Assembly: GCF_000092205.1 (NCBI RefSeq)
Contig: NC_014216.1
Location: 1,116,001-1,180,000 of the forward strand
DNA from: Desulfurivibrio alkaliphilus AHT 2
Lineage (GTDB): Bacteria > Desulfobacterota > Desulfobulbia > Desulfobulbales > Desulfurivibrionaceae
DNA length: 64,000 bases
Reading direction: 5' to 3'
Shown here: piece by piece, positions 1 to 64,000 of the stretch
Position numbering within the stretch: position 1 is the first letter of the stretch
Layout of the letters: every line of letters begins with the position of its first letter
The notes under the pieces: model-generated
Database searches by the model: none
Seen by the model: only the letters and a program-made list of their open reading frames with translations
What the model was told of the DNA's origin: nothing
Translations under genes and position numbers: made by a program

Positions 1-1
1 G

Positions 2-592
2 GCCGGCGAGGCCGGGGCGGGTTTCGCGGTGGTGGCCGACGAGGTACGAAACCTGGCCATGCGTGCGGCGGAAGCGGCCCAAAACACCGCTGAGCTCATC
101 GACAGTACAGTGCAGCAGGTCAAGGACGGGGCGGAAATCGTCGAGCGCACCAACGAGGCCTTTGGCGAGGTGGCCGGCAGCACCAGCAAGGCCGCAAGCC
201 TGGTGGGTGAAATCGCCGCCGCTTCCAAGGAGCAGGCCGAGGGAGTAAGCCAGCTAAACAGCACCATGGGTCAGATGGACGAGGTGGTGCAGCGCACCGC
301 CGCCAACGCCGAGGAATCGGCGGCGGCCGCCCAGCAGTTGAGCGCCATGTCCGCCCAGATGAAAGATTTCGTTGGCGAGTTGACATTCCTGGTCAACGGC
401 GAGGCCACGGTTTCACAATCCTCCGGCTATGAAACGGGCGGGGGAGTCCGACGTCGCCCGACACCGGCCGCCCCCACTCGCCAGGCCCTGCCCACCCCGG
501 CCCCCAAAAAGGCCAAGCCCGCCACTGCCACCGGCGGCAAAAAGGCGGAGGAAATCATCCCCTTCGACGACGATGATTTTAAGGATTTTTAA
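2..592 (+). CDS. Methyl-accepting chemotaxis protein, C-terminal part (5' end outside window)
   Basis: The frame is open from the first bases of the window and encodes AGEAGAGFAVVADEVRNLA, the conserved hairpin tip of the cytoplasmic chemoreceptor signalling domain that contacts CheA and CheW. It continues through a heptad-rich return helix (about 110 residues) with Ala/Glu/Gln-rich stretches typical of methylation helices. It ends in a Pro/Ala/Lys-rich linker and an acidic tail (IIPFDDDDFKDF) unlike the CheR-binding pentapeptide. The sensor half is missing because the window starts inside the gene. A clear terminator follows. The family is certain; the ligand cannot be judged. Confidence 0.95.
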   Translation, partial: AGEAGAGFAVVADEVRNLAMRAAEAAQNTAELIDSTVQQVKDGAEIVERTNEAFGEVAGSTSKAASLVGEIAAASKEQAEGVSQLNSTMGQMDEVVQRTAANAEESAAAAQQLSAMSAQMKDFVGELTFLVNGEATVSQSSGYETGGGVRRRPTPAAPTRQALPTPAPKKAKPATATGGKKAEEIIPFDDDDFKDF

Positions 593-634
593 ATAGCGCT
601 GAACACTCCCGCAACCCACTCGGCAGTAGCAGTC

Positions 635-671
635 CGCCGCCCGCAGGTATCACTTGTGGGCGGCGTTTTTT
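635..671 (+). terminator. Rho-independent terminator of the chemoreceptor gene
   Basis: An 11-bp GC-rich stem (CGCCGCCCGCA pairing with TGTGGGCGGCG, one G-T wobble) is followed directly by TTTTTT, about 43 nt after the stop codon. Confidence 0.88.
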
Positions 672-818
672 AACTAACCACCTAAGTACCAGCGGCCAAA
701 CAAAACCACCAAACACCAATGGGGCGCTGGAGGGAACCGGCCTTAACCCAGGCTCTTTTCAAAGTCATTGGTTGCTTGCTGTGGGGTGGGGATAGGGTGC
801 CGGCAAAGCCGGTATATA

Positions 819-847
819 TTGTAGCAGTTGGTATTTTGCGGTAGTAT
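819..847 (+). promoter_or_regulatory. Possible sigma-70 promoter for the MBL/GGDEF pair
   Basis: TTGTAG, a 17-nt spacer and TAGTAT lie about 62 nt before the MBL-fold gene. The rest of the interval 672-909 has no coding signal. The -35 box is only a partial match. Confidence 0.4.
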
Positions 848-909
848 TTGCATAGCTGAAGGTTGCCAACACCAACCTTAGACTACCTGAAACCTCTTAC
901 CGGTGCCCC

Positions 910-1710
910 ATGCCCAACCATTCCGCCACCGACGGACTCCAATTACAGCATGCCCTGGACCGGATGGATCAACCCACGGCGCTGTACAAGGACGGCGAGC
1001 ATGCCGTGTACTGGCTGGGAGTGCCGGAAGACACGGCCTTTCGCAGCAATATCTACCTGATCCGGGACGGCGGACATGGTTTGCTGGTGGATCCCGGCAG
1101 CCGCCACTTATTCGAGCAGGTTTACCGGCGGGTGGCGCAGATCATGCCCCCCGACTCCTTGGCGGGCATGATCATTTGCCACCAGGATCCCGATGTGGCA
1201 GCCTCCATGGGCCAGTGGTTGACCGTCAACCCGGCCATGAAGGTGCTGACCACTCCCCGCAACCAGGTCCTGCTGCCCCACTACGATCCTCCCGCCTATG
1301 AATTTTACGACGTCGAAGCCAACCCCGAATACCGGTTGCCCTCGGGCCGTTCGCTGCGCTTCATCCCCGCCCCCTTCCTCCATTTCCCCGGAGCTTTTAC
1401 TACCTACCACGCCGCCGCCCGACTGCTTTTTTCCGGTGACATATGGGCGGCCATTGATCTTGACTGGCAACTGGTGGTCTCTTCTTTTGCCGAGCATATC
1501 CCGGCCCTGGATCTTTTTCACACCGAGTACATGGCTTCCAACCTGGCGGCTCGCGGCTTTGTGCAACGGTTGGACGGCCTGCCCATCGACGCCATCCTGC
1601 CCCAGCACGGTTCCCTCATCGGCCCGGCCATGGTGCCGGAAGCCCTGGAATACCTGCGCCAACTGCGCTGCGGCACCGACATCATCTACGCCGGGCTGGA
1701 CCAACCATGA
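910..1710 (+). CDS. MBL-fold protein of the ODP (di-iron flavodiiron-like) type
   Basis: The 266-residue protein has a metallo-beta-lactamase fold with the metal ligands spaced as in the oxygen-binding di-iron domain of flavodiiron proteins: HQDPD (H91, D93, D95), H158 in HFPGAF, D177 in FSGDIW and H233 in QHGSL. The flavodoxin domain of true flavodiiron proteins is absent, so it is unlikely to reduce O2 or NO with its own FMN. Its stop overlaps the start of the following GAF-GGDEF gene (ATGA), implying translational coupling. I infer a di-iron O2/NO/redox sensor that acts with the cyclase. No strong ribosome-binding site precedes the ATG, so the start is uncertain by a few codons. Confidence 0.82.
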   Translation: MPNHSATDGLQLQHALDRMDQPTALYKDGEHAVYWLGVPEDTAFRSNIYLIRDGGHGLLVDPGSRHLFEQVYRRVAQIMPPDSLAGMIICHQDPDVAASMGQWLTVNPAMKVLTTPRNQVLLPHYDPPAYEFYDVEANPEYRLPSGRSLRFIPAPFLHFPGAFTTYHAAARLLFSGDIWAAIDLDWQLVVSSFAEHIPALDLFHTEYMASNLAARGFVQRLDGLPIDAILPQHGSLIGPAMVPEALEYLRQLRCGTDIIYAGLDQP

Positions 1711-2897
1711 ACGGCGAACGCGACCGCCCCCAACCGCCACATGGTTCCCAGGAGTGGCGCCTTTGCCGGCTGGAGCGGGAAAACCGCCTGCTGCGCCAGG
1801 GCATCAGCCAGGGGCAACGGATGAAAGAGCTGTGGCGCCAAGCCATGGACGACTTGCAGGCCGCCAATGATAAGCTGGCCCGGCGCAACCGACGTCTGGC
1901 CACCTTACAACAGGTGTCGGCGGCCATCAGTGCAACCATTGAGCAGGAAGAGCTGTTCCGGCACATCATCGATGCCATGGCCCGGCTGATTGACCTGGAA
2001 GGGCGATGGCCGCTGGGCATCTTCCTGGTGGAACCCGACGGCACCATGCGTTTGGCGGCCCACCGCAACGTGCCGGATCATTTCATCCTGGCCCACCAAA
2101 AAATGCGGGTCGGCGACTGCCTATGCGGGCGCGCGGCCCGGGGAGAGCTGATCATCACCCCGCGATGCCAAGCCAAAGCCTCGCGCCACATCGCCCCAGG
2201 CCCCATGCCGGAGCACGGTCACCTGCTGCTGCCGCTGTACGCCAAGGAACGGGTGGTTGGGGTGTTTTTTTATTATCTGCCCCCCGACCTGACCCTCACC
2301 AAAGCCGAGCTGGAGACCTTCCAAACGGTGAGCTACCAGCTCGGGCTGGCCATCGACAACGCCCGACTGTATGAAACGGTGCGCCGCCTCTCCATCTACG
2401 ATCCTTTAACCGGCCTGTTCAACCACGGCCAGTTTTACAACCTGCTGGCAGAAGAGCTCTCCCGCCACCAACGCACCGGCCGCCCCCTTTCCCTCCTGAT
2501 GCTGGATATCGACCATTTCAAGAAGGTCAATGATACCTACGGCCACCGGGCGGGGGATGCCGTTTTACAGCAACTGAGCGGGCTACTGAAAAAACAGGCC
2601 CGGGCCATCGACCGGGTCTGCCGCTACGGCGGCGAAGAACTGGCCCTGATCCTGCCGGAAACCGACCGGGAAGCGGCCCGGCAAACCGCCGAACGCCTGC
2701 GCCGGCACGTTGAAAAATGCTGTTTCGCCACCTGCGGCCAGCAAGAAATCGGGGTTACCGTAAGCATTGGAGCAGCCACCTGTCCCGATGCTGCAATCAG
2801 CGCCGAAACCCTGGTAAACGCAGCGGACCGAGCTCTCTACGCCGCCAAGCGGGCCGGCCGCAACCGGGTATGCAGCAACGGCTCCTGCGCGCGCTGA
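1707..2897 (+). CDS. GAF domain diguanylate cyclase (GGDEF)
   Basis: This 396-residue soluble protein should make cyclic di-GMP from two GTP. An N-terminal coiled coil (about 17-70) leads to a GAF domain (about 73-222), then a GGDEF domain with the active-site loop GGEEL (308-312). The inhibitory I-site RxxD (RAID, 299-302) lies exactly five residues before it, so product inhibition is expected. There is no membrane segment and no EAL or HD-GYP domain. The ATGA overlap with the upstream MBL-fold gene suggests that this protein supplies the sensory input. The GAF ligand is unknown. Confidence 0.92.
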   Translation: MNGERDRPQPPHGSQEWRLCRLERENRLLRQGISQGQRMKELWRQAMDDLQAANDKLARRNRRLATLQQVSAAISATIEQEELFRHIIDAMARLIDLEGRWPLGIFLVEPDGTMRLAAHRNVPDHFILAHQKMRVGDCLCGRAARGELIITPRCQAKASRHIAPGPMPEHGHLLLPLYAKERVVGVFFYYLPPDLTLTKAELETFQTVSYQLGLAIDNARLYETVRRLSIYDPLTGLFNHGQFYNLLAEELSRHQRTGRPLSLLMLDIDHFKKVNDTYGHRAGDAVLQQLSGLLKKQARAIDRVCRYGGEELALILPETDREAARQTAERLRRHVEKCCFATCGQQEIGVTVSIGAATCPDAAISAETLVNAADRALYAAKRAGRNRVCSNGSCAR

Positions 2898-3103
2898 ACG
2901 CCCACCACCGCCTCCACCAACACTCCAACCACACACAATTGCCACTTTATTGCCGGCTCACCCTGATGCACGGTTCGCTCTCAGCCAGCGGCGCTATCGC
3001 CATGAAGGGTCAACCAGGGCAAGGCCCCACCATTACCCTTGTGGCAACCCGCAACAAACAACAAAGAAAGTCTCGCCGCTCCCCTCTTAGTTGCCAAAGC
3101 AAG

Positions 3104-3132
3104 TTGACTAGCTTCACTTTTGAGCATAGAAT
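3104..3132 (+). promoter_or_regulatory. Sigma-70-like promoter ahead of the hybrid kinase
   Basis: TTGACT, 17 nt, TAGAAT, located about 117 nt before the kinase start. It lies in a 351-nt gap (2898-3248) where I see no gene; the rest of the gap is unremarkable. Confidence 0.5.
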
Positions 3133-3248
3133 GCCCGAAAATGAAATAACCGTTGTGCCGGGCAAACCGCAGTAATAATCGGATTGAACACGACTAACGG
3201 CACGCAATTACGACCTGGCAAAACACTGCCACCGGGCGGGGGAGTAAC

Positions 3249-5168
3249 GTGGGGCAAACTTTTTCTGCGACGGGATTCTGCCGACAACTGGTGGATTTTT
3301 CACCGTTACTGGCACTGTTATTAAGCGTGCTCGGGGCAACATCGGCGGCCCGGGCCGAGCAGGGAATACGCATCGGTGAACTGGCCCAGCGCGGCGCGGA
3401 ATATACTCCGGCCGGCTGGCAACCCGCCACCGCCGGTGGAGCCGAATACTTACCGGTCATCCTGCTAACCGGCGCTCTGTTGCTCATCTTGACCGCTGCT
3501 GCAGCCTGGCTGTTAAACCTCAACCGACATCTGCGCCGCTCCGAGAGCGACCTGCAACAGGCCAGGCACTTCCTGGAACAACGCGTGGAAGAGCGTACCG
3601 CAGAGCTTAGCCGCCTTAACCGCCTGCTGGAAGAGGAAAACCAAGCCCGCCTGGAAGCCTTGAGCCAACTGGCCGATGAACGGCAACGGCTGACGGTCAC
3701 CCTGCGTTCCATCGGTGACGGGGTGATCACCACCGACACCGCCCGGCGGGTGGAACTGCTCAACGCGGTGGCGGAAGAGATGTGCGGCTGGACGGAAGAG
3801 GAGGCCCGGGGCCGCCGGCTGACCGAGGTTTTTCAGTTGATCAACCATCGCACCGGCCAGGCGGTGGTCGACCCGGTGGAAAAGGTCTTGGCCACCGGCC
3901 GGGTGGTGGAACTCGCCAACCATGTCTCTCTGGTGGCCAAAGACGGCAGCCGCCGCAGTATTGCCGACAGCGCCGCCCCGATCATCGATATCGACGGCAC
4001 GATCATTGGCGCGGTGCTGGTGTTCCGCGATGTTACCGAAAAAGAACGCCTGGAGGAAGAGGCCATCCGGGCCCAGAAGATGGAGTCTCTGGGGGTTATG
4101 GCCGGTGGCATTGCCCACGACTTCAACAACGCCCTGACCGCCATCCACGGCAATGTCAGCCTGGCCCGCCTGCAACTGCCGGCCAACGGGGAAACCGCCG
4201 GGCTGCTCCAAAGTGCCGAGGTCGCCATCATGCAGGCCAGCGGCCTGGCCCGGCAGCTGCTGACTTTTGCCAAAGGCGGCAAACCGATCCGCAAGGTGGT
4301 CCCCATGGCTACCCTGATCAGGGACAGTGTCGAGATGATCCTTAGGGGCTCCGCCGTGCGGGCGGAATTCGAGCTGGCCACAGACCTCAGACCCGCCGAG
4401 GTGGATGCCGGCCAGATCACCCAAGTGCTCCAGAACCTGGCAGTCAATGCCCGCCAGGCCATGCCCGAGGGCGGAGTCCTGCAGGTGAAAGCCGATAACC
4501 ACCAGGGGCCACCGCCTGATCCGGCAATCCCGCACTGGCTGTGCCTGATCATCAGCGATCAGGGTCCGGGCATTCCCCCTGAACTCCAGGAAAGGGTTTT
4601 CGACCCTTATTTCACCACCAAAGAGGGTGGCAATGGACTGGGGCTGGCGATCTGCCAAGCCATTGTCAGCAAGCACAACGGCACCATCAAGGCCACCGCA
4701 AGCGCTGGCGGCGGCACCGAGTTTACCATCCTGCTGCCCGCCACCGACATGGACCCGGAGAGGACGGTGCTGGCGGTCAGGCACCGGGTACCGCCGGCCC
4801 GAATCCTGTTGATGGACGACGACCCCATGGTGGCCGATGTCATCCGCCGATCTCTGGAAAACCTGGGCCACTTGGTGGTCACCGTGGGGGAAGGGGCGGC
4901 GGCCATCTCCGCCTGGCGCCAGGCCAGAGAAGAAGGTCAGCCATTCCAGTGGGGACTGCTGGACCTGACAGTGTCCGGGGCCATGGGCGGCGTCAAGGCC
5001 GCCGCCGAAATCCGCCACCTGGACCATCAGGCGAGACTGATCGTACTCAGCGGCTACAGCGACGACCAGGTGCTGACCGATCCCTCCCGTTACGGTTTCC
5101 AGGGCGGCCTGGTAAAACCTTGCACCATCGGGGATCTGGAGACCATGGTGGGCAACGCCGCTTTCTAA
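3249..5168 (+). CDS. PAS hybrid histidine kinase with C-terminal receiver
   Basis: The 639-residue protein has a likely signal sequence or first membrane segment (18-36, ending ARAEQG), a second membrane segment (67-90), a coiled coil (95-148), a PAS domain (about 150-265), and a HisKA domain with phospho-acceptor H290 in GGIAHDFNN. The HATPase_c has an N box (NLAVNARQAM, 397-405) and a G box (GNGLGL). A receiver (about 517-639) has the acidic pocket DDD (523-525), D572 and K623. The very short periplasmic part suggests sensing through PAS. The GTG start is supported by GGGGGAG just upstream. No response regulator is adjacent, so the output partner is unknown. Confidence 0.93.
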   Translation: MGQTFSATGFCRQLVDFSPLLALLLSVLGATSAARAEQGIRIGELAQRGAEYTPAGWQPATAGGAEYLPVILLTGALLLILTAAAAWLLNLNRHLRRSESDLQQARHFLEQRVEERTAELSRLNRLLEEENQARLEALSQLADERQRLTVTLRSIGDGVITTDTARRVELLNAVAEEMCGWTEEEARGRRLTEVFQLINHRTGQAVVDPVEKVLATGRVVELANHVSLVAKDGSRRSIADSAAPIIDIDGTIIGAVLVFRDVTEKERLEEEAIRAQKMESLGVMAGGIAHDFNNALTAIHGNVSLARLQLPANGETAGLLQSAEVAIMQASGLARQLLTFAKGGKPIRKVVPMATLIRDSVEMILRGSAVRAEFELATDLRPAEVDAGQITQVLQNLAVNARQAMPEGGVLQVKADNHQGPPPDPAIPHWLCLIISDQGPGIPPELQERVFDPYFTTKEGGNGLGLAICQAIVSKHNGTIKATASAGGGTEFTILLPATDMDPERTVLAVRHRVPPARILLMDDDPMVADVIRRSLENLGHLVVTVGEGAAAISAWRQAREEGQPFQWGLLDLTVSGAMGGVKAAAEIRHLDHQARLIVLSGYSDDQVLTDPSRYGFQGGLVKPCTIGDLETMVGNAAF

Positions 5169-5214
5169 AAGCAAGCGATCACGGGGCCCGAGAGCCGGTC
5201 GCCTCCACGCCCCT

Positions 5215-5766
5215 TCAATCCCGCTTCAGCCAAGCCAATTCACGCTCCATCTCCTCCAGCCGGGCCTGAATCTCGCCGTTGAGGCGCCGGGTTTTTTCAG
5301 CCCGGACGAGCAATTCATGCAGTTCACTCCAGGCCCGCAGGTTGGCGCTGACCACCCGTAGCAAAACCGGGTGCTCGGTTTGATGAATCCTACGCAGGAT
5401 CGTCGCCATCTCGGGCCAAGCCGGAATTTTATGATCATCCCCGGTGCCCGCAATTCCGGGGTTGTCGCCGTCATTGCCGCCGCCGACCGCCAACTTTGCC
5501 GACCGCCGCAGCTCCCGGCCATCGGAAACACCCGGCAATTCGCCGCAAACACACTCACGCCCGGTGAGCAACCAGTCTAAAGAAACCCCGGTGGCGGCGG
5601 CAATCCGCAACAGGGTATCGGTTTTAGGCATGGAGCCGTTACTCCAGATGCGGGCAAAGGTAGCCGAAGAAAGACCGACCCTTTTGGCCCAGGCATAAGG
5701 TTTTTCATGGCCAATCACCAAGCCGAGGCGCTCTTTAAAACCGCTTGTGTCTTTTTTCTTGTCCAC
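5215..5766 (-). CDS. HTH_3 (phage repressor type) transcriptional regulator
   Basis: An N-terminal Cro/CI-type helix-turn-helix domain (about 65 residues; AWAKRVGLSSATFARIW and PKTDTLLRIAAATGVSLDWL) is joined by a Gly/Asp-rich linker to a C-terminal helical, coiled-coil-like segment rich in Glu, Leu and Arg. It lacks the S24 peptidase half of LexA/CI-type repressors. I place the start at the GTG at 5766, because AAAGGGGG lies seven bases upstream. A TTG at 5814 would add 16 residues and has no such site. It faces the hybrid kinase (convergent) and stands alone; its target genes are unknown. Confidence 0.75.
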   Translation of the reverse strand: MDKKKDTSGFKERLGLVIGHEKPYAWAKRVGLSSATFARIWSNGSMPKTDTLLRIAAATGVSLDWLLTGRECVCGELPGVSDGRELRRSAKLAVGGGNDGDNPGIAGTGDDHKIPAWPEMATILRRIHQTEHPVLLRVVSANLRAWSELHELLVRAEKTRRLNGEIQARLEEMERELAWLKRD

Positions 5767-5814
5767 CCAGCACCCCCTTTGGCAACCATTGTAAATTTCC
5801 ACTTCCCCCGCCAA

Positions 5815-6630
5815 ACGATACCGCTTAGCCCATCTGGCAGGAAACGGGTGGTGGCCGGATATTTGCCACCCTTGGGTGTTTGCTGGTGTTCTTGCTGGTC
5901 AACCTGGCCCGATCACGAACACAAAATGACCGAAACCGGAGCTTGAAAGTGTGTAGGAGTAGCTGTGCTGAGGGAGGGGTAAAAAAAACTGGGCTTTTAT
6001 TTCCCCCCGGAATCATGGATCTCTCGGCTAGTGTCGGCAGGGGCTGGCGGTATTTTCATCATAATTATTACATTTCCGACTTCCGAACAATCAAACCGCC
6101 CAGCGGCTGCCCACTAGGCCTGCAACCGGGCAATTCGACCCTAATAATTCCAGCGTAGCAAAACCTGGTAAGGCGAGCAATGAAAGAAAGCGGCAATTAA
6201 TCAGAAAAATCGGCTTTTTGGCTTGTCGACAAAAACTTTTGGGGGCAATATATGCAACATAACTTACTGAAACACGATATAAACCTCGTCGTCCGCCAGG
6301 TTTTTCTTTTCCGAAGCAGCTGGGTGCCCAACAATCGATATACCGGGACGAAGGAGTAGAAATCATCTGCCTGCGCTAATGGCAGCCCGAAAACGCCACC
6401 TTCTATAAAAGATATTTGCCATTGAGCACCTTTGCACCCGATGCCAACATATTGGCACAGCTTGACAAAACGTCGCACCCGCTGCCACAATGTGGTTATC
6501 GTTTTCTCGACAGGCACCCTGCCGAGCCCCCTCCACCCGCAAAAAATAAATATTGTCGCTCTGGCATGCAATTTGTGCTCAGCAACAATGGCCAAAGGGT
6601 ACCGAGAATCATCAGTTGCGTTTGACGGTT
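5815..6630. other. Long non-coding gap, relatively AT-rich
   Basis: About 0.8 kb with lower GC than its surroundings. Open frames here (for example a 132-codon minus-strand frame at 6197-6595) show no recognisable domain, unusual Cys/Trp/Phe content and no ribosome-binding site, so I call no gene. It may hold the remains of decayed DNA, as the next gene is a pseudogene. Confidence 0.5.
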
Positions 6631-6659
6631 TTGAAAAAAAATGAGATTTTCTTTATAAG
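6631..6659 (+). promoter_or_regulatory. Strong sigma-70-like promoter before a decayed chemoreceptor
   Basis: TTGAAA, a 17-nt A/T-rich spacer and TATAAG, 39 nt before the start codon, with GAGGAGG as ribosome-binding site at about 6685. Expression signals look intact although the coding region is broken. Confidence 0.6.
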
Positions 6660-6698
6660 GCTCCCAAAAGATTCAACCCAATCGAGGAGGACCTGAAA

Positions 6699-7425
6699 AT
6701 GGCAAATGGCTTCAACTTTTCCCTAAAGCAAAAAATGCTCATCCCTCTTCCGGCCTCGGTGCTTATTTCCGCCTTACTGGCCCCCTTGGTTAAGCGGGAG
6801 CTGGACCGGCTTAGCGGCAGTTTCAAAGAGAACACAGCTACCGACAAACAGGGAGAGGTGGAGCGGGCCGTGGCTCGAGCCGGCCAGGATGCTATAGAGA
6901 AAGCCACGGTTTTTACCCGCCTGCCGGAGGTTTTAGGAGCCTACGCCATTGCCCATCAGGGCAACATCGATAACCCCGATGATCCTTAAGCCCAAGAAGC
7001 TCGGGAAATGCTGCGCCGGCAACTGGGAGAAGCGATGCATGGCTTCAGCGACGCCGCCGGCGCGCCCATGCAGTTGCATTTTCAACTGCCCAATGGCCGT
7101 AGCCTGGTACGGATGTGGCGGGAGCGGCAAATCCAGCGGGATGGCGCCTGGGTGGATATATCCGATGATATTTCCGTTTTTCGCCCCACGGTGATGGAGG
7201 TTAACCGCAGCGGACGGCCGGTTACCGGCATTGAAGTGGGCCGGGGCGGTTTTGTGGTCCGGGGGGTGACCCCCCTCCGTTCCCCCGATGGCCGCTTTTC
7301 CGGTTCAAGATTACCGTGACCAGCAGATCGTAGTCATGGTCTTTGCCAGCGATACCACGGCGGTGGAAGACAGCATACGTAACGTCTTTTTTATTCTGGG
7401 CGGCATGGGTATATGCGGTTGCAGC
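6699..7425 (+). pseudogene. Broken chemoreceptor sensor domain (dCache-like), in-frame stop plus frameshift
   Basis: A frame begins MANGFNFSLKQKM, has one membrane segment (about 13-30) and reads for 96 codons to an in-frame TAA at 6987-6989. The same frame resumes at once (AQEAREMLRRQLGEAM) and continues to about 7300 with motifs I associate with double-Cache chemoreceptor sensor domains (RSLVRMWRERQ, GIEVGRGGFVVRG). The similarity then passes to frame +1 (DQQIVVMVFASDTTAVED) and stops at a hydrophobic segment near 7420. The HAMP and signalling domains are absent. The stop is TAA, so selenocysteine or pyrrolysine recoding is not an explanation. It ends shortly before the heme kinase. Confidence 0.8.
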
Positions 7426-7492
7426 CGGGTCGCGAAGGCCCACCAGCAGCCTGCAAAACGGGTGACCAGGCAATCAGGACAAGGGGGCCACA

Positions 7493-9661
7493 ATGAAAAG
7501 CATCGGCACCAAGCTTTTTTTGTTTATCGCGCTTTTCACGCTCTTTTTCAGCGCCTTTTTGCTGCAGCGCACCCACTCCTTGGCTAAGCGCCTGGTCGAT
7601 GATACCGTCCATCAGCAGGCCGCCTTGGCCCTGCAGTTCAACCTCTCCATCCGCCGGTATGTGGATGAAAAAATCAGGCCGGTAATGTACCAATTGGTGG
7701 GCCAGGAAGAGTTCATCCCCGAAACCATGTCCACCTCCTATGTTTCCCGTTCCATTTTTGCCGACGTCAATGAGCATTTTCCCGAACTGATTCTCAAGTT
7801 TTCCGCCGAAGCCCCCCGCAACCCGCTTAACCAGGCCACCCCGGAAGAACTGGCGATAATCGATTACTTCAACCTTAACCCCGGGGCCGAATCATGGCAG
7901 GGCAGCGTGATATTAAACGATGCACATTATCTGGCCCAGTTCAAGCCCCGCCGTACCGAGGAAAACTGCCTCAACTGCCACGGCTCGCCGGAGGCCGCAC
8001 CAGTCTCTCTGGTAGAGCGCTACGGGACCGAAGCCGGCTTTAACTGGCCTTTGGGAGAGGTGGTGGCCACCGATACCGTGGGGATTCCCATCGACGAAAT
8101 CCGGGCCAAAATGTGGACCGCCATCGTGGGGGATCTGGTCATCCTGGTGTTTTCCCTGCTGCTACTGCTGGGGGGCGTTTTTTTGCTGGTCAGAAAACTG
8201 ATCGGCAACCGACTGGCCTCCATTTCCGCCAACTTTGAAAAGGTCTGCCGGCAAGATGACGACAGCGTACAACTGCCCCGGCTGACGGAAAGCAGCCAGG
8301 ATGAAATCGGCTCTTTGGCGCAGAGCTACAACCAACTGGCCGACAAACTGCACCGCTACCACCAGTCCATGCAGGAGCAACTGCAAGCGCGCACCGCCAT
8401 GACCGAACAGTTGCGTCGGGAAATAACCGAGCGGATGGCGGCGGAAAAGGAGAAGCAGGAGATGGAAAGAAAGATCCTGCATGTCCAGAAACTGGAAAGC
8501 CTCGGTGTGCTGACCGGCGGTATTGCCCACGATTTCAATAACCTGTTGGTGCCCATTGTCGGCAATGCCGAACTGGCCAAAATGGTGCTGCCCCCGGATT
8601 CTCCAGCCCACAAACAGTTGGCCGACATCATCACCGCCTCCCAGCGGGCCAGCGAGCTCTGCCGGCAGATGCTGGCCTATTCCGGCCAGGGTAAGCTGGT
8701 TACCCAGCAGCTTGATTTGTCGGAAGTAGCCAGAGAGCAGGCTGAAATGCTGGCCGTCTCGGTGGATAAGAAGGCCAGGATCCACTATCAACTGGCAACC
8801 ACCCCCCTGCCCATCGAGGGCGACGCCACCCAAATCCGGCAGGTGATTATGAACCTGATCACCAACGCCTCGGAGGCCCTTGAAGGCAACGAGGGAGACA
8901 TCACCATCCGTACCGGCTCCCTGACCTGTGACCGCGAGTACTTTAAACAAAATTTCAACGAAGAACCACCTCCGGGCCAATACGTCTTCCTGGAGGTGGA
9001 GGATACCGGCTGCGGCATGGATGCGGAAACCGCCGGGCGGATTTTCGATCCCTTTTTCACCACCAAATTCACCGGCCGTGGCCTGGGGCTGGCCGCCGTT
9101 CTGGGTATTATCCGCGGCCACCATGGCGCCATCCGGGTCTACAGCGAGCCAGGCAAAGGAACGGTGATGAAGGTTCTCCTGCCCCTGGCCCAACCCAGCG
9201 ACCAGGCGCCGGTGGCGGCAGCAGAACAGCCGGGCATCGACCCCGACTGGCGGGGCAGCGGCACCATCCTGCTGGTGGACGATGAAGAGATGGTACGCAC
9301 CACCGGCGCCACCATTCTACGCGCCAAAGGTTTTGAAGTAATCACCGCCGGCGACGGTCGGGAAGCGGTGGACATTGTCGCACAACAGCCGGAACGGATA
9401 GAGTGCGTGGTGCTGGATATGAACATGCCGGTAATGGACGGCGCCGAGGCCTTTCAAGAACTGCGTAAAATCAGGCCAGATTTACCGGTCCTGCTGGCCA
9501 GCGGCTACAACGCCCAGGAGATCGTTCAGCGCTTCCACGGCGGCAAACTGGCGGGTTTTATCCAAAAGCCTTACCAGATCGAGCAACTGCTCGGCGCGCT
9601 GCAAAAGATCATGCAGCCGGCCGAAGCACCCCAGGCCCAGGAGGAAAAAACTAGATCATAG
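7493..9661 (+). CDS. DUF3365 c-heme sensor hybrid histidine kinase with receiver
   Basis: The 722-residue protein has an N-terminal membrane segment (7-25), a periplasmic DUF3365/Tll0287-like domain carrying one CxxCH c-type heme motif (CLNCH, 159-163), a second membrane segment (208-233), HAMP (about 234-290), a coiled coil, HisKA (H346 in GGIAHDFNN), HATPase_c (N box 454-462, G box GRGLGL) and a C-terminal receiver (DDEE 597-600, D642, K692). A covalently bound heme outside the membrane makes a redox, O2, NO or CO sensor likely. It follows the decayed chemoreceptor and precedes tRNA-Gln; no partner regulator is adjacent. Confidence 0.93.
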   Translation: MKSIGTKLFLFIALFTLFFSAFLLQRTHSLAKRLVDDTVHQQAALALQFNLSIRRYVDEKIRPVMYQLVGQEEFIPETMSTSYVSRSIFADVNEHFPELILKFSAEAPRNPLNQATPEELAIIDYFNLNPGAESWQGSVILNDAHYLAQFKPRRTEENCLNCHGSPEAAPVSLVERYGTEAGFNWPLGEVVATDTVGIPIDEIRAKMWTAIVGDLVILVFSLLLLLGGVFLLVRKLIGNRLASISANFEKVCRQDDDSVQLPRLTESSQDEIGSLAQSYNQLADKLHRYHQSMQEQLQARTAMTEQLRREITERMAAEKEKQEMERKILHVQKLESLGVLTGGIAHDFNNLLVPIVGNAELAKMVLPPDSPAHKQLADIITASQRASELCRQMLAYSGQGKLVTQQLDLSEVAREQAEMLAVSVDKKARIHYQLATTPLPIEGDATQIRQVIMNLITNASEALEGNEGDITIRTGSLTCDREYFKQNFNEEPPPGQYVFLEVEDTGCGMDAETAGRIFDPFFTTKFTGRGLGLAAVLGIIRGHHGAIRVYSEPGKGTVMKVLLPLAQPSDQAPVAAAEQPGIDPDWRGSGTILLVDDEEMVRTTGATILRAKGFEVITAGDGREAVDIVAQQPERIECVVLDMNMPVMDGAEAFQELRKIRPDLPVLLASGYNAQEIVQRFHGGKLAGFIQKPYQIEQLLGALQKIMQPAEAPQAQEEKTRS

Positions 9662-9693
9662 GTGTGAAGAAAGGCAGCGGCAAGGTTTTGCCC

Positions 9694-9722
9694 TTGACAG
9701 ACCAGGTCGCTTTTTTTATAAA
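9694..9722 (+). promoter_or_regulatory. Near-consensus sigma-70 promoter of tRNA-Gln
   Basis: TTGACA, exactly 17 nt, TATAAA, 21 nt before the first base of the tRNA. This is the best promoter match in the window. Confidence 0.88.
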
Positions 9723-9743
9723 GACCCTTTCCGTTCACCATAT

Positions 9744-9817
9744 TGGGGGATCGTCTAATGGTAGGACTGCAGACTCTGACTCTGCCTGTCGGGGTTCGAA
9801 TCCCTGTCCCCCAGCCA
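9744..9817 (+). tRNA. tRNA-Gln (anticodon CTG)
   Basis: A 74-nt cloverleaf. The acceptor stem TGGGGGA pairs with TCCCCCA, the D arm contains AATGGTAGGA, the anticodon stem GCAGA/TCTGC encloses loop CTCTGAC (anticodon CTG), and the T arm contains GTTCGAATC. The CCA end is encoded. It has its own promoter and terminator. Confidence 0.97.
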
Positions 9818-9823
9818 AATAAC

Positions 9824-9860
9824 AAAGGGTTGCGCCTGCCGCGCAGCCCTTTCTTTTTTT
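9824..9860 (+). terminator. Terminator of tRNA-Gln
   Basis: A 12-bp stem (AAAGGGTTGCGC with GCGCAGCCCTTT, one mismatch) and a 5-nt loop, followed by TTCTTTTTTT. Confidence 0.9.
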
Positions 9861-9909
9861 CGCAACCATTCACCAACGCCGCACCTGCAAGCGATAAGGA
9901 GGTTGCACC

Positions 9910-10812
9910 ATGAAAATCTTTTTGGCCGGCGCCACCGGTTTTGTCGGCAGCGCCCTGATTCCTCGCCTGCTGCAGGAGAACCACCAGTTGCTGGTACTGG
10001 TGCGCCACCCCGATAAGGCCGACCGCCTGCCGGCCCCGGTCAAGGTGGTGGCCGGCGATCCCACCCGGCCGGGCCGGTGGCAGGAAGAGGCGGCATCGGC
10101 GGAGGTGATCATCAACCTGACCGGCGCCAGTGTCTTTACCCGCTGGACGGCCAAGGCCAAACAACAGATCATGGACAGCCGGGTCAACTCCACCAGGCAT
10201 ATAGTGGAGGCCATGCAGGGTGCCGCCAACCCCATGACCCTGATCAACACCAGCGCCGCCGGTTACTACGGCATCCATGATGATCAGCCGAAAACGGAAA
10301 CATCCCCGCCGGGCCAAGACTTTCTCGCCCAGGTCTGCCGGGCCTGGGAAAGTGAGGCCTTGAAAGCCGCCGACCACGGTCATCGAGTTGCCATCGCCAG
10401 GCTGGCAGTGGTATTGGGCAGAGGCGGCGGCGCCCTGGCCCAAATGATTCCCCCGTTCAACCTGGGCCTGGGCGGCCGGCTGGGCAGTGGTAAGCAACCT
10501 TTTCCCTGGATCCACCTGGATGACCTGACTGCCATTTTCGCTTTTCTTTGCCACCACCGGGAAATTTCCGGGCCGGTCAACTGCGGCGCCCCGCAGATCA
10601 TCAACAACGCCGAGTTCACCAAAGCCATGGGCCAAAGGCTGAAGCGGCCCACCCTGCTGGCAGTGCCGGGGTTTATGCTCCGCCTGGCCCTGGGCGAGAT
10701 GAGTGCAGCCTTGCTGGGCGGCACCCGCATGGTACCTGAGGTACTGGAGCGACACGGTTTTGTCTTCCGTTTTCCCGAAATCGACCAGGCCCTGGCCGAT
10801 CTACTGCCATGA
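9910..10812 (+). CDS. TIGR01777-type NAD(P)-binding epimerase (YfcH/SULA-like)
   Basis: The 300-residue protein has the Rossmann nucleotide-binding motif GATGFVGS near its N-terminus and the family-typical NLTGASVFTRWTAKAKQQIMDSR segment split around residues 75-95. The usual C-terminal DUF1731-like region carries PTLLAVPGFMLRLALGEM. It belongs to the extended short-chain dehydrogenase superfamily; the substrate is not known for most members. AAGGAGG 7 nt before ATG fixes the start. It precedes the L,D-transpeptidase by 35 nt, possibly in one transcript. Confidence 0.9.
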   Translation: MKIFLAGATGFVGSALIPRLLQENHQLLVLVRHPDKADRLPAPVKVVAGDPTRPGRWQEEAASAEVIINLTGASVFTRWTAKAKQQIMDSRVNSTRHIVEAMQGAANPMTLINTSAAGYYGIHDDQPKTETSPPGQDFLAQVCRAWESEALKAADHGHRVAIARLAVVLGRGGGALAQMIPPFNLGLGGRLGSGKQPFPWIHLDDLTAIFAFLCHHREISGPVNCGAPQIINNAEFTKAMGQRLKRPTLLAVPGFMLRLALGEMSAALLGGTRMVPEVLERHGFVFRFPEIDQALADLLP

Positions 10813-10847
10813 ACCATGACCGTTAACAGCAACTCTTAAGAGTCACC

Positions 10848-11894
10848 ATGCCCCGTTTACTGCTTACCATTAACTGTTTATCACTGTTCCTCTTCGCCGT
10901 CGCCTGTGCCGACGTCAACCGACCATTAAGCGCCTCAGCTGCAACGGAATACAACAATCAACTCAATGTCAGCGGCAACGAAGTGCCGCCGGTGGAGGCA
11001 AACACCACAGTGGTGCAAGAGCGTCCATCATCGCCCAGGCTCTCGGTTGCCACCACTCAATCATATAACCCGGAATCTTGGACGGTGGTGGGGCAAGCGC
11101 GGGAATACCAGGTGCAGGGCCGGGAGTCACTGATGGAAATCGCCCGGGACCACGGCCTGGGCTACCTGGAGGTCACCAGAATAAATCCCGACCTGGACCC
11201 CTTTCTGCCCGGCGACGGCGCCAGGGTGCTGCTACCCACCGCCCGGGTGCTGCCGCAAATACCATCCGAGCCGGGCATGGTGCTGAACCTTCCGGAAAAG
11301 CGACTCTACTATTTTTACCGCCGAAACGATAACCGACTGGTAATTTCTTTCCCGGTGGGCATCGGCACCGCAGACCGGGGAACCCCCCTGGGAGACTTTA
11401 GCATCACCCAGAAACTGACCGACCCCAGTTGGACGGTGCCCGCCTCGGTAAGGGAACAACGCCCCCACCTGCCGGCCATCGTGCCGCCCGGGCCCGACAA
11501 CCCCATGGGGGCTTATGCCCTGCAACTTTCCGGCGGCAGCTATTTTATCCATGGCACCAACCGACCCTGGTCCATCGGCCGGCGGGCAACCTTGGGCTGT
11601 GCCCGGCTGTACCCGGAAGATATCCCGGTACTGTTTCGCATGGCGGACAGGGGCACCCCGGTCAGGATTATTCACCAGCCGGTAAAGGTCGGGCGCCAGC
11701 AGGAAAAAATCTTTCTTGAGGTCCACCACGACCGGCACGACGGCATCAACTGGCGCGACTACTGGCGGGAAGCGGAACAAATTCTGAGCGAAAAAGGCTG
11801 GCTGAATTACGTTGAAAGCGGCAAGCCGGCGGAAGTCGCCAGGCAGGGCCTGGGTATTCCCGTCCTTGTCGGACGGCTGCCGGAAGCGGAATAG
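10848..11894 (+). CDS. L,D-transpeptidase (YkuD) with LysM-like N-terminal domain
   Basis: The 348-residue exported protein likely cross-links peptidoglycan stem peptides or attaches proteins to them. A hydrophobic leader ends in AVAC (C20), an imperfect lipobox, so it may be a lipoprotein. A LysM-like segment (about 86-130; EYQVQGRESLMEIARDHGL) precedes a YkuD domain (about 142-275) with the catalytic HGTN (H235) and SIGRRATLGCARLY (C251). The canonical S/T-x-G-C-I/V-R motif is seen here as TLGCAR. Next to it on the other strand is an Lpp-like lipoprotein, a plausible substrate. Confidence 0.92.
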   Translation: MPRLLLTINCLSLFLFAVACADVNRPLSASAATEYNNQLNVSGNEVPPVEANTTVVQERPSSPRLSVATTQSYNPESWTVVGQAREYQVQGRESLMEIARDHGLGYLEVTRINPDLDPFLPGDGARVLLPTARVLPQIPSEPGMVLNLPEKRLYYFYRRNDNRLVISFPVGIGTADRGTPLGDFSITQKLTDPSWTVPASVREQRPHLPAIVPPGPDNPMGAYALQLSGGSYFIHGTNRPWSIGRRATLGCARLYPEDIPVLFRMADRGTPVRIIHQPVKVGRQQEKIFLEVHHDRHDGINWRDYWREAEQILSEKGWLNYVESGKPAEVARQGLGIPVLVGRLPEAE

Positions 11895-11916
11895 CGAGCA
11901 AGAACAAGCAAACCAA

Positions 11917-11952
11917 AAGGCGCTCAACCGGATGCAACCGGAAGAGCGCCTT
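11917..11952. terminator. Hairpin between convergent ldt and lipoprotein genes
   Basis: AAGGCGCT pairs with AGCGCCTT around an inner direct repeat (CAACCGG twice). Weak T-rich flanks on the minus side suggest it may serve both genes. Confidence 0.55.
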
Positions 11953-11978
11953 GACTGAGCACTAATCACAACAGCGAC

Positions 11979-12296
11979 TTACTTCATCTGCTGCAACTCA
12001 AAAGCCTTTTCCTGCCGATCCAGGCACTCTTCAGCCTTGAGCAGTGCCTTTTCGGCAATCTCCCGGGCGTTGGCGGAGCACTCCCGGGCCTTTGCGCTTT
12101 CTTCCCGCAGTTCCTTGGTTTCCGAACGCAGGTTATCGACATTGACGGAAATGTTGCCTACCCGGCGCTCCAGGGCTTCAACTTTGGTTTCCAGCTGATT
12201 AAACCGGGCTTCATCGACCGCATCCACCTGATTGGTGGCGCAGCCGGCGGCAAAAAGCAGCAGCAGCCCGCATGCCAAACCTAACGCTTTTTTCAT
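11979..12296 (-). CDS. Small Lpp-like coiled-coil outer-membrane lipoprotein
   Basis: A 105-residue precursor with a lipoprotein signal peptide and lipobox FAAGC, so the mature protein starts at Cys. The remainder is a single long helix with heptads (QLETKVEALERRVGNISVNV, then Ala/Glu-rich) like murein lipoprotein/OprI. It ends QQMK, with a C-terminal Lys as in Lpp, which is joined to peptidoglycan by L,D-transpeptidases. The start at 12296 is set by GGAGGT 8 nt upstream; an ATG at 12311 would include this site. A perfect GC hairpin (12345-12364) lies in the probable 5' leader. Confidence 0.85.
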   Translation of the reverse strand: MKKALGLACGLLLLFAAGCATNQVDAVDEARFNQLETKVEALERRVGNISVNVDNLRSETKELREESAKARECSANAREIAEKALLKAEECLDRQEKAFELQQMK

Positions 12297-12438
12297 AGTT
12301 TTTACCTCCATCCATAATTGAAATTTATGATGTTGTCCTCCAGGCGCGGCCCCCGCCGCGCCACTACTTTGGCAATAATCTCATAAAACACACCCAAAAA
12401 TCAATTAAAATCGGGAAGTTTTTTGTTTCACAAGCTGC

Positions 12439-12468
12439 TTGAACAAAACGATGTTTATCCTGTATGTT
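12439..12468 (+). promoter_or_regulatory. Possible leuB promoter
   Basis: TTGAAC, 18 nt, TATGTT, about 125 nt before leuB, leaving a leader with two short hairpins but no leader peptide rich in Leu codons that I can see. Confidence 0.42.
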
Positions 12469-12562
12469 GGCAAACTGCCGGAGGTGAGCTGTTTTTCATA
12501 AGCGGCCAAAAATTCCGGCCACACCCCCAAGAAACACTTTGCAAAACAGCATTAACCCCTAA

Positions 12563-13770
<1,208 letters not shown>

Positions 13771-13795
13771 CTTTCTTAGTTAGTCTTCACAAAAT

Positions 13796-13851
13796 GGGAC
13801 GTGGTATCCGGTAGCGGCAGGTTTGCCCGCCACTGCCGGATACCACGTCCC
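13796..13851 (-). repeat. Long hairpin downstream of the DUF1015 gene
   Basis: A 22-bp stem (one mismatch, one wobble) starting GGGACGTGGTATCCGG, with a 12-nt loop. It lies 31 nt beyond the DUF1015 stop. On the minus strand it is followed by ATTTTG, a weak terminator tail. Confidence 0.7.
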
Positions 13852-13882
13852 CCGTCCAGAATTTGCCGGACTACGACTTCGA

Positions 13883-15244
13883 CTAGTCGGTAAGGGGGTT
13901 TATCGCCAGGCCTGTCAGGACTTTGGGGTAGAAGAAGGTGGATTTGTGGGGCATCACCAGGTTTTCGTCGGCCACCCGGCGGACCTGCTCCACTTTGGTG
14001 GGGTTCATCAGGAACAGCACCGGGGTGGCTTCCGTGCGGCCACCGGCTTCGGCGGCCAGCACGGCCTCCTTGACGGCCACGTCCAGGGCCTCGGCGGCGT
14101 TGCTGTAGTAATCGATGAGGTCGCCCTGCACGCAGCGGCTCTTGTCCAGGTCCGGCAGGCGGTCGATGATCAGGTCTGAAAGCACCACCACGTCGAGATC
14201 CCGCAAGGCCGGCGGCTGGTGGGCCGCTTCCCGGTCCATCACCCCATCTTTCAGGGTCAGCAGAAAGCTGCGATCCTCGCCGGGGTGATAAAAGCCGAAA
14301 CAGGTGTTGCCGCCCTCCCCTTCCGCCATCCGGCCCAAGGTTTCGTCGAGCAGGCTCTCCCGGCCGCCGTTGGTAATTTCCCGCACCTCGAAACACTCCT
14401 GCAAGGCATGCAGCAAATCGGTGCTGGTTTTATAACCCGGCAGGCGCAACAGGCGATGGGTGGGCAGTACGCTCAGCCCCGGATCTTCCATGCCGCAAAG
14501 ATACATCATGGTGTGGTTGGCCGGATCGGCCGGATCCAGCTGGCCCCGCCGCTCCCGCACCAGGGCCCGGTACTGCAGGGCGGTGGTGTAGCGATGATGG
14601 CCGTCGGCGATGTACAGTGCCTTGTCCTGGAATTTTTCCTGCACCGCCTGTAGTATGGCCGGGTCGGAGACCAGACGCAGCCGGTGCTCGCAACCATTAT
14701 GGTCCAGCGCCCGGTACAGTGGTGGTTCGGTGCCGCCCTGCTCCAGCAGACGCATGATCTCGCCGGCCGGATCGGAGTACAGGGAGAAAATGGGGCTGAA
14801 CTGGGCCTGGCAGGTATCCAGCAGACGCAGACGGTCTGAGGTCACCCCGGCAAAGGTTTTTTCATGGGGCTTGACCACCCCTTCGGCAAACTCCGCCAGT
14901 TGCACCCGGCCCAGGAAACCGCGCCGGGTAAGGGTTTGGCCGTCTGGGCGGCGATAGTCCACCTCGTAGATGTAAAAGGCCGGCCGCTCTTCCCTGAGCA
15001 GCACCGCTTCCCGCTGCCACTGTTGATAAAGCTCGGCGGCACCGGCATAACGCTGTTCGGTCATGCCTTCCCCCTTGACGTTTTTGCTCAAATCCAACCG
15101 GATCATGTTGTAGGGGTTGCGTTCCAACAAAGCCGCCTGGCCGCCGGCATCGATCACATCGTAGGGCGGGCTGACCACCTCTTCGATGTTGGGTGTTTTT
15201 TCCGGGTTATAACGCACGGCGCGAAAGGGGGCGATTACGGCCAT
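13883..15244 (-). CDS. DUF1015 family protein
   Basis: The 453-residue soluble protein matches DUF1015 throughout: APFRAVRYNPEK and VVSPPYDVID near the N-terminus, ERNPYNMIRLDL, and the His-rich ADGHHRYTTAL in the middle. The biochemical role is not established from the sequence. I recall, without being able to check, that genetic work in sulfate reducers tied this family to serine synthesis. It is transcribed alone, convergent with leuB across an element and a hairpin, and divergent from queD. Confidence 0.88.
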   Translation of the reverse strand: MAVIAPFRAVRYNPEKTPNIEEVVSPPYDVIDAGGQAALLERNPYNMIRLDLSKNVKGEGMTEQRYAGAAELYQQWQREAVLLREERPAFYIYEVDYRRPDGQTLTRRGFLGRVQLAEFAEGVVKPHEKTFAGVTSDRLRLLDTCQAQFSPIFSLYSDPAGEIMRLLEQGGTEPPLYRALDHNGCEHRLRLVSDPAILQAVQEKFQDKALYIADGHHRYTTALQYRALVRERRGQLDPADPANHTMMYLCGMEDPGLSVLPTHRLLRLPGYKTSTDLLHALQECFEVREITNGGRESLLDETLGRMAEGEGGNTCFGFYHPGEDRSFLLTLKDGVMDREAAHQPPALRDLDVVVLSDLIIDRLPDLDKSRCVQGDLIDYYSNAAEALDVAVKEAVLAAEAGGRTEATPVLFLMNPTKVEQVRRVADENLVMPHKSTFFYPKVLTGLAINPLTD

Positions 15245-15462
15245 CTCAACTGCTCCTTGACAAATAAATTATGCTGATAAATCGTGGTGTCGGTTGTTTT
15301 CTGTATTTTCAGGCCGACTTGGGTTATATAAAATTGTCGGCACAAAAAGAAAGAGCCATTCATATTCAAAAATCCGCCGCCTTGCAAGCGGTCTTTGGCG
15401 AAAAAGGGTAATCGTTATAGGTTAACACCCCTGGTTAACGGTTACGAAAAAGGAGAGATACG

Positions 15463-15834
15463 ATGTACGAAGTATTTACCACCACCCACTTTTCCTCGGG
15501 CCATCACCTGCGCAACTATCCCGGCAACTGCGAAAAACCCCACGGCCACAACTGGAAGGTCAAGGTTATCATGCGGGCCGACGAGTTGGATGAACTGGGC
15601 ATGGCCCTGGATTTCCGCGATCTTAAGGCAGCCTTGAAGGTGATCATCGACGATCTGGATCATCGTGATCTCAACGAGCATCCGGCCTTCCAGCAGGAAA
15701 ATCCCTCCTCGGAAAATATCGCCCGCTATATTTTCGCCGAACTGAAAAAGAGTCTGAGCAGCGATCGCTACCGCCCCCACAAGGTAACGGTGCTGGAAAC
15801 CGATGCCTGCGGGGTCAGTTATTCGGAAGAGTAA
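15463..15834 (+). CDS. queD: 6-carboxy-tetrahydropterin synthase
   Basis: The 123-residue protein makes 6-carboxy-5,6,7,8-tetrahydropterin from dihydroneopterin triphosphate for queuosine. The Zn ligands are seen in FSSGHHL and HGHNW. The catalytic Cys lies in NCEKPHGHNW, the C-x3-HGH spacing that marks QueD. The downstream DLDHRDLNEH and LETDACGVSY segments are typical. AAGGAG lies 9 nt before ATG. The stop overlaps the queE start (TAATG). Confidence 0.95.
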   Translation: MYEVFTTTHFSSGHHLRNYPGNCEKPHGHNWKVKVIMRADELDELGMALDFRDLKAALKVIIDDLDHRDLNEHPAFQQENPSSENIARYIFAELKKSLSSDRYRPHKVTVLETDACGVSYSEE

Positions 15835-16559
15835 TGGCAAAAGAAAACAAACCGGGCGGGATGGCAGCGGAGCCTGCAACCCCGCCCGATACGCTGCCCG
15901 GCACGCTGCCCGGCACGCTGATGGTCGCTGAAATTTTCTACAGCCTGCAGGGTGAATCCAGCCACGCCGGTTATCCGTGCATTTTCGTTCGCCTGGCCGG
16001 CTGCAACCTGCGCTGTGTCTATTGCGACGCCCGTTACACCTACGAAGAAGCCGGCACCTGCCGGACCATCGCCGAGGTGATGGCCGCCATTGCCGAGTTA
16101 CCGCCGGTTTCCCGGGTGGAGATCACCGGCGGCGAGCCCCTGCTGCAGGAAGAGGTTTACTCCCTGCTGAACGCCCTGCTGGCCGACCAACGCCAAGTGC
16201 TGCTGGAAACCAACGGCACCATTTCCCTGGCCCGGGTACCGGCGGCGGTGCACTGCATCATGGATGTAAAATGCCCGGGCAGCGGCATGGCCGAACATCT
16301 TGACCGGGAAAACTTCCGGCGCCTTACCGACCGGGATGAGATCAAGTTTGTACTCAGTGACCGCCGCGACTACGACTGGGCTCGGAAGATCATCAACGAA
16401 TACCAACTGGCGGACCACCCCCACCTGATTTTCTCACCCGTAACCAACCGCCTGCAGCCCAGTGAGCTGGCCGCCTGGCTGCTCGCCGACGCCCTGCCCG
16501 CCCGCCTGCAACTGCAACTCCACACCCAGCTCTGGCCCGGTTGCCTGCGGGGTAAATAA
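15834..16559 (+). CDS. queE: 7-carboxy-7-deazaguanine synthase (radical SAM)
   Basis: The 241-residue protein converts the QueD product to 7-carboxy-7-deazaguanine, the base core of queuosine. It has FYSLQGESSHAG, a CNLRCVYC cluster motif (CxxxCxxC) and EITGGEPLLQ. The start overlapping the queD stop gives a 29-residue extension rich in Pro/Gly with the repeat LPGT LPGT; an internal ATG at 15921 (MVAEIFYSLQGE) fits the family length better. Both starts are possible. queC and queF are not in the window. Confidence 0.94.
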   Translation: MAKENKPGGMAAEPATPPDTLPGTLPGTLMVAEIFYSLQGESSHAGYPCIFVRLAGCNLRCVYCDARYTYEEAGTCRTIAEVMAAIAELPPVSRVEITGGEPLLQEEVYSLLNALLADQRQVLLETNGTISLARVPAAVHCIMDVKCPGSGMAEHLDRENFRRLTDRDEIKFVLSDRRDYDWARKIINEYQLADHPHLIFSPVTNRLQPSELAAWLLADALPARLQLQLHTQLWPGCLRGK

Positions 16560-16578
16560 TAAAGCTGTAAGTGGGCGA

Positions 16579-18852
16579 TTACTGCCAGAAGACCCGCTGG
16601 CGGAAAAAGTCGATCAGGCCCTGGCGGCGGGCGGAGATGCGGAACTGCTCCGGAACCAGATCGGAGGTTTCGGCGGCGGTGATGGACATCTTGTATTCGA
16701 TGTGGGGAGCGAAGCGGTTGTCCAGGTACCAGGCGTAAGTTAAGCCGAAGAGCAGGCCCGGGGGGGTGAAACCTTCCCTTCCGTTGACTACCCGGGTAAA
16801 GGTGACCGGCTCTCTGGACGCCCGGCACATGCGGGCCAGTTCCAGGTAGGTCACCAGTTCATCGGTGCTGAAAAATGAATGGCGCTCATCCTCCGGCCGC
16901 AGGGTCAGAGAAAAGATGTAGCCCACCGGCCGGCCGGCGGTGGTCACCGGGCTCTTTTCCTTGGCGGCGGCGTAATTGCCCAGCAAAGACTGGCCCAGGG
17001 CGACCAGGAAAGCGATTTCAAACTGGCGGCTGCCGGGGTTGATATCGGCCCGTACCCGGATCATGCGATCACCGGGCTCGTAAAAGGAGAAAACGTTGTC
17101 CCATTCCTGGCAGCGCCGCCACTGGTCCACCGGCACCAGTTGCAGACCGTCGGCATAATCCAGGTGGGTCGGCAGGATATCCTGGTGGCGCCAGAGGATT
17201 TCCGCCAGTACCGGCTGCCATTGCGGGGCAAGATCCAGTTGCGCCAGCCGCCGGCGCATTTGCCGCCAGCGGCCGTCGGGGGTTTGCTGCCGGGGATTGA
17301 GTAAAAGGGAGGTTTCCTGCCCGGCGGCCTCCTTTGCAGCCACCCCCTCTTGCTCACCGGCGCCCTGCAGCCCCCACAGCACCCGGATCGCCGTCGCCAC
17401 CGCGGCCGGATCATGCTGCAACACCCGGCTGCCGTCGAAGTCGGACTGGGAGGCGATGGCCGCCTCGATGGGGCTGACCCCCAGTCGGCAGACCCGCTCC
17501 CGATCGAGATAAATGGGCACCTTGCCTTCGAGCGCGTAATTCTGCAGAATGCTGCCGGGGATTTCCCGCATGCCCACCACCAGCATCTGCGGGAAAAGAC
17601 CGTTGATCCCACCCGGAATATTGCGATCATAGGCACGCAACAGATCCGACACGTGGTAGCGCCGATCACCTTCGCCGACCACCAGATCCGTTTCACCGGC
17701 CTGAACCCAGAGGTTGGCCAGCAGCACTTTCATGGCCCCCCGGTTTTGCCGTATCGCCGCCGCCAAACCGGGCACCTGAAGCACCGGGATGATGCTGGTA
17801 AACAAACTGCCGGGGGCAAAGAGGATAATATCGGCTTCGGCAATGGCGTCAAAAACCTCCGGCGGCACTTCCGGCCGGCTGGCAAACTCGACATACACCC
17901 GATCCACCGGGCAGCGGCGGCCGGCCTGGGCGGACTTGCTTTCACCGCTGACCAACACCCCGTTGTCGTAAAGGATTTTCAAGGTGGCCGGGGTGGTGGT
18001 GCAGGGCAAGACCGCTTCCGGCAAGGCCCCCAGCATATCGGCCAGGAAACGCAGACCGCCTAAGATCGCCGCCGGCGGCGGTGAAACCGGCTCCCGTCGG
18101 TCGTCGACCTGTGCCATGGCCGGCTGCTGGTAAATGGCGGCCACCAGCAGCAGGTTGCCCAGGCAATGGGCCCGCTGCCGCAAGGGTTGCAAGTGCTCAT
18201 TATTGAAAATCTCCACCAGCAACCAGTACAGGGAACGCTCCATAAAAACCGGCAGGGTGGACAACTCCACCCCGCACTGGGCCAGCACCGCCTCCGGGTT
18301 GTCCGGCAGGCGGTTGAAGCGATGGTTGAACAACTGGTGCAACGCGGCCACCACCTCCAGGGCCTCGATCTCGGTCAGCTCATACTGCTTTTGCAGCTTT
18401 TCCCTGCTGACCGAAGAGAGCATCACATGGCGCAGATCACCCACCGCGATCAGGGGCAGGTCTTTAAGCAGTTCACCGGTTGAGCCGCCGTCATCGGTGA
18501 CGCAAACCACCGAGCGAAGCCTGGGAAAAAGCTGCTTCACCCCGGCAAAGGGGGCCGCCGGCCAGCCGGGATGGCGGCTGTCGCCGCCGATGATATTGGA
18601 CAAGCCGGTGCCGCCACCGAAAACCAGCACTTTGGCCTCGGCGCACGGCACCCGCTTCAAGGTTTCAGTCAACTCCGCCAGAGCGGCGGCGATCTCCGGG
18701 GGAGCGCTGGGCTGGCCGTTCAAGACCAGGGCCAGCAGCTTTTCCGCTCGGTCCTGGTACGGAAGCAGGTCCAGCGGATGAAAGGAAGCGGCTGCAAGCT
18801 GCGCCAACTGGCGCTCTATTGCCCTTTGGGGCGATTGCTCGTTCATCATCAT
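16579..18852 (-). CDS. Long CofD/YvcK-like protein with C-terminal extension
   Basis: The 757-residue protein has a CofD/YvcK-type core with VLVFGGGTGLSNIIGG (about 75-90) and VTDDGGSTGEL. The middle part contains LFAPGSLFTSIIPVLQV and GLFPQMLVV. YvcK proteins are usually about 320 residues; here an N-terminal helical part and a roughly 250-residue C-terminal region, which I do not recognise, are added. The family binds UDP-sugars (YvcK) or transfers phospholactate (CofD); which applies is unknown. The start at 18852 follows the mdh stop by 14 nt, so it is cotranscribed with mdh; ATG is repeated three times there. Confidence 0.8.
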   Translation of the reverse strand: MMMNEQSPQRAIERQLAQLAAASFHPLDLLPYQDRAEKLLALVLNGQPSAPPEIAAALAELTETLKRVPCAEAKVLVFGGGTGLSNIIGGDSRHPGWPAAPFAGVKQLFPRLRSVVCVTDDGGSTGELLKDLPLIAVGDLRHVMLSSVSREKLQKQYELTEIEALEVVAALHQLFNHRFNRLPDNPEAVLAQCGVELSTLPVFMERSLYWLLVEIFNNEHLQPLRQRAHCLGNLLLVAAIYQQPAMAQVDDRREPVSPPPAAILGGLRFLADMLGALPEAVLPCTTTPATLKILYDNGVLVSGESKSAQAGRRCPVDRVYVEFASRPEVPPEVFDAIAEADIILFAPGSLFTSIIPVLQVPGLAAAIRQNRGAMKVLLANLWVQAGETDLVVGEGDRRYHVSDLLRAYDRNIPGGINGLFPQMLVVGMREIPGSILQNYALEGKVPIYLDRERVCRLGVSPIEAAIASQSDFDGSRVLQHDPAAVATAIRVLWGLQGAGEQEGVAAKEAAGQETSLLLNPRQQTPDGRWRQMRRRLAQLDLAPQWQPVLAEILWRHQDILPTHLDYADGLQLVPVDQWRRCQEWDNVFSFYEPGDRMIRVRADINPGSRQFEIAFLVALGQSLLGNYAAAKEKSPVTTAGRPVGYIFSLTLRPEDERHSFFSTDELVTYLELARMCRASREPVTFTRVVNGREGFTPPGLLFGLTYAWYLDNRFAPHIEYKMSITAAETSDLVPEQFRISARRQGLIDFFRQRVFWQ

Positions 18853-18866
18853 CCAAGAAGGTGAAC

Positions 18867-19796
18867 TTAAATCCCTGTAGCGGCCATCTGGCCCCGGACT
18901 ATGGTTTCCGATTCCGCCAGAGCGGCCCGTTCCTCGTCCTGCAAGGGGAACTCGACAATCCGCTCCACCCCGCCGGTACCCAAGACCACCGGCACCCCCA
19001 GGAAGCACCCGGAAATGCCGAACTCCCCTTCCAGCCAGGCGGCGCAGGGCATCACCCGTTTGCTGTCGGTGATGATCGCCTCGGCCATCTCGACGGCCGC
19101 CAGCCCCGGGGTGTAAAAGGCGCTGCCGGTTTTCAGGTGATTGACGATCTCCGCCCCACCATGCTGGGTGCGCTTGACAATGCCGGCAATGGTTTCGGCA
19201 TCCAGCAGATCGCTCACCGGCACCCCGGCCACATTGGCCAGCCGTACCAGGGGCAGCATATTGTCGCCATGGATCCCCATGACCATGGCGTTGACATCCC
19301 GCGGCGCCACCCCCAGGGCCTCGGCCAGGAAGGTCCGGTAGCGGGCGGAATCAAGCACCCCGGCCATCCCGATCACCCGCTGGCGGGGAAAACCGGACAC
19401 CTTGTAGGCGGTATAGACCATGGCATCGATGGGGTTGGTTACCACGATCAGCACCGCGTTGGGGGAGAAGCTTGCCGCCTGTTCGGCACAGCTTTTAACG
19501 ATCTCAACGTTTTTGGCCAGCAGATCATCCCGGCTCATCCCCGGCTTGCGGGCCAGGCCGGCGGTGATGATCACCACGTCGGAATCCACCGAATCACGGT
19601 AGTCATTACTGCCGATCACCCGGCGACTGAAACCATCCACCGGACCGGACTGGAGCAGATCCAGCGCCTTGCCCTGGGGGATTCCTTCCATTACGTCCAG
19701 CAACACAATATCGCCCAGGTTGCGGCTTAAGGCCCAGTGGGCGGCGGTGGCGCCGACATTGCCGGCCCCGATGATGGTTATTTTCGCTCGTCGCAT
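18867..19796 (-). CDS. mdh: Malate dehydrogenase (NAD-dependent, LDH-like)
   Basis: The 309-residue enzyme interconverts malate and oxaloacetate in the cytoplasm. It has the NAD motif GAGNVGATAA, D32 context LLDVMEG, the mobile-loop substrate Args AGLARKPGMSR, TNPIDAMVY, the catalytic MGIHGDNMLP, and a C-terminal GVERIVEFPL. It is of the lactate-dehydrogenase-like type 3. AGGAGAAAACAC precedes ATG. It may work with the pyruvate carboxylase pair at 26-29.5 kb in making C4 acids. Confidence 0.96.
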   Translation of the reverse strand: MRRAKITIIGAGNVGATAAHWALSRNLGDIVLLDVMEGIPQGKALDLLQSGPVDGFSRRVIGSNDYRDSVDSDVVIITAGLARKPGMSRDDLLAKNVEIVKSCAEQAASFSPNAVLIVVTNPIDAMVYTAYKVSGFPRQRVIGMAGVLDSARYRTFLAEALGVAPRDVNAMVMGIHGDNMLPLVRLANVAGVPVSDLLDAETIAGIVKRTQHGGAEIVNHLKTGSAFYTPGLAAVEMAEAIITDSKRVMPCAAWLEGEFGISGCFLGVPVVLGTGGVERIVEFPLQDEERAALAESETIVRGQMAATGI

Positions 19797-19858
19797 GTGT
19801 TTTCTCCTTTTTTATGCCGTACAAAAGAAATATGGGTATCCAAATTATGCCCGTTGGG

Positions 19859-19990
19859 GGGTTGGCCGGTGGCGCGCTGGTGCTCATTCTCGGCGGACGT
19901 CCTGTCCGCCTCCGAGGCGGCCGCCCCCTCCCGGACGTCCATGTCCTCCGGGGGCGGCCGAACCCGCACCAGCACGCCACCGGCCAACCC
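19859..19990. repeat. Large imperfect inverted repeat between kdsB and mdh
   Basis: Outer arms of 25 bp (19859-19883 and 19966-19990, one mismatch; begin GGGTTGGCCGGTGGCG) enclose GC-rich inner hairpins (GGCGGACGTCCTGTCCGCC; GGCGGCCGCCCCC with GGGGGCGGCCG). It lies between kdsB stop and mdh start, both on the minus strand, so it would be in the kdsB to mdh intercistronic RNA. It does not match the stop-codon element family. Confidence 0.82.
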
Positions 19991-20040
19991 GGGAACCCTC
20001 CCGCGAAGTTTTCACCCATGGGGTTTTACCTGTTTGCAAC

Positions 20041-20802
20041 TTACTCCCTGAACAACTCCTCCGCCCGTTTCAGATCGGCCGGGGTGTCTACCTCGACTGA
20101 ATCGTGCTCGGTGAGTACCACCTGGATGGTGTAACCGTACTCCAGTGCCCGCAGTTGTTCCAGCTTTTCAAAGTATTCCCACTCCCCTTCCGGCAGACCT
20201 ACGAAGGTCAGCAGGAAGCCTTTTCGGTAGGCATAAAACCCCAGGTGCTTGTAATAGGTGGGGCTGCCGCCGTCGGGGTCGCGCTGATGCGGGATGGGGG
20301 AACGGGAAAAATACAAGGCCCGGCCGTGGCGGTCGAATACTGTTTTGACGTGGTTGGGGTCGTTGATCTCTTCGGGCCGGATGATCCGGTAGATCAGGGT
20401 GGCCATGGGCAGGGCCGGATCAGCCAGCAGGGGGCCGGCCACCTGCCCCACCACCGCCGGATCAAAAAGCGGCTGGTCGCCCTGGATATTGACCACCACA
20501 TCATGCTCATCGATATCCATGATGGTGACCGCTTCGGCCAGGCGATCGGTACCCGAAACATGATCGCTGCGGGTCATCACCGCCTCGCCGCCGAAAGCGC
20601 GCACACAGTCGGCGATCCGCTGATCATCGGTGGCCACCGCCACCCGGGAGAGCATGGGCACCGCCTTGGCCCGCTCATAAACCCGCTGGATCATGGGTTT
20701 ACCCTTGATCAACGCCAGGGGTTTACCCTCAAAACGGTTGGATTGGTAGCGGGCGGGAATCACCGCCACCACTTGGGGCTGTTTTTTATCTGCGGAATCC
20801 AT
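20041..20802 (-). CDS. kdsB: CMP-Kdo / CMP-Kdo8N synthetase
   Basis: The 253-residue cytidylyltransferase activates an octulosonate with CTP for lipid A core assembly. It starts VVAVIPARYQSNRFEGKPL, has the NIQGDQPL motif with metal-binding Asp, HLGFYAYRK and the C-terminal VEVDTPADL. The length is normal. With kdnA and kdnB 1-2 kb away, the preferred substrate may be 8-amino-3,8-dideoxy-octulosonate (Kdo8N), as known for the Shewanella enzyme. AGAGGAAC precedes ATG. It is divergent from rsmJ. Confidence 0.94.
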   Translation of the reverse strand: MDSADKKQPQVVAVIPARYQSNRFEGKPLALIKGKPMIQRVYERAKAVPMLSRVAVATDDQRIADCVRAFGGEAVMTRSDHVSGTDRLAEAVTIMDIDEHDVVVNIQGDQPLFDPAVVGQVAGPLLADPALPMATLIYRIIRPEEINDPNHVKTVFDRHGRALYFSRSPIPHQRDPDGGSPTYYKHLGFYAYRKGFLLTFVGLPEGEWEYFEKLEQLRALEYGYTIQVVLTEHDSVEVDTPADLKRAEELFRE

Positions 20803-20864
20803 TATTTTGTTCCTCTAACCTGCCGAGACTTTTCGTCAAATCAAATTATGAACCGGATCCAACC

Positions 20865-21668
20865 GTGACCAGCCAACTTGCCGTAACAGCAACCGACCCT
20901 TCCCGGCTGGACGAGGCCCGCCGACTGGCCGAAGCTTTGGGGCTGGTGCTGTACAACCCGGCCGACCGGGAAAATGACCCGCCATCCCCGCCATCTTTGT
21001 TACTGCAATTGACCCCGGAGCGCCTGGAGCTGCGCGCCACCGACCAATTGGCTCTCAAACCGGTGTACGTCGATTTCGCCAGTGAGCAGCTTAACTATCG
21101 CCGCCGCCGGGGAGGCGGGCGGCGGGAACAACTGGCCCGCGCTGTGGGGGTCAAGGGCAGCAGGGGCAGCAAACCGCCCACGGTGCTGGACGCCACCGCC
21201 GGATTGGGCCGGGACGCCTTTATCCTGGCCGCCTTGGGCTGCCGGGTACAGATGCTGGAACGCTCCCCCGCCGTCCATGCCCTGCTGGCCGACGGCCTGC
21301 ACCGTGCCCTGGCCGATCCGGCCATCGCCGCCGTGATCGGGGAAAACCTGCAACTGCTGGCGGGCGATGCCCTGGCTTTTCTGCAACAATCACCGGCCCC
21401 GGTGGCTGATGTAATCTATCTGGATCCCATGTTCCCGGAACGCGGCAAAAGTGCCCTGGTCAAAAAGGAACTGCGCCTGCTGCGCCTGCTCGCCGGTGAC
21501 GACCCCGACGCCGGGCAACTGCTGACCGCGGCCCTGCCCAAAGCCGGCCGCCGGGTGGTGGTCAAACGCCCCCGCCACGCCCCCAGCCTGCCCGGGCCGC
21601 CCCCAAGTTACTCCCTGCCAGGCAAAAGCAACCGCTTTGATGTCTATTTGATCAACAGTAAGCGTTAA
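20865..21668 (+). CDS. rsmJ: 16S rRNA (guanine-N2) methyltransferase RsmJ-like
   Basis: The 267-residue protein has the RsmJ/DUF548 features: ERLELR near residue 50, KPVYVDF, a basic loop YRRRRGGGRREQLARAVG, the SAM motif VLDATAGLGRDAF, and YLDPMFPERGKSA with the catalytic DPMFP. E. coli RsmJ methylates G1516 of 16S rRNA. It begins with GTG without a clear ribosome-binding site and sits inside the Kdo8N gene group on the opposite strand. The function is secure at family level. Confidence 0.92.
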   Translation: MTSQLAVTATDPSRLDEARRLAEALGLVLYNPADRENDPPSPPSLLLQLTPERLELRATDQLALKPVYVDFASEQLNYRRRRGGGRREQLARAVGVKGSRGSKPPTVLDATAGLGRDAFILAALGCRVQMLERSPAVHALLADGLHRALADPAIAAVIGENLQLLAGDALAFLQQSPAPVADVIYLDPMFPERGKSALVKKELRLLRLLAGDDPDAGQLLTAALPKAGRRVVVKRPRHAPSLPGPPPSYSLPGKSNRFDVYLINSKR

Positions 21669-21715
21669 CCAAGGGAACCAACTTGCCGGTTACCGGCCTA
21701 ACGGGCCGTAATCGT

Positions 21716-22912
21716 TCAGCAAGCCGCTTTCACCGCCTCAGCAATCTGTTCCAGGCGCTCGTCACTTAACTTGATCGGCACCGGGTAGACCAGCAGGCGG
21801 TCCATGATGGCCGCCGATTTGGGCAGGGCCTGGGGATCGTACTGCACTCGGCGGCGGCCGTCGGCTTCCTTGAAGGGCCAACCGCTTTTAGCCAGGGTTG
21901 AGCCGGCCAGCAGATGTTCCCACTTGGGGTAGTAGTGCCAGGTGTTATTGGCGAAATAGACCGCCCCGGCGCCGTTCGCCGCCAGGGTTTCGTTTACTTT
22001 CAGGGCAGCGGCGGCATCGGGCAGGAAAAAGGCCAGGAAAGAGGCGTTGTCGCCGTCGGGGTCCAGCACGGTGCGGAAGCTCACCCCCGGCAATTGGCTT
22101 ACCACCTGGCGCAGGGCCGCCTTGTTGCGGCGCTGGGATTCGATGATGCCATCAAGCTTGGCCAGTTGGGCCAGGCCGATGGCCCCCTGCAGCTCCATCA
22201 TCCGGTAGTTGAAGCCGATGAAGCTGCGCCCCTCGCCGCCCCGACCGCCGGGGTTGGGCACATGATCGTGGCCATGGTCCTGGTACTCGCTCATCCGTCG
22301 CCACAACGCTTCATCGTCGGTGACGATCATCCCCCCTTCGCCGGTGGTGATGGTCTTGACCGGGTCGAAGGAGAAGGTGCCGCAAAGACCAAACGAGCCA
22401 CACTTGCGGCCATTGATGGCCGCTCCCGGCGCCTGGGCGGTGTCTTCCAGCACCGGGATGCCATGGCGGTCGGCGATGGCCATGATCTCTTCCATCCGGG
22501 CCGGAGCCCCCATCATGTGCACCGGGATGATGGCCCGGGTGCGGGGGGTGATTTTTTCTTCCAGATCGGCCGGGTCCAGGTTCAGGGTGTCGTCCACCTC
22601 GGCAAAGACCGGTACTGCCCCGACATCGAAGATGGCCTCCCAGGTGGCGACGAAGGTAAAACCCTGGGTAATCACCTCATCGCCGGGCCCCACCCCCATG
22701 GCCGCCAGGGCCACCTTGAGGGCGGCGGTGCCGGAGGTCACCGCCTGGGCGTGGCCAACCCCGCAGTAACGGGCAAACTCTTCTTCAAAGCGGCGCACCT
22801 TGTAGATACCGCGTCGCTCACTGGGGAACTCGTAGCGAAACAGCACTCCGGTATCCAGCACCTCGGCGATTTCCTTCTTCTCTTCGGCACCAAACACTTC
22901 GAAACCAGGCAT
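21716..22912 (-). CDS. kdnA: 8-amino-3,8-dideoxy-octulosonate transaminase (KdnA-like)
   Basis: The 398-residue protein is a PLP enzyme of the DegT/DnrJ/EryC1 family. The PLP Lys lies in FDPVKTITTGEGG; the LEDTAQAPGA and GTAALKVALAAMG segments match the family. The N-terminus MPGFEVFGAEEKKEI, followed by DTGVLFRYEF, resembles KdnA, which aminates 8-keto-Kdo with glutamate. A KdnB-like dehydrogenase lies just upstream on the same strand (85 nt gap) and kdsB downstream. Alternative: another sugar aminotransferase, but the neighbourhood argues against it. Confidence 0.86.
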   Translation of the reverse strand: MPGFEVFGAEEKKEIAEVLDTGVLFRYEFPSERRGIYKVRRFEEEFARYCGVGHAQAVTSGTAALKVALAAMGVGPGDEVITQGFTFVATWEAIFDVGAVPVFAEVDDTLNLDPADLEEKITPRTRAIIPVHMMGAPARMEEIMAIADRHGIPVLEDTAQAPGAAINGRKCGSFGLCGTFSFDPVKTITTGEGGMIVTDDEALWRRMSEYQDHGHDHVPNPGGRGGEGRSFIGFNYRMMELQGAIGLAQLAKLDGIIESQRRNKAALRQVVSQLPGVSFRTVLDPDGDNASFLAFFLPDAAAALKVNETLAANGAGAVYFANNTWHYYPKWEHLLAGSTLAKSGWPFKEADGRRRVQYDPQALPKSAAIMDRLLVYPVPIKLSDERLEQIAEAVKAAC

Positions 22913-22997
22913 TCTCTTCCTCCCAGGCTCTTTATCGGCTTACCGGCCACCAGCCGGCCTCGCCGGGATTAGCAGATTATACGGTTGCAGCAATCGA

Positions 22998-24170
22998 CTA
23001 CTCCCAGCCGACCAAAGCTTCTTCATAAATTGCCATCACCTCGTCATGGTTGGGCCGGCGGGGGTTGTTGGCCACGGGCCGGGCGACGGTGAGGGCGATT
23101 TTGGCCATCTCCGGGATATCTTCCCGGGGAATTCCCAACTCTTGCAGACTGCGGGGAATGCCGACATCCTGGTTCAGGTTCCAAACCGCTTCCACCGAGG
23201 CCTGGGCCGCTTCCCGTAAATTCAACTCCGAGGTATCCACCCCGAACATCTCGGCCAAAGTGGCAAAACGCTCCGGGGCGCCGATGAGGTTATAAGCCAT
23301 GACATAGGGCAGCAGCACCGCATTGGCCAGACCGTGGGGAATCTGGTGCATACCACCCAAAGGGTAGGCCATGGCGTGCACCAGGCCGACGCCGGCGGTG
23401 GCCAGGGCCTTGCCCGCCAGCAGGCTGCCCATCAGCATGGCGCTGCGCGCCTCCAGGTTATCGCCGTGGGCGTAAGCCTTGCCCAGATTGCCGGCGATAA
23501 GATCAATGGCCTCCAGCGCGTACATGTCGGAGATGGTATGGGCCTGGGTGGAAACGTAGGCCTCCAGGGCGTGGGTCAGGGCGTCAATGCCGGTGGCGGC
23601 GGTGACCTGCGACGGCATGCTCAGGGTCAAAGCCGGGTCCAGAATGGCTGCCTCGGGATAGAGCGGGTCACCATTCATCCCGGCTTTGGAGCCGGTTTTT
23701 TCATTGATGAAAACGGCGGTGAAGGTCATCTCGGCCCCGGTGCCGGCGGTGGTAGGGATCATGATCTTGGGCACGCCGGCCTTGGCGATTTTCCCCAGCC
23801 CGATATAATCCTCGGCCTTGCCGCCGTTGGTCAGCAAAATGCTGACCGCCTTGGCCACATCCATGGCCGAGCCGCCGCCGACCCCCACCACGCAATCGCA
23901 TTTTTTCTGTTTGGCCAGCTTGGCCCCAGCGTCGGCCAGTTTCAGGCCCGGCTCGGGAGCAACTTGATCATAGACGGTAAAAGGCACCTTTTGCCCTTTA
24001 AGCGAAGCGCCGACCTTTTCCAGCAAACCGGCCGCCGCTACCCCGGGGTCGATCACCAGCAAAACCCGGCTGCCTCCCAATTCCCGCACCATGGCGGCCA
24101 GATCGTTGATACTGTCCACCCCGAAGCGAATCCGGGTGGGCTGGGTGACGGTAAAATTGTTTTCGCGCAT
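22998..24170 (-). CDS. kdnB: Kdo 8-oxidase, iron/zinc alcohol dehydrogenase family (KdnB-like)
   Basis: The 390-residue protein is an Fe-ADH family dehydrogenase with the NAD motif GVGGGSAMDVAKA, IPTTAGTGAEMT, and the metal ligands in GIDALTHALEAY and GLVHAMAYPLGGMHQIPHG. KdnB oxidises the C8 hydroxyl of Kdo before KdnA transamination. Family members otherwise include many alcohol dehydrogenases, so the call relies on adjacency to kdnA and kdsB. The start at 24170 is preceded by AAGGAT at 6 nt; an upstream in-frame start at 24239 has no such site. Confidence 0.83.
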   Translation of the reverse strand: MRENNFTVTQPTRIRFGVDSINDLAAMVRELGGSRVLLVIDPGVAAAGLLEKVGASLKGQKVPFTVYDQVAPEPGLKLADAGAKLAKQKKCDCVVGVGGGSAMDVAKAVSILLTNGGKAEDYIGLGKIAKAGVPKIMIPTTAGTGAEMTFTAVFINEKTGSKAGMNGDPLYPEAAILDPALTLSMPSQVTAATGIDALTHALEAYVSTQAHTISDMYALEAIDLIAGNLGKAYAHGDNLEARSAMLMGSLLAGKALATAGVGLVHAMAYPLGGMHQIPHGLANAVLLPYVMAYNLIGAPERFATLAEMFGVDTSELNLREAAQASVEAVWNLNQDVGIPRSLQELGIPREDIPEMAKIALTVARPVANNPRRPNHDEVMAIYEEALVGWE

Positions 24171-24307
24171 GTTCAAATCCTTAACCTGTAATGGGGAAAT
24201 TGGTTTACAAAACAACCAACGGCTGGTTATCTGCAACAATGTTCACCGCCGAAGCGGCGGTGCAAGTCGCGAGTTTAACGTAGCTTCACTTGGATTACAC
24301 GCAAAAG

Positions 24308-24907
24308 ATGAAGATGGATATCAGCAAATCGGAAAAAAAACGTCAGGCCGCCCGGGTGGAAAAGATGGCCGGGGAACTGGCGGCACTTTCTCCCGGCGAG
24401 ATCGGCAACCTGCCGGTTGACCAAGAGTTGCGGCGGGAAATTCTGGCCGCCGGCAAACTTAACGCCGGGGCCCGCAAGCGCCAGGTAAAATTCATCGCCA
24501 AAGAACTGCGCAATAACGAAGAAAATTACCGGCAACTGGCCGACCACCTGGCCCGACAAAAAGGCTCCAAGCTCAAGGAAAACGAGGAGTTTCACCAACT
24601 GGAACAATTGCGCCAGGCGATCATCAGCGAGGCCATCGCCGCCTATGAAGAGGCCCGGCAAGAAGAGATTCCCATGCCCGACAACTGGCCCAGCCCGGCC
24701 CTGGAGCATGCCGCCGCTTTGTTTCCCGAGCTTGATCCCAAGGAGTTTCGCCTTGCTGCCGCCCGCTACGCCCGCACCCGCAAAACCACCCACAGCCGGG
24801 AAATCTTCCGCGCCTTAAAAGGGCTGCAGGAGCGGCAAAAACTGCAGCAGGCACTGACAACGGAAGAAAAAGCGGCGCCGACCAGCGAACCACAGGATCA
24901 ACCTTAA
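24308..24907 (+). CDS. DarP/YjgA-like ribosome-associated protein (DUF615)
   Basis: About 199 residues, strongly charged and helical. SKSEKKRQAARVEKMAGEL at the N-terminus and ELRREILAAGKLNAGARKRQ match DUF615 (E. coli YjgA/DarP), which binds the large subunit during assembly. A C-terminal segment FRLAAARYARTRKTTHSREIFRAL matches the conserved end. The start is not certain: ATG at 24308 or 24314, or TTG at 24290, none with a good ribosome-binding site. It is followed 14 nt later by the PPC-domain gene. Confidence 0.84.
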   Translation: MKMDISKSEKKRQAARVEKMAGELAALSPGEIGNLPVDQELRREILAAGKLNAGARKRQVKFIAKELRNNEENYRQLADHLARQKGSKLKENEEFHQLEQLRQAIISEAIAAYEEARQEEIPMPDNWPSPALEHAAALFPELDPKEFRLAAARYARTRKTTHSREIFRALKGLQERQKLQQALTTEEKAAPTSEPQDQP

Positions 24908-24921
24908 GCAGGAGGCAAGCA

Positions 24922-25365
24922 ATGGATTATCGCAGCGGCACCTGCGGTCGCGTGTTCAGCGTCCGCTTCGATGAAGGGGATGATTTTCTCGCCGGCCTGG
25001 AAGAGGTTATCCGCCGGGAAGATATTCGCAGCGCCTGGTTCTGGGTAATCGGCGGGTTGCGCCAGGCGGCAGTGGTCACCGGCCCTAAAGAGCCGGTGAT
25101 GCCCCCGGAACCGGTCTGGCGGGAATTTGACCAGGCCCGGGAAACCCTGGGCAGCGGCAGCATCTTTTGGGATGAAAACGATGACCCCAAAATCCATCTC
25201 CACGCGGCCCTGGGTCACCACGGCGACACCCTGACCGCCTGCGTCCGCAAAGGCACCAGAACCTATCTGGTGCTGGAGGTATGCATCATGGAGATCAACG
25301 GCATCAACGCCTCCCGCCCCTGGTACCCGGAGGGTGGTTTCAACCGGCTGACCTTTACCGGGTGA
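24922..25365 (+). CDS. PPC/DUF296-domain protein
   Basis: The 147-residue single-domain protein matches the PPC (plant and prokaryote conserved, DUF296) fold: GRVFSVRFDEGDDFLAGLEEV, WFWVIGGLRQAAVV, and the HLHAALG metal-site-like motif. Plant members carry AT-hooks, but bacterial ones have only this domain and an unknown role. AGGAGGCAAGC precedes ATG. It is probably cotranscribed with the DarP-like gene. Confidence 0.85.
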   Translation: MDYRSGTCGRVFSVRFDEGDDFLAGLEEVIRREDIRSAWFWVIGGLRQAAVVTGPKEPVMPPEPVWREFDQARETLGSGSIFWDENDDPKIHLHAALGHHGDTLTACVRKGTRTYLVLEVCIMEINGINASRPWYPEGGFNRLTFTG

Positions 25366-25501
25366 GCACTGTTTTTTTTATTGACATAGCCTGCCACCAT
25401 TATCCAATATGACAATATTAAGGTAACTCGTGCGGGGCTACAGGTTGCTCCTTGGTCGCGGGTTTTGTTTTTTTCAGACACAACCACTGGAGGCAACTGC
25501 C

Positions 25502-25846
25502 ATGGCAACCAAATCTTCCACCGCTCCGAAGACACCAAAGAAAACTTGCAAGAGCAGTAAAACCTGCCAGAAAAGCGCCGTCCCGGCCAGCGTGAGCCAC
25601 GACTTCAGCCTGATGGCCCCGGACGCCGCCGAGGTTTGCCTGGTGGGTGATTTCAACAACTGGGAAAACGGCAAGGACAAGTTGCGCAAGTTGAAAAGCG
25701 GCCTGCACAAGAAAAGCAAAAAGCTCAAGCCCGGCCGCTATGAATACCGCTTTGTGGTCGACGGCCAGTGGCTCAATGACCCGGCCTGCGACCAGCGTTG
25801 CCCCAACCCCTTTGGCGGCGAAAACTCGGTACTGGAAATCCGCTAA
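25502..25846 (+). CDS. Stand-alone CBM48 (glycogen-binding) protein
   Basis: A 114-residue protein whose C-terminal 80 residues form a CBM48/AMPK-type glycogen-binding domain: FSLMAPDAAEVCLVGDFNNW, GRYEYRFVVDGQWLNDP, and a final NPFGGENSVLEI. The N-terminus is basic, Thr/Ser/Lys-rich and contains two Cys (TCKSSKTCQ). No enzyme domain is attached. GGAGGC lies 7 nt before the ATG, which I prefer over a start at 25430. A polysaccharide- or glycogen-linked scaffolding role is an inference. Confidence 0.87.
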   Translation: MATKSSTAPKTPKKTCKSSKTCQKSAVPASVSHDFSLMAPDAAEVCLVGDFNNWENGKDKLRKLKSGLHKKSKKLKPGRYEYRFVVDGQWLNDPACDQRCPNPFGGENSVLEIR

Positions 25847-25883
25847 AGGTCATATTGCAGGGCTCATAGCAATAAAAACCAGA

Positions 25884-25913
25884 CGCCCCAACCGGCTCTT
25901 GCCGGTTGGGGCG
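25884..25913 (+). terminator. Hairpin after the CBM48 gene
   Basis: A perfect 12-bp stem (CGCCCCAACCGG with CCGGTTGGGGCG) and a 6-nt loop, 38 nt after the stop. No long T tract follows, so termination is probable rather than sure. Confidence 0.6.
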
Positions 25914-25944
25914 CTAAAGTTTGTCTCTCCAGGAGAAAAACCAC

Positions 25945-26051
25945 GTAAACGTTCAGCAGTGCCGCAGATTGCGGCAAGCGGACCGGCGCCGCGTACCCTG
26001 GTACGCAAGCCGGGCCGATCGCCGCAAGCTGCGGTGCTGCTGGACGTTTAC
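25945..26051 (-). repeat. Stop-codon hairpin element, copy 2 (after pyruvate carboxylase B)
   Basis: A 107-nt copy in minus orientation (GATC loop near the pycB end, GCTT loop distal). Arms GTAAACGTCCAGCAG / CTGCTGAACGTTTAC have one mismatch. The TAA stop of the minus-strand gene is bases 2-4 of the element. Confidence 0.94.
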
Positions 26052-27958
26052 GACGACTTTACTTCCAACAGCGGGCCTCCGGCCTTGACCGCATCCCCGA
26101 CCTTGACGGAAATCTTCTCAACTTTACCGTCGATCTCGCTTTTGATGGGAGTCTGCATCTTCATGGCCTCCAGCACCAGCAGCTGATCGCCGGCCTTGAC
26201 CTCATCGCCGGCCTTGACGCTGACTTCGCAGACGTTGGCCCCGAACGGCGCCCGGTAATCGCCGGCGGCGGCCAGTTCTTCGATTTCCTTTTTGGAAAGC
26301 TGCACTTCCTTGGCCGCTCCACCGCTGCTTTCGCTGACCTCCGGCTCGAACTCATAGCGCCGTTCGTGGTGATCCACGTTGAGATAGACGTGGGCCGTAC
26401 CGGCTTCATCGTGCTGCATGGGACCGACCTCCACCACGTGTTCCTTGCCGTAGTGATCGCGGAATTTGAGCACCTCGCCCAGCTTGAAGCCGCCCCGGCG
26501 CAAGAAGATCGAGGGCGGCAGGGCATAGACCTTGCCGAATTTTTCTTCAAACTTGAAAAAGGCCACGGCGTCGTTGGGGTGCTGAAGATAGTTAACCAGT
26601 TGCTGCTCGGTGGGCTCGTAGCCCAGCTTTTCGGCCAGATCGCGGCGCTCCTGCTCGATATCCATATCGGCAATCTCGTCCATACCGCCTTCTTTTTCCA
26701 GAATCTCCCGCCAGTTGGCACCAAAGACCTTCTCGTAGATCCAGTCCGCCGGCTGGTAAAAGGGGAAGGGTCCGTACTTGCCCAGCAGCAGGTTTTTCAG
26801 GTCGCCGGAGGGGGTGGAGTAGCGGTCGCCGGCCTGGACGTTGGCCACCGCCGTGGTCCAGAGGATCTGGGAACCGGGGGTCACACTCCAGTAGTTGCCC
26901 AATTCCTTTTGCACCTTGGGCAACTCATCGTGGAGGATGGTCGGCATTTTGTTCAGAAAGCCGCCTTTGGTGGCCTGCTCGAAGCTGCTGCCGGCCGCCC
27001 CGCCGGGCAGCTTGTGGATCTGGACGGTGGGGTCGAACCCCTTGAACTGCGACTCGAAATACTCGTAGTACTGGCGCTCGTTTCGCAGGGCTTCCGAGGT
27101 GTCCACCACCGCCTCCTCATTGAGGCCGATGGCCTTGTAGCCGTATTCAGTGAGGGTGTTGACGGCGGTAAGGATGGAGGGCGGGCCGTAGAAGCCGGAA
27201 AAGGCGTGGTCGGAGGCATCGACGATCCTGGCCCCGGCCTGCACGGCGGCAGTGATCCGTCCCACGTCGTTGCCGTCGGTGTTGTGCCCGTGGTAGTGGA
27301 TCACCAGGTCCGGGTATTTTTGCAAAATAGCGTTCACCAGATCACCGATCCGCTTGGGGGTGCCCAGGCCGCCGTGGTTTTTGATGCAGAGCACGATTTC
27401 TTGGCCGGTGACATCAAGGATCTCGCCGACTTTCTTAACGTAAAACTCATCGGTATGCTCCGGGCCGGTGGAAAAGCAAACCGCCGGTTCCAGGATCTTG
27501 CCCGCCTTCTGCACTTCCTCGAAAACCGCCACCATGTTGGGAACATGGTTGAGGAAATCGAACACCCGCCAGACATCCACGTATTTGGCGTATTCGCGGA
27601 CCACCATGCGGATCACGTTCTGCGGGTAGGGCCGATAGCCGAAGAGGTTGATCCCGCGGCAGAGGGTCTGGAACATGGTTTTAGGCATTTTCTCCCGCAG
27701 CAGTTGCAGCTTGAGAAAGGGATCCACCTGCTTGCGCAGCATATCGACATGGATTGAGGCCCCGCCGGTGATCTCCAGGGAAAAATACCCCGCCGCTTCC
27801 CGGGCCGGGGCGGCCAACAAGTCGGTGTGCAGCAAAATCCGGTTCTTGTAATCGGACTGGGACAAATCGCGGGCGGTGTTGGTCACATAGTAACCATCCG
27901 CCTTGCGCAGGGTCTCAATCGCCTCGCCGGGACTCATGCCGTGGACAATACGTTCCAT
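26048..27958 (-). CDS. pycB: Pyruvate carboxylase subunit B (carboxyltransferase + biotin carrier)
   Basis: The 636-residue protein resembles PycB and the oxaloacetate decarboxylase alpha chain. A TIM-barrel carboxyltransferase (with CIKNHGGLGTPKRI and HYHGHNTDGNDVGR, metal-site HxH) is followed by the conserved PYC_OADA domain and a C-terminal biotinyl domain with EAMKMQ (biotin Lys). No membrane subunits of a Na+ pump are nearby and a biotin carboxylase gene lies upstream, so pyruvate to oxaloacetate is the likely reaction. The ATG at 27958 is preceded by AAGGAGATAG. Confidence 0.9.
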   Translation of the reverse strand: MERIVHGMSPGEAIETLRKADGYYVTNTARDLSQSDYKNRILLHTDLLAAPAREAAGYFSLEITGGASIHVDMLRKQVDPFLKLQLLREKMPKTMFQTLCRGINLFGYRPYPQNVIRMVVREYAKYVDVWRVFDFLNHVPNMVAVFEEVQKAGKILEPAVCFSTGPEHTDEFYVKKVGEILDVTGQEIVLCIKNHGGLGTPKRIGDLVNAILQKYPDLVIHYHGHNTDGNDVGRITAAVQAGARIVDASDHAFSGFYGPPSILTAVNTLTEYGYKAIGLNEEAVVDTSEALRNERQYYEYFESQFKGFDPTVQIHKLPGGAAGSSFEQATKGGFLNKMPTILHDELPKVQKELGNYWSVTPGSQILWTTAVANVQAGDRYSTPSGDLKNLLLGKYGPFPFYQPADWIYEKVFGANWREILEKEGGMDEIADMDIEQERRDLAEKLGYEPTEQQLVNYLQHPNDAVAFFKFEEKFGKVYALPPSIFLRRGGFKLGEVLKFRDHYGKEHVVEVGPMQHDEAGTAHVYLNVDHHERRYEFEPEVSESSGGAAKEVQLSKKEIEELAAAGDYRAPFGANVCEVSVKAGDEVKAGDQLLVLEAMKMQTPIKSEIDGKVEKISVKVGDAVKAGGPLLEVKSS

Positions 27959-28069
27959 GTCTATCTCCTTATCAGCTTTGCCGCTCCGGCGCATTCACCG
28001 AACCCGGCGTATTTTCTTATCGTTTTAGAAGGTACTGCGTCAAAAAAACCAACCCCGCACCGAAGGCAT

Positions 28070-28116
28070 GTAAACGAACAGCCGTGCCGCAAGCTGCGGT
28101 GCTGCTGGACGTTTAC
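28070..28116 (-). repeat. Stop-codon hairpin element, copy 3, shortened
   Basis: A 47-nt internally deleted copy between the two carboxylase genes. It keeps the outer arms (GTAAACG...CGTTTAC), the CA loop and CCGCA/TGCGG, and lacks the GATC/GCTT and apical stems. Bases 2-4 are the stop codon of the biotin carboxylase gene. Confidence 0.88.
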
Positions 28117-29555
28117 ACAGCGTAGGGGTTTTGTTGGCGATAGTGTATTTCGGCAATCAAATGCGCCAGCTTGTTGCCCTCCGAGGTGAAATCCTCGTAC
28201 TCCAGCAGATAATCGTGGGTATCCAAAAAGGAGGTATTGAAATCCCCGCCTTTGAAATCCGGGTCGTCAATTACTCGCAAGTAAAAAGGAATGGTGGTCT
28301 TGGGGCCGACGATGACGAAGTTGTTTAGGCAGCGCCGCAGCCGATCCACCGTTTCGTTCCAGGAAAAGCCGTGCACGGTCAGTTTCACCAGCAGGGAGTC
28401 ATAAACCTCGGGGATGGTGTAACCCTGGTAGGCGAAACCATCCAGCCGCACCCCGTAGCCGCCCGGCGAACGATAAACGGAAACGGTCTTGCCGCCCTCG
28501 GGCATGAAGTTGTTCTGGGGGTCTTCGGCATTGATCCGCACCTCGATGGCGTAACCCCGAATCTGCACGTCATCCTGGGCAAAAGCCAGCTTTTTGCCCA
28601 GGGCCAGCTTGATCTGGGTGCGGACGATGTCGATCCCGGTGACCATCTCGGTAACCGTGTGCTCCACCTGGACCCGGGTGTTGATCTCCATGAAATAGAA
28701 GTTGTAATTCTTGTCCACCAGGAACTCCACGGTGCCGGCGTTGAAATACTTGGCGGCCTTGGCGGCCTGTACCGCAGTTTCACAGATCTTGTCCACCAGG
28801 GCCTGATCGGGGATCAGCGAGGGGGCGATCTCGATCAGTTTCTGGTTACGGCGTTGGATGGAGCAGTCCCGGGAGCCCAGGTGCACCGTGGTGCCCTCCT
28901 TGTCGGCAATCACCTGGACCTCGATATGCTTGGGGTTTTCCACCAGTTTTTCCAAGAATACCGCATCGTTGGCAAAAGCCGCCTTGGCCTCGGCCCGGGC
29001 CACCGGGATTTCGGCCTTGAGCTGCTTTTCGTCGTCGATGCGCCGGATGCCGCGACCGCCGCCGCCGGCAGTGGCCTTGAGCATCACCGGGTAGCCGTGG
29101 GTGTTGCAAAATTCAACGGCCTCGGCCAATCCAGCCTCGCCCGGGGCCAGGCTGGGGGTGCCGGGCACCAGGGGAATACCGGCCTCCTGCATGATCTTGC
29201 GGGCGGTTACCTTATCGCCCAAGGCCTGGATGACGTTGGAGGGCGGGCCGATGAAGATGATTCCGTTATCCTCGCAGGCCTTGGCAAAATCGGGGTTTTC
29301 GGCCAAAAAGCCGTAGCCGGGGTGGATGGCGCAAGCGCCGGTTTTCTTGGCCGCCTGGATCACCTTATCAATGTTAAGATAATCACTGCGAGGACCGTCT
29401 CCCAGCCAGACCGCTTCGTCGGCGGTGCGGATATGCAGCGCCTCGTTGTCCGGGGTTTCGTAAACGGCCACGGCGGTATGGCCCAGTTCCTGGATGGCAC
29501 GGATCAGCCGCAGGGCGATCTCGCCTCGGTTAGCGACAAGGATTTTCTTTTTCAA
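28113..29555 (-). CDS. pycA: Pyruvate carboxylase subunit A / biotin carboxylase
   Basis: The 480-residue ATP-grasp enzyme carboxylates biotin. It begins KKKILVANRGEIALRLIRA, has the ATP lid GGGGRGIRRI, KHIEVQV, CSIQRRNQK, and the EINTRVQVEHTVTEM and VRINAEDP motifs. It pairs with subunit B on the same strand, 155 nt away, so I prefer pyruvate carboxylase over acetyl-CoA carboxylase AccC; the latter is the main alternative. The start is TTG with AGAGGTG 5 nt upstream. Confidence 0.9.
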   Translation of the reverse strand: MKKKILVANRGEIALRLIRAIQELGHTAVAVYETPDNEALHIRTADEAVWLGDGPRSDYLNIDKVIQAAKKTGACAIHPGYGFLAENPDFAKACEDNGIIFIGPPSNVIQALGDKVTARKIMQEAGIPLVPGTPSLAPGEAGLAEAVEFCNTHGYPVMLKATAGGGGRGIRRIDDEKQLKAEIPVARAEAKAAFANDAVFLEKLVENPKHIEVQVIADKEGTTVHLGSRDCSIQRRNQKLIEIAPSLIPDQALVDKICETAVQAAKAAKYFNAGTVEFLVDKNYNFYFMEINTRVQVEHTVTEMVTGIDIVRTQIKLALGKKLAFAQDDVQIRGYAIEVRINAEDPQNNFMPEGGKTVSVYRSPGGYGVRLDGFAYQGYTIPEVYDSLLVKLTVHGFSWNETVDRLRRCLNNFVIVGPKTTIPFYLRVIDDPDFKGGDFNTSFLDTHDYLLEYEDFTSEGNKLAHLIAEIHYRQQNPYAV

Positions 29556-29648
29556 GGCACACCTCTCTGGCTAAGAATTTATCTTAATCCTGGTAAAGCG
29601 GTTTATTGATGGGGCGGGAAAAGGGTCCGAAACTCGAAAATTGACCGC

Positions 29649-29686
29649 AAAAAAGGGGACCACCAAGCCACGCGGTGGTCCCCTTT
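29649..29686 (-). terminator. Rho-independent terminator of rnc
   Basis: A perfect 13-bp stem (AAAGGGGACCACC with GGTGGTCCCCTTT) which on the minus strand ends in TTTTTT, 77 nt after the rnc stop and before the carboxylase gene. Confidence 0.82.
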
Positions 29687-29762
29687 ATGGACCCTTACAG
29701 AACACGCTAAAAACGCTATCTACCATAGATTGAGATCACGGGCAAGGGGTGCAGGTGCTTTT

Positions 29763-30461
29763 TCACTCGCCGGCCAGGGTCTTGAGGGCGGCGCGGGCAG
29801 CGGCCTGTTCCGCCTCTTTTTTGCTGCGGGCCTTACCTTGCCCCATTACCCGCCCCCGGAATTCAACCTCCACCGTGAAACGTTTATCGTGGGCCGGACC
29901 CTCTTCCGCCACCAGCCGGTAACCGGGGGCCTGGCCATGGCGTTCCTGCAAAACTTCCTGCAGGGCGGTCTTGGCGTCATTTTCCTCGAAATCATCCTGG
30001 TCGGTCACCCAGGGGGCAAAAAGCTCAGCGGCTAAATCCAGGACGGCCCGGCAGCCGCCATCCAGGTAGACCGCCCCCAACAAGGCCTCGAAGGCATCGG
30101 CCAGAATCGAGGGCTTGTCGCGGCCGCCGCTTTGGGCCTCGCCCCGGCCCAGTAACAGCAGCTCATCCAGCCCCGTCCGCCGGGCCATCCGGGCCAAGTG
30201 GGCCTCGTTGACCAGGGCGGCCCGGCGGCGGGAGAGCTCTCCCTCGCGCATCTTCGGATGGCGGCGGTAAAGCAGTTCGCCCACGGCCAGATCCAACACC
30301 GCATCGCCCAAAAACTCCAGGCGCTCATTGTGGGGCCGGCCCCGCCCGCCGCCCTCGGCGGTGAATGAACGGTGGGTAAGGGCCTGGCGCAGCAGTTGCG
30401 GGTCGTGAAAACAATAGCCCAGACGCTGGGACCATTTTATGAGTTGCGCATTTGTTGCCAT
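29763..30461 (-). CDS. rnc: Ribonuclease III
   Basis: The 232-residue double-stranded RNA endonuclease has the catalytic signature NERLEFLGDAVLDL and second-half acidic residues DAFEALLGAVYLDGG. A C-terminal dsRNA-binding domain (about 158-228; KTALQEVLQERHGQAP to GKARSKKEAEQAAARAAL) follows. The length is normal. It should cut long RNA hairpins such as the stop-codon elements of this genome if they are transcribed. It is divergent from tRNA-Cys. Confidence 0.97.
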   Translation of the reverse strand: MATNAQLIKWSQRLGYCFHDPQLLRQALTHRSFTAEGGGRGRPHNERLEFLGDAVLDLAVGELLYRRHPKMREGELSRRRAALVNEAHLARMARRTGLDELLLLGRGEAQSGGRDKPSILADAFEALLGAVYLDGGCRAVLDLAAELFAPWVTDQDDFEENDAKTALQEVLQERHGQAPGYRLVAEEGPAHDKRFTVEVEFRGRVMGQGKARSKKEAEQAAARAALKTLAGE

Positions 30462-30468
30462 AAATCTC

Positions 30469-30497
30469 TTGTCAAATCAGTCCAGGCTGTTTATGTT
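30469..30497 (+). promoter_or_regulatory. Promoter of tRNA-Cys
   Basis: TTGTCA, 17 nt, TATGTT, 16 nt before the tRNA. Confidence 0.6.
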
Positions 30498-30513
30498 TGC
30501 CGTTTACCAAGTC

Positions 30514-30588
30514 GGCGGCGTAGCCAAGTGGTAAGGCAGTGGTCTGCAAAACCATTATTCACCGGTTCAAATCCGGTCGCCGCCTCCA
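30514..30588 (+). tRNA. tRNA-Cys (anticodon GCA)
   Basis: A 75-nt cloverleaf. Acceptor GGCGGCG pairs with CGCCGCC, D arm AAGTGGTAAGG, anticodon loop CTGCAAA (GCA), T arm GGTTCAAATCC, discriminator T and an encoded CCA. Confidence 0.97.
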
Positions 30589-30600
30589 GCACATTATCAG

Positions 30601-30634
30601 GGGGGTGCCGTTTCGCGGCAGCCCCCTTTTTTTT
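30601..30634 (+). terminator. Terminator of tRNA-Cys
   Basis: GGGGGTGCCG pairs with CGGCAGCCCCC (one bulged G), followed by TTTTTTTT. Confidence 0.9.
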
Positions 30635-30687
30635 GCCAATCCACTATAGCAACCACAGCAGCAACCACAGCGGAGCACCGGCAAAAC

Positions 30688-31176
30688 ATGAAAATCCAGC
30701 AACAATCCCTGGAAGAAAGAATCGAAGAGGCCCTGCTGAGCGGCCAGTCGCGACGCCAGATCATTGAGCGCTTCAAGGATGAGGAAGACCCCCAAAAGCT
30801 GCTCTTCCACGTCAACAATATCTCGCATCCGGCGATTCGCGGCCGCTACGTTTACCTCAACCTGCTGCTGGGCCTGATTCTGCTGTTTGTCACCAGCAAG
30901 AAACTGCTGACCATCGTCCAATTCGGGGCCATTGATCTTTTTTTCTTCATGTCTCTGGTGCCGGTGGTGATCAACTTTTACCTGCTCCGGGAGATACTCC
31001 GTTTTCGCCGGATCGGCTACCACTTTCTCCTGGTGCTGGCCCCTCTTTCCCTGCTGCTGCCGGAAAATCGCCTTTATCCGGAATTCCCCCTGATCATTAT
31101 CATGACCGCCCTCACCGGCTTTCTTTTTCTGAAGATGTTTCCGCGCCGGGAGTTGATCAAAACCCTGGAAAAGTGA
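30688..31176 (+). CDS. Uncharacterised small integral membrane protein
   Basis: A 162-residue protein with a charged, helical N-terminal cytoplasmic part (about 1-50) and four hydrophobic segments (about 54-70, 79-98, 105-122, 130-148), ending in a basic tail. I recognise no family motif. It has no clear ribosome-binding site but codon use like its neighbours. The gap of 104 nt to the following regulator-like gene leaves cotranscription open. Confidence 0.6.
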   Translation: MKIQQQSLEERIEEALLSGQSRRQIIERFKDEEDPQKLLFHVNNISHPAIRGRYVYLNLLLGLILLFVTSKKLLTIVQFGAIDLFFFMSLVPVVINFYLLREILRFRRIGYHFLLVLAPLSLLLPENRLYPEFPLIIIMTALTGFLFLKMFPRRELIKTLEK

Positions 31177-31280
31177 TAACCTGACCCCACACCGGTTTTT
31201 TTTTACCGTGCAAGCGCGGCCGGGCCGGGACCTTAGCTTACAACCTTTCTCCCCACCCCCAACCTGCGGAGCAAGTCACC

Positions 31281-33212
31281 ATGGGCAACAAAAACGATGT
31301 GCACAATATCGCCCCGGAGACGGTGCTGGATTTCCTGCGCCACACCCTACCCTTCAACGAATTGGACGACGCCAGCCTGCGGCAGCTGGCCAAGCACTGC
31401 ATCATCGATTTTATCCCCAAGGGTACGCTGATCTTCCGCCAGGGAGAAACCGAGGTCGAGCATTTTTACCTGATTCAGAAGGGCGGCGTTAAAATTTACC
31501 TGGAGGACGACCAGGGCGAGGTGACCCTCAAGGATTTTCGCGGCGAAGGAGAATACTTCGGGGCCCTGCCCATTATCCGCAACACCCGCGCCAATCTCAA
31601 CGTGGAAACGGTGGAAGACACCTTCTGCTTTCTCTTTACAAAAGATGCCTTCCGCCAGTTGCTGGACTCCTCCCCCCGGGTCAGCCAGTATTTTCTGCGC
31701 AGCCTGTCGGAGAAAATGATCAACACCGCCTATGCCGAACTGCGCCACCACCGGGTTACTCCCCGCACTGAAAGCGCCCTGTTTCTTTTTTCCTCCCAGG
31801 TGGGCAGCAGCATCAAGGGCGAACCCAAGACCATCGCCGCCAACGAATCGGTACGCCGGGCCGCCGGCCGGATGGCCGAGTTGCAGATCGGCTCCCTGCT
31901 GGTCACCAACCAGGCCGAAGAGATCATCGGCATTGTCACCGACAAGGACCTGCGCACCAAAGTGGTGGCCGCCGGGCTGGATTACCAGACCCCGGTGGAA
32001 CAGATCATGACCTCGCCAGTGCAGACCATCCCCGCCCATGCCGTCTGCTTCGATGCCATGCTGCGGATGATGCGCCGTCGCATTCACCATCTGGCGGTCG
32101 AGAAACAGGACAAAATTGTCGGCATGGTCACCACCCACGACATCATGCTGCTGCAGGGCACCTCGCCGCTCTACCTGTTCCGGGAAATTTTGGCCCAGCG
32201 CACCCTGGCGGGGCTGCACCCGCTGGCTCGCAAGGTGCCCTCGGTGGTTCGCACCCTGATCGAGGAAGGGGCCAAGGCCAACAACATCACCAAAATGATC
32301 ACGGTGCTCAACGACCATATCCTGGAGCGGCTGCTGACCCTGATCATCAAGGAACTGGGGCCGCCGCCGATACCTTTTTGCTGGTTGTTGATGGGCAGCG
32401 AGGGCCGCAGCGAACAGACCTTCAAAACCGACCAGGACAACGCCCTGATCTATGCCTGGCCGGACAACGAGCAGAAGGCCGCCGAGGCCGAAGAATATTT
32501 CAAGATGTTAAGCGAGGTGGCCATCGACAACCTGGTCAAATGCGGCTACCCCCTCTGCCCCGGCGAGATGATGGCCTCCAACCCCAAGTGGCGGATGTCC
32601 GCCCCGGATTGGCGGAAGTGTTTCGACAACTGGATCATGACCCCGGAGCCCAAGGAGGTGATGCACTCCACCATCTTCTTCGATTTTCGCCCCGGTTACG
32701 GCAACTTCAGTCTGGCGGACAAACTGCGGCACCACCTTTCTGCCACCATCCCCAAGCAGGAGCTGTTTCTCTACCACCTGGCCCAGAACGCCCTGGAGGC
32801 CCGGCCGCCGCTTTCTTTTTTCCGCAACCTCATCGTGGAAAAAGACGGGGAACACCGCAACACCCTGGATCTGAAAACCAAGGGGTTGGTGCCCTTTGTC
32901 GATTTCGCCCGCCTCTTTGCCTTGAAACACGGGATCACCGAAAGCAACACCCTGGTGCGCCTGCAGTTGCTCAACGAGGGGGGGCACCTGACCGACGACA
33001 TGTACAAGGAAACGGTCAAGGCCTACGAGTTTCTCATGCAGTTGCGCCTGGTCCACCAATTGTACATGATGGAAAACGATCAGGAGCCCAATAACCACAT
33101 CAACCCCGCCAACCTTTCCGATCTGGAGAAACAGACCCTTAAGGAATCCTTCGAGGTGGTGCGGCGCCTGCAGAGCCATATCAAGGCGGAATTCCGCCTT
33201 AGCGAAAGGTAA
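31281..33212 (+). CDS. cNMP-binding / CBS / DUF294 nucleotidyltransferase protein
   Basis: The 643-residue cytoplasmic protein has a cyclic-nucleotide-binding-like domain (about 15-145), two CBS domains (about 180-300), a DUF294 nucleotidyltransferase domain with GSEGRSEQTFKTDQD (372-386, catalytic D384 and D386), and a C-terminal helical DUF294_C domain. This resembles regulatory PII-uridylyltransferase-like enzymes, but the target is unknown. The family often lies beside an epsilon-like exonuclease and a DUF4212/acetate-type symporter, as here. Its TAA stop is inside hairpin element 4. Confidence 0.9.
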   Translation: MGNKNDVHNIAPETVLDFLRHTLPFNELDDASLRQLAKHCIIDFIPKGTLIFRQGETEVEHFYLIQKGGVKIYLEDDQGEVTLKDFRGEGEYFGALPIIRNTRANLNVETVEDTFCFLFTKDAFRQLLDSSPRVSQYFLRSLSEKMINTAYAELRHHRVTPRTESALFLFSSQVGSSIKGEPKTIAANESVRRAAGRMAELQIGSLLVTNQAEEIIGIVTDKDLRTKVVAAGLDYQTPVEQIMTSPVQTIPAHAVCFDAMLRMMRRRIHHLAVEKQDKIVGMVTTHDIMLLQGTSPLYLFREILAQRTLAGLHPLARKVPSVVRTLIEEGAKANNITKMITVLNDHILERLLTLIIKELGPPPIPFCWLLMGSEGRSEQTFKTDQDNALIYAWPDNEQKAAEAEEYFKMLSEVAIDNLVKCGYPLCPGEMMASNPKWRMSAPDWRKCFDNWIMTPEPKEVMHSTIFFDFRPGYGNFSLADKLRHHLSATIPKQELFLYHLAQNALEARPPLSFFRNLIVEKDGEHRNTLDLKTKGLVPFVDFARLFALKHGITESNTLVRLQLLNEGGHLTDDMYKETVKAYEFLMQLRLVHQLYMMENDQEPNNHINPANLSDLEKQTLKESFEVVRRLQSHIKAEFRLSER

Positions 33213-33316
33213 ACGAACAGCCGCACCGCATCTTGCGGCGATCGGCCCGGCTTGCGTACCTGGGGTACGCAAGCCGGGCCGCTTGCCACAACCTGCGGCA
33301 CGGCTGTTCGTTTACC
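33208..33316 (+). repeat. Stop-codon hairpin element, copy 4
   Basis: A 109-nt copy with perfect 16-bp arms (GGTAAACGAACAGCCG / CGGCTGTTCGTTTACC), CA/CA loop, CCGCA/TGCGG, GATC/GCTT loop and apex GCGTACC/GGTACGC. The upstream gene's TAA is inside. Confidence 0.95.
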
Positions 33317-33372
33317 CCGGGTGCGGGCTGAATACATTTTATTTTCAAAGATAAGAGCGGTCGAAGAGTCCG

Positions 33373-34089
33373 ATGTTTAAAAAATTGCTGCGCCGCTTTG
33401 GCCTGGTTCCGCCGGCCCACCCGCTTTTTGCCGACAACTGGTATTATTTCCGCCGGCTCGACCAGAATCGTCCCTTAAGCGACTACGAGTTCGTGGTTTT
33501 CGACACCGAGCTCACCGGCCTGAATCGCCAGCGGGATGAAATCGTTTCCATCGGGGCGGTGAAAATCCGCAACCTGCAGATCCTGGTGGGTGAAACCTTC
33601 CACGTCTACATCAAGCCCTCCCGCGCCCTACCCAAGGACAGCACCCTGATCCACCGCATCACCCCCCAGCAAATCGAACAGGCCCCGCAACTGGCGACCG
33701 TGCTGCCGGATTTCATCTCCTTTTGCGGCCAGGCCCTGCTGGTTGGCCACTACGTCGGCCTGGACGTGGCCTTTCTCAACCGGGCCTGCCGCCGCCACTA
33801 CGGAGCCGTGGTTTCCAACCCATGCCTGGACACCATGCGCCTGGCTCAGACCTATACCGAAATGCAATGGCAACAGTATCACGACCGCTTTCGCATGGAC
33901 GCAACCTACAGCCTCGCCGGCCTGAGCCAGGAATACAACCTGCCCGACTTCACCTTGCACGACGCCTACGAAGACGCCCTGCAAACCGCCTATTTGTTTG
34001 TGTTCTTGATCAAAAAAATGCGCGCCAAGGGCATCGTCACCCTCAAGGATATCTTCAGCGCCGGCCAGGCATGGCGCAACCTGTTTTAG
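33373..34089 (+). CDS. DEDDh 3'-5' exonuclease, DnaQ epsilon-like
   Basis: The 238-residue protein has Exo I VVFDTELTG (D44, E46), Exo II VGHYVGLDVAFLN and Exo III HDAYEDALQTAYLF, the DEDDh catalytic set with His. It is not fused to a polymerase domain and lacks a clear beta-clamp motif. Its place between the cNMP-CBS-nucleotidyltransferase and the DUF4212/symporter genes is a recurrent arrangement in proteobacteria. A nucleotide or RNA processing role in that module is an inference. Confidence 0.9.
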   Translation: MFKKLLRRFGLVPPAHPLFADNWYYFRRLDQNRPLSDYEFVVFDTELTGLNRQRDEIVSIGAVKIRNLQILVGETFHVYIKPSRALPKDSTLIHRITPQQIEQAPQLATVLPDFISFCGQALLVGHYVGLDVAFLNRACRRHYGAVVSNPCLDTMRLAQTYTEMQWQQYHDRFRMDATYSLAGLSQEYNLPDFTLHDAYEDALQTAYLFVFLIKKMRAKGIVTLKDIFSAGQAWRNLF

Positions 34090-34196
34090 TATCACAAAGT
34101 AACACCAAAAAAGCGACAAAATTTCAGGTTGCATTTTTGTAGGGCTTTGCTTAAAGTGCTCTGCTGTTCTGGTTCCGGTACATGAAATAAAAAAAT

Positions 34197-34232
34197 GGGC
34201 AGGTTACGAAATGGGGGTTTCGTTACCTGTCC
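34197..34232 (+). promoter_or_regulatory. Leader hairpin before the symporter small subunit
   Basis: GGGCAGGTTACGAAA and TTTCGTTACCTGTCC form a 15-nt-arm stem (two imperfect positions, one wobble and one mismatch) around a 6-nt loop, 30 nt before the start codon. No T tract follows, so a regulatory or stabilising leader structure is more likely than a terminator. Confidence 0.5.
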
Positions 34233-34262
34233 GCCAAACTGCAGACGAAGGAGAGTAAGGCA

Positions 34263-34514
34263 ATGACTAAAGATTTATCAATGTACTGGAAGAAGAACCT
34301 TACCTACATGGTGATTCTCCTCACCATTTGGGGCGTGGTATCCTACGGCTTCGGCATTTTCTTTGTCGAACAGCTGAACAACTTTTACCTGGGCGGCTTT
34401 CCCCTGGGGTTCTGGTTTGCCCAACAGGGCGCCATCTACGTTTTTGTGGTCCTGATCTTCGTCTATTATTTCCTGATGCAGAAACTGGACCGGGAGTTTG
34501 ACGTCAACGAATAA
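34263..34514 (+). CDS. DUF4212 small subunit of a Na+/solute symporter
   Basis: The 83-residue protein has two membrane helices (about 15-35 and 50-70) and the typical WKKNL TYMVILLTIW start, FGIFFVEQLN, and GGFPLGFWFAQQG motif. This family pairs with the large symporter encoded 239 nt downstream. GGAGAG precedes ATG. It probably stabilises or modifies that transporter. Confidence 0.93.
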   Translation: MTKDLSMYWKKNLTYMVILLTIWGVVSYGFGIFFVEQLNNFYLGGFPLGFWFAQQGAIYVFVVLIFVYYFLMQKLDREFDVNE

Positions 34515-34753
34515 GCTCCTTTTCGTTCTTTAGCAGGCTCAAGCAGCCTCGTCGTATCTCAAGATAACAATCAGCCAGCGATTCGCCGGGATTTTGACCT
34601 GCGGCCTTTCCCGTCACCGGTAAGTTGGGCCAAAAAACCGTGCCCGGCGGGCATACCTGCGACAGCTGGCAAAAAAAGACAAAAGTCATCAACGTTGACT
34701 GTCGGCGACCCGGCCCGCGGCCGTCCCGACCATAACCGAGAGGAGAAAACACC

Positions 34754-36532
34754 ATGTCGATTCTGGCCTGGACTTACATTATGGTCTTTCTGACCTTCAG
34801 TCTTTACCTGAGCATTGCCTGGATTGCCCGGGTAAAAACCACCAAGGGCTTCTACGTGGCCGGCGGCGGCGTATCACCGCTGGCCAACGGGATGGCCACC
34901 GCCGCCGACTGGATGAGCGCCGCCTCCTTTATCTCCATGGCGGGCATGATCTCGTTCATGGGTTACGGCGGTTCCATCTACCTGTTGGGCTGGACCGGCG
35001 GCTACGTGTTGCTGGCCCTGTTTCTGGCCCCCTACCTGCGCAAGTTCGGTAAATTCACCGTGCCCGACTTCGTCGGCGACCGCTACTACTCCGATACCGC
35101 CCGGCTGGTGGCCTTGATTTGCGCCATCTTCGTCTCTCTTACTTACGTAGCCGGCCAGATGCGGGGCGTGGGCATCGTCTTCAGCCGCTTCCTGGAGGTT
35201 GACGTTAATACCGGCGTCATGATCGGTATGGCCATCGTCTTCTTCTACGCCGCCCTGGGCGGCATGAAGGGCATCACCTATACCCAGGTGGCCCAGTACG
35301 TGGTACTGATCTTCGCCTACGTCATTACCGGCGTGGCCATTTCGGTGATGATCACCGGTCACTTCATTCCCCAGATCGGTTTCGGCTCGGTGATCACCTC
35401 CGGCCCCGACACCGGCCGCTACCTGCTGGAAACCATCGACGCCCTGCACCGCGACCTGGGCTTCGCGGAATACACCCAGGCCTTCGGCCCCGGCAGCAAG
35501 GGCATGCTGGATGTCTTCTGCATCACCCTGGCCCTGATGGTGGGCACCGCCGGTCTGCCCCACGTCATCATCCGTTTCTACACCGTACCCAGCGTACGCG
35601 GCGCCCGGATTTCCGCCGGTTACGCCCTGCTGTTCATCGCCATCCTCTACACCACCGCTCCGGCCGTGGCTTCTTTCGCTCGTTACAACATGATCAACAC
35701 CCTGCATGAAACGCCCTACAGCGAAGCGCCTTCCTGGGTGCGGAACTGGGAGCAGACCGGGCTGATCGCCTGGGTAGACAAGACCGGCGACGGCATCATG
35801 CATTACGCCCCGGGCGATGCCTTTCAAGGGCGGCCCAGCTTCACCGGTGAAACCGGCGAATTCGGCCAGCGCCTGGTCAGCAACCCGGTTACCGACAACG
35901 CCAACGAGATCTTCATCGACCGCGACATCATGGTATTGGCCAACCCGGAGATTGCCAACCTGCCCGCCTGGATCATCGCCCTGGTGGCCGCCGGCGGTCT
36001 GGCGGCAGCGCTTAGTACCGCCTCCGGCCTGCTGATCGTGGTGTCGTCATCGATCTCCCACGATCTCTATTACCGCATGATCAACCGCCAGGCCACCGAG
36101 GCCCAGCGCTTGCTGGTGGGCCGGGTGATGATCGGCGTGGCGGTATTGATCGCCGGTTATTTCGGTATCAACCCACCAGGATTCGTGGCCCAGGTGGTGG
36201 CCTTCGCCTTCGGCCTCGCCGCCTCGTCGTTCTTCCCCATCATCGTGCTGGGGATCTTCGACAAACGGACCAACCGTGAAGGTTGTATTACCGGCATGAT
36301 ACTGGGGATGGGCTTCACCTTCCTCTACATCATCCACGTCAACTTCATGGGCGCCGACCCGTGGTTTATGGGGATCAGCGCCGAAGGCATCGGCGCGGTG
36401 GGCATGCTTATCAACTTTATCGCCGCCATTGTGGTTTCGCGGCTTACTCCGCCGCCGCCTCAGGAAGTACAGGAGATGGTGGACAACATCCGCTATCCGC
36501 GGGGCGCCAGCAGCGCCTACGAAGACCACTAA
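34754..36532 (+). CDS. Sodium:solute symporter, acetate permease (ActP/VC_2705) type
   Basis: The 592-residue inner-membrane protein of the SSS family has about 13 transmembrane helices. It begins with a tyrosine-rich helix and FYVAGGGVSPLANGMATAADWMSAASF, a family hallmark, followed by AGQMRGVG, LGGMKGITYTQVAQY and GLPHVIIRFYTVPS. A hydrophilic loop near residues 310-390 is typical of the VC_2705 subfamily. The substrate is probably acetate or another short organic acid; this is by analogy. GAGAGGAGAAAACACC precedes ATG. The stop lies in hairpin element 5. Confidence 0.93.
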   Translation: MSILAWTYIMVFLTFSLYLSIAWIARVKTTKGFYVAGGGVSPLANGMATAADWMSAASFISMAGMISFMGYGGSIYLLGWTGGYVLLALFLAPYLRKFGKFTVPDFVGDRYYSDTARLVALICAIFVSLTYVAGQMRGVGIVFSRFLEVDVNTGVMIGMAIVFFYAALGGMKGITYTQVAQYVVLIFAYVITGVAISVMITGHFIPQIGFGSVITSGPDTGRYLLETIDALHRDLGFAEYTQAFGPGSKGMLDVFCITLALMVGTAGLPHVIIRFYTVPSVRGARISAGYALLFIAILYTTAPAVASFARYNMINTLHETPYSEAPSWVRNWEQTGLIAWVDKTGDGIMHYAPGDAFQGRPSFTGETGEFGQRLVSNPVTDNANEIFIDRDIMVLANPEIANLPAWIIALVAAGGLAAALSTASGLLIVVSSSISHDLYYRMINRQATEAQRLLVGRVMIGVAVLIAGYFGINPPGFVAQVVAFAFGLAASSFFPIIVLGIFDKRTNREGCITGMILGMGFTFLYIIHVNFMGADPWFMGISAEGIGAVGMLINFIAAIVVSRLTPPPPQEVQEMVDNIRYPRGASSAYEDH

Positions 36533-36636
36533 AGTTACAGCAGCACCGCATCTTGCGGCGATCAGCCCGGCTTGCGTACCTGGTGTACGCGGCGCCGGGC
36601 TGCTTGCCGCAACCTGCGGCACTGCTGCAACTTTAG
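36529..36636 (+). repeat. Stop-codon hairpin element, copy 5
   Basis: A 108-nt copy whose arms differ from the others (CTAAAGTTACAGCAG / CTGCTGCAACTTTAG, one mismatch) but still pair. The interior is standard. The symporter stop TAA is bases 2-4. Confidence 0.94.
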
Positions 36637-36657
36637 TTTTTGTTGCACCCTTTTTTT

Positions 36658-36695
36658 GAGGGGACGTTGCCTGGTGGCACGTCCCCTCTTTTTTT
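36658..36695 (+). terminator. Rho-independent terminator after the symporter
   Basis: GAGGGGACGTTGCC pairs with GGCACGTCCCCTC (one bulge) and is followed by TTTTTTT, only 21 nt beyond hairpin element 5. Confidence 0.88.
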
Positions 36696-36815
36696 GCACT
36701 TTTTCATTTCATGGCGGGCAATTTTAAATTCTTCTGGGGGCTGGGTGAGGGGCGCAAAACCCGGTGGCACAACCAACAACCCTGACTAATCCCTGCTTGG
36801 GTTGCCGTTTCCTGT

Positions 36816-36843
36816 TTGCGGTTTGGCCAAACCACGCTATAAT
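36816..36843 (+). promoter_or_regulatory. Promoter abutting the response regulator start
   Basis: TTGCGG, 16 nt, TATAAT. The -10 box ends six bases before the ATG at 36850, so transcription would begin at or next to the start codon. Confidence 0.5.
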
Positions 36844-36849
36844 TTTGCC

Positions 36850-38253
36850 ATGAAACGGATCTTGGTGGTCGATGACGAGCTGAGCATGCGGGAGTTTTTG
36901 AAGATCCTGCTGGAAGAGGAAGGTTATGCGGTCAGTTGCGCCGACGGCGGAACTGCGGCTCTGGAGCTGCTGGCCAGGGAGGATTATGACCTGTTGATCT
37001 CCGATATCCGTATGCCCCCGCCCAATGGGCTGGAACTTTTGGTCCGGGCCAAGGAAATCAAACCCGAACTGCCGGTGGTGCTGGTCACCGCCTTTGCCTC
37101 GCCGGACGATGCGGTAAGCGCCATGAAGAGCGGGGCTTACGATTACATCACCAAGCCTTTCAAGGTGGACGAAATCAAAGATATCGTCGGCACCGCCTTG
37201 AGCAGCCCGCAACCTCTCCCGGCCAAGCCCGGGGAGAGCGAAGTTGCGGCCACCAACGAATTCGAAGGGATCATCGGTGGCAGCCCGGAGATGCGCAAAA
37301 TCTACGATATCATTTCCCGGGTAGCTCCCACCCGGGCCAATGTGCTTATTCAGGGCGAGTCCGGCACCGGCAAAGAGTTGGTGGCCCGGGCCATTCACCG
37401 TTTAAGCCCGGCTTCCGGCCACGAATTCGTTCCCATCGTCTGCAGCGCGATTCCGGAAAGCCTGTTTGAAAGCGAGGTTTTCGGTCACACCAAAGGCGCC
37501 TTCACCGGGGCTGCCAGCAGCCGGGCCGGTCTCTTTGAGCAGGCCAACCAGGGCACCGCCTTTCTCGATGAAATCGGGGAGTTGACCCCGATTATCCAAA
37601 CCAAGCTGCTGCGGGTGCTGCAGGAGCGGGAAATCAAACGGGTGGGGGCGACGGAAAGCACACGCATCCAGATCCGGGTAATCTCGGCCACCAACAAGGA
37701 CCTGGAGGAAGAGGTGATGGCCGGCCGTTTCCGGGAAGATCTTTTTTACCGGCTGGCGGTGGTGCCCATCCGGGTCCCGCCGCTCAGGGAACGCAAGGGA
37801 GATGTGCCGCTGCTGGTGGATCATTTCCTGGCCAAGTATGCCCGCCTGTTCAACAAGGATATCCACCGGATCTCTTCCTACGCCATGGAGGTGCTGCTGG
37901 ACTATGATTTCCCCGGCAATGTCCGGGAGCTGGAGAACATTATCGAGCGCGGGGTGGCCATGGAAAACTCCCAGATCATCCTGCCGGAAAGCCTGACCCT
38001 GTCGGGACATCGCCGTAGCCGAGAGCCGGAACCCGCTGGCGGAACCGTCGACGACAAGCGCCAGGAAATTGCCGAAGAGGTGTTCAGTCGCGGCCTGGAG
38101 CCCACCCTGGCCGATTTGGAGCGGGAGATGATCGTCAACGCCCTGGAAAAAGCCGGCAACTCCAAAACCCGGGCCGCCGAGCTGCTGCGCACCAGTTTTC
38201 GCTCCCTGCGTTACAAGATCAAAAAATACGGCATCGATAACGGCCGGTCATGA
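36850..38253 (+). CDS. Sigma-54-dependent response regulator, PilR/NtrC type
   Basis: The 467-residue protein has a receiver (1-120; DD at 8-9, phospho-acceptor D52, K102), an AAA+ sigma-54 activation domain (about 140-370; Walker A GESGTGK 169-175, GAFTGA 216-221, Walker B FLDEIGEL) and a C-terminal Fis-type HTH ending FRSLRYKIKKYGID, a PilR-like ending. It overlaps the sensor kinase gene by ATGA. In relatives PilR activates type IV pilin genes; no pil genes are in the window. No ribosome-binding site precedes the ATG. Confidence 0.93.
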   Translation: MKRILVVDDELSMREFLKILLEEEGYAVSCADGGTAALELLAREDYDLLISDIRMPPPNGLELLVRAKEIKPELPVVLVTAFASPDDAVSAMKSGAYDYITKPFKVDEIKDIVGTALSSPQPLPAKPGESEVAATNEFEGIIGGSPEMRKIYDIISRVAPTRANVLIQGESGTGKELVARAIHRLSPASGHEFVPIVCSAIPESLFESEVFGHTKGAFTGAASSRAGLFEQANQGTAFLDEIGELTPIIQTKLLRVLQEREIKRVGATESTRIQIRVISATNKDLEEEVMAGRFREDLFYRLAVVPIRVPPLRERKGDVPLLVDHFLAKYARLFNKDIHRISSYAMEVLLDYDFPGNVRELENIIERGVAMENSQIILPESLTLSGHRRSREPEPAGGTVDDKRQEIAEEVFSRGLEPTLADLEREMIVNALEKAGNSKTRAAELLRTSFRSLRYKIKKYGIDNGRS

Positions 38254-39980
38254 AGAGGCAGTCCGCCCCCCAGGCAAGTGCCCCCGCCAGGAGCAATCAC
38301 GGCGGCGCCCCTCCTCTCTCCCCAGGGGAATTGCCGCCGCCCGCTGTCGAACCGGCAACGCCAAACCAGTTACTGAAAAAACAGCTGGCCTGGTACTTTC
38401 TGTTCCGGGTCACCTTCCTTACCCTGATCCTCGGGATCACCGCCGTCCTGGAGGCCCGGGGGCACCGGTTGACCACCGACCTTTATCATTACCCCCTGCT
38501 GTTCATCGCCGGGGTTTACCTGTTCACCATCCTCTCCGCCACCCTGCTGACCCGGCTGAAAAAGCTGCAAGGCTTCGCCCTGCTGCAGATCATCATCGAC
38601 ATCCTGCTGATTTCCTGCCTGGTCCTCTTTTCCGGCAGCAGCCAATCACTGTTCACGGTGGTTTATTTCCTGCCCATTATCGTCGCCGCCTTCATGCTCT
38701 TTAAGCGCAGCGCCCTGCTGATGGCCTCCCTCTCCACCTTTGCTTACGGCTTTCTGCTGTTGCTTGAGTACATCCGCTATGATTTCAACCTGCTGAGCAT
38801 CGGGCCCCGGGCCGAAGTCAGCCTGGAACGGCTGCTCAACCTGTTTGCCATCAACGGCCTTTCCTTTTTCCTGGTCGCGGCCCTGGCCGGCACCCTGGCC
38901 GGACGCCTGTACCGCACCGAAGCGGCCCTGTCCCGGACCGCCTCCCATTATGACCGCTTAAGCAGCCTTTACAAACAGATCTTCGACGACATCACCACCG
39001 GCATTATCACCGTCGACAGCCAGGGACGGATCACTTCCTGCAACCGGGCGGCGGAGGGTATCAGCGGCTGGCCGGCGGAGGAGATCCGCGGTCGCCGGGT
39101 GGAGGAAATCATGCCGGAAATCCAGGCCGGGCGGGAGCCGGGCACCAGAGGGCGGGCGGAAAGTGAGCTGACGCGAAAAAGCGGCGAGAAAATCCCGGTG
39201 GGCTACTCCTGGAGCCGCCTGTATGGCACCAAGCGGGAAGAAAATGGCGGCGCCATTCTTTCCCTGCAGGATCTCAGCCTGATCCGGGACATGGAAGCCC
39301 GGGTCCGGCAAAGCGAGAAGATGGCGGCAGTGGGGGAAATGGCCGCCGGGGTGGCCCATGAGTTTCGCAATCCGCTGGCCGCCATTTCCGGCTCTACCCA
39401 ACTGCTGGCCCAGCGCCTGCAAAAACAGCCCGGCCAGGAAAAGCTGTTGGCCATCATCACCCGGGAATGCGACCGCCTGGAAGCGGCGATCAAAAATTTT
39501 CTGCTCTTCTGCCGGCCGGCCACCCCCCGCAAACAATGGGTGAACCTGTATGAGTTATGGGAGGAATGCATAGGACTGATCCGGCAGACTCCGGACTGCA
39601 CCGAACGGCACCGCCTGGTGGGCAAAATGCCCCCTGACCTGGAAGTCTGGGCCGACCGGGAACAACTGCGCCAGGTATTGCTCAACCTGGTCAGCAACGC
39701 CTGCCAGGCCATGCCCGAGGGCGGGGAATTAAGCTGCACCGCTGAAAACTTCCAGTCTGAGAATGAAAGCGGAGTTCGCATCCGCCTGCAAGACCAGGGC
39801 AAAGGTATCTCCCCGGAAGATCGAGAGCGGATTTTCAACCCCTACTTCACCACCCGCCAGGAAGGCACCGGCCTTGGCCTGGCCATCGTCCACCAGATCA
39901 TCGCCGGCCACGGCGGCCGCATCAGGGTAGCCAGCAGCCTCGGCCAGGGCACCACCTTCACCGTCGAATTAACGCATTAA
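38250..39980 (+). CDS. PilS-like membrane sensor histidine kinase
   Basis: The 576-residue protein has a Pro/Ala-rich N-terminal tail, six membrane helices (about 48-67, 82-100, 108-127, 135-151, 155-172, 197-220), a PAS domain (about 245-350), HisKA with H370 in GVAHEFRNPLAAISG, and HATPase_c (NLVSNACQAMPEGG; DQGKGI; GTGLGLAIV). The six-helix, PAS, kinase order matches PilS. It should phosphorylate D52 of the overlapping regulator. The kinase follows the regulator here, the reverse of the Pseudomonas order. Confidence 0.92.
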   Translation: MKRQSAPQASAPARSNHGGAPPLSPGELPPPAVEPATPNQLLKKQLAWYFLFRVTFLTLILGITAVLEARGHRLTTDLYHYPLLFIAGVYLFTILSATLLTRLKKLQGFALLQIIIDILLISCLVLFSGSSQSLFTVVYFLPIIVAAFMLFKRSALLMASLSTFAYGFLLLLEYIRYDFNLLSIGPRAEVSLERLLNLFAINGLSFFLVAALAGTLAGRLYRTEAALSRTASHYDRLSSLYKQIFDDITTGIITVDSQGRITSCNRAAEGISGWPAEEIRGRRVEEIMPEIQAGREPGTRGRAESELTRKSGEKIPVGYSWSRLYGTKREENGGAILSLQDLSLIRDMEARVRQSEKMAAVGEMAAGVAHEFRNPLAAISGSTQLLAQRLQKQPGQEKLLAIITRECDRLEAAIKNFLLFCRPATPRKQWVNLYELWEECIGLIRQTPDCTERHRLVGKMPPDLEVWADREQLRQVLLNLVSNACQAMPEGGELSCTAENFQSENESGVRIRLQDQGKGISPEDRERIFNPYFTTRQEGTGLGLAIVHQIIAGHGGRIRVASSLGQGTTFTVELTH

Positions 39981-39983
39981 CAG

Positions 39984-40093
39984 CGTAAGCGTTCAGCAGC
40001 ACCGCATCTCCGGGCGATCAGCCAGGCTCACGTACAGGGGGTACGCTGCGCCTGGCTACTTGCCCGAACCTGCGGCACGGCTGTTCGCTTACG
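39984..40093 (+). repeat. Stop-codon hairpin element, copy 6
   Basis: A 110-nt copy beginning 3 nt after the kinase stop codon (the stop is outside). Left arm CGTAAGCGTTCAGCAG, right arm CGGCTGTTCGCTTACG; the outer 8 bp pair, then a TT/TT mismatch. The interior is standard, with apex ACGTAC/GTACGC. Confidence 0.92.
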
Positions 40094-40111
40094 GCCAGTT
40101 AGACCGGCAGT

Positions 40112-41182
40112 TTAGCGGGGCTGGGTAAGCATCCAGAAACGCAGGGCGGTGCGACCGGTATCCTTTTCCCGGGCACTGATCATCACCCGGTTGATCCGCC
40201 GCTCCAGCACCGTGTCGTTGTCGATATAAACAAAATCACCGTCCACCTTGGCCTGCTGCCAACCCAGTTCGCTGACAAAAATGCCGAAGGTACCGGGGCG
40301 ATAGCGCTCGGGATAGAGCAGGCGAGCGCCGATCCGGGGCGGGGGATTATCCTGCAGCGGCTGCAGCCCGGGGGTTTTGTCGGTAAAGGGCAGGTCCACC
40401 CGGGCCAGCACTTGCTGGAAATGTTCCAGGGTTGACCAGTTGGTGCCTAAAATGGGCTCCCGGGAAATCATCGACAGCTCGGTGTCGTCACTTACCGAGC
40501 CGGCATCCTGGGTAAAAATCGCCTCGTAACCGATCTTTTGTGCTTCCTCCAGGACGATGTGATTATATTCCCCGTAAGGAATGGCAAAAAAGCGGGGTTC
40601 TTCACCCAGGCGGCGGGTTAAAATTTCCTTTCCCCGGTGCAAATCCTCGCTGATCCAGCGCCGGTACCGCTCCTCGCTCCAGTCAGCCGGCCAATCGGCC
40701 AGGCGGTGGTGGGAATAGCTGTGATCCTGGAAATCCACCCCGGCGGCGGCCATCTCCGCCACCTGTTCCCAGGTCATATAGTTGGAATACTTTTTCTCCA
40801 GCCCCTCGACATAGAGAAAGACGGTAAAGGGAAAATCATATTGCTGCAACACCGGCCAGGCCTTGGTGTAAGTGGTGCGATAACCATCATCAACGGTAAT
40901 CACCACCGTCCGAGGCGGCAATGGAGTACCGTCACGCAGCATCCCGACCAGTTCCGCCAACGCGATAACGTTGTAATCGTTGTCGGCCAGGTAGGCCATC
41001 TGCTCTTTAAACTGTTCCATGCTGACATTGGTGGTGGGATAGCGATCATCACCAAAATGATGGTAGATAAAAATCGTCGCATCCCCGCGCCGCGGCTCTT
41101 CCTGCGCCGCCACCGGCAGCGACATCGCCGACAGGACCAACGCCAGGGCCATCACCTGCAAAAAACACCATCGATAAGACAT
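40112..41182 (-). CDS. Polysaccharide deacetylase (NodB fold), exported
   Basis: The 356-residue protein has a signal peptide (about 1-26, ending PVAAQ), then a NodB-like domain with the first motif VITVDDGY (catalytic/metal Asp pair), the second DHSYSHH (metal His pair) and IPYGEYN. It should deacetylate N-acetylated glycans (peptidoglycan, or a surface polysaccharide) in the periplasm. A roughly 100-residue C-terminal beta-rich region follows that I do not recognise. It shares the strand with the glucosaminidase 88 nt upstream, both cell-wall related. Confidence 0.9.
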   Translation of the reverse strand: MSYRWCFLQVMALALVLSAMSLPVAAQEEPRRGDATIFIYHHFGDDRYPTTNVSMEQFKEQMAYLADNDYNVIALAELVGMLRDGTPLPPRTVVITVDDGYRTTYTKAWPVLQQYDFPFTVFLYVEGLEKKYSNYMTWEQVAEMAAAGVDFQDHSYSHHRLADWPADWSEERYRRWISEDLHRGKEILTRRLGEEPRFFAIPYGEYNHIVLEEAQKIGYEAIFTQDAGSVSDDTELSMISREPILGTNWSTLEHFQQVLARVDLPFTDKTPGLQPLQDNPPPRIGARLLYPERYRPGTFGIFVSELGWQQAKVDGDFVYIDNDTVLERRINRVMISAREKDTGRTALRFWMLTQPR

Positions 41183-41270
41183 ATTTCACCTCATTACAGC
41201 AGCCCCTTGGCCACTAAAATTTTTCACCCTTTGCTCAGTTACACCAAAAGCTTACCGGCTTGCCGACAGA

Positions 41271-42314
41271 TCAATCCAGCCTGGTCTGCCGGTACGACTC
41301 CATGGCCAGTTGTTTTTTTACTTCCGCCGGCTCAAGGGACAAGGTCAGCGCATCATAGTGCTGCATCTGATTAATCTGAATCAAACGGCGCAAATCGTCA
41401 ACGTAACGATCTCGCTTCTCGGAATAATAACGCAGCCCGTTGACCAGGGCCAGGGAGTCCATGGACTCTCGCCTGATTTCCCGCAGCGTCCTGTAGGCGG
41501 GAACCCGGTTCAGCATCAACACATAAGCCCGCACGGAGTCCAGCAGAGTATCGTAAATCGCTACCCGGTGGCTCATCCCTGAGGCCCGATTGGCCGGAAT
41601 CATCCCCTCGCCACCCCAGGTCCAGACACCAAAGATATTGTTCCCTTCCTGCACAAAGCGGGAAGCCCCCCAGGCCGACTCCATGGCCGCCTGAGCCAGC
41701 ACCAGACTCAACGGCAACACATTGACCCGGCTAAGCAACACATCCAAACGCTCGGTGCGGTATTTGGCGGCCAGAAGCTGCAAAAATTCGGCTTCTTCAG
41801 CGGTCAGGCCGCAGTCCTGCTGATGACAAACCTCCTCGTGCAACAGTTTTTCCAGGGTACAATCGTAAAAGTCCATCCGGCCGATAACCCTTAACAACTC
41901 GGCCCGCTCCTCGGCCACTTCCGCCAGGGCAACCATGGCGGTGGGCGCCAGAATATGCAGGAAAAGGCGCTTGCGGGCCGACACCTGCAGTTCACCCATA
42001 TCGACCGGAAAAGAAGTAAAGACCAGCGGCGGCATGGACTCTTTGGGGTTCAACTCCCAAAGCCCTTCGGCCCGCAGAAAATCGATTATCGCCCGGCTTT
42101 CACTGGCCTCGAGCATCACAACATGATTCCCGCCTTCCTCCAGGGTAACACGGGCGACACCGGTGGCCAGGGGCGGCCTGAACACCGTAATCACCAGAAA
42201 AACCAGGCATAACGACAAGCCAACCACAAACCTGATGAAGTCCGGCTCCACCGCCAGATGGCCGAAATAGTGGCGAGAGTCGTGTTGATCTGCTAAATTA
42301 CTTTCTCTTGTCAT
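41271..42314 (-). CDS. Bax-like glucosaminidase, membrane-anchored
   Basis: About 347 residues with one N-terminal membrane segment (about 26-48). The C-terminal half is a glucosaminidase domain with LVLAQAAMESAWGASRFVQEG and NNIFGVWTW, where the Glu of MESAWG is the expected catalytic acid. E. coli Bax has the same arrangement. It should hydrolyse peptidoglycan glycan strands. I choose ATG at 42314; a GTG at 42329 would have AAGG almost touching it. Confidence 0.87.
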   Translation of the reverse strand: MTRESNLADQHDSRHYFGHLAVEPDFIRFVVGLSLCLVFLVITVFRPPLATGVARVTLEEGGNHVVMLEASESRAIIDFLRAEGLWELNPKESMPPLVFTSFPVDMGELQVSARKRLFLHILAPTAMVALAEVAEERAELLRVIGRMDFYDCTLEKLLHEEVCHQQDCGLTAEEAEFLQLLAAKYRTERLDVLLSRVNVLPLSLVLAQAAMESAWGASRFVQEGNNIFGVWTWGGEGMIPANRASGMSHRVAIYDTLLDSVRAYVLMLNRVPAYRTLREIRRESMDSLALVNGLRYYSEKRDRYVDDLRRLIQINQMQHYDALTLSLEPAEVKKQLAMESYRQTRLD

Positions 42315-42458
42315 CGCTTCACCGGGCACCTTAAAGTGATCTTTGGCCAGTCTAGGTCACTACACAAACAAATCTTAACATTATAACATATTTCATCATC
42401 AACTGCAAAATCGGCATCATTACGGCCAAAGGGGCCGTTCGCCGAAAAGGAGAAAAAA

Positions 42459-43037
42459 ATGAAACTGCTGGTACTTGCAACCATTTTCTGTCTGCTGTTG
42501 ACCGCCCAAGGCAAAGCGGTGGCGGCCCCCGCCGATCCTCGTCCCCGGGTTATCATGGAAACCACCGCCGGGGAGATCACCATCGAGTTGTTCGCCGAGG
42601 AAGCCCCGGTCACCACCGCCAACTTCCTGCAGTACGTCCGAGACGGCTTTTATGACGGCCTGATTTTTCATCGGGTAATCCCCGGCTTTGTGATCCAGGG
42701 CGGCGGCTTTACCCCGGACATGGAACAACGACCCACCCGGGCGGCCATCAAAAACGAAGCCACCAACGGCCTGAAAAACCTGCGCGGCACCCTCTCCATG
42801 GCCCGCACCGGGGTGGTGGACAGCGCCACCAGCCAGTTTTTTGTAAACCTCACCGATAACGCCAACCTGGATCACCGGGGCACCAGCCCCAACGCTTATG
42901 GTTATGCGGTTTTCGGCAAGGTCGTCGAGGGCATGGAGGTAGTTGACCAGATCGCCGCTCAACCTACCGCCAGCAAAGGTTTTTTTCAGGATGTCCCGGT
43001 GCAGGAGATCGAAATCATCAAGGCCTACACCAAGTAA
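42459..43037 (+). CDS. Periplasmic peptidyl-prolyl cis-trans isomerase (cyclophilin)
   Basis: The 192-residue protein has a signal peptide (LLVLATIFCLLLTAQGKAVAA), then a compact bacterial cyclophilin domain: VIMETTAGEITIELF, FHRVIPGFVIQGGGF, GTLSMARTG, SATSQFFVNL and YAVFGKVVEGM. It lacks the Trp of the human cyclosporin site, as usual for PpiA. It assists folding of exported proteins. AAAGGAGA lies 8 nt before ATG. It converges with parC, 18 nt between stops. Confidence 0.94.
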   Translation: MKLLVLATIFCLLLTAQGKAVAAPADPRPRVIMETTAGEITIELFAEEAPVTTANFLQYVRDGFYDGLIFHRVIPGFVIQGGGFTPDMEQRPTRAAIKNEATNGLKNLRGTLSMARTGVVDSATSQFFVNLTDNANLDHRGTSPNAYGYAVFGKVVEGMEVVDQIAAQPTASKGFFQDVPVQEIEIIKAYTK

Positions 43038-43055
43038 AGGCAAGAGATAACGGAG

Positions 43056-45038
43056 TTATTCTTTGTTAAACAGCGGCGCTTGCGGATTTTTTTCCTCTTC
43101 GGCCTTGGCCGCCACCGCGTCGCTGACCTCCTCCACCCGGCGAATGGGGCGCGGCGACAGACGCTTGCCGATGGCCGCCGCCCCTTTGATCAGAAAGTCG
43201 TCGCAACGAAAGACTTCCCGGTTCCTGCGGGTCCGGGGAGAAGGCGAGAGGTGAGCGCGGATATTCACCCCCTCTCCGGTCTTGAGAAAAATAATTTCCG
43301 AGCGCCGCTGTTCCGCAAAGAGCCGATACTCTTTGTCCACAATGAACTTGGGGGTGACAAAGCGTTTCAGGTAGCACAGGTTCTGCTTGCCGTCGCGGTA
43401 GACCATGTTGAAGGTCTGCCGGTCGGCTACCCGACCCCACCAGAGCAGATCGTGGCCGATAAAAATCTTCTCCGGCACGTTGATCACCTTGTACCAACCG
43501 CTTTTGTCGATGAGCAGGATCTTGTCGTATTCCGAGCAGGCCAGGGAGTTGTCGGCCCCGGCCTTGACCTGGGTACCGAAAAAGCCGCTCTCCCGATCGT
43601 AGCCGATGGTGAGGTTGCTTAAAGCCACTTGGCTGGCCTGCACCCCGGCAAAGGTGGTCAATTCGGTACGGCGGGGGTAATCGCCGCCGTAACGGGCCAG
43701 CAGATCGTCCAGGAAACGGATGCAATAGCCGGTCATATCCCGCAGATTTTTTTCCACCTCTTTAATCTGCCGCAGGGTGGCCTTGATCTCTTTCTTTTTG
43801 CGCTCAATATCATAGCGGGAGATCCGCTTGATCTTGATCTCCAGCAGCTTTTCAATATCTTCCCGGCTCACCGGCCTTACCAGCTCGGCGGTATAGGGCT
43901 TTAAGGCTTCGTCAATGGTCTTGATCACCAGCTCGAAGCTGGGACATTCCTCGATCTGCTTGTACAACCGCTCTTCAATGAAGATCCGTTCCAGCTGATG
44001 GGCCTGCAGGCGCTCCTTGAGGCGAGCCAGCTCCAACTGCAGCTCTTTTTCCAGCAGATTGTACAGGCGGCTGGTATTCTCCCGCAGCACCTCGCTCACC
44101 GACAGGATCACCGGGTTCCGGTCGCGGATTACCGTAAAATTGGGGCTGATGGCCAGCTCGCAGTCGGTGAAGGCATAAAGCGCCTTGATGGTTTCCTCGG
44201 CCTTGAGCCCCCGGGCCAGCTTAATTTCGATCTCCACCTCTTCGGCGGTGTAATCGTTGATGGAAAGGATTTTGAACTTGCCCGCCCGGGCCGCCTTCTC
44301 AACACTTTCAATCAGCCCCTGGGTGTTGGTACCAAAGGGGATCTCCCGGATGATGATGGTCTTGTCGTCTTTCTCCTCGATCCGGGCCCGGCAGCGCAAC
44401 CGGCCGTTACCGTCGTCGTAAGCGGAGACATCCAGCAGCCCGCCCTGGTAAAAGTCGGGATAAACTGCAAACTCTTCCCCTTGCAGAATCTTTTTCTGGG
44501 CTTGCAGCAACTCGCAGAAATTGTGCGGCATGATCTTGGTGGCCATGCCCACGGCGATCCCTTCGGCGCCCTGGAGCAGCAGCAGCGGCAACTTGGCCGG
44601 CAGGCTCACCGGCTCTTTCATCCGGCCGTCGTAGGAATCGGTAAACTCGGTGAGTTCCCGGTTGAACATGGTTTCCCGGGCCAGCGGGGTCAGGCGGCAC
44701 TCGATATAACGGGCCGCCGAGGCAGAATCTCCGGTGTAAATATTACCAAAGTTGCCCTGCCGGTCGACCAGATAGCCCTTGTTGGCCAGGTTCACCAGGG
44801 CCGAGAAGATGGAGGCGTCGCCGTGGGGGTGCAGCTTCATGGTCTCGCCCACCACGTTGGCCACCTTGTGAAAACGGCCGTCATCGACGTTGTGCAGGGT
44901 CTGGAGAATCCGCCGCTGCACCGGTTTCAGCCCGTCGGCCAGGTCGGGAATGGCCCGCTCCCTGATCACATAGGAGGTGTAGTCGATAAAGTTTTCATCG
45001 AACAACTTATGTAAATTACCGTATTTAGCTGTTTCCAT
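43056..45038 (-). CDS. parC: DNA topoisomerase IV subunit A
   Basis: The 660-residue protein has the winged-helix and tower core: [35 protein letters not shown], and the catalytic Tyr in [15 protein letters not shown] long coiled-coil region and a reduced C-terminal domain follow; GyrA/ParC are usually 740-880 residues, so the DNA-wrapping pinwheel is shortened. No GyrA-box is evident, supporting decatenation over supercoiling. It lies 5 nt after parE on the same strand. Confidence 0.91.
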
Positions 45039-45043
45039 ACCGG

Positions 45044-46909
45044 TTACACCAGGTGCGCCATGATATACTCGCGGCGGTCGGGGGTGTTTTTACCCATGTA
45101 GAACTCCAGAATGCGGGGCACTTCGCTTAAGGTGTCGATATCCACCTGCTGCAGGCGCATATCCGGGCCGATGAACTGTTTGAACTCCTTCGGCGAAATC
45201 TCACCCAGGCCCTTGAAACGGGTTATCTCCACCGGCCGGCGCTTGCTGCCTCGGCCGGCCAGCTTTTTCTCCGCCTCGGTCCGTTCCTTGTCGGAATAAC
45301 AATAAATTGTCTCTTCCTTGTTGCGAACCCGAAAAATCGGGGTTTCCAGAATATAAACATGGCCCCGCTTGACCAGCGACTCGAAGTAGTGCAGAAAAAA
45401 AGTCAGAATCAGGTTACGGATGTGCAACCCGTCGACATCGGCGTCGGTGGCGATGATGATCTTGTCGAACCGCAGCCGGCCGATGGAGTCTTCAATATCC
45501 AGCGCCCGCATGATGCTGTACATTTCATCATTCTTGTACAGGGTGGCCAGGGGCTGGCCGTAAACGTTGTAGGGTTTGCCCTTGAGGGAGAAAACCGCCT
45601 GGGTCATGGGATCGCGGGCACTGACGATGGAACCGGAGGCGGACTGGCCCTCGGTTAAAAAGATCATATTCTCCCGACCGGAAGGCGAGGGCTTGCCCGG
45701 CGCCGGATGATACTTGCAGTCTTTTAGCTGGGGTATTTTCAGAGCCACCTTGCGGGCCTTGGCTTTGGCCTCCTTACGAACGTGCTGCAACTCTTTCCTC
45801 ACCCGGGCGCTCTGCTGGATCTTGTCGATGACCAGTTCCGCCAGCTCGGTGTTTTTATAGAGAAAGGCGCTGACCTCATCGCGCACCACGGCCACGATAC
45901 CCGCCCGGATATCGGTGTTGCCCAGCTTGTTCTTGGTCTGGGACTCGAAAATCGGCTCCCGTACCTTGACCGCCACCGCACCCACTACCCCTTCCCGCAC
46001 ATCCTCGCCGTCGAATTTCTTGCCGGCAAACTCGTTGATCCCTTTCAGCAAACCTTCACGGAAGGCGGAAAGATGGGTGCCGCCTTCGTTGGTGTAGGTG
46101 CCGTTGACAAAGGAAAAGTAGGTTTCCCCGTAGTTGTCGGTATGGGCAAAGGCAAACTCGATGGTCTTGTCGCGAAAGTGAATGGGCTCATAAAGCTGAG
46201 TGCCGCTGGTTTCCGCCTCCAGCAGATCCAGCAGCCCCTTTTCCGAATAAAAACTCTCCCCGTCGAAATCAAGGTGCAACCCGGCGTTAAGATAGGCATA
46301 ACGTTTGAGCCGCTTGCGGATAAATTCACGATTAAAGGTGTAATCGGGAAACATCGCCGGGTCGGGCTGAAACTCCACCAGGGTACCGTTTTTTTCCTTG
46401 CTCAGCCCTTTTTCTTCCTCCTGCAGCTCGCCGGCCACAAATACCGCCCGGGCGAATTCGCCGTCGCGGAACGAGGTGACCTCAAAACGCCGGGACAAGG
46501 CATTAACCGCCTTGGTACCCACCCCGTTCAGGCCCACCGAGAACTGGAAGGCATCGGTATTGTACTTGGCCCCGGTGTTGATCACCGAAACGCACTCCAC
46601 CAGCTTGCCCAACGGGATCCCCCGGCCGTAATCCCGCACCCGCACCGAGCCTTCTTCCCCCACCGCGATCTCAATGGTTTTACCGGCCCCCATGATAAAC
46701 TCATCCACCCCGTTGTCGATGACCTCCTTGAGCAGGATATAGATCCCGTCATCGGGGTGGCTGCCGTTACCCAGGCGGCCGATATACATCCCCGGTCGCA
46801 GGCGGATATGCTCCAGAGAACTCAGGGTTTTAATCTTACTTTCATCGTACACGGCGGCATCCAAGGTCATGGGCAACAGGCAAAAATCAGGTAAAAGTTT
46901 CAGGGACAT
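45044..46909 (-). CDS. parE: DNA topoisomerase IV subunit B
   Basis: The 621-residue protein has a GHKL ATPase domain (VIDNGVDEF, RDYGRGIPLG, VGLNGVGTKAVNALS), a transducer, and the TOPRIM domain with ILTEGQSASG-like FLTEGQSASGS and ATDADVDGLHIRNLI, ending in RFKGLGE. It joins ParC to form topoisomerase IV. The first ATG (46909) lacks a well-spaced ribosome-binding site; ATG at 46870 (MTLDAAVYDES) is an alternative. Confidence 0.93.
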   Translation of the reverse strand: MSLKLLPDFCLLPMTLDAAVYDESKIKTLSSLEHIRLRPGMYIGRLGNGSHPDDGIYILLKEVIDNGVDEFIMGAGKTIEIAVGEEGSVRVRDYGRGIPLGKLVECVSVINTGAKYNTDAFQFSVGLNGVGTKAVNALSRRFEVTSFRDGEFARAVFVAGELQEEEKGLSKEKNGTLVEFQPDPAMFPDYTFNREFIRKRLKRYAYLNAGLHLDFDGESFYSEKGLLDLLEAETSGTQLYEPIHFRDKTIEFAFAHTDNYGETYFSFVNGTYTNEGGTHLSAFREGLLKGINEFAGKKFDGEDVREGVVGAVAVKVREPIFESQTKNKLGNTDIRAGIVAVVRDEVSAFLYKNTELAELVIDKIQQSARVRKELQHVRKEAKAKARKVALKIPQLKDCKYHPAPGKPSPSGRENMIFLTEGQSASGSIVSARDPMTQAVFSLKGKPYNVYGQPLATLYKNDEMYSIMRALDIEDSIGRLRFDKIIIATDADVDGLHIRNLILTFFLHYFESLVKRGHVYILETPIFRVRNKEETIYCYSDKERTEAEKKLAGRGSKRRPVEITRFKGLGEISPKEFKQFIGPDMRLQQVDIDTLSEVPRILEFYMGKNTPDRREYIMAHLV

Positions 46910-46966
46910 GCCCTGATCAGGGAGGGGTTAAGGCCACCGGCGGCAATCGCCACCACCGATACCCGG

Positions 46967-46996
46967 TTGACTGTGTAAGCGAGTGCCTTGTATATC
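46967..46996 (+). promoter_or_regulatory. Possible promoter for the oligopeptidase gene
   Basis: TTGACT, 18 nt, TATATC, in the 335-nt gap between divergent parE and the M3 peptidase. It would give a long leader of about 240 nt. I see no gene in the gap. Confidence 0.35.
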
Positions 46997-47244
46997 TCGC
47001 CTGCTCTTTCCATGCAATCACATTTTGTCGTCTCACCTCTCCCGGAACAACGCTAAAGTCGCGTGTCGTCGAAGAGAAGCCTAAACCGGCAGCCCCCAGC
47101 CAATCTCAGGCCGGTTATCTATTTAACTTGACCGCCACCACTTTTTTTCCTATCCATTTCAATTTGTCGCCATAAACCGCACCAGACTGAACCGACCAAC
47201 GGCCTGGCACCGTGCACCAACCTTGAAACAAGGAGCAAAAACAG

Positions 47245-49017
47245 ATGAGCACCGAACTCAATGTCCAACTGGGCACCACCGATATCGTCTGGCAACTGGA
47301 AGACTTGTACCACAGCCCCGATGACCCCACTCTGGCCGCCGACCTTAGCGCCTGCGAGGAAGAGGCCGGCGCCATCCGGGCCGAATTTGCCGGCCGCCTG
47401 GCGGCCCTGGAACCAACTGCCCTGCTGCACCTGGTCCGCCGCCTGGAAACCCTGGAGGCTCGCCTGGGCCGGGCCGCCACTTACGCCTATCTGAATTTCG
47501 CCACCCAGACCAAAGATGCCGCCGCCGGCGCCCTGCTGCAGAAAATTCGCGAGGCCGGCAGTCGGGCCAGCAAAGAAACGGTCTTTTTTGAACTGGAATG
47601 GAGCCGGCTGGAGGCCGCCGTCGCCGAGCAGCTAATGGCCGCCCCGGAACTGGCGCCTTACCGCCACCATCTCGCCTCCCTGCGCCGTTACGCCCCGCAC
47701 CTGCTCAGCGACGCCGAAGAAACCCTGCTCATTGAACGGGCCCCGGCCGGGCGCAGCAGTTGGACCACTTTGTTTGACAAGGTGATGGGCCATTTGCAAT
47801 TCGGCGAGTCCGGCCGCAGCGAGGAAGAGGTGCTCAGCGATCTCTACCTGCCGGATCGAGACTTACGCCGCCAGGCCGCCGCCGAACTGACCGCCGGCCT
47901 GGGCAGCCAACTGCACGTGCTGACCCACTCCTTCAACACCCTGCTGGCCGACAAAATGATCGATGACCGCCAGCGGCGTTACCCCAACTGGCTAAGCTCC
48001 ATGAATCTGTACAATGAGCTTAACGACACCACGGTGGAAACCCTGATCACGGCGGTAACCGCCCGCTACGACATCCCCCAGCGCTACTACCGGCTCAAGC
48101 GCCAATTACTGGGGCTTGATGAACTGCTGGATTACGACCGTTACGCCCCCCTGCCCGACCTGCCCACCACCACCGTGAACTGGGAACAGTGCCGGAAGCT
48201 GGTCCTGGAGGCTTTCGCGGAATTCAGCCCGGACATGGCCGCCAACGCCGAACTCTTTTTCCAGCGCCGCTGGATCCACGCCCCCCTGCTGGAGGGCAAA
48301 AGAGGCGGCGCTTTTGCCCACCCCGCGGTGCCGGAAGTACACCCTTACATCATGGTCAACTACACCGGCAACCTGAGGGATATCTCCACCGTGGCTCACG
48401 AGTTGGGGCACGGGGTGCACCAGTACCTGGCCGCCGCCCAAGGCTATTACAACAGCTCCACCACTTTGGTGCTGGCGGAAACCGCCTCGGTCTTTGCCGA
48501 GCTGCTACTCTTTAAGCGCCAGCTGGCGCTGATCGAAAAACCGGAAGCCCGCCGGGCCTTTACCTGCCAGAAACTGGAATCGATCTTTGCCACCGTATTC
48601 CGGCAGATCGCCATGAACCGCTTTGAGGACCGGGTACACAACGCCCGCCGCCAGGAGGGCGAGCTAAGCAGTGAGCAAATCTCCGCCCAGTGGCGGGCCA
48701 GCCAGGAAGAGATGTTTGCCGACAGCGTGCGGCTGACCACCGATTACGATACCTGGTGGTCTTATATTCCCCATTTTCTCAGCACCCCCGGTTACGTTTA
48801 CTCCTACGCCTTCGGCGAACTGCTGGTTCTGGCCCTGTTTAAGCTCTACCAGCAGAACCCGGCAGACTTTGTCCCCAAATACCTGGAACTGCTTAAAAAC
48901 GGCGGCTCGGCCAGCCCTTACCAACTGGTCAAACCTTTCGGCGTCAACCTCGACGACCCCGCTTTCTGGGCCGGCGGCCTGCAGGTAATCGACGAGATGC
49001 TGCAGGAGGTGGAATAA
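47245..49017 (+). CDS. pepF: M3 family oligoendopeptidase F-like
   Basis: The 590-residue zinc metallopeptidase cuts oligopeptides in the cytoplasm. The catalytic HExxH appears as AHELGHGVHQY, with a downstream metal Glu in LVLAETASVFAE. The N-terminal helical part (ALEPTALLHLVRRLETLEARLGR) is as in PepF/MecC-type M3B enzymes. AAGGAGCAAAAAC precedes the ATG. It is monocistronic or reads into the small coiled-coil gene 84 nt later. Confidence 0.93.
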   Translation: MSTELNVQLGTTDIVWQLEDLYHSPDDPTLAADLSACEEEAGAIRAEFAGRLAALEPTALLHLVRRLETLEARLGRAATYAYLNFATQTKDAAAGALLQKIREAGSRASKETVFFELEWSRLEAAVAEQLMAAPELAPYRHHLASLRRYAPHLLSDAEETLLIERAPAGRSSWTTLFDKVMGHLQFGESGRSEEEVLSDLYLPDRDLRRQAAAELTAGLGSQLHVLTHSFNTLLADKMIDDRQRRYPNWLSSMNLYNELNDTTVETLITAVTARYDIPQRYYRLKRQLLGLDELLDYDRYAPLPDLPTTTVNWEQCRKLVLEAFAEFSPDMAANAELFFQRRWIHAPLLEGKRGGAFAHPAVPEVHPYIMVNYTGNLRDISTVAHELGHGVHQYLAAAQGYYNSSTTLVLAETASVFAELLLFKRQLALIEKPEARRAFTCQKLESIFATVFRQIAMNRFEDRVHNARRQEGELSSEQISAQWRASQEEMFADSVRLTTDYDTWWSYIPHFLSTPGYVYSYAFGELLVLALFKLYQQNPADFVPKYLELLKNGGSASPYQLVKPFGVNLDDPAFWAGGLQVIDEMLQEVE

Positions 49018-49101
49018 GCGTAACCGAAAAACTTGCCAAAGCGCGGTCGGTTATGATATGAAAAATTACCACCATCCATCAAGTTGCACATGGAGACCTT
49101 C

Positions 49102-49428
49102 ATGGCCCTGGAAATCGGCGCCCATACCCCTGCCGCCCCACCGCAGGTCGGACAAGCCCTGGTGCCTCGGCAGGCTCCGGCCGGCGACGACGACACCCTG
49201 CAATCGGGTCGCCGGGTACGCCAGGCCGAAAGCCGGCGCCAGGAAGCCGAACAGGATGTGCGCCGCTCCCACCGCCAGAAGCAGCAGGCCGTCGAGCGCC
49301 TGCGCCAGGCCCGGGCCGAAGAACAGCAGGCCGCCCGCCGCCTCCGCGAAGCCCAATCCGAACACATGAGCGCAGTCAGCGCCGGCCAGAGCCGGATGAG
49401 CGGCTCGGTGATCAACATCCTGGTTTAA
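49102..49428 (+). CDS. Small coiled-coil protein of unknown function
   Basis: A 108-residue protein with a Pro/Ala-rich start, then a nearly uninterrupted charged helix (about 40-90, rich in Arg, Gln, Glu, Ala) and a conserved-looking hydrophobic tail GSVINILV. I recognise no family. The ATG at 49102 has GGAGA six bases upstream; ATG at 49090 would add four residues. Codon use is like the host. It sits between pepF and the rpsB operon. Confidence 0.65.
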   Translation: MALEIGAHTPAAPPQVGQALVPRQAPAGDDDTLQSGRRVRQAESRRQEAEQDVRRSHRQKQQAVERLRQARAEEQQAARRLREAQSEHMSAVSAGQSRMSGSVINILV

Positions 49429-49509
49429 CGAAAGCATTTTTTAACCAGAACGATGTCTTTAAATTCACGGCCAGCCTGGAGGGCGTGCCGCGATTTCTCT
49501 TATTCCCGC

Positions 49510-49538
49510 TTGCAAAACCTTCCGTCTTGCTGTAGAGT
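49510..49538 (+). promoter_or_regulatory. Likely promoter of the rpsB operon
   Basis: TTGCAA, 17 nt, TAGAGT, followed by GC-rich DNA, giving a leader of about 140 nt before rpsB. S2 genes often carry an autoregulatory leader; I could not recognise one with confidence. Confidence 0.5.
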
Positions 49539-49686
49539 CCGCGGGTTTCACAACTACGCACATCCCTGTCGGACCCGGCCGTTTCAGCCGGTGCCGCCGA
49601 ATGCCCCGCTGGTGCCCGGAACCACAACAAACCGGGTGGGGAGCAAGGGATGGAGGATCAACCAAAATCAGTTGCAAGGAGAAACC

Positions 49687-50454
49687 ATGTCCCACGTAAA
49701 CATGAAGGAAATGCTTGAAGCCGGCCTCCACTTCGGCCACCAGACCCGCCGCTGGAATCCCAAGATGAAACCTTACATCTTCGGCGCCAGAAACGGCATC
49801 TACATCATCAACCTGGACAAAACCCTCCCCCTGTTCAATAAAGCCTGCGATGCCGCCCGCGATATCGCCGCCAAGGGCGGCAACATCCTGTTTGTCGGCA
49901 CCAAGCGCCAGGCCCAGGAGATCATCCGGGAAGAGGCGACCCGTTGCGGCATGTTTTATGTCGATCACCGCTGGCTGGGCGGCATGCTCACCAACCACCA
50001 GACCATTAAAAAGAGCGTGGATCGCCTGAAAGCTTACACCAGCATGCAGGAAGACGGCAGCATCAACCGCTACAAGAAAAAAGAGATCCTGATGATCCAG
50101 AAGGAGACCATCAAGCTGGAGCGCAACCTGGGCGGCATCAAGGAAATGAAAACCCTGCCGGCGGCCATTTTCGTCGTTGACCCCAAGCGTGAGAGCATTG
50201 CCGTAACCGAAGCCAACCGCCTGGGCATCCCGGTGTTCGCCATCGCCGACACCAACTGCGACCCCGAGGGCATCAACCACCTGATCCCCGGCAACGACGA
50301 CGCCATCAAGTCCATTCGCCTGGTCAGCGCCAAACTGGCCGATGCCATTTTAGACGGCAAGGAAAGTCATACGGCAGCCCAGCAGGCCGCCGCCGACAAA
50401 CAGGAAGCCGAAGTTGAAGCCGCCTCTAAAGAGGCGACCCCGGCGGCAGCCTGA
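49687..50454 (+). CDS. rpsB: 30S ribosomal protein S2
   Basis: The 255-residue protein starts [20 protein letters not shown] and has [20 protein letters not shown] and the second signature [27 protein letters not shown] short Ala/Glu-rich tail is normal. AAGGAGAAACC precedes ATG; longer in-frame starts upstream lack this. It is first of the conserved rpsB-tsf-pyrH-frr cluster. Confidence 0.98.
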
Positions 50455-50477
50455 TTGCCCTTTTGCCTGCCCTGAAA

Positions 50478-50521
50478 GGCAAAGGACGGTTTTGGGTCAA
50501 CCAGCCAAACCGTCCTTTGCC
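50478..50521 (+). terminator. Perfect hairpin between rpsB and tsf (attenuator-like)
   Basis: A 15-bp perfect stem (GGCAAAGGACGGTTT with AAACCGTCCTTTGCC) and 14-nt loop in the 193-nt gap. There is no T tract, so partial termination or RNA processing between S2 and EF-Ts is more likely than a full stop. Confidence 0.6.
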
Positions 50522-50647
50522 CGGGTGGGTCTCTGCCGAAGCCACCTGCCTGCTCCGGGCTTTGTGGCTCGTTTTTTTGCCTCACGCAACAACTGAAACC
50601 AAAAACAATATCCTAACTATTTGCCAATCAGATAAAAGGTGACACCC

Positions 50648-51241
50648 GTGCAGATTACTTCCCAGATGGTCAAGGAACTCCGCGATAAAACCAATGCGGG
50701 GATGATGGATTGCAAAAAGGCCCTTAACGAAACCGGCGGCGACATGGAAAAAGCCGTCGACTTCCTGCGTCAAAAAGGCCTGGCAGTGGCCCAAAAACGA
50801 GCCGATCGGGCAACCAGTGAAGGGGTAATCGAGACCTACATCCACGCCGGCGGCAAGCTCGGGGTGATGGTGGAAGTGGGCTGCGAAACCGATTTCGTGG
50901 CTAAAAACAGCGACTTCCAGGATTTTGCTAAAAATGTTGCCATGCATATCGCCGCCGCCAGCCCCATTGCCATCCGCCGCGAAGAAGTCCCCGCCGATGC
51001 CCTGGAGCGGGAGCGTAATATCTACAAGCAGCAGGCTCTGGACTCCGGCAAACCGGAAAATATCGTAGAAAAGATCATCGACGGCAAGATCGACAAGTAC
51101 TACGGCGAGGTTTGCCTGATGGAACAAAAATACGTTAAAAACCCGGATCTTTCCATTCAGGATCTGCTCAATGAGTTGATCGCCACCCTGGGCGAGAACA
51201 TCTCCATCAAACGTTTTGCCCGTTTTCAGGTCGGCGCTTAA
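50648..51241 (+). CDS. tsf: Elongation factor Ts
   Basis: The 197-residue guanine-nucleotide exchange factor for EF-Tu has the N-terminal domain VKELRDKTNAGMMDCKKALNE and the core GVMVEVGCETDFVAKN with the TDF motif. It is the short form (one core subdomain reduced), as in many deltaproteobacteria; E. coli has 283 residues. I choose the GTG at 50648 with AAAGGTGA 6 nt upstream; a GTG at 50639 overlaps that site. Confidence 0.96.
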   Translation: MQITSQMVKELRDKTNAGMMDCKKALNETGGDMEKAVDFLRQKGLAVAQKRADRATSEGVIETYIHAGGKLGVMVEVGCETDFVAKNSDFQDFAKNVAMHIAAASPIAIRREEVPADALERERNIYKQQALDSGKPENIVEKIIDGKIDKYYGEVCLMEQKYVKNPDLSIQDLLNELIATLGENISIKRFARFQVGA

Positions 51242-51255
51242 GTATCGGTTGCCAA

Positions 51256-52011
51256 ATGAACGAACCAACCACCGCCCATAACCGCCAACCGACCGGCGAA
51301 GGCAGCCAGGGTTGCCGCCGGGTGCTGCTCAAACTCAGTGGCGAAGCCCTGATGGGAGATCAGTCTCACGGTATCAAGCCGGAAGTCCTCGATTACCTGG
51401 CCGGGGAAATTCGGGCCGTAACCGCGGCCGGGGTGGAAACCGGCCTGGTGGTCGGGGCCGGCAACATCTTTCGCGGCATGGCCGGCTCCGCCTCCGGCAT
51501 GGACCGGAGCACCGCCGACAACATGGGCATGCTGGCCACGGTGATCAACGCCCTGGCCCTGCACGATGCCCTGGAGCGCCACGGGGTGGCGGCCCGGGTT
51601 CTTTCCGCCCTGGCCATGCCCACGGTTTGTGAGCCCTTTTCCCGCCAGAAGGCCTTTCACCATCTCGCCAAAGGACGGGTGGTGATTTTTGCCGCCGGTA
51701 CCGGCAACCCTTATTTCACCACCGACACCGCCGCCATGCTCCGGGCGCTGGAGATCAGGGCCGACCTGGTCTGCAAAGCCACCAGGGTGGACGGCGTATA
51801 CGACCAAGATCCCCTGCGCAACCCCAACGCCGTCCGCTTCGACCACTTAAGCTTTCAGGAAGTATTGAGCCGCCAGTTGAAGGTCATGGACTCGGCAGCG
51901 ATTTCCCTGGCCATGGATAACGCCATGCCGATCATGGTCTTCGACATGATGGTGGCCGGCAACATGCGCCAGGCGGTGAGCGGCAAACAGGTGGGAACCC
52001 TGATCTCGTAA
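51256..52011 (+). CDS. pyrH: Uridylate kinase
   Basis: The 251-residue amino-acid-kinase-fold enzyme phosphorylates UMP to UDP. It has RVLLKLSGEALMGD, VVGAGNIFRGM, the DNMGMLATVINALAL helix, GTGNPYFTTDTAAMLRA and KATRVDGVYDQDP. About 20 extra N-terminal residues precede the core. It is 14 nt after tsf. Confidence 0.97.
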   Translation: MNEPTTAHNRQPTGEGSQGCRRVLLKLSGEALMGDQSHGIKPEVLDYLAGEIRAVTAAGVETGLVVGAGNIFRGMAGSASGMDRSTADNMGMLATVINALALHDALERHGVAARVLSALAMPTVCEPFSRQKAFHHLAKGRVVIFAAGTGNPYFTTDTAAMLRALEIRADLVCKATRVDGVYDQDPLRNPNAVRFDHLSFQEVLSRQLKVMDSAAISLAMDNAMPIMVFDMMVAGNMRQAVSGKQVGTLIS

Positions 52012-52056
52012 TCGCCACAACAAATACCGAACCACCAATACCACGGGGGTGACGCC

Positions 52057-52611
52057 ATGGATGAAGTAATTCTGGAAATGTCCGACAAAATGGAGAAAAG
52101 CATTGAAGCCTACCGCCGGGAGTTGTCCAGAATCCGCACCGGCCGGGCTTCCCTGAGCCTGCTGGATGGGGTGAAGGTCGAAGCCTACGGCTCCAGCATG
52201 CCTTTGAACCAGGTTGCCACCCTGACCATTCCCGAAAGTCGGATGATCGTGATCCAACCCTGGGACGCCCAGCAGGTAAGCGCCATCGAAAAGGCCATTC
52301 ACGCCTCCGACATCGGCCTGACCCCCAACAGCGACGGCAAGGTGATCCGCCTGATGATCCCCCAGCTCACCGAAGAGCGCCGCAAAGAGATGGTCAAGCA
52401 GGTCAAGAAGATCAGCGAGGAGTACCGGGTGGCCGTCCGCAACTCCCGCCGGGAGGCCATTGATACCCTGAAAAAACTGAAAAACGACAAGCAACTGCCC
52501 GAGGATGATTTTTTCCGCCTCCAGGACGAAGCCCAGCAGGAAACTGATCGTTTTATCAAACAGATCGACAGTATCATGGCAGAGAAAGAAAAAGAGATGA
52601 TGGAAGTCTGA
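52057..52611 (+). CDS. frr: Ribosome recycling factor
   Basis: The 184-residue protein splits post-termination ribosomes with EF-G. It has the three-helix-bundle sequence with the RIRTGRASLSLLDGVKVEAYG segment and LNQVATLTIPESRMIVIQPWD and a C-terminal VRNSRREAIDTLKKLKND. Its stop overlaps the uppS start (TGATG). Confidence 0.98.
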   Translation: MDEVILEMSDKMEKSIEAYRRELSRIRTGRASLSLLDGVKVEAYGSSMPLNQVATLTIPESRMIVIQPWDAQQVSAIEKAIHASDIGLTPNSDGKVIRLMIPQLTEERRKEMVKQVKKISEEYRVAVRNSRREAIDTLKKLKNDKQLPEDDFFRLQDEAQQETDRFIKQIDSIMAEKEKEMMEV

Positions 52612-53345
52612 TGACGCATGACCCGGCCAATCTGCCCCGCCATGTCGCCATTATCATGGACGGTAACGGCCGCTGGGCCCACCAGCAGGGCAAACCCCGG
52701 ATCATGGGGCACCAGGCCGGGGTTCGCTCGGTGCAGGCGGTGGTGCGGTGCGCCGGCGAGCTGAACCTTGAAGCCCTGACCCTTTACGCCTTTTCCACTG
52801 AAAACTGGCAACGCCCCGGCCCTGAAGTGGAAGGCCTGATGGGGTTGCTCAAAACCTACCTGGAAAGCCAGCTCGAGCAGATGGTGCAAAACCGGGTTCG
52901 CCTGCGGACCTGCGGCCACATCGACCGCCTGCCCACCAAGGTACGAAGGATTCTGGAAAACACCATCCGGGAAACCGCCGACAACGACGGCCTGATCCTC
53001 AACCTGGCCTTGAGCTACGGCGGCCGCGATGAACTGATCCGGGCCGCCCGGAAATTGGCCGCCCGGGTCGCCGACGGCGAACTAACCCCGGCCCAGATCA
53101 ACGAACAAACCCTGGCCGCGGAGCTGGACACCGCCGAGCTGCCCGATCCCGACCTGCTGATCCGTACCGGCGGCGAACGCCGCCTGAGCAATTTTCTACT
53201 CTGGCAACTTTCCTACAGCGAACTGTACTTTACCAGAACCCTCTGGCCGGATTTCGGGCGGGAACAGTTCCTGGCCGCCCTCACCGACTACCAGCAGCGA
53301 CAGCGCCGGTTCGGCCGCCTGAACGACCAGCCGGTGGAAAGCTGA
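52611..53345 (+). CDS. uppS: Undecaprenyl diphosphate synthase (isoprenyl transferase)
   Basis: The 244-residue cis-prenyltransferase makes the C55 lipid carrier for peptidoglycan and O-antigen. It has IIMDGNGRWAHQQGKPRIMGH (catalytic Asp), YAFSTENWQRP and the C-terminal DLLIRTGGERRLSNFLLWQLSYSEL split across the last 80 residues. One-base overlap with frr couples their translation. Confidence 0.97.
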   Translation: MTHDPANLPRHVAIIMDGNGRWAHQQGKPRIMGHQAGVRSVQAVVRCAGELNLEALTLYAFSTENWQRPGPEVEGLMGLLKTYLESQLEQMVQNRVRLRTCGHIDRLPTKVRRILENTIRETADNDGLILNLALSYGGRDELIRAARKLAARVADGELTPAQINEQTLAAELDTAELPDPDLLIRTGGERRLSNFLLWQLSYSELYFTRTLWPDFGREQFLAALTDYQQRQRRFGRLNDQPVES

Positions 53346-53355
53346 ACGGCAAGCC

Positions 53356-54165
53356 ATGCAGAGGATACTGACCGGCATATGCATTGGCGTAGCCTGGCTT
53401 TTGCTGCTGCTCTACGCCCCCTTCTGGCTCTTCTGGCTGACGGTCTGCCTGCTGACCCTGCTGATCCTGCACGAATACGGCAACATGCTGCTGGTCGGCG
53501 GCGGTGAGCCGGCCATGCGGCCTGCTTTGCTGGCTTTCGGCCTGCTGCCGGTGCTGGCCGCCGGCCAGGCAAGCCATACCCTGATGACCGGGGCGCTGTT
53601 TATTGCTTTGGTCGGCCTGCTGCTGCTCACCGTTTTTCGCTACGGCAACCTGGAAAGGCCGCTTTTTTTCCTGCTGGCTTCAGCCTTTGGGATATTTTAC
53701 CTCGGCTTACTGATGGCCCACCTGCCCCTGCTGGTCAACCTGGAAAACGGTCGTCACTGGCTGATTATCGCCAGCCTGATCACCGTATCGGCCGACAGCG
53801 GAGCTTACTATGCCGGCACCCGACTGGGGCGCCGCAAGCTCTGCCCGACCCTTAGTCCCGGCAAAACCGTGGAAGGATTGATCGGCGGGGTGCTTACCGC
53901 CCTGCTGGTGGTTGGCCTGGTGGTGGTATTTTTCTTCCCGGCCATCAACCTGTTGCAAGCTCTGCTCTTTACCTTTATCCTCTCTTTGCTGAGCGTGGCC
54001 GGTGATCTGGCCGAGTCGCTGATTAAACGCGGAGCCGGGGTGAAAGATTCCGGCACTCTGCTGCCGGGGCATGGCGGAATTCTGGACCGCATCGACTCCC
54101 TGCTGCTGGCGGCGCCACTGCTTTATTACCTGCTGCTGGCCGGGCAAGCCTGGCAGGCCTCTTAA
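53356..54165 (+). CDS. cdsA: Phosphatidate cytidylyltransferase
   Basis: The 269-residue integral membrane enzyme makes CDP-diacylglycerol from phosphatidate and CTP. It has about eight hydrophobic segments and the signature SLIKRGAGVKDSGTLLPGHG followed by GILDRID. It lies 10 nt after uppS, within the phospholipid and isoprenoid part of the cluster. Confidence 0.96.
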   Translation: MQRILTGICIGVAWLLLLLYAPFWLFWLTVCLLTLLILHEYGNMLLVGGGEPAMRPALLAFGLLPVLAAGQASHTLMTGALFIALVGLLLLTVFRYGNLERPLFFLLASAFGIFYLGLLMAHLPLLVNLENGRHWLIIASLITVSADSGAYYAGTRLGRRKLCPTLSPGKTVEGLIGGVLTALLVVGLVVVFFFPAINLLQALLFTFILSLLSVAGDLAESLIKRGAGVKDSGTLLPGHGGILDRIDSLLLAAPLLYYLLLAGQAWQAS

Positions 54166-54201
54166 GCCCCGAAAGTTTTTACTGAAAAGGCGGCGAAGAT
54201 C

Positions 54202-55401
54202 ATGACCAAAAACATCTCCCTGCTGGGCTCCACCGGCTCCATCGGCTGTAACGTACTGGACGTGGTCCGCCAGTACCCCGGCCGCTTCCGGGTAGTGGGC
54301 ATGGCGGCGGGCAGCAATATTCGACTGCTGCGGGAACAGATCGAAGCCTTTCACCCCATGCTGGTGTCGGTGGCCGACGATACCCTGGCCGGTGAGCTGA
54401 TCCAGAGCCTGCCGCCGGGCTGGAGCGAACGGGTACTGGTGGGCCGGGCCGGCAACGAAGAAGTGGCCGCCCTGCCGGAAGCCGACCTGGTGGTTTCGGC
54501 CATTGTCGGGGCCGCCGGGCTGACCCCCACCATGGCCGGCATTGAGGCTGGCAAGGACATTGCCCTGGCCAACAAAGAAACCCTGGTGATGGCCGGTGAA
54601 CTGGTGATGAACGCCGTGGCCCGCCGGCAGGTGCAGATCTTGCCCATCGACAGCGAGCACAACGCCATCGCCCAATCATTAAGCGCCGGCCGCCACCAGG
54701 ATATCCACCGGCTGATCCTCACCGCCTCCGGCGGCCCATTCCGGGACAAACCTTCCCGGGAGCTGTGGGAAGTCACCCCGGAACAGGCCCTGAACCACCC
54801 CAACTGGTCCATGGGCCGCAAGATCTCCATTGATTCCGCCACCCTGATGAATAAAGGCCTGGAAGTGATCGAGGCCCACTGGCTGTTCGGAGTCCCGGTG
54901 GAGCAAATCGAGGTGCTGATCCACCCCCAGAGTATCGTTCACTCCATGGTGGAGTATATCGACGGCTCGGTGGTGTCCCAGATGGGGATCCCCGACATGC
55001 GGATTCCCATCGTATACGCCCTGGCTTACCCGGAGCGCCTGCGCCTGGATCTGCCCCGGCTGAACCTGACCAAAACCGGCCCGCTTACTTTCCTGCCGCC
55101 GGACTACAGCCGTTTTCCCGCCCTGGAACTGGCCTACAAGGCCTGCAAGCGGGGCGGCACCAGGCCGGCGGCCCTGAATGCCGCCAATGAAGTGGCGGTG
55201 GAGGCCTTTCTGGACGGCAAAATCCGCTTCCCGGAAATTGCCCTGGTGGTGGCCGAAACGGTCAGCCGGGTGGAGCATAAACCGGTGGAACGCATCGCCA
55301 CCGTCCTGGCCATTGACCTGGCCGCCCGCATGATGGCCGAGTCCATCGTGGAGTCGTTGATGATCAAGGCCGAGCAAAAAAGAAACAAGGTTACCCCATG
55401 A
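54202..55401 (+). CDS. dxr: 1-deoxy-D-xylulose 5-phosphate reductoisomerase
   Basis: The 399-residue NADPH enzyme makes MEP in the non-mevalonate isoprenoid route. It starts ISLLGSTGSIGCNVLDVV (NADPH motif), has ALANKETLVMAGE, the metal/substrate segment PIDSEHNAIAQ, ASGGPFR, WSMGRKISIDSATLMNKGLE and HPQSIVHSMVEY. It overlaps rseP by ATGA. Its product supplies UppS. Confidence 0.97.
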   Translation: MTKNISLLGSTGSIGCNVLDVVRQYPGRFRVVGMAAGSNIRLLREQIEAFHPMLVSVADDTLAGELIQSLPPGWSERVLVGRAGNEEVAALPEADLVVSAIVGAAGLTPTMAGIEAGKDIALANKETLVMAGELVMNAVARRQVQILPIDSEHNAIAQSLSAGRHQDIHRLILTASGGPFRDKPSRELWEVTPEQALNHPNWSMGRKISIDSATLMNKGLEVIEAHWLFGVPVEQIEVLIHPQSIVHSMVEYIDGSVVSQMGIPDMRIPIVYALAYPERLRLDLPRLNLTKTGPLTFLPPDYSRFPALELAYKACKRGGTRPAALNAANEVAVEAFLDGKIRFPEIALVVAETVSRVEHKPVERIATVLAIDLAARMMAESIVESLMIKAEQKRNKVTP

Positions 55402-56471
55402 GCACAATCATTTCTTTTATCATTGTTTTAGGTGTACTGATTTTTGTCCATGAATTTGGACATTTTATCGTAGCCAAACTGTTCAACGTCAAGGTTTTAA
55501 AATTCTCTCTGGGCTTCGGCCCCCGGCTGTTCGGGCGCCGCATTGGCGAAACCGACTACCAGGTCAGCGCCCTGCCCCTGGGGGGGTATGTCAACATGCT
55601 GGGGGAAAATCCCGGCGAGACCGCCGAGGCCGCCGAGACCGAGCGCTCCTTTGCCGGCAAGCCTCTCTGGCAGCGCTTTTTAATCGTTGCCGCCGGGCCC
55701 TTTTTCAACCTGGGCTTTGCCGTCCTGCTCTTTTTTCTGGTATACGCCTTTATTGGCCTGCCACACCCGGTGCCGGGCACCAAGATCGGTGAGGTGGCGC
55801 CGGACTCCCCCGCTGCCGAAGCCGGACTGCTGGCCGGTGACCATATCCTGGCGGTCAACGGCACGGCCACGGAAGACTGGGAGGATGTCTCCCGGTTGAT
55901 CCGGGACGGCGAGGGCCGCCCGGTTATGCTGGACATTCGCCGCAACGGCGAGGTGTTACAGGTAACCAGCACCCCGAAAAAACAGGAGGTAACAAACATC
56001 TTCGGGGAGGTGGTGGGACAACGCTATATGCTGGGGGTCACCCGCAGCAGCGAGGTGGAATACCAGTCGATTTCCCTTTTTGAAGCCCTTGGGGCGGGGT
56101 TTGCCCAAACCTGGAGCCTGATCTGGCTGACCCTGGTGGCCATCGTGAAAATGATCCAGCAGATCATTCCCGCCACCGAATTGGGCGGGCCGATCCTGAT
56201 CGCCCAGTTGGCAGGCCAGCAGATGGAGGTGGGCTGGATCAACTTCGTCTACTTCATGGCCCTGATCAGCATCAACCTGGGCATTTTGAACCTGCTGCCC
56301 ATCCCGGTGCTGGACGGCGGCCACCTGGTCTTTTTCACCGTGGAGGCCATCACTCGCCGGCCGGTGAGCATGAGGGTGCGGGAGGTGGCCCAACAGGTCG
56401 GCATCCTGCTGCTGCTGGCGCTGATGTTTTTTGTCTTTTACAACGACATAATGCGCCTCTTCAACGGGTAA
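55398..56471 (+). CDS. rseP: RIP site-2 metalloprotease RseP
   Basis: The 357-residue inner-membrane protease cleaves anti-sigma factors and remnant signal peptides. It has the zinc motif HEFGHFIVAKL in the first helix, one PDZ domain (about 115-190; AEAGLLAGDHILAVNG), and the second ligand motif NLLPIPVLDGGHLVFF. A single PDZ rather than the two of E. coli is common outside enterics. Its TAA lies in hairpin element 7, which separates it from tsaB. Confidence 0.96.
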   Translation: MSTIISFIIVLGVLIFVHEFGHFIVAKLFNVKVLKFSLGFGPRLFGRRIGETDYQVSALPLGGYVNMLGENPGETAEAAETERSFAGKPLWQRFLIVAAGPFFNLGFAVLLFFLVYAFIGLPHPVPGTKIGEVAPDSPAAEAGLLAGDHILAVNGTATEDWEDVSRLIRDGEGRPVMLDIRRNGEVLQVTSTPKKQEVTNIFGEVVGQRYMLGVTRSSEVEYQSISLFEALGAGFAQTWSLIWLTLVAIVKMIQQIIPATELGGPILIAQLAGQQMEVGWINFVYFMALISINLGILNLLPIPVLDGGHLVFFTVEAITRRPVSMRVREVAQQVGILLLLALMFFVFYNDIMRLFNG

Positions 56472-56575
56472 ACGGGCGGCAGCACCGCATCTTGCGGCGA
56501 TCGAGCCGGCTTGCGTACTGATGTACGCGGCGCCGGCTCGCTTGCCGCAACCTGCGGCACTGCCGCCCGTTTACC
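56467..56575 (+). repeat. Stop-codon hairpin element, copy 7 (after rseP)
   Basis: A 109-nt copy with perfect 16-bp arms (GGTAAACGGGCGGCAG / CTGCCGCCCGTTTACC), unlike the arms of other copies. The interior has CCGCA/TGCGG, TTGCGGC/GCCGCAA, GATC/GCTT, GAGCCGGC/GCCGGCTC and GCGTAC/GTACGC. The rseP TAA is inside. Confidence 0.95.
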
Positions 56576-56623
56576 GGAGATTTTACGGATATTAGCAGCA
56601 CCACTTTTTAGTAGATATTTTTT

Positions 56624-57439
56624 ATGGCCAAGCGCGTTTCCACCATTCCGGCTTCTTTGCCGCCACTGATTCTGGCCCTGGAGACCTCCGGGAGTTGCGG
56701 CAGTGTGGCTCTGGTGGACGGGCGGGGGTGCCGGGCCGAGTATTCGCTGCAGTCCAGCCGCACCCATTCCCGGCGGCTGCTGGAGGCGGTGGAACAGTTG
56801 CTGACCGCCGCCGATGCCGACTGGCAGGAGCTGGATGCCCTGGCCGTGTGCCTGGGGCCGGGCAGTTTTACCGGCCTGCGCATCGGCCTGAGCACCGTCA
56901 AGGGCCTGGCCCTGGCCACCGGCAAGCCGCTGATCGGGGTAAGCTCCCTGGACGGCCTGGCCGCCCAGGCGGTGGCCCTGCCCGGCTGCTCGCTGCCGGT
57001 CTGCGCCCTGATCGACGCCCGCAAACAGGAAGTCTTTACCGCTTTTTACCACGGCCCCGATTACCAACCCGCCCCGCCCCCCGCCCCACTTGATGATGAA
57101 CCTGCCGCTGAATGCCCGGCGGCAAACAATATCGGCCCCCTTACCCGCACCGCCCCTTACCTGGCCCTGCCGCCTGCCGAGCTGGCCGAGCGGATCAACC
57201 AGCCAACCCTGCTGCTGGGCAGCGGCGCCGAGCTGTACCGCGACCTGTTGCAGGAAAAACTGGGTCACTTGGCCCTTTTTGCTCCCCCCCAGCTATGCTA
57301 TGCCCGGGCCGGAGCCATCGGCTGGCTGGCCTGCCGGCTATGGCAACAGGAGCGCTTTGTCGACCCGGGCCGGGTAACCCCCATCTATGTCCGTTCCGCC
57401 GACGCCAAACCACCGGAGCAAGCCCATGGAAAAATTTAA
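56624..57439 (+). CDS. tsaB: tRNA threonylcarbamoyladenosine synthesis protein TsaB
   Basis: The 271-residue ASKHA-fold protein supports TsaD in making t6A37 of ANN-decoding tRNAs. It has ILALETSGSCGSVALVDG, THSRRLLEAVEQLL, LCLGPGSFTGLRIGLSTVKGLA-type sequence (VCLGPGSFTGLRIGL) and CALIDARKQEVFTAFY. It is longer than E. coli TsaB (231) by a Pro-rich insertion near 145-160. It carries no clear ribosome-binding site and lies just after element 7. Confidence 0.95.
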   Translation: MAKRVSTIPASLPPLILALETSGSCGSVALVDGRGCRAEYSLQSSRTHSRRLLEAVEQLLTAADADWQELDALAVCLGPGSFTGLRIGLSTVKGLALATGKPLIGVSSLDGLAAQAVALPGCSLPVCALIDARKQEVFTAFYHGPDYQPAPPPAPLDDEPAAECPAANNIGPLTRTAPYLALPPAELAERINQPTLLLGSGAELYRDLLQEKLGHLALFAPPQLCYARAGAIGWLACRLWQQERFVDPGRVTPIYVRSADAKPPEQAHGKI

Positions 57440-57467
57440 CGCTGAACCACCAGGGAACGGTTAGGGC

Positions 57468-57869
57468 ATGATTTACGGCATTGGCACCGATATCGTCAGC
57501 ATTCCCCGTATTGCCGCAGCCCTGGCGCGCCACGGCGACCCCTTTGCCCGCCGTATCCTGGCCCCCCGAGAATGGGAGGAATACCAGGCCTTGCCCCACC
57601 ACCGCCCACAGCTAACCGCCGCCTTTCTGGCCAAACGCTTTGCCGCCAAAGAGGCCGCCGCCAAAGCTTTGGGAACCGGCTTCAGCCGGGGCATCACCCT
57701 GGCCGGCATTGCCGTGGTCCACGACCAGCGAGGCCGCCCCGGCCTGCAATTCCACGACGCAGCCGCAGCATACTGCCGCGATGAAGGGATCATCCGCGGC
57801 CTGTTGTCCCTCAGCGACGAAAAAGAGTACGCCCTGGCCTTCGCCACCCTGATTTGCCAACAACGGTAA
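57468..57869 (+). CDS. acpS: Holo-[acyl-carrier-protein] synthase
   Basis: The 133-residue phosphopantetheinyl transferase loads ACP with 4'-phosphopantetheine. It has GIGTDIVSIPRIAAAL (Mg-binding Asp), FLAKRFAAKEAAAKALGTGF, and a final LSLSDEKEYALAF. It follows tsaB by 28 nt. Its TAA stop is inside hairpin element 8. Confidence 0.97.
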   Translation: MIYGIGTDIVSIPRIAAALARHGDPFARRILAPREWEEYQALPHHRPQLTAAFLAKRFAAKEAAAKALGTGFSRGITLAGIAVVHDQRGRPGLQFHDAAAAYCRDEGIIRGLLSLSDEKEYALAFATLICQQR

Positions 57870-57975
57870 GCGGCCACGGGGCACCCCACCTTGCGGCGAT
57901 CAGCCCGGCTTGCGTACAGGGGTACGCGGCGCCGGTCTGCTTGCCGCAATCTGGGGCACCCCGTGGCCGCTTACC
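57865..57975 (+). repeat. Stop-codon hairpin element, copy 8 (after acpS)
   Basis: A 111-nt copy with perfect 17-bp arms (GGTAAGCGGCCACGGGG / CCCCGTGGCCGCTTACC). The next stem reads CCCCA/TGGGG in place of CCGCA/TGCGG, a double compensatory change. The acpS TAA is inside. Confidence 0.95.
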
Positions 57976-58030
57976 CCGTGCCCTCGTGATCAATTACCCG
58001 GTAAGTTAGTACCTCTGGTGGACGGTTACG

Positions 58031-58747
58031 TCAATTGCGGGTGATGGTCTGCCAGTGTCCGTCGAGCAGCAGTTGGTGGGGTTTGAAACGGGATTTGTAG
58101 CTCATGGCGGGTACTTCTTTGATCCAGTAGCCCAGGTAAAGGTGTTCCAGCTTGACCTGGCGGCAAAGTTGGATCAGGGAAAGGATATTGAGTATTCCCG
58201 GGCTGCGGTGGGCCTGGTCTGGGTCGAAATAGAAATAGACCGCGTTCAAGGCCGTGGGGGCAATATCCACCACCGCCAGCCCCAGCAGGCGTTCTTCAAC
58301 CCGGTAGGCAATCTCCCAGGTGTCGGTGATGGAGTTGAGGAAAAAACCGCCATAGTAGTCCACCGCCCGGCCATCCACCCCTTCCGACCCCGGCACGCAC
58401 TCCTGATCGGGATAACGGCAGGCCAGAAAACGTTCGCACAACTCCAGTTTTTCGGCCGACAGTTGCAACGGCCCCTGACTGACCCGCACATCCTGGTTGC
58501 GGCGCCAGATCCGGCGCTGGTTGCGATTGGGCCTGAAATCACGCACCGCCAGCCGGATGGGCACACAGGCCTGGCAGTTGGGGCAGGCCATGGTGTACAT
58601 GATGTTACCGTTGCGACGGAAACCTGCCTGCAAGTAATCATCGAACATCTCGCCACTTAATGGTGGGCAGGGAGACTGGCGGTACACCGCCCGGCTTTGC
58701 AGCCCGTAGGGGCACTCGGCGGCTATGTCAAACAGGTAGTCACGCAT
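58031..58747 (-). CDS. bpt: Leucyl/arginyl-tRNA-protein transferase, Bpt/Ate family
   Basis: About 238 residues. The N-terminal ATE domain shows CPYGLQSRAVYR, MACPNCQACVPIRL (Cys cluster) and FRPNRNQRRIWRRN; the C-terminal domain shows YFYFDPDQAHRSPGI, LYLGYWIKEVPAMSYKSRFKPH. Bpt transfers Leu to N-terminal Asp/Glu, feeding the N-degron pathway. ATG at 58747 is preferred over TTG at 58753. It is 12 nt downstream of the NamZ-like gene, likely one operon. Confidence 0.93.
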   Translation of the reverse strand: MRDYLFDIAAECPYGLQSRAVYRQSPCPPLSGEMFDDYLQAGFRRNGNIMYTMACPNCQACVPIRLAVRDFRPNRNQRRIWRRNQDVRVSQGPLQLSAEKLELCERFLACRYPDQECVPGSEGVDGRAVDYYGGFFLNSITDTWEIAYRVEERLLGLAVVDIAPTALNAVYFYFDPDQAHRSPGILNILSLIQLCRQVKLEHLYLGYWIKEVPAMSYKSRFKPHQLLLDGHWQTITRN

Positions 58748-58759
58748 GGGCAATCAGCT

Positions 58760-59923
58760 TCAATACAACAGGTAAGCCTGCCGACGGCGGGCAAAATCGT
58801 CCAGCTCCGGTTGCCAGCCGGCTTCAAGTTGCAGCACCGACTCCCCGGCCTGCAGCCGGGGCCAGAGGTCTTCATCGCCCAGGATCAGGTGCATGGGCGT
58901 CTTTTCGTATTCATACTCATAAGGCGGTGCTTTCAAGGCAAACTCCGGGTAAAGGCGGGCCGTGGCCTGAAGCAGGGCCAGGGTTGTGCGGTAGGGCAAA
59001 AACCGGGCCGGGTCGGTTACATGCAGTTGAAAACCGACACAGGGCTCACCGGCCCACTTGCCGGCCACCGGCTCAAAGACCAGGGGCCGCAGATAACAGC
59101 CGGGCAGCGGGATTTCGGCAATCGCTGCCAGCATCTCATCATGGCGCCAAAAGGGCGCCCCAAACAGTTCAAAGGGCAAGGTGGTGCCACGCCCTTCGGA
59201 AATATTGGTGCCCTCCCAAATCACCTGCCCGGGGTAAACCAGCGCAGTCCGGCAAGAGGGCATGTTGGGCGAGGGAAAGACCCAGGGCAGACCGGTGTCG
59301 GCAAACAGCATCTCCCGCCGCCAGCCGCCCACCGGGATCACCTCCAGGGGGCAATCAACCTTGAACTCCCCCTTGATCATCAAAGCCAACTCCCCCAGGG
59401 TCATGCCATGACGCATGGGAATCGGGTACAGGCCGACAAAGGAGCGACAGGAGGGGCGCAACAGATTGCCCTCCAGCGCCAGGCCGCCCACCGGGTTGGG
59501 CCGATCCAGGACCACCACCGGTATATCCTGCTCCGCCGCCGCTTCCATACAGTAGGCCAGGGTATAGAGAAAGGTGTAAACCCGGGTACCCACATCCACC
59601 AGGTCCACCAGTAACAGGTCACAGTGTTCCAGCATGGCCGGGGTAGGCTTGCGCACCTCGCCATAAAGGCTGAAAACGGGCAAGCCGGTGACCGGGTCGG
59701 TGGAGTGGCCGGATTCGATCATGTTATCCTGTTTTTCCGCGAAAAAGCCATGTTGGGGGGAAAAGAGACAGGAGAGTTGGGCACCGAAACGTCGACTCAG
59801 CAGATCGCGGGCATGACCCAAGCGATGATCGGTTGAGGCCTGATTACACAGCAAACCCAGCCGTTTACCCCGCAGATACGCCGGAGGGTCCTGCAGCAGA
59901 AATTCCAGACCAAGACTGATCAC
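58760..59923 (-). CDS. DUF1343 / NamZ-like exo-beta-N-acetylmuramidase family protein
   Basis: The 387-residue protein has LLCNQASTDH, LFSPQHGFFAEKQDNM, LLVDLVDVGTRVYTFLYTL, VLDRPNPVGG and FPSPNMPSCRTALVYPGQVIWEGTNI split along the chain; all are DUF1343 hallmarks. Characterised members release MurNAc from the non-reducing end of cell-wall fragments. No signal peptide is visible, so it may act in cytoplasmic muropeptide recycling. The start is GTG with GGAGGG 6 nt upstream. Confidence 0.88.
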   Translation of the reverse strand: MISLGLEFLLQDPPAYLRGKRLGLLCNQASTDHRLGHARDLLSRRFGAQLSCLFSPQHGFFAEKQDNMIESGHSTDPVTGLPVFSLYGEVRKPTPAMLEHCDLLLVDLVDVGTRVYTFLYTLAYCMEAAAEQDIPVVVLDRPNPVGGLALEGNLLRPSCRSFVGLYPIPMRHGMTLGELALMIKGEFKVDCPLEVIPVGGWRREMLFADTGLPWVFPSPNMPSCRTALVYPGQVIWEGTNISEGRGTTLPFELFGAPFWRHDEMLAAIAEIPLPGCYLRPLVFEPVAGKWAGEPCVGFQLHVTDPARFLPYRTTLALLQATARLYPEFALKAPPYEYEYEKTPMHLILGDEDLWPRLQAGESVLQLEAGWQPELDDFARRRQAYLLY

Positions 59924-59964
59924 CTTTCACCCTCCTTTTTTAGTAACTGATCACGGGGCCACGG

Positions 59965-60087
59965 GGTAAGCGGTCACAGGGTGCCGCCTCCAGCTTTGAT
60001 GGCAGTGGCAAGCCCGACGGCGAAGCGTACCTAAGTACGTGAGCCGGCTCGATCGCCACAAGGTGCGGTGCCCTGTGACCGCTTACC
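59965..60087 (-). repeat. Stop-codon hairpin element, copy 9, atypical position
   Basis: A 123-nt copy with perfect 17-bp arms (GGTAAGCGGTCACAGGG / CCCTGTGACCGCTTACC). The loop order (GATC first) gives minus orientation. Its distal half is diverged and extended. It lies between the divergent NamZ-like and CooC-like genes and has no upstream gene ending at it. Confidence 0.88.
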
Positions 60088-60231
60088 TTTTTGATTGCGG
60101 TTTTACCACCTTTGGTTACACTTAAAAGGTTACCGTCGCCAAGCTTACCCGGAAGGCGCAAAAAAATCACGTCTGGATAACGGGTGCTGTCCTGTATATA
60201 CAGATATTCTAACATACCAGGGAAGTACACG

Positions 60232-60990
60232 ATGAAGATAGCTATCAGCGGTAAAGGCGGGGTGGGAAAAACCACCATCATGGCCATGCTGGCCCGCCAA
60301 TTCAAGGAGATGGGCAAGGAAGTCCTGGTCATCGACGCCGATTCCAGCCCCCATATGGCCCAAAGCCTGGGGGTGGCACAACCGGAAAACATTCGCCCCA
60401 TTTCGGAAATGAAAGATCTGTTGCGGGAACGCTCCGGCCGAGTGGAGGGTTCGGCTTTTTACAACATCAATCCCCAGGTGGGGGACCTGCCGGAACGTTT
60501 CACCATCGAAGCAGGCGGCATCAGATTGATGGTGCTGGGGGCCATTCAGAGTGCCGAAAGCGGCTGCGCCTGTGCGGAAAACACGGTGCTGAAAAGACTG
60601 TTGACCACCATGCTGCTCAAGCCCGCCCAGGTTGTGCTGCTGGACATGGAGGCGGGCGTGGAGCACCTGGGCCGGGGCACCATCGCCGGGGTGGACCGGC
60701 TGCTGATCGTGGTGATCCCGTCGCAATCGGGCATCCGCACCGCCCTCAAGATCAGAAAACTGGCCGAGGAATGCCGCATCAAAAATATTTCCTACGTGGG
60801 CAACCTGGTCCAGGACGAGGATGACCGACGCTTTCTGGCCGAGGGGCTGGGCGAAGAGCCCATTGCCTTTTTCCCCGACTCCCGGGAAATCCGCCAAACC
60901 GAACGCCGGGGCGCGGCGGTGATCGACGCCCATGCCGCAGTGGCAGACAGCACCGCCAAGCTGGCGGCCGTGCTGGACAAGTTGGCATGA
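60232..60990 (+). CDS. CooC-like MinD-family ATPase
   Basis: The 252-residue deviant-Walker-A ATPase has GKGGVGKTT at 7-15 and VIDADSSPHMAQ, and the CooC signature CxC (C112, C114 in ESGCACAENTVLKRLL), which binds metal at the dimer interface. CooC proteins insert nickel into carbon monoxide dehydrogenase. No CODH (cooS) gene is in the window. ATG at 60232 has AGGGAAG upstream. It overlaps the glucokinase start by ATGA. Confidence 0.88.
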   Translation: MKIAISGKGGVGKTTIMAMLARQFKEMGKEVLVIDADSSPHMAQSLGVAQPENIRPISEMKDLLRERSGRVEGSAFYNINPQVGDLPERFTIEAGGIRLMVLGAIQSAESGCACAENTVLKRLLTTMLLKPAQVVLLDMEAGVEHLGRGTIAGVDRLLIVVIPSQSGIRTALKIRKLAEECRIKNISYVGNLVQDEDDRRFLAEGLGEEPIAFFPDSREIRQTERRGAAVIDAHAAVADSTAKLAAVLDKLA

Positions 60991-62138
60991 GCGCGACCAC
61001 GACCAAGGCTTCCCCTGCAGGTGGACAGCGGACCTACCGGTTGCTCTGCGCCGACATCGGCGGCACCAACAGCCGCTGGGCCTTTTTTAAACTGACGCTG
61101 CCGGACCATGACCGCACCGGCCCGGACCAGCCCGCCGCAACCTCATCCCCTTGCTTACTGGAGAACAAACAACAAAACTGGAGCCGCGGCCTGGTACTGG
61201 AGGCCGAACAATGGCTGAAAACCACTCCGGCGGAAAGCCTCAACGACCAGTTGCGCCAGCTTTACGCCGGCGGTTTCCCGCTGCCCCCGGAGCAGACCGA
61301 CCTGGCGGTACTGGCGGTGGCCGGGCCGGTGCAGCGCCAAGGGCGCTACAGCAAGCTGCCTTTGGTCGGCCTGGAGGTGGACCTGGATGCCATCGAACAA
61401 GAGTTTAGTTTCCCCCGCGCCCTGCTGATCAACGACTTCACGGCCCAGGCCCTGGCGGTACTGGCCCCGCCGGGCAGCCAGGCGGAAAAAGTTTTGCCGG
61501 GCCAAGCCGCGGAAGCGGGAGAAGGCGCCCCCGTGGCGATCATCGGCGCCGGTACCGGCCTGGGCAAAGCCTTGCTGTTGCCGGGCGGGGCCGATTTTTT
61601 TGCCCCCCCCGCCAGCACCGGCGCCCCGATCGCCACCGGGCCAAAGGCCATGCCCCTGGTGATTCCCTCCGAGGGGGGTCATGCCGATTTCCCTTTTGCC
61701 GGCGGCCGGGAACAGGATTATTTGCAGTTTTTGCTCCGGGAACGGCAGGAAGAGCGGATCAGCGGCAACACCGTGGTCTCCGGCCGGGGCCTGAGCTATC
61801 TCCACCACTTCCTTACCGGCAAAAAACTGGAGCCGGCGGCGGTTACCGCCACCTTCGGCCCGGAGTCGGAAACCATGGCCTGGGCCGCCCGTTTCTACGC
61901 CCGGGTCTGCCGCAATTTCGTGCTGGAAACCCTGGCCACCGGCGGCCTCTACATCGCCGGGGGAGTCGCCGCCAAATCGCCGCAACTGCTCACCCATCCC
62001 GCTTTCGCCCGAGAATTCCTCCACTCTCCGACCATGGACGGACTACTGGCAAAAATCCCGGTTTTTTTGATCCAGGCCGAGAACAGCGGCCTCTGGGGCG
62101 CTGCCATCAAAGCCCGGCTAATGCTCGCCCAACCCTGA
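60987..62138 (+). CDS. glk: Glucokinase (ROK-unrelated Glk family)
   Basis: The 383-residue ATP-dependent kinase of the bacterial Glk family has LLCADIGGTNSRWAFF (phosphate loop), LLINDFTAQALAV (catalytic Asp), IGAGTGLGKALLL, PSEGGHADFPF, and GGLYIAGGVAAKS. It is longer than E. coli Glk (321) because of about 20 N-terminal residues and an insertion near 35-60. The substrate is probably glucose. Translation is coupled to the CooC-like gene. Confidence 0.92.
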   Translation: MSATTTKASPAGGQRTYRLLCADIGGTNSRWAFFKLTLPDHDRTGPDQPAATSSPCLLENKQQNWSRGLVLEAEQWLKTTPAESLNDQLRQLYAGGFPLPPEQTDLAVLAVAGPVQRQGRYSKLPLVGLEVDLDAIEQEFSFPRALLINDFTAQALAVLAPPGSQAEKVLPGQAAEAGEGAPVAIIGAGTGLGKALLLPGGADFFAPPASTGAPIATGPKAMPLVIPSEGGHADFPFAGGREQDYLQFLLRERQEERISGNTVVSGRGLSYLHHFLTGKKLEPAAVTATFGPESETMAWAARFYARVCRNFVLETLATGGLYIAGGVAAKSPQLLTHPAFAREFLHSPTMDGLLAKIPVFLIQAENSGLWGAAIKARLMLAQP

Positions 62139-62145
62139 ACGGTCT

Positions 62146-62254
62146 TGTAACCGTTCAGCAGCACCACATCTTCGGGCGATCAGCCAGGCTTACGTACAGG
62201 GGTACGCCGCGCCTGGCTGCTTACCCGAACCTGCGGCACTGCTGAACGGTTACA
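62146..62254 (+). repeat. Stop-codon hairpin element, copy 10 (after glk)
   Basis: A 109-nt copy with perfect arms TGTAACCGTTCAGCAG / CTGCTGAACGGTTACA; compared with copy 1 the fifth element base is C instead of A with a matching change on the other arm. It starts 7 nt after the glk TGA stop. Confidence 0.94.
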
Positions 62255-62286
62255 CGGTCTTAGCCGTCCTTTACCAACAGGGGCGG

Positions 62287-62682
62287 TTATCGCTGCCCGC
62301 CGGTTGCCCGGCCACCCACCGTGATCTTCTCGGTTATTTTACGCCGGTACTCCGCATCTTCCAGGTGCAGGTGGCGACGGCGCTGGTGGCTGAGTTTAAG
62401 GTTCAACACCTTGAGCTTTTTCATCTGCCGCAACCGCAGATGTTCATCCTCGGTGGCGGCGATCAACTCTTCGAGCCGGTTGATCTCCCGGCGAGTTTCC
62501 AGTTCCGGGGGCAGATAACCGGCATTTTTCAAAACCTTGTAAGCCATGCGCAACTCGGCCGGCACATGGCTGTCATCCTCATAAACCAGCGGTTTGCCCT
62601 TTAACGAACCACCATCCAGCCCACCGGCGGCAATGGCTTCGCTGATTCTTCTCTCGGCAATGATTTCAATGGCGGTAAGCAT
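62287..62682 (-). CDS. DUF1992 (DnaJC28-like) protein
   Basis: The 131-residue protein begins with a DUF1992 domain: IAERRISEAIAAGGLDGGSLKGKPL, followed by YKVLKNAGYLPPELETRREI. A charged helical tail follows (LRQMKKLKVLNLKL). No J domain is present. E. coli YhdN belongs to the same family; its role is not settled. It lies 11 nt after the sulfotransferase gene on the same strand. Confidence 0.88.
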   Translation of the reverse strand: MLTAIEIIAERRISEAIAAGGLDGGSLKGKPLVYEDDSHVPAELRMAYKVLKNAGYLPPELETRREINRLEELIAATEDEHLRLRQMKKLKVLNLKLSHQRRRHLHLEDAEYRRKITEKITVGGRATGGQR

Positions 62683-62693
62683 GCTTGTGCCTT

Positions 62694-63467
62694 TTAGCGC
62701 TGATTTTTATGGTAACCACCGACTTCAAAGTCCCGGCGGTATAATGTAAATATTCGATCGTAAAGATCTTCCGTGTAATATCTTGCCATTTTTTGCCCAG
62801 CGTTGGTAACCTTCCCAACCTGTTCCTGCTCTGAAGGATGCGGCTCCTTAATGCTTAACGATTCGGGCACGGTAATCCCGTTACTGCTTAAAATAAGGCG
62901 AAGTTCTTCCTCCAGGCGCTCCAGTTTGCCGATATAAAAAAAATACTCCGGAGGCCAAAACAAGAGATCTACCTGAGGCCACCAGTGCTTATTATAATAC
63001 AGCCCGCCGTTTTCTAGAAAAGCGACAAAACTCTCAAATCCGGCAGCATCATTTTGCCCAAACCCCGCCACCCCCCGATAACGTTCTTTCCCGGCCGCCA
63101 CTTTCTGCAAAAAAGCTGACAGACAGCGAGAATAGGGGTTCCGCATGATGGTAAAGGAATAATATTTTTTAAGATTAAATATTTCTTTGGCTCTCAAGCC
63201 AAAGGGGGTGACGGTGTTGCCCGTGGCCCGTCTTTTTTGCTCATGATAGCGGCCTTCGGTCCAGTCTTTTTTTTCTTCCAAAGCATCTTGCAGGAAAAGC
63301 AAGACACTTGAATTGCCGGACTTTTTAATGCGGTTATAAATAATCCCGGCCGCGGGATAAACCGCCACATTCCCATTGTTTTGCGGGTTAAAATTGAAAG
63401 AGCGTGACCAAAAGGCAAAACGCAGGGCTTCTTTATGGAACTTTTTTTTGTGGAAAATGTAAGTCAT
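62694..63467 (-). CDS. Sulfotransferase family 2-like protein, low GC
   Basis: The 257-residue protein resembles carbohydrate sulfotransferases (Sulfotransfer_2): a PAPS 5'-phosphate loop KKSGNSS (48-54) and a 3'-phosphate motif TIMRNPYSRCLSAFLQK (106-122). It has no signal peptide. The acceptor is probably a surface glycan, by analogy. The base composition is clearly more AT-rich than the neighbours and codon use differs (many Lys AAA, Phe TTT), suggesting acquisition by transfer. Confidence 0.82.
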   Translation of the reverse strand: MTYIFHKKKFHKEALRFAFWSRSFNFNPQNNGNVAVYPAAGIIYNRIKKSGNSSVLLFLQDALEEKKDWTEGRYHEQKRRATGNTVTPFGLRAKEIFNLKKYYSFTIMRNPYSRCLSAFLQKVAAGKERYRGVAGFGQNDAAGFESFVAFLENGGLYYNKHWWPQVDLLFWPPEYFFYIGKLERLEEELRLILSSNGITVPESLSIKEPHPSEQEQVGKVTNAGQKMARYYTEDLYDRIFTLYRRDFEVGGYHKNQR

Positions 63468-63607
63468 GTTACATCCCGGCTGCTAACAGATCTTTGAGGT
63501 TGCATGGCCATTGCGGTGTGCTGCTGCTCCCCAACCGGAAAGCATCTTTACCGGTCGCCTGCAATGGTGTTATGTTGGATGATTAAGCACCAACCTAAGG
63601 AACTATC

Positions 63608-64000
63608 ATGAACATTTTGCTGGGCACATTTATCGGGCTGCTGCTGATCTACGTGATCGCATACACCGATTTCGTCCTGAGCCGCAAGCTCAAAATGCAG
63701 GTGGCGGCCATCAATGACCAGGGGCGGCGGGATTATTCCTTCCAACCGCTGAGCTGGCCGCTGGCGGCGGGGCTGGCCCTGGGTTGCTGGGCCGTGCTCG
63801 GGCTGCTGCCCCGCCAGGCGCTGTACCTGGAATACCGCATCCTGCTGACCCTGCTGGCCTGGGGGGTGATGGCCGGGTTGGTTTACTGGTTCCTTAAGCA
63901 ACGTACCAATGCCCGTCTGGCCCAACAAGCATTGCTGCTGTTGCTGGGCTTTGCGGTGATCAGCGGGCTGCTACTGGCGCCGCTGGCCAACCTGCTCAAC
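63608..64000 (+). CDS. Membrane protein of unknown function (3' end outside window)
   Basis: An open frame from ATG at 63608 (AAGGA 7 nt upstream) runs to the end of the window, 131 codons without a stop. It encodes MNILLGTFIGLLLIYVIAYT with a first membrane helix, a short loop with DFVLSRKLKMQ, and further hydrophobic segments (about 51-70, 80-96 and 106-128). I recognise no family motif. Its GC content is that of the host, unlike the sulfotransferase gene next to it. Confidence 0.65.
   Translation, partial: MNILLGTFIGLLLIYVIAYTDFVLSRKLKMQVAAINDQGRRDYSFQPLSWPLAAGLALGCWAVLGLLPRQALYLEYRILLTLLAWGVMAGLVYWFLKQRTNARLAQQALLLLLGFAVISGLLLAPLANLLN

What the first reader, a model, noticed from the sequence alone, without database searches (positions are those of the whole stretch)
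910..2897. Di-iron ODP-like protein coupled to a diguanylate cyclase
A flavodiiron-type metal site without the flavodoxin domain overlaps (ATGA) a GAF-GGDEF cyclase with intact active and inhibitory sites. A two-protein O2, NO or redox switch for c-di-GMP is plausible in an anaerobe. The usual fused forms are here split into two coupled genes.
Basis: partly seen in the sequence, partly recalled or inferred. Interest (0 to 1): 0.58.

Follow-up and report, generated by a model that had tools for sequence, protein, structure and literature searches.

The report
Di-iron sensor plugged onto a cyclase
Two overlapping genes probably make a two-part oxygen or redox switch, in which a small iron protein controls a c-di-GMP-making enzyme through a short helical adapter that relatives reuse on quite different signalling enzymes.

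Summary
Window 910-1710 encodes a stand-alone ODP (oxygen-binding di-iron protein; PF19583, 207 bits) with all six metal-ligand positions and no flavodoxin. It overlaps by ATGA a GAF-GGDEF cyclase (1707-2897). The cyclase signature is GGEEL, not GGD/EEF; the RxxD I-site is intact. The genome has a second ODP-GGDEF pair, and a sister species keeps this pair with the same overlap. ODPs next to or fused with signalling genes are already in print, so the kind is known. The claim that fused forms are usual is wrong: in this ODP subfamily 3 of 52 loci are fused and 45 are split.

What looks new is a ~48-residue N-terminal coiled-coil adapter on the cyclase (window 1746-1892) with an invariant glutamine. 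The same adapter heads histidine kinases, GGDEF, GGDEF-EAL and HD-GYP proteins, but only when encoded just after this ODP subfamily. In 50 genomes 49 of 50 adapter hits (E<=0.002) follow such an ODP. In genomes outside that set 6 of 6 strong new hits do. In the window's genome the only hits are its two pairs. Best reading: an exchangeable O2/redox sensor subunit docking on this adapter. Docking, signal and sign of control are inferred.

The parts
910..1710 (+). ODP gene: stand-alone di-iron metallo-beta-lactamase-fold protein, 266 aa (P0001)
   Evidence: PF19583 207 bits; nearest solved chains are ODPs
1180..1194 (+). codons of H91, D93, D95 in HQDPDV, first part of the six ligand positions
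   Evidence: invariant in 40 of 40 ODPs; identical in solved ODPs
1381..1383 (+). codon of H158, ligand position
   Evidence: invariant in 40 of 40
1438..1440 (+). codon of D177, ligand position
   Evidence: invariant in 40 of 40
1606..1608 (+). codon of H233, ligand position
   Evidence: invariant in 40 of 40
1707..1710 (+). ATGA stop/start overlap of the two genes
   Evidence: same overlap in the sister species
1707..2897 (+). GAF-GGDEF diguanylate cyclase gene, 396 aa (P0002)
   Evidence: Pfam GGDEF 164 bits, GAF_2 60 bits
1746..1892 (+). N-terminal coiled-coil adapter (P0002 residues 14-62) shared with the other partners of this ODP subfamily; invariant Q35 at 1809-1811
   Evidence: A4, 46 rows, Q 46 of 46; specificity
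1944..2357 (+). GAF domain with CxCG...HGH motif
   Evidence: motif seen in P0002 and its paralogue
2394..2867 (+). GGDEF domain
2601..2612 (+). RAID inhibitory site (RxxD)
2628..2642 (+). GGEEL active-site signature
635..665 (+). terminator-like hairpin between the upstream MCP gene and the pair

Best explanation
The two genes make a two-protein switch. The ODP is a dedicated sensor subunit whose di-iron site reacts reversibly with O2 (or reports iron/redox state), as reported for T. denticola ODP. It binds the N-terminal coiled-coil adapter of the GAF-GGDEF protein and changes helix register or dimer packing, which turns c-di-GMP synthesis up or down at oxic-anoxic boundaries. Shown here: the ODP fold, conserved ligand positions, gene coupling, a duplicated pair, and an adapter found only on genes that follow this ODP subfamily and shared across kinase, cyclase and HD-GYP outputs. 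Inferred: direct binding, docking on the adapter, O2 as the signal, and the sign of regulation.
For: ODP identity by family, solved relatives and fold; six ligand positions invariant in 40 of 40; overlap kept in the sister species; second pair in the genome. Adapter: two hits in the own genome at E<=10, exactly the two ODP partners; 49 of 50 hits (E<=0.002) in 50 genomes lie 10-165 nt after a subfamily ODP; 3 of 3 strong new hits in Campylobacteria and 3 of 3 in a gammaproteobacterial order are adjacent. In the natural ODP-kinase fusion L112 the adapter follows the ODP domain directly. Adapter similarity follows ODP similarity across cyclase-kinase pairs (rho 0.365, 0 of 1000 permutations). 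ODP as an auxiliary subunit that binds iron and O2 and interacts directly with its receptors is stated in a review passage.
Against: No binding or activity data for this pair. Linkage alone could keep adapter and ODP together. The adapter set in the 50 genomes is partly the training set. L132 and L139 carry the ODP without a recognisable adapter partner, and matches in the GGDEF fusions L062/L137 and L090 are weak (0.08 for L137). The fold of the L112 fusion gave no docking information. GGEEL could mean lowered cyclase activity.
Confidence: 0.68

Rival explanations
1. The adapter is an ordinary dimerisation or signalling helix that stays next to the ODP because recombination swaps only the 3' part of the partner gene; the ODP touches its partner elsewhere, for example at GAF, PAS or the catalytic domain.
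For: The segment has a heptad pattern; linkage explains co-inheritance; GAF and PAS domains also occur in the partners.
Against: An ordinary helix would also occur on unlinked kinases and cyclases, and it does not. The one invariant residue is a glutamine outside the hydrophobic core, 46 of 46. Domains after the adapter differ from partner to partner.
Confidence: 0.2
2. The ODP is an enzyme (O2 or NO scavenger, or a zinc hydrolase) and its position next to signalling genes only means co-expression.
For: MBL-fold proteins are mostly enzymes, and flavodiiron proteins of the same fold are reductases (family knowledge).
Against: No flavodoxin domain as electron donor. The motif is HxDxDV, not the HxHxDH of zinc hydrolases (recalled). 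48 of 52 subfamily loci are coupled with signalling proteins (with for L110 and L111). The genome has a flavodiiron protein elsewhere, next to a rubrerythrin.
Confidence: 0.07
3. The true signal is NO, iron supply or another metal rather than O2; the pair works as described but with another input.
For: Flavodiiron relatives react with NO (PDB titles); T. denticola ODP is described as a sensor of iron and O2 (title of the 2019 paper, seen).
Against: A solved T. denticola ODP entry is a peroxy di-iron species. Sequence alone cannot decide.
Confidence: 0.3

Closest known systems
ODP of T. denticola (TDE2498) and T. maritima, chemotaxis sensors (PDB 6qrq, 6qnm, 6r9n, 6qwo; Muok et al. 2019, not read)
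   Same: Family, fold, ligand positions and stand-alone form; acts as a separate subunit next to its output gene
   Different: Their output is a soluble chemoreceptor and CheA; here it is a GGDEF cyclase with a specific N-terminal adapter. P0001 belongs to another subfamily, about 33% identical to them
Two-protein H-NOX switches (L. pneumophila Hnox1/Lpg1057, S. woodyi SwH-NOX/SwDGC, S. oneidensis HnoX/HnoK)
   Same: Separate gas sensor and separate cyclase or kinase, one sensor family serving both outputs
   Different: Heme sensor of unrelated fold that senses NO; whether H-NOX partners carry a shared adapter was not tested here
Bacterial hemerythrin cyclase VcBhr-DGC
   Same: Di-iron O2/redox control of a diguanylate cyclase
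   Different: Unrelated helical fold, fused in one protein
Flavodiiron proteins (ROO, FprA, flavorubredoxin)
   Same: Same MBL fold and ligand positions
   Different: They carry a flavodoxin domain and reduce O2 or NO; P0001 lacks that domain

Membership tests
ODP (PF19583) | match to the family profile over its full length | tested here: met
   207 bits against a cut-off of 27.2, 194 of 194 positions
ODP (PF19583) | six ligand positions H, D, D, H, D, H | tested here: met
   invariant in 40 of 40 ODPs, as in solved ODPs
ODP (PF19583) | no flavodoxin domain | tested here: met
   266 aa; no such domain found
ODP (PF19583) | nearest solved fold is an ODP | tested here: met
   ranks 1-10 are ODP chains
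ODP (PF19583) | di-iron site that binds O2 as a stable peroxo adduct | not testable with these tools
   needs spectroscopy
Flavodiiron protein | flavodoxin domain fused to the MBL domain | tested here: not met
   absent
Zinc MBL hydrolase | HxHxDH motif (recalled) | tested here: not met
   HQDPDV, invariant H, D, D
Diguanylate cyclase | GGDEF domain with GG(D/E)EF signature | tested here: inconclusive
   domain 164 bits; signature is GGEEL
Diguanylate cyclase | c-di-GMP synthesis | not testable with these tools
   needs an assay
Adapter-bearing ODP partners (group described here) | A4 adapter at the N terminus of a gene directly after a subfamily ODP | tested here: met
   P0002 5.4e-15 and the paralogue 8.3e-17 in the own genome (both are rows of A4)

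The most novel reading that the evidence does not exclude
This ODP subfamily is an exchangeable O2/redox-sensing subunit. One coiled-coil adapter of about 48 residues with an invariant glutamine is a universal socket that lets the same sensor drive histidine kinases, diguanylate cyclases, GGDEF-EAL and HD-GYP enzymes, and bacteria of several phyla have re-plugged it onto new outputs many times.
Probability: 0.5. Interest if true: 0.66.

Novelty: new variant of a known kind. Interest (0 to 1): 0.55.

Why it matters
How stand-alone gas sensors transmit to enzymes that have no sensor domain of their own is poorly understood; for ODP only the chemoreceptor case turned up in the papers I could see. 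A short adapter shared by kinases and cyclases would give a defined binding site to test and a sequence tag that predicts which signalling proteins obey an ODP. It would also be a simple way to put new outputs under di-iron O2 control. The hosts named by the records (sulfur and iron oxidisers, sulfate reducers and relatives, Bacteroidales from lakes) are typical of oxic-anoxic borders (general knowledge), where such a switch between swimming and settling would be useful.

Tried and rejected
Rejected: zinc hydrolase and flavodiiron reductase (motif, missing flavodoxin). Rejected: 'usual fused forms split' (counts). Considered: a direct link to the upstream MCP, as in published ODPs. In the window the MCP gene ends 317 nt before the ODP, with a terminator-like hairpin between; in the sister species an MCP follows the cyclase by 25 nt, so a link there is open.

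Led nowhere: a mixed alignment of fusion, ODP-only and partner-only rows (A5) misplaced the partner rows and was not used for folding. The fold of the natural fusion L112 (A7; mean pLDDT 69) was confident mainly in the ODP domain and says nothing on docking; it shows one long helix from residue 267. The adapter matched no Pfam family in more than 2 of 46 members. The GAF region found no convincing solved relative (best 0.021). The output-change count rests on a quick tree with a weakly supported backbone. Papers: the primary ODP paper is not held. Searches showed no work on an ODP-cyclase pair; the c-di-GMP sensory census PMC8846402 has no occurrence of 'ODP' or 'lactamase'. What I saw of papers: passages of PMC7319448, PMC7666581, PMC9665402, PMC8846402, PMC9388753, PMC8738867, PMC6978683 and PMC10653840; search listings for the rest. 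Searches were for analogues and for the organism.

Full report
WHAT IS THERE. Window 910-1710 (+) encodes a 266-residue protein and 1707-2897 (+) a 396-residue protein, overlapping by ATGA. The window lies in a single-contig genome of 3,097,763 bases. The length fits Desulfurivibrio alkaliphilus from memory, and the nearest named relative is Desulfurivibrio sp. AMeS2. The first protein is an ODP: Pfam PF19583 at 207 bits over the full profile. Its nearest solved chains are the ODPs of Thermotoga maritima and Treponema denticola. Its AlphaFold2 model (pLDDT 90.8) matches those ODPs best and flavodiiron proteins next. The six positions that hold the two irons in this fold (assignment recalled from flavodiiron proteins) are invariant in 40 of 40 aligned ODPs. 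The second protein has GAF and GGDEF domains, an RAID inhibitory site, and GGEEL in place of GGD/EEF. The sister species has the same GGEEL, so it is not a sequencing error. Whether it lowers activity is unknown.

THE PAIR IS REAL. The sister Desulfurivibrio keeps both genes with the same overlap (85% and 74% identity). The genome has a second ODP (62% identity) followed by a second GAF-GGDEF; the two cyclases are 37% identical. A third PF19583 match in the genome is a flavodiiron protein beside a rubrerythrin (named by me from the sequences). In the class, PF19583 hits occur in 239 of 257 genomes, but most score like flavodiiron proteins. I fetched the 54 places scoring 149 bits or more. Only four belong to the close subfamily of P0001 (L051, L062, L086, L087), in 3 of the 257 genomes. 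The subfamily is therefore patchy.

RELATIVES. A scan of one genome for each of 84,980 species gave 98 relatives, of which the best 80 were kept. L088-L139 (52 loci, 49-86% identity) form one subfamily, marked for example by W35 in 33 of 33 aligned members. By record title they are Bacteroidota (14), Campylobacterota (13), Gammaproteobacteria (13), Zetaproteobacteria (6), Desulfobacterota (3), and one each labelled Alphaproteobacteria, Myxococcaceae and unassigned. L129 and L130 gave the same coordinates and scores, and L088 and L137 repeat places already in hand (L051, L062). Output next to the ODP among the 52: histidine kinase downstream 31; GGDEF downstream 11, at least two of these being GGDEF-EAL; fused GGDEF 2; fused kinase 1; HD-GYP 1 (L111); PAS only 1 (L110); adapter in a short ORF with a GGDEF-EAL ORF behind it 1 (L124); none found or contig end 4 (L132, L134, L135, L139). 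The next group, L140-L167 (28 loci, 31-36%), has GGDEF fused in 3, GGDEF downstream in 21 and none in 4; five of the downstream partners were put to Pfam, and four were GGDEF-EAL. Coupling of ODPs to c-di-GMP enzymes is therefore widespread, and the split form is the common one. Both sets were picked by similarity to P0001, so they are not a census of all ODPs.

THE ADAPTER. 48 downstream partners aligned together share an N-terminal segment although their outputs are unrelated. Trimmed to about 48 residues, with L112, L124, L139 and L137 left out and the window cyclase and its paralogue added, it gives alignment A4 of 46 rows. One residue is invariant, Q35 of P0002 (46 of 46). Hydrophobic residues repeat every seven, and the glutamine is outside that core (register assigned by me).

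SPECIFICITY. A profile of this segment against 6,823 ORFs of the fetched loci found, with E below 1e-8, only partners of this subfamily, the fused kinase L112 (at residues 267-314, directly after its ODP) and the short L124 ORF; partners of the L140-L167 group did not match. Matches in the fusions L062 and L090 were not significant (1.4 and 3.5). In the window's own genome A4 finds two places at E<=10, the two ODP partners. In 50 genomes that hold the subfamily, A4 has 60 hits at E<=0.1 and 50 at E<=0.002. Of the 50, 49 start 10-165 nt after a subfamily ODP match on the same strand. The other sits at base 58 of a contig, in a genome whose ODP is cut by another contig end. Of the ten weaker hits one is adjacent (fusion L137). 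Of 55 subfamily ODP places 50 have an adapter hit at E<=0.1; none of 20 other-type places does. This set is partly circular, because A4 was built from most of these loci; four of the pairs were new to it. In other genomes: among 298 Campylobacteria, one of them (G642) already known, hits below 1e-7 are G642 plus three new ones, all three directly after a subfamily ODP. The eleven weaker hits (1.5e-4 to 0.01) do not lie next to an ODP. The subfamily ODP occurs in the same four genomes only. Among 210 genomes of the order of a Sedimenticola genome, nine have adapter hits, three of them new and all three adjacent. Ten genomes have the ODP; the tenth is the L132 case. Two of those three new ones look like close relatives of rows in A4 (same 316-aa kinase). 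Second ODP copies in four genomes (L222-L225) are followed by a diverged adapter that keeps the glutamine; three of these partners carry a GGDEF, and the one in L224 is only a 138-aa ORF. Three of these genomes thus hold an ODP-kinase pair as well as an ODP-cyclase pair, although one of the second ODPs (L225) is split into two ORFs.

EVOLUTION. On an ODP tree of 64 rows the output type changes at least nine times (18 cyclase, 31 kinase and 1 HD-GYP row counted; 6 subfamily rows without a label and 8 outgroup rows not counted; quick tree, weak backbone). Across cyclase-kinase pairs (13 x 30) adapter similarity follows ODP similarity, rho 0.365, and none of 1000 permutations reaches it. Shared host lineage contributes to this as well.

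MECHANISM. Most likely the ODP is an auxiliary sensor that binds the adapter and shifts the coiled coil of the cyclase dimer when its di-iron site changes state. Direct binding of iron and O2 by ODP, and its direct, conformation-dependent interaction with its receptors, are stated for the chemotaxis case (review passage). For this pair, binding, signal and sign are inferred. The GAF domain may be a second input: this GAF type occurs only in the two ODP cyclases of this genome at E<=0.001, and both carry a CxCG...HGH motif.

NOVELTY. ODPs in operons with, or fused to, signalling genes were reported in 2019 (as told in PMC7319448), and H-NOX gives the working analogue of one sensor family serving a kinase or a cyclase. 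The shared adapter and its exclusivity I did not find in print in the searches named under Tried and rejected, but the primary paper could not be read. Hence a new variant of a known kind.

Noticed in passing
window 6690-7389: Remnant of an MCP gene: matches residues 19-225 and, in another frame, 311-344 of the intact 718-aa MCP that follows the ODP-cyclase pair in the sister species (L051). The rest of that reading frame is missing here.
   Followed up: partly
L140-L167 (e.g. L142:2472-5239, L156:5010-7962): A second ODP group, in methanotrophs, Aquificota, Burkholderiales and Legionella, is mostly followed by GGDEF or GGDEF-EAL genes that lack the adapter; how that sensor couples is open.
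   Followed up: partly
window 1944-2357 and the paralogue in L086: The GAF domains of both ODP cyclases share a CxCG...M..HGH motif; possibly a metal or redox site, a second input.
   Followed up: partly
L124:3297-7006: The adapter lies in a separate 85-aa ORF between the ODP and a PAS-GGDEF-EAL ORF; either a broken partner gene or a free-standing adapter protein.
   Followed up: no
L107:4263-4967: In lake Bacteroidales a gene of about 235-249 aa sits 5-11 nt before the ODP-kinase pair; the one checked is a PAPS-reductase-family protein, hinting at a sulfur-linked operon.
   Followed up: partly
L053, L054 (Desulfobulbia): ODP-GGDEF fusions of 607-608 aa from another ODP branch, grouping with fusion L172 on the tree (L053): fusion to GGDEF arose on more than one ODP branch.
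   Followed up: no

Follow-up and report, generated by a model that had tools for sequence, protein, structure and literature searches.

A putative Kdo8N pathway with a dehydrogenase other than KdnB in a Desulfobacterota genome

The question raised by this locus is whether a type-III alcohol dehydrogenase (Fe-ADH), an aminotransferase and a CMP-Kdo synthetase (KdsB) that are encoded close together make the amino sugar 8-amino-3,8-dideoxy-manno-octulosonate (Kdo8N), and if so, which type of enzyme oxidizes Kdo before it is aminated. The window, which is the whole stretch of DNA analysed (64,000 bases), corresponds to positions 1116001-1180000 in a genome of 3,097,763 bases, assembled as one contig, that we take to be Desulfurivibrio alkaliphilus AHT2 (Desulfobulbales, Thermodesulfobacteriota). 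The KdnB enzyme of Shewanella oneidensis is reportedly a molecular-oxygen-dependent oxidase, and its later crystal structure is said to contain tightly bound NAD(H). The KdnA-KdnB-KdsB pathway to Kdo8N in that organism was reportedly described by Gattis et al. in 2013. KdnB is named an '8-oxidase' in the PDB, and PMC5125639, which uses the same name, lists no other characterised enzyme in its type-III ADH subfamily. Kdo8N itself has been described as a hallmark of Shewanella (PMC6357163), and in the literature searched we found no description of it outside that genus. We propose with considerable confidence that the Fe-ADH of the window is a non-orthologous Kdo 8-dehydrogenase that replaces KdnB and that, together with KdnA and KdsB, it would form a pathway to CMP-Kdo8N.

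Gene order and Kdo supply

The genes of interest are listed in Table 1, and the coordinates and family matches confirm the arrangement given by an earlier reading made from the sequence alone (hereafter the sequence-only reading), with three genes on the reverse strand and rsmJ on the forward strand. The ATG of the Fe-ADH gene has a good ribosome site (AAGGA), although an upstream TTG at 24239 could also open the reading frame (22998-24239), while the ATG of kdnA has GGAGG immediately 5' and the two genes are separated by 85 bases. Because rsmJ, which lies between kdnA and kdsB, converges on the former and diverges from the latter, co-transcription of kdsB with the other two genes is not required; Fe-ADH, kdnA and kdsB share one strand and do not clearly form a single operon. 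The rsmJ gene is a bystander whose place between kdnA and kdsB is conserved in the window's taxonomic order. The clustering itself is far above chance, as 44 of the 71 genomes with KdnA have the Fe-ADH next to it and kdsB is within the same locus in 26 of the 40 KdnA loci examined. Elsewhere in the window, a reverse-strand ORF of 809 amino acids (16579-19008) has a CofD (YvcK-type) domain with long stretches lacking a match at both ends, and its called GTG start may sit too far upstream.

Table 1. Features of the locus, with positions in the window and family matches.
Feature	Position	Strand	Family match
kdsB, CMP-Kdo / CMP-Kdo8N synthetase	20041-20802	-	NF003952, 318 bits (cut-off 193)
rsmJ, 16S rRNA m2G1516 methyltransferase	20865-21668	+	PF04445, 271 bits
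kdnA, PLP-dependent 8-amino-3,8-dideoxy-manno-octulosonate (Kdo8N) transaminase	21716-22912	-	DegT_DnrJ_EryC1, 321 bits
type-III Fe-ADH, proposed Kdo 8-dehydrogenase	22998-24170	-	Fe-ADH family, 171 and 208 bits

The genome encodes KdsA, KdsD, one WaaA and one KdsB, which is its only CTP_transf_3 protein and belongs to the CMP-Kdo synthetase family. A signature for Kdo8N was sought by comparing the KdsBs of genomes with and without KdnA and none was clear; the residues that differ, a serine in D-S-x-E-V-D-T-P and a Y/F after ATL, do so weakly and in a manner confounded by phylogeny. A single KdsB with no clear signature of Kdo8N specificity would also fit an arrangement, which we consider unlikely, in which Kdo8N is made but enters only a minor or conditional glycan, with the core carrying mostly Kdo and KdsB accepting both sugars. 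Against this, only one WaaA was found in the genome and the inner-core residue of Shewanella is Kdo8N (PMC6357163). The output of the locus that we favour would be CMP-Kdo8N destined for the inner core of the lipopolysaccharide (LPS).

The aminotransferase and its partner dehydrogenase

The sequence-only reading described the aminotransferase as KdnA-like, and this is borne out by structure matches and by residues. Among solved structures it matches S. oneidensis KdnA best (5k8b, 357 bits, residues 1-396), while the next family scores 199 bits, and it falls far under the cut-offs of every NCBIfam aminotransferase model that it matches, none of which is a KdnA model. The alignment with characterised KdnA that the same reading had suggested gives 46% identity to the S. 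oneidensis enzyme, the closest characterised relative over the full length, with the signature residues kept. These include the PLP lysine K186, the stretch D212-H-G-H-D-H217, R224 and N323, and of the residues that distinguish KdnA, E92, D183, H213, H215, H217, R224 and N323, among others, are kept in both KdnA groups and absent from other DegT proteins. The two groups, which are ~45% identical to each other, emerge from a tree of 119 proteins, one comprising Shewanella and Bacteroidota and the other the window and other Desulfobacterota. The window protein groups with the KdnAs and apart from other DegT proteins, although this is a quick tree in which a few DegT rows with long branches are placed on the same side as the KdnAs, in a branch of their own. 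As judged from sequence, the aminotransferase of the window is KdnA.

The dehydrogenase was likewise described as KdnB-like, which holds at the level of the superfamily and fails for KdnB itself. Its best PDB matches are an NAD-dependent methanol dehydrogenase (281.8 bits) and a 1,3-propanediol oxidoreductase (277 bits), and its closest solved relatives, the FucO / DhaT / methanol dehydrogenase group, score 240-282 bits compared with only 94.6 bits for KdnB (5k8c). Its identity to KdnB is ~30%. The KdnB that served as the comparison sequence, from Shewanella fodinae, scores 692 bits to 5k8c. In the window's genome there is no match to KdnB at 1e-50, and the other Fe-ADHs that match the window enzyme are only ~30% identical to it. 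The possibility that the Fe-ADH is a KdnB orthologue was therefore rejected, given these scores and its position outside the KdnB clade, which a long branch with full support separates from the remaining Fe-ADHs. A better match to an unrelated ADH family, which the sequence-only reading had named as evidence against itself, is thus what we find for the dehydrogenase, and because the enzyme comes from a type-III ADH clade other than that of KdnB, the cluster is not simply that of Shewanella.

The metal ligands (D196, H200, H265, H279) and the NAD motif (GGGSxxD, residues 98-104, with D41) are readily identified, and the metal tetrad and GGGSxxD are present in all KdnA-associated Fe-ADHs, but they are common to all type-III ADHs sampled and hence are not specific to KdnB. 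The pocket of the window enzyme contains E73, T151, V153 and N166, and three of these pocket or near-pocket positions largely separate the KdnA-linked Fe-ADHs and KdnBs from other Fe-ADHs: E73 is found in 37/37, 31/31 and 4/16 of the three sets, respectively, T151 in 37/37, 31/31 and 0/16, and N166 in 36/37, 23/31 and 0/16. E73 and T151 align with N71 and N151 of FucO, and N151 of FucO lines the substrate site such that its replacement shifts specificity (PMC10324492). The pocket residues common to the Fe-ADH and KdnB may represent either convergence or shared retention. In a more careful tree, the KdnA-associated Fe-ADHs lie on one side of a branch that separates them from the closest non-KdnA Fe-ADHs with support of 100/99, but as this tree has no outgroup the branch alone does not prove that they are a single clade.

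Partner dehydrogenases across the phylum

KdnA, KdnB and the Fe-ADH of the window each served as a query against one set of 297 genomes of the phylum, with a linked Fe-ADH defined as one within 3 kb of KdnA. Of the 71 genomes that contain KdnA, 44 have a linked Fe-ADH but lack KdnB, 21 have KdnB without a linked Fe-ADH, six have neither, and none has both. All 21 genomes with KdnB contain KdnA (hypergeometric 7e-15), and KdnB and the linked Fe-ADH are mutually exclusive (Fisher 4e-15). Five of the six genomes with neither partner are explained by relocation or by contig ends: in two an Fe-ADH orthologue is directly beside kdsB on another contig, in one (G015; L133, L191) the orthologue has moved 50 kb from the kdnA-kdsB pair, and in two kdnA is at a contig end. 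The sixth (G146), in which neither dehydrogenase was detected, is unexplained. Similarly, two Desulfobulbaceae-type genomes in which kdnA has no adjacent dehydrogenase encode an Fe-ADH orthologue elsewhere (70 and 66%). The best reading of this distribution is that most KdnA-bearing members of the phylum would use the window-type Fe-ADH and a minority true KdnB. One genome, G083 (L142; contigs C27 and C60; 8% contamination), has two KdnAs (58 and 52% to the window's) and one true KdnB, and may be a mixed bin.

Since both of the above probabilities ignore shared ancestry, more weight is given to an exchange of the dehydrogenase within one family (f2) of the window's order. All six species of this family have a KdnA that is 65-69% identical to that of the window and nested within its KdnA group, and a second close KdnA was not found in any of them. 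At 1e-85 the window Fe-ADH has no match in these species, and all six have instead a true KdnB, encoded alone and away from kdnA, that is 58-62% identical to the Shewanella enzyme and that the tree places beside those of Shewanella and Sulfurivirga. The kdnA-rsmJ-kdsB order is kept in the three f2 loci examined, where the genes upstream of kdnA are panC, a TPR gene and xseA, with no dehydrogenase gene among them. This appears to be a clean case of non-orthologous replacement of the dehydrogenase within one order with kdnA retained. Because KdnB makes the 8-oxo sugar and the f2 genomes have no other close KdnA, the substrate of the window-type KdnA is most likely 8-oxo-Kdo, an argument that carries our main conclusion and depends mainly on this one family to connect the two partner types.

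The f2 genomes also bear on the idea that the Fe-ADH-KdnA pair makes some other amino sugar, for example from another octulosonate or a heptose, with a KdnA substrate that is related and not identical. The two KdnA groups do mostly follow different dehydrogenases and are only ~45% identical to each other, which speaks for this idea, yet the sole close KdnA of f2 belongs to the window's group and co-occurs with true KdnB, the KdnA-specific residues are common to both groups, and kdsB is linked, so that we regard it as improbable. It is very unlikely that KdnA is real but that the adjacent Fe-ADH is a general ADH outside the pathway, with some other unrecognised enzyme oxidizing Kdo, although type-III ADHs are numerous and often promiscuous and the window enzyme is matched best in the PDB by methanol and 1,3-propanediol dehydrogenases. 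Against it, the Fe-ADHs associated with KdnA fall into one supported group, do not co-occur with KdnB when linked to KdnA, have pocket residues in common with KdnB, and persist in genomes where linkage has been lost. Hence the evidence points to the Fe-ADH as the enzyme that would perform the step of KdnB.

A replacement dehydrogenase suited to anaerobes is an attractive notion. However, a rule of KdnB in aerobes and Fe-ADH in anaerobes was rejected, and oxygen alone fails to explain the distribution, because true KdnB is beside KdnA in MAGs of anaerobic lineages that include Prevotellaceae (L062), Desulfosudis (L040) and many Desulfobacterota. Outside the Desulfobacterota, a Synergistaceae MAG (L046:3136-6459) has kdsB, a window-type Fe-ADH and kdnA as consecutive genes, suggesting transfer of the whole module. 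KdnAs of the Shewanella group are common in Flavobacteriia, Chitinophagaceae and other Bacteroidota (loci L041-L075), often as a lone gene, and true KdnB was found elsewhere in 4/4 of the genomes with a lone kdnA that were searched. Kdo8N may be widespread in Bacteroidota too. In Leptospira interrogans, a gene annotated as kdnB, which could be true KdnB or a generic name for an Fe-ADH, is listed as occurring only in a severe-disease isolate (PMC8510873). A KdnB-like dehydrogenase that is ~42% identical to KdnB and keeps E73, T151 and N166 (L217:2998-5424, genome G165) forms a pair with a DegT aminotransferase in which the KdnA signature residues are missing, and other genomes of its genus (code g70) contain related KdnB matches of 40-44%. 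The L217 pair is possibly a third, different pair for aldehyde amination.

Proposed pathway and comparison with known enzymes

In the pathway that we propose, the Fe-ADH would oxidize free Kdo at its C8 hydroxyl, yielding the aldehyde in a reaction that probably uses NAD+ and a divalent metal. KdnA would then aminate this aldehyde, with glutamate as the presumed amino donor by analogy with S. oneidensis, and this amination to Kdo8N is strongly supported by the sequence comparisons. The single KdsB would activate Kdo8N with CTP and the single WaaA would attach it to lipid A, provided that both tolerate the amino sugar. The prediction of Kdo8N as the product in the sequence-only reading is probably right, judging from the sequences and their signature residues, the order of the genes and the distribution of partners. 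The acid resistance and altered surface charge that the same reading connects with the modification in Shewanella would be predicted consequences here. What is new here is that the first enzyme of the pathway is likely a non-orthologous variant and not KdnB.

More broadly, we consider it reasonably probable that a second, distantly related and probably NAD-dependent Kdo 8-dehydrogenase sustains Kdo8N synthesis in much of an anaerobic phylum, with E73, T151 and N166 shared with KdnB and mostly absent from other type-III ADHs, and in that case LPS containing Kdo8N would be common outside Shewanella. If true, about a quarter of the sampled Desulfobacterota species and several Bacteroidota carry Kdo8N genes. 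That anaerobes would carry out this step with another dehydrogenase, and likewise that true KdnB occurs in Prevotellaceae and Desulfosudis, makes the dispute over oxygen versus NAD(H) in KdnB directly testable. The exchange in f2 with kdnA kept would represent non-orthologous replacement in LPS biosynthesis, with T151, N166 and E73 as candidate specificity residues.

The locus resembles the S. oneidensis pathway (5k8b, 5k8c) in its KdnA signature, an adjacent type-III metal-dependent ADH, a nearby KdsB, a full supply of Kdo and the sequence of steps, which here is proposed from the genes. It differs in that the dehydrogenase is of another type-III ADH clade and is encoded upstream of kdnA, and in that rsmJ separates kdnA from kdsB, while in Shewanella fodinae the gene order is kdnA-kdnB-kdsB. 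KdnB (FeADH3, cd08184, '3-deoxy-alpha-D-manno-octulosonate 8-oxidase') has the same fold family, D/H/H/H ligands, NAD motif and pocket residues (E73, T151, V153, N166) as the window Fe-ADH, from which it differs by its ~30% identity and the fully supported long branch between them. The FucO / DhaT / methanol dehydrogenase group includes the closest solved relatives of the window enzyme, but where FucO has N71, N151 and V166 the window Fe-ADH has E, T and N, and the genomic partner of the latter is KdnA.
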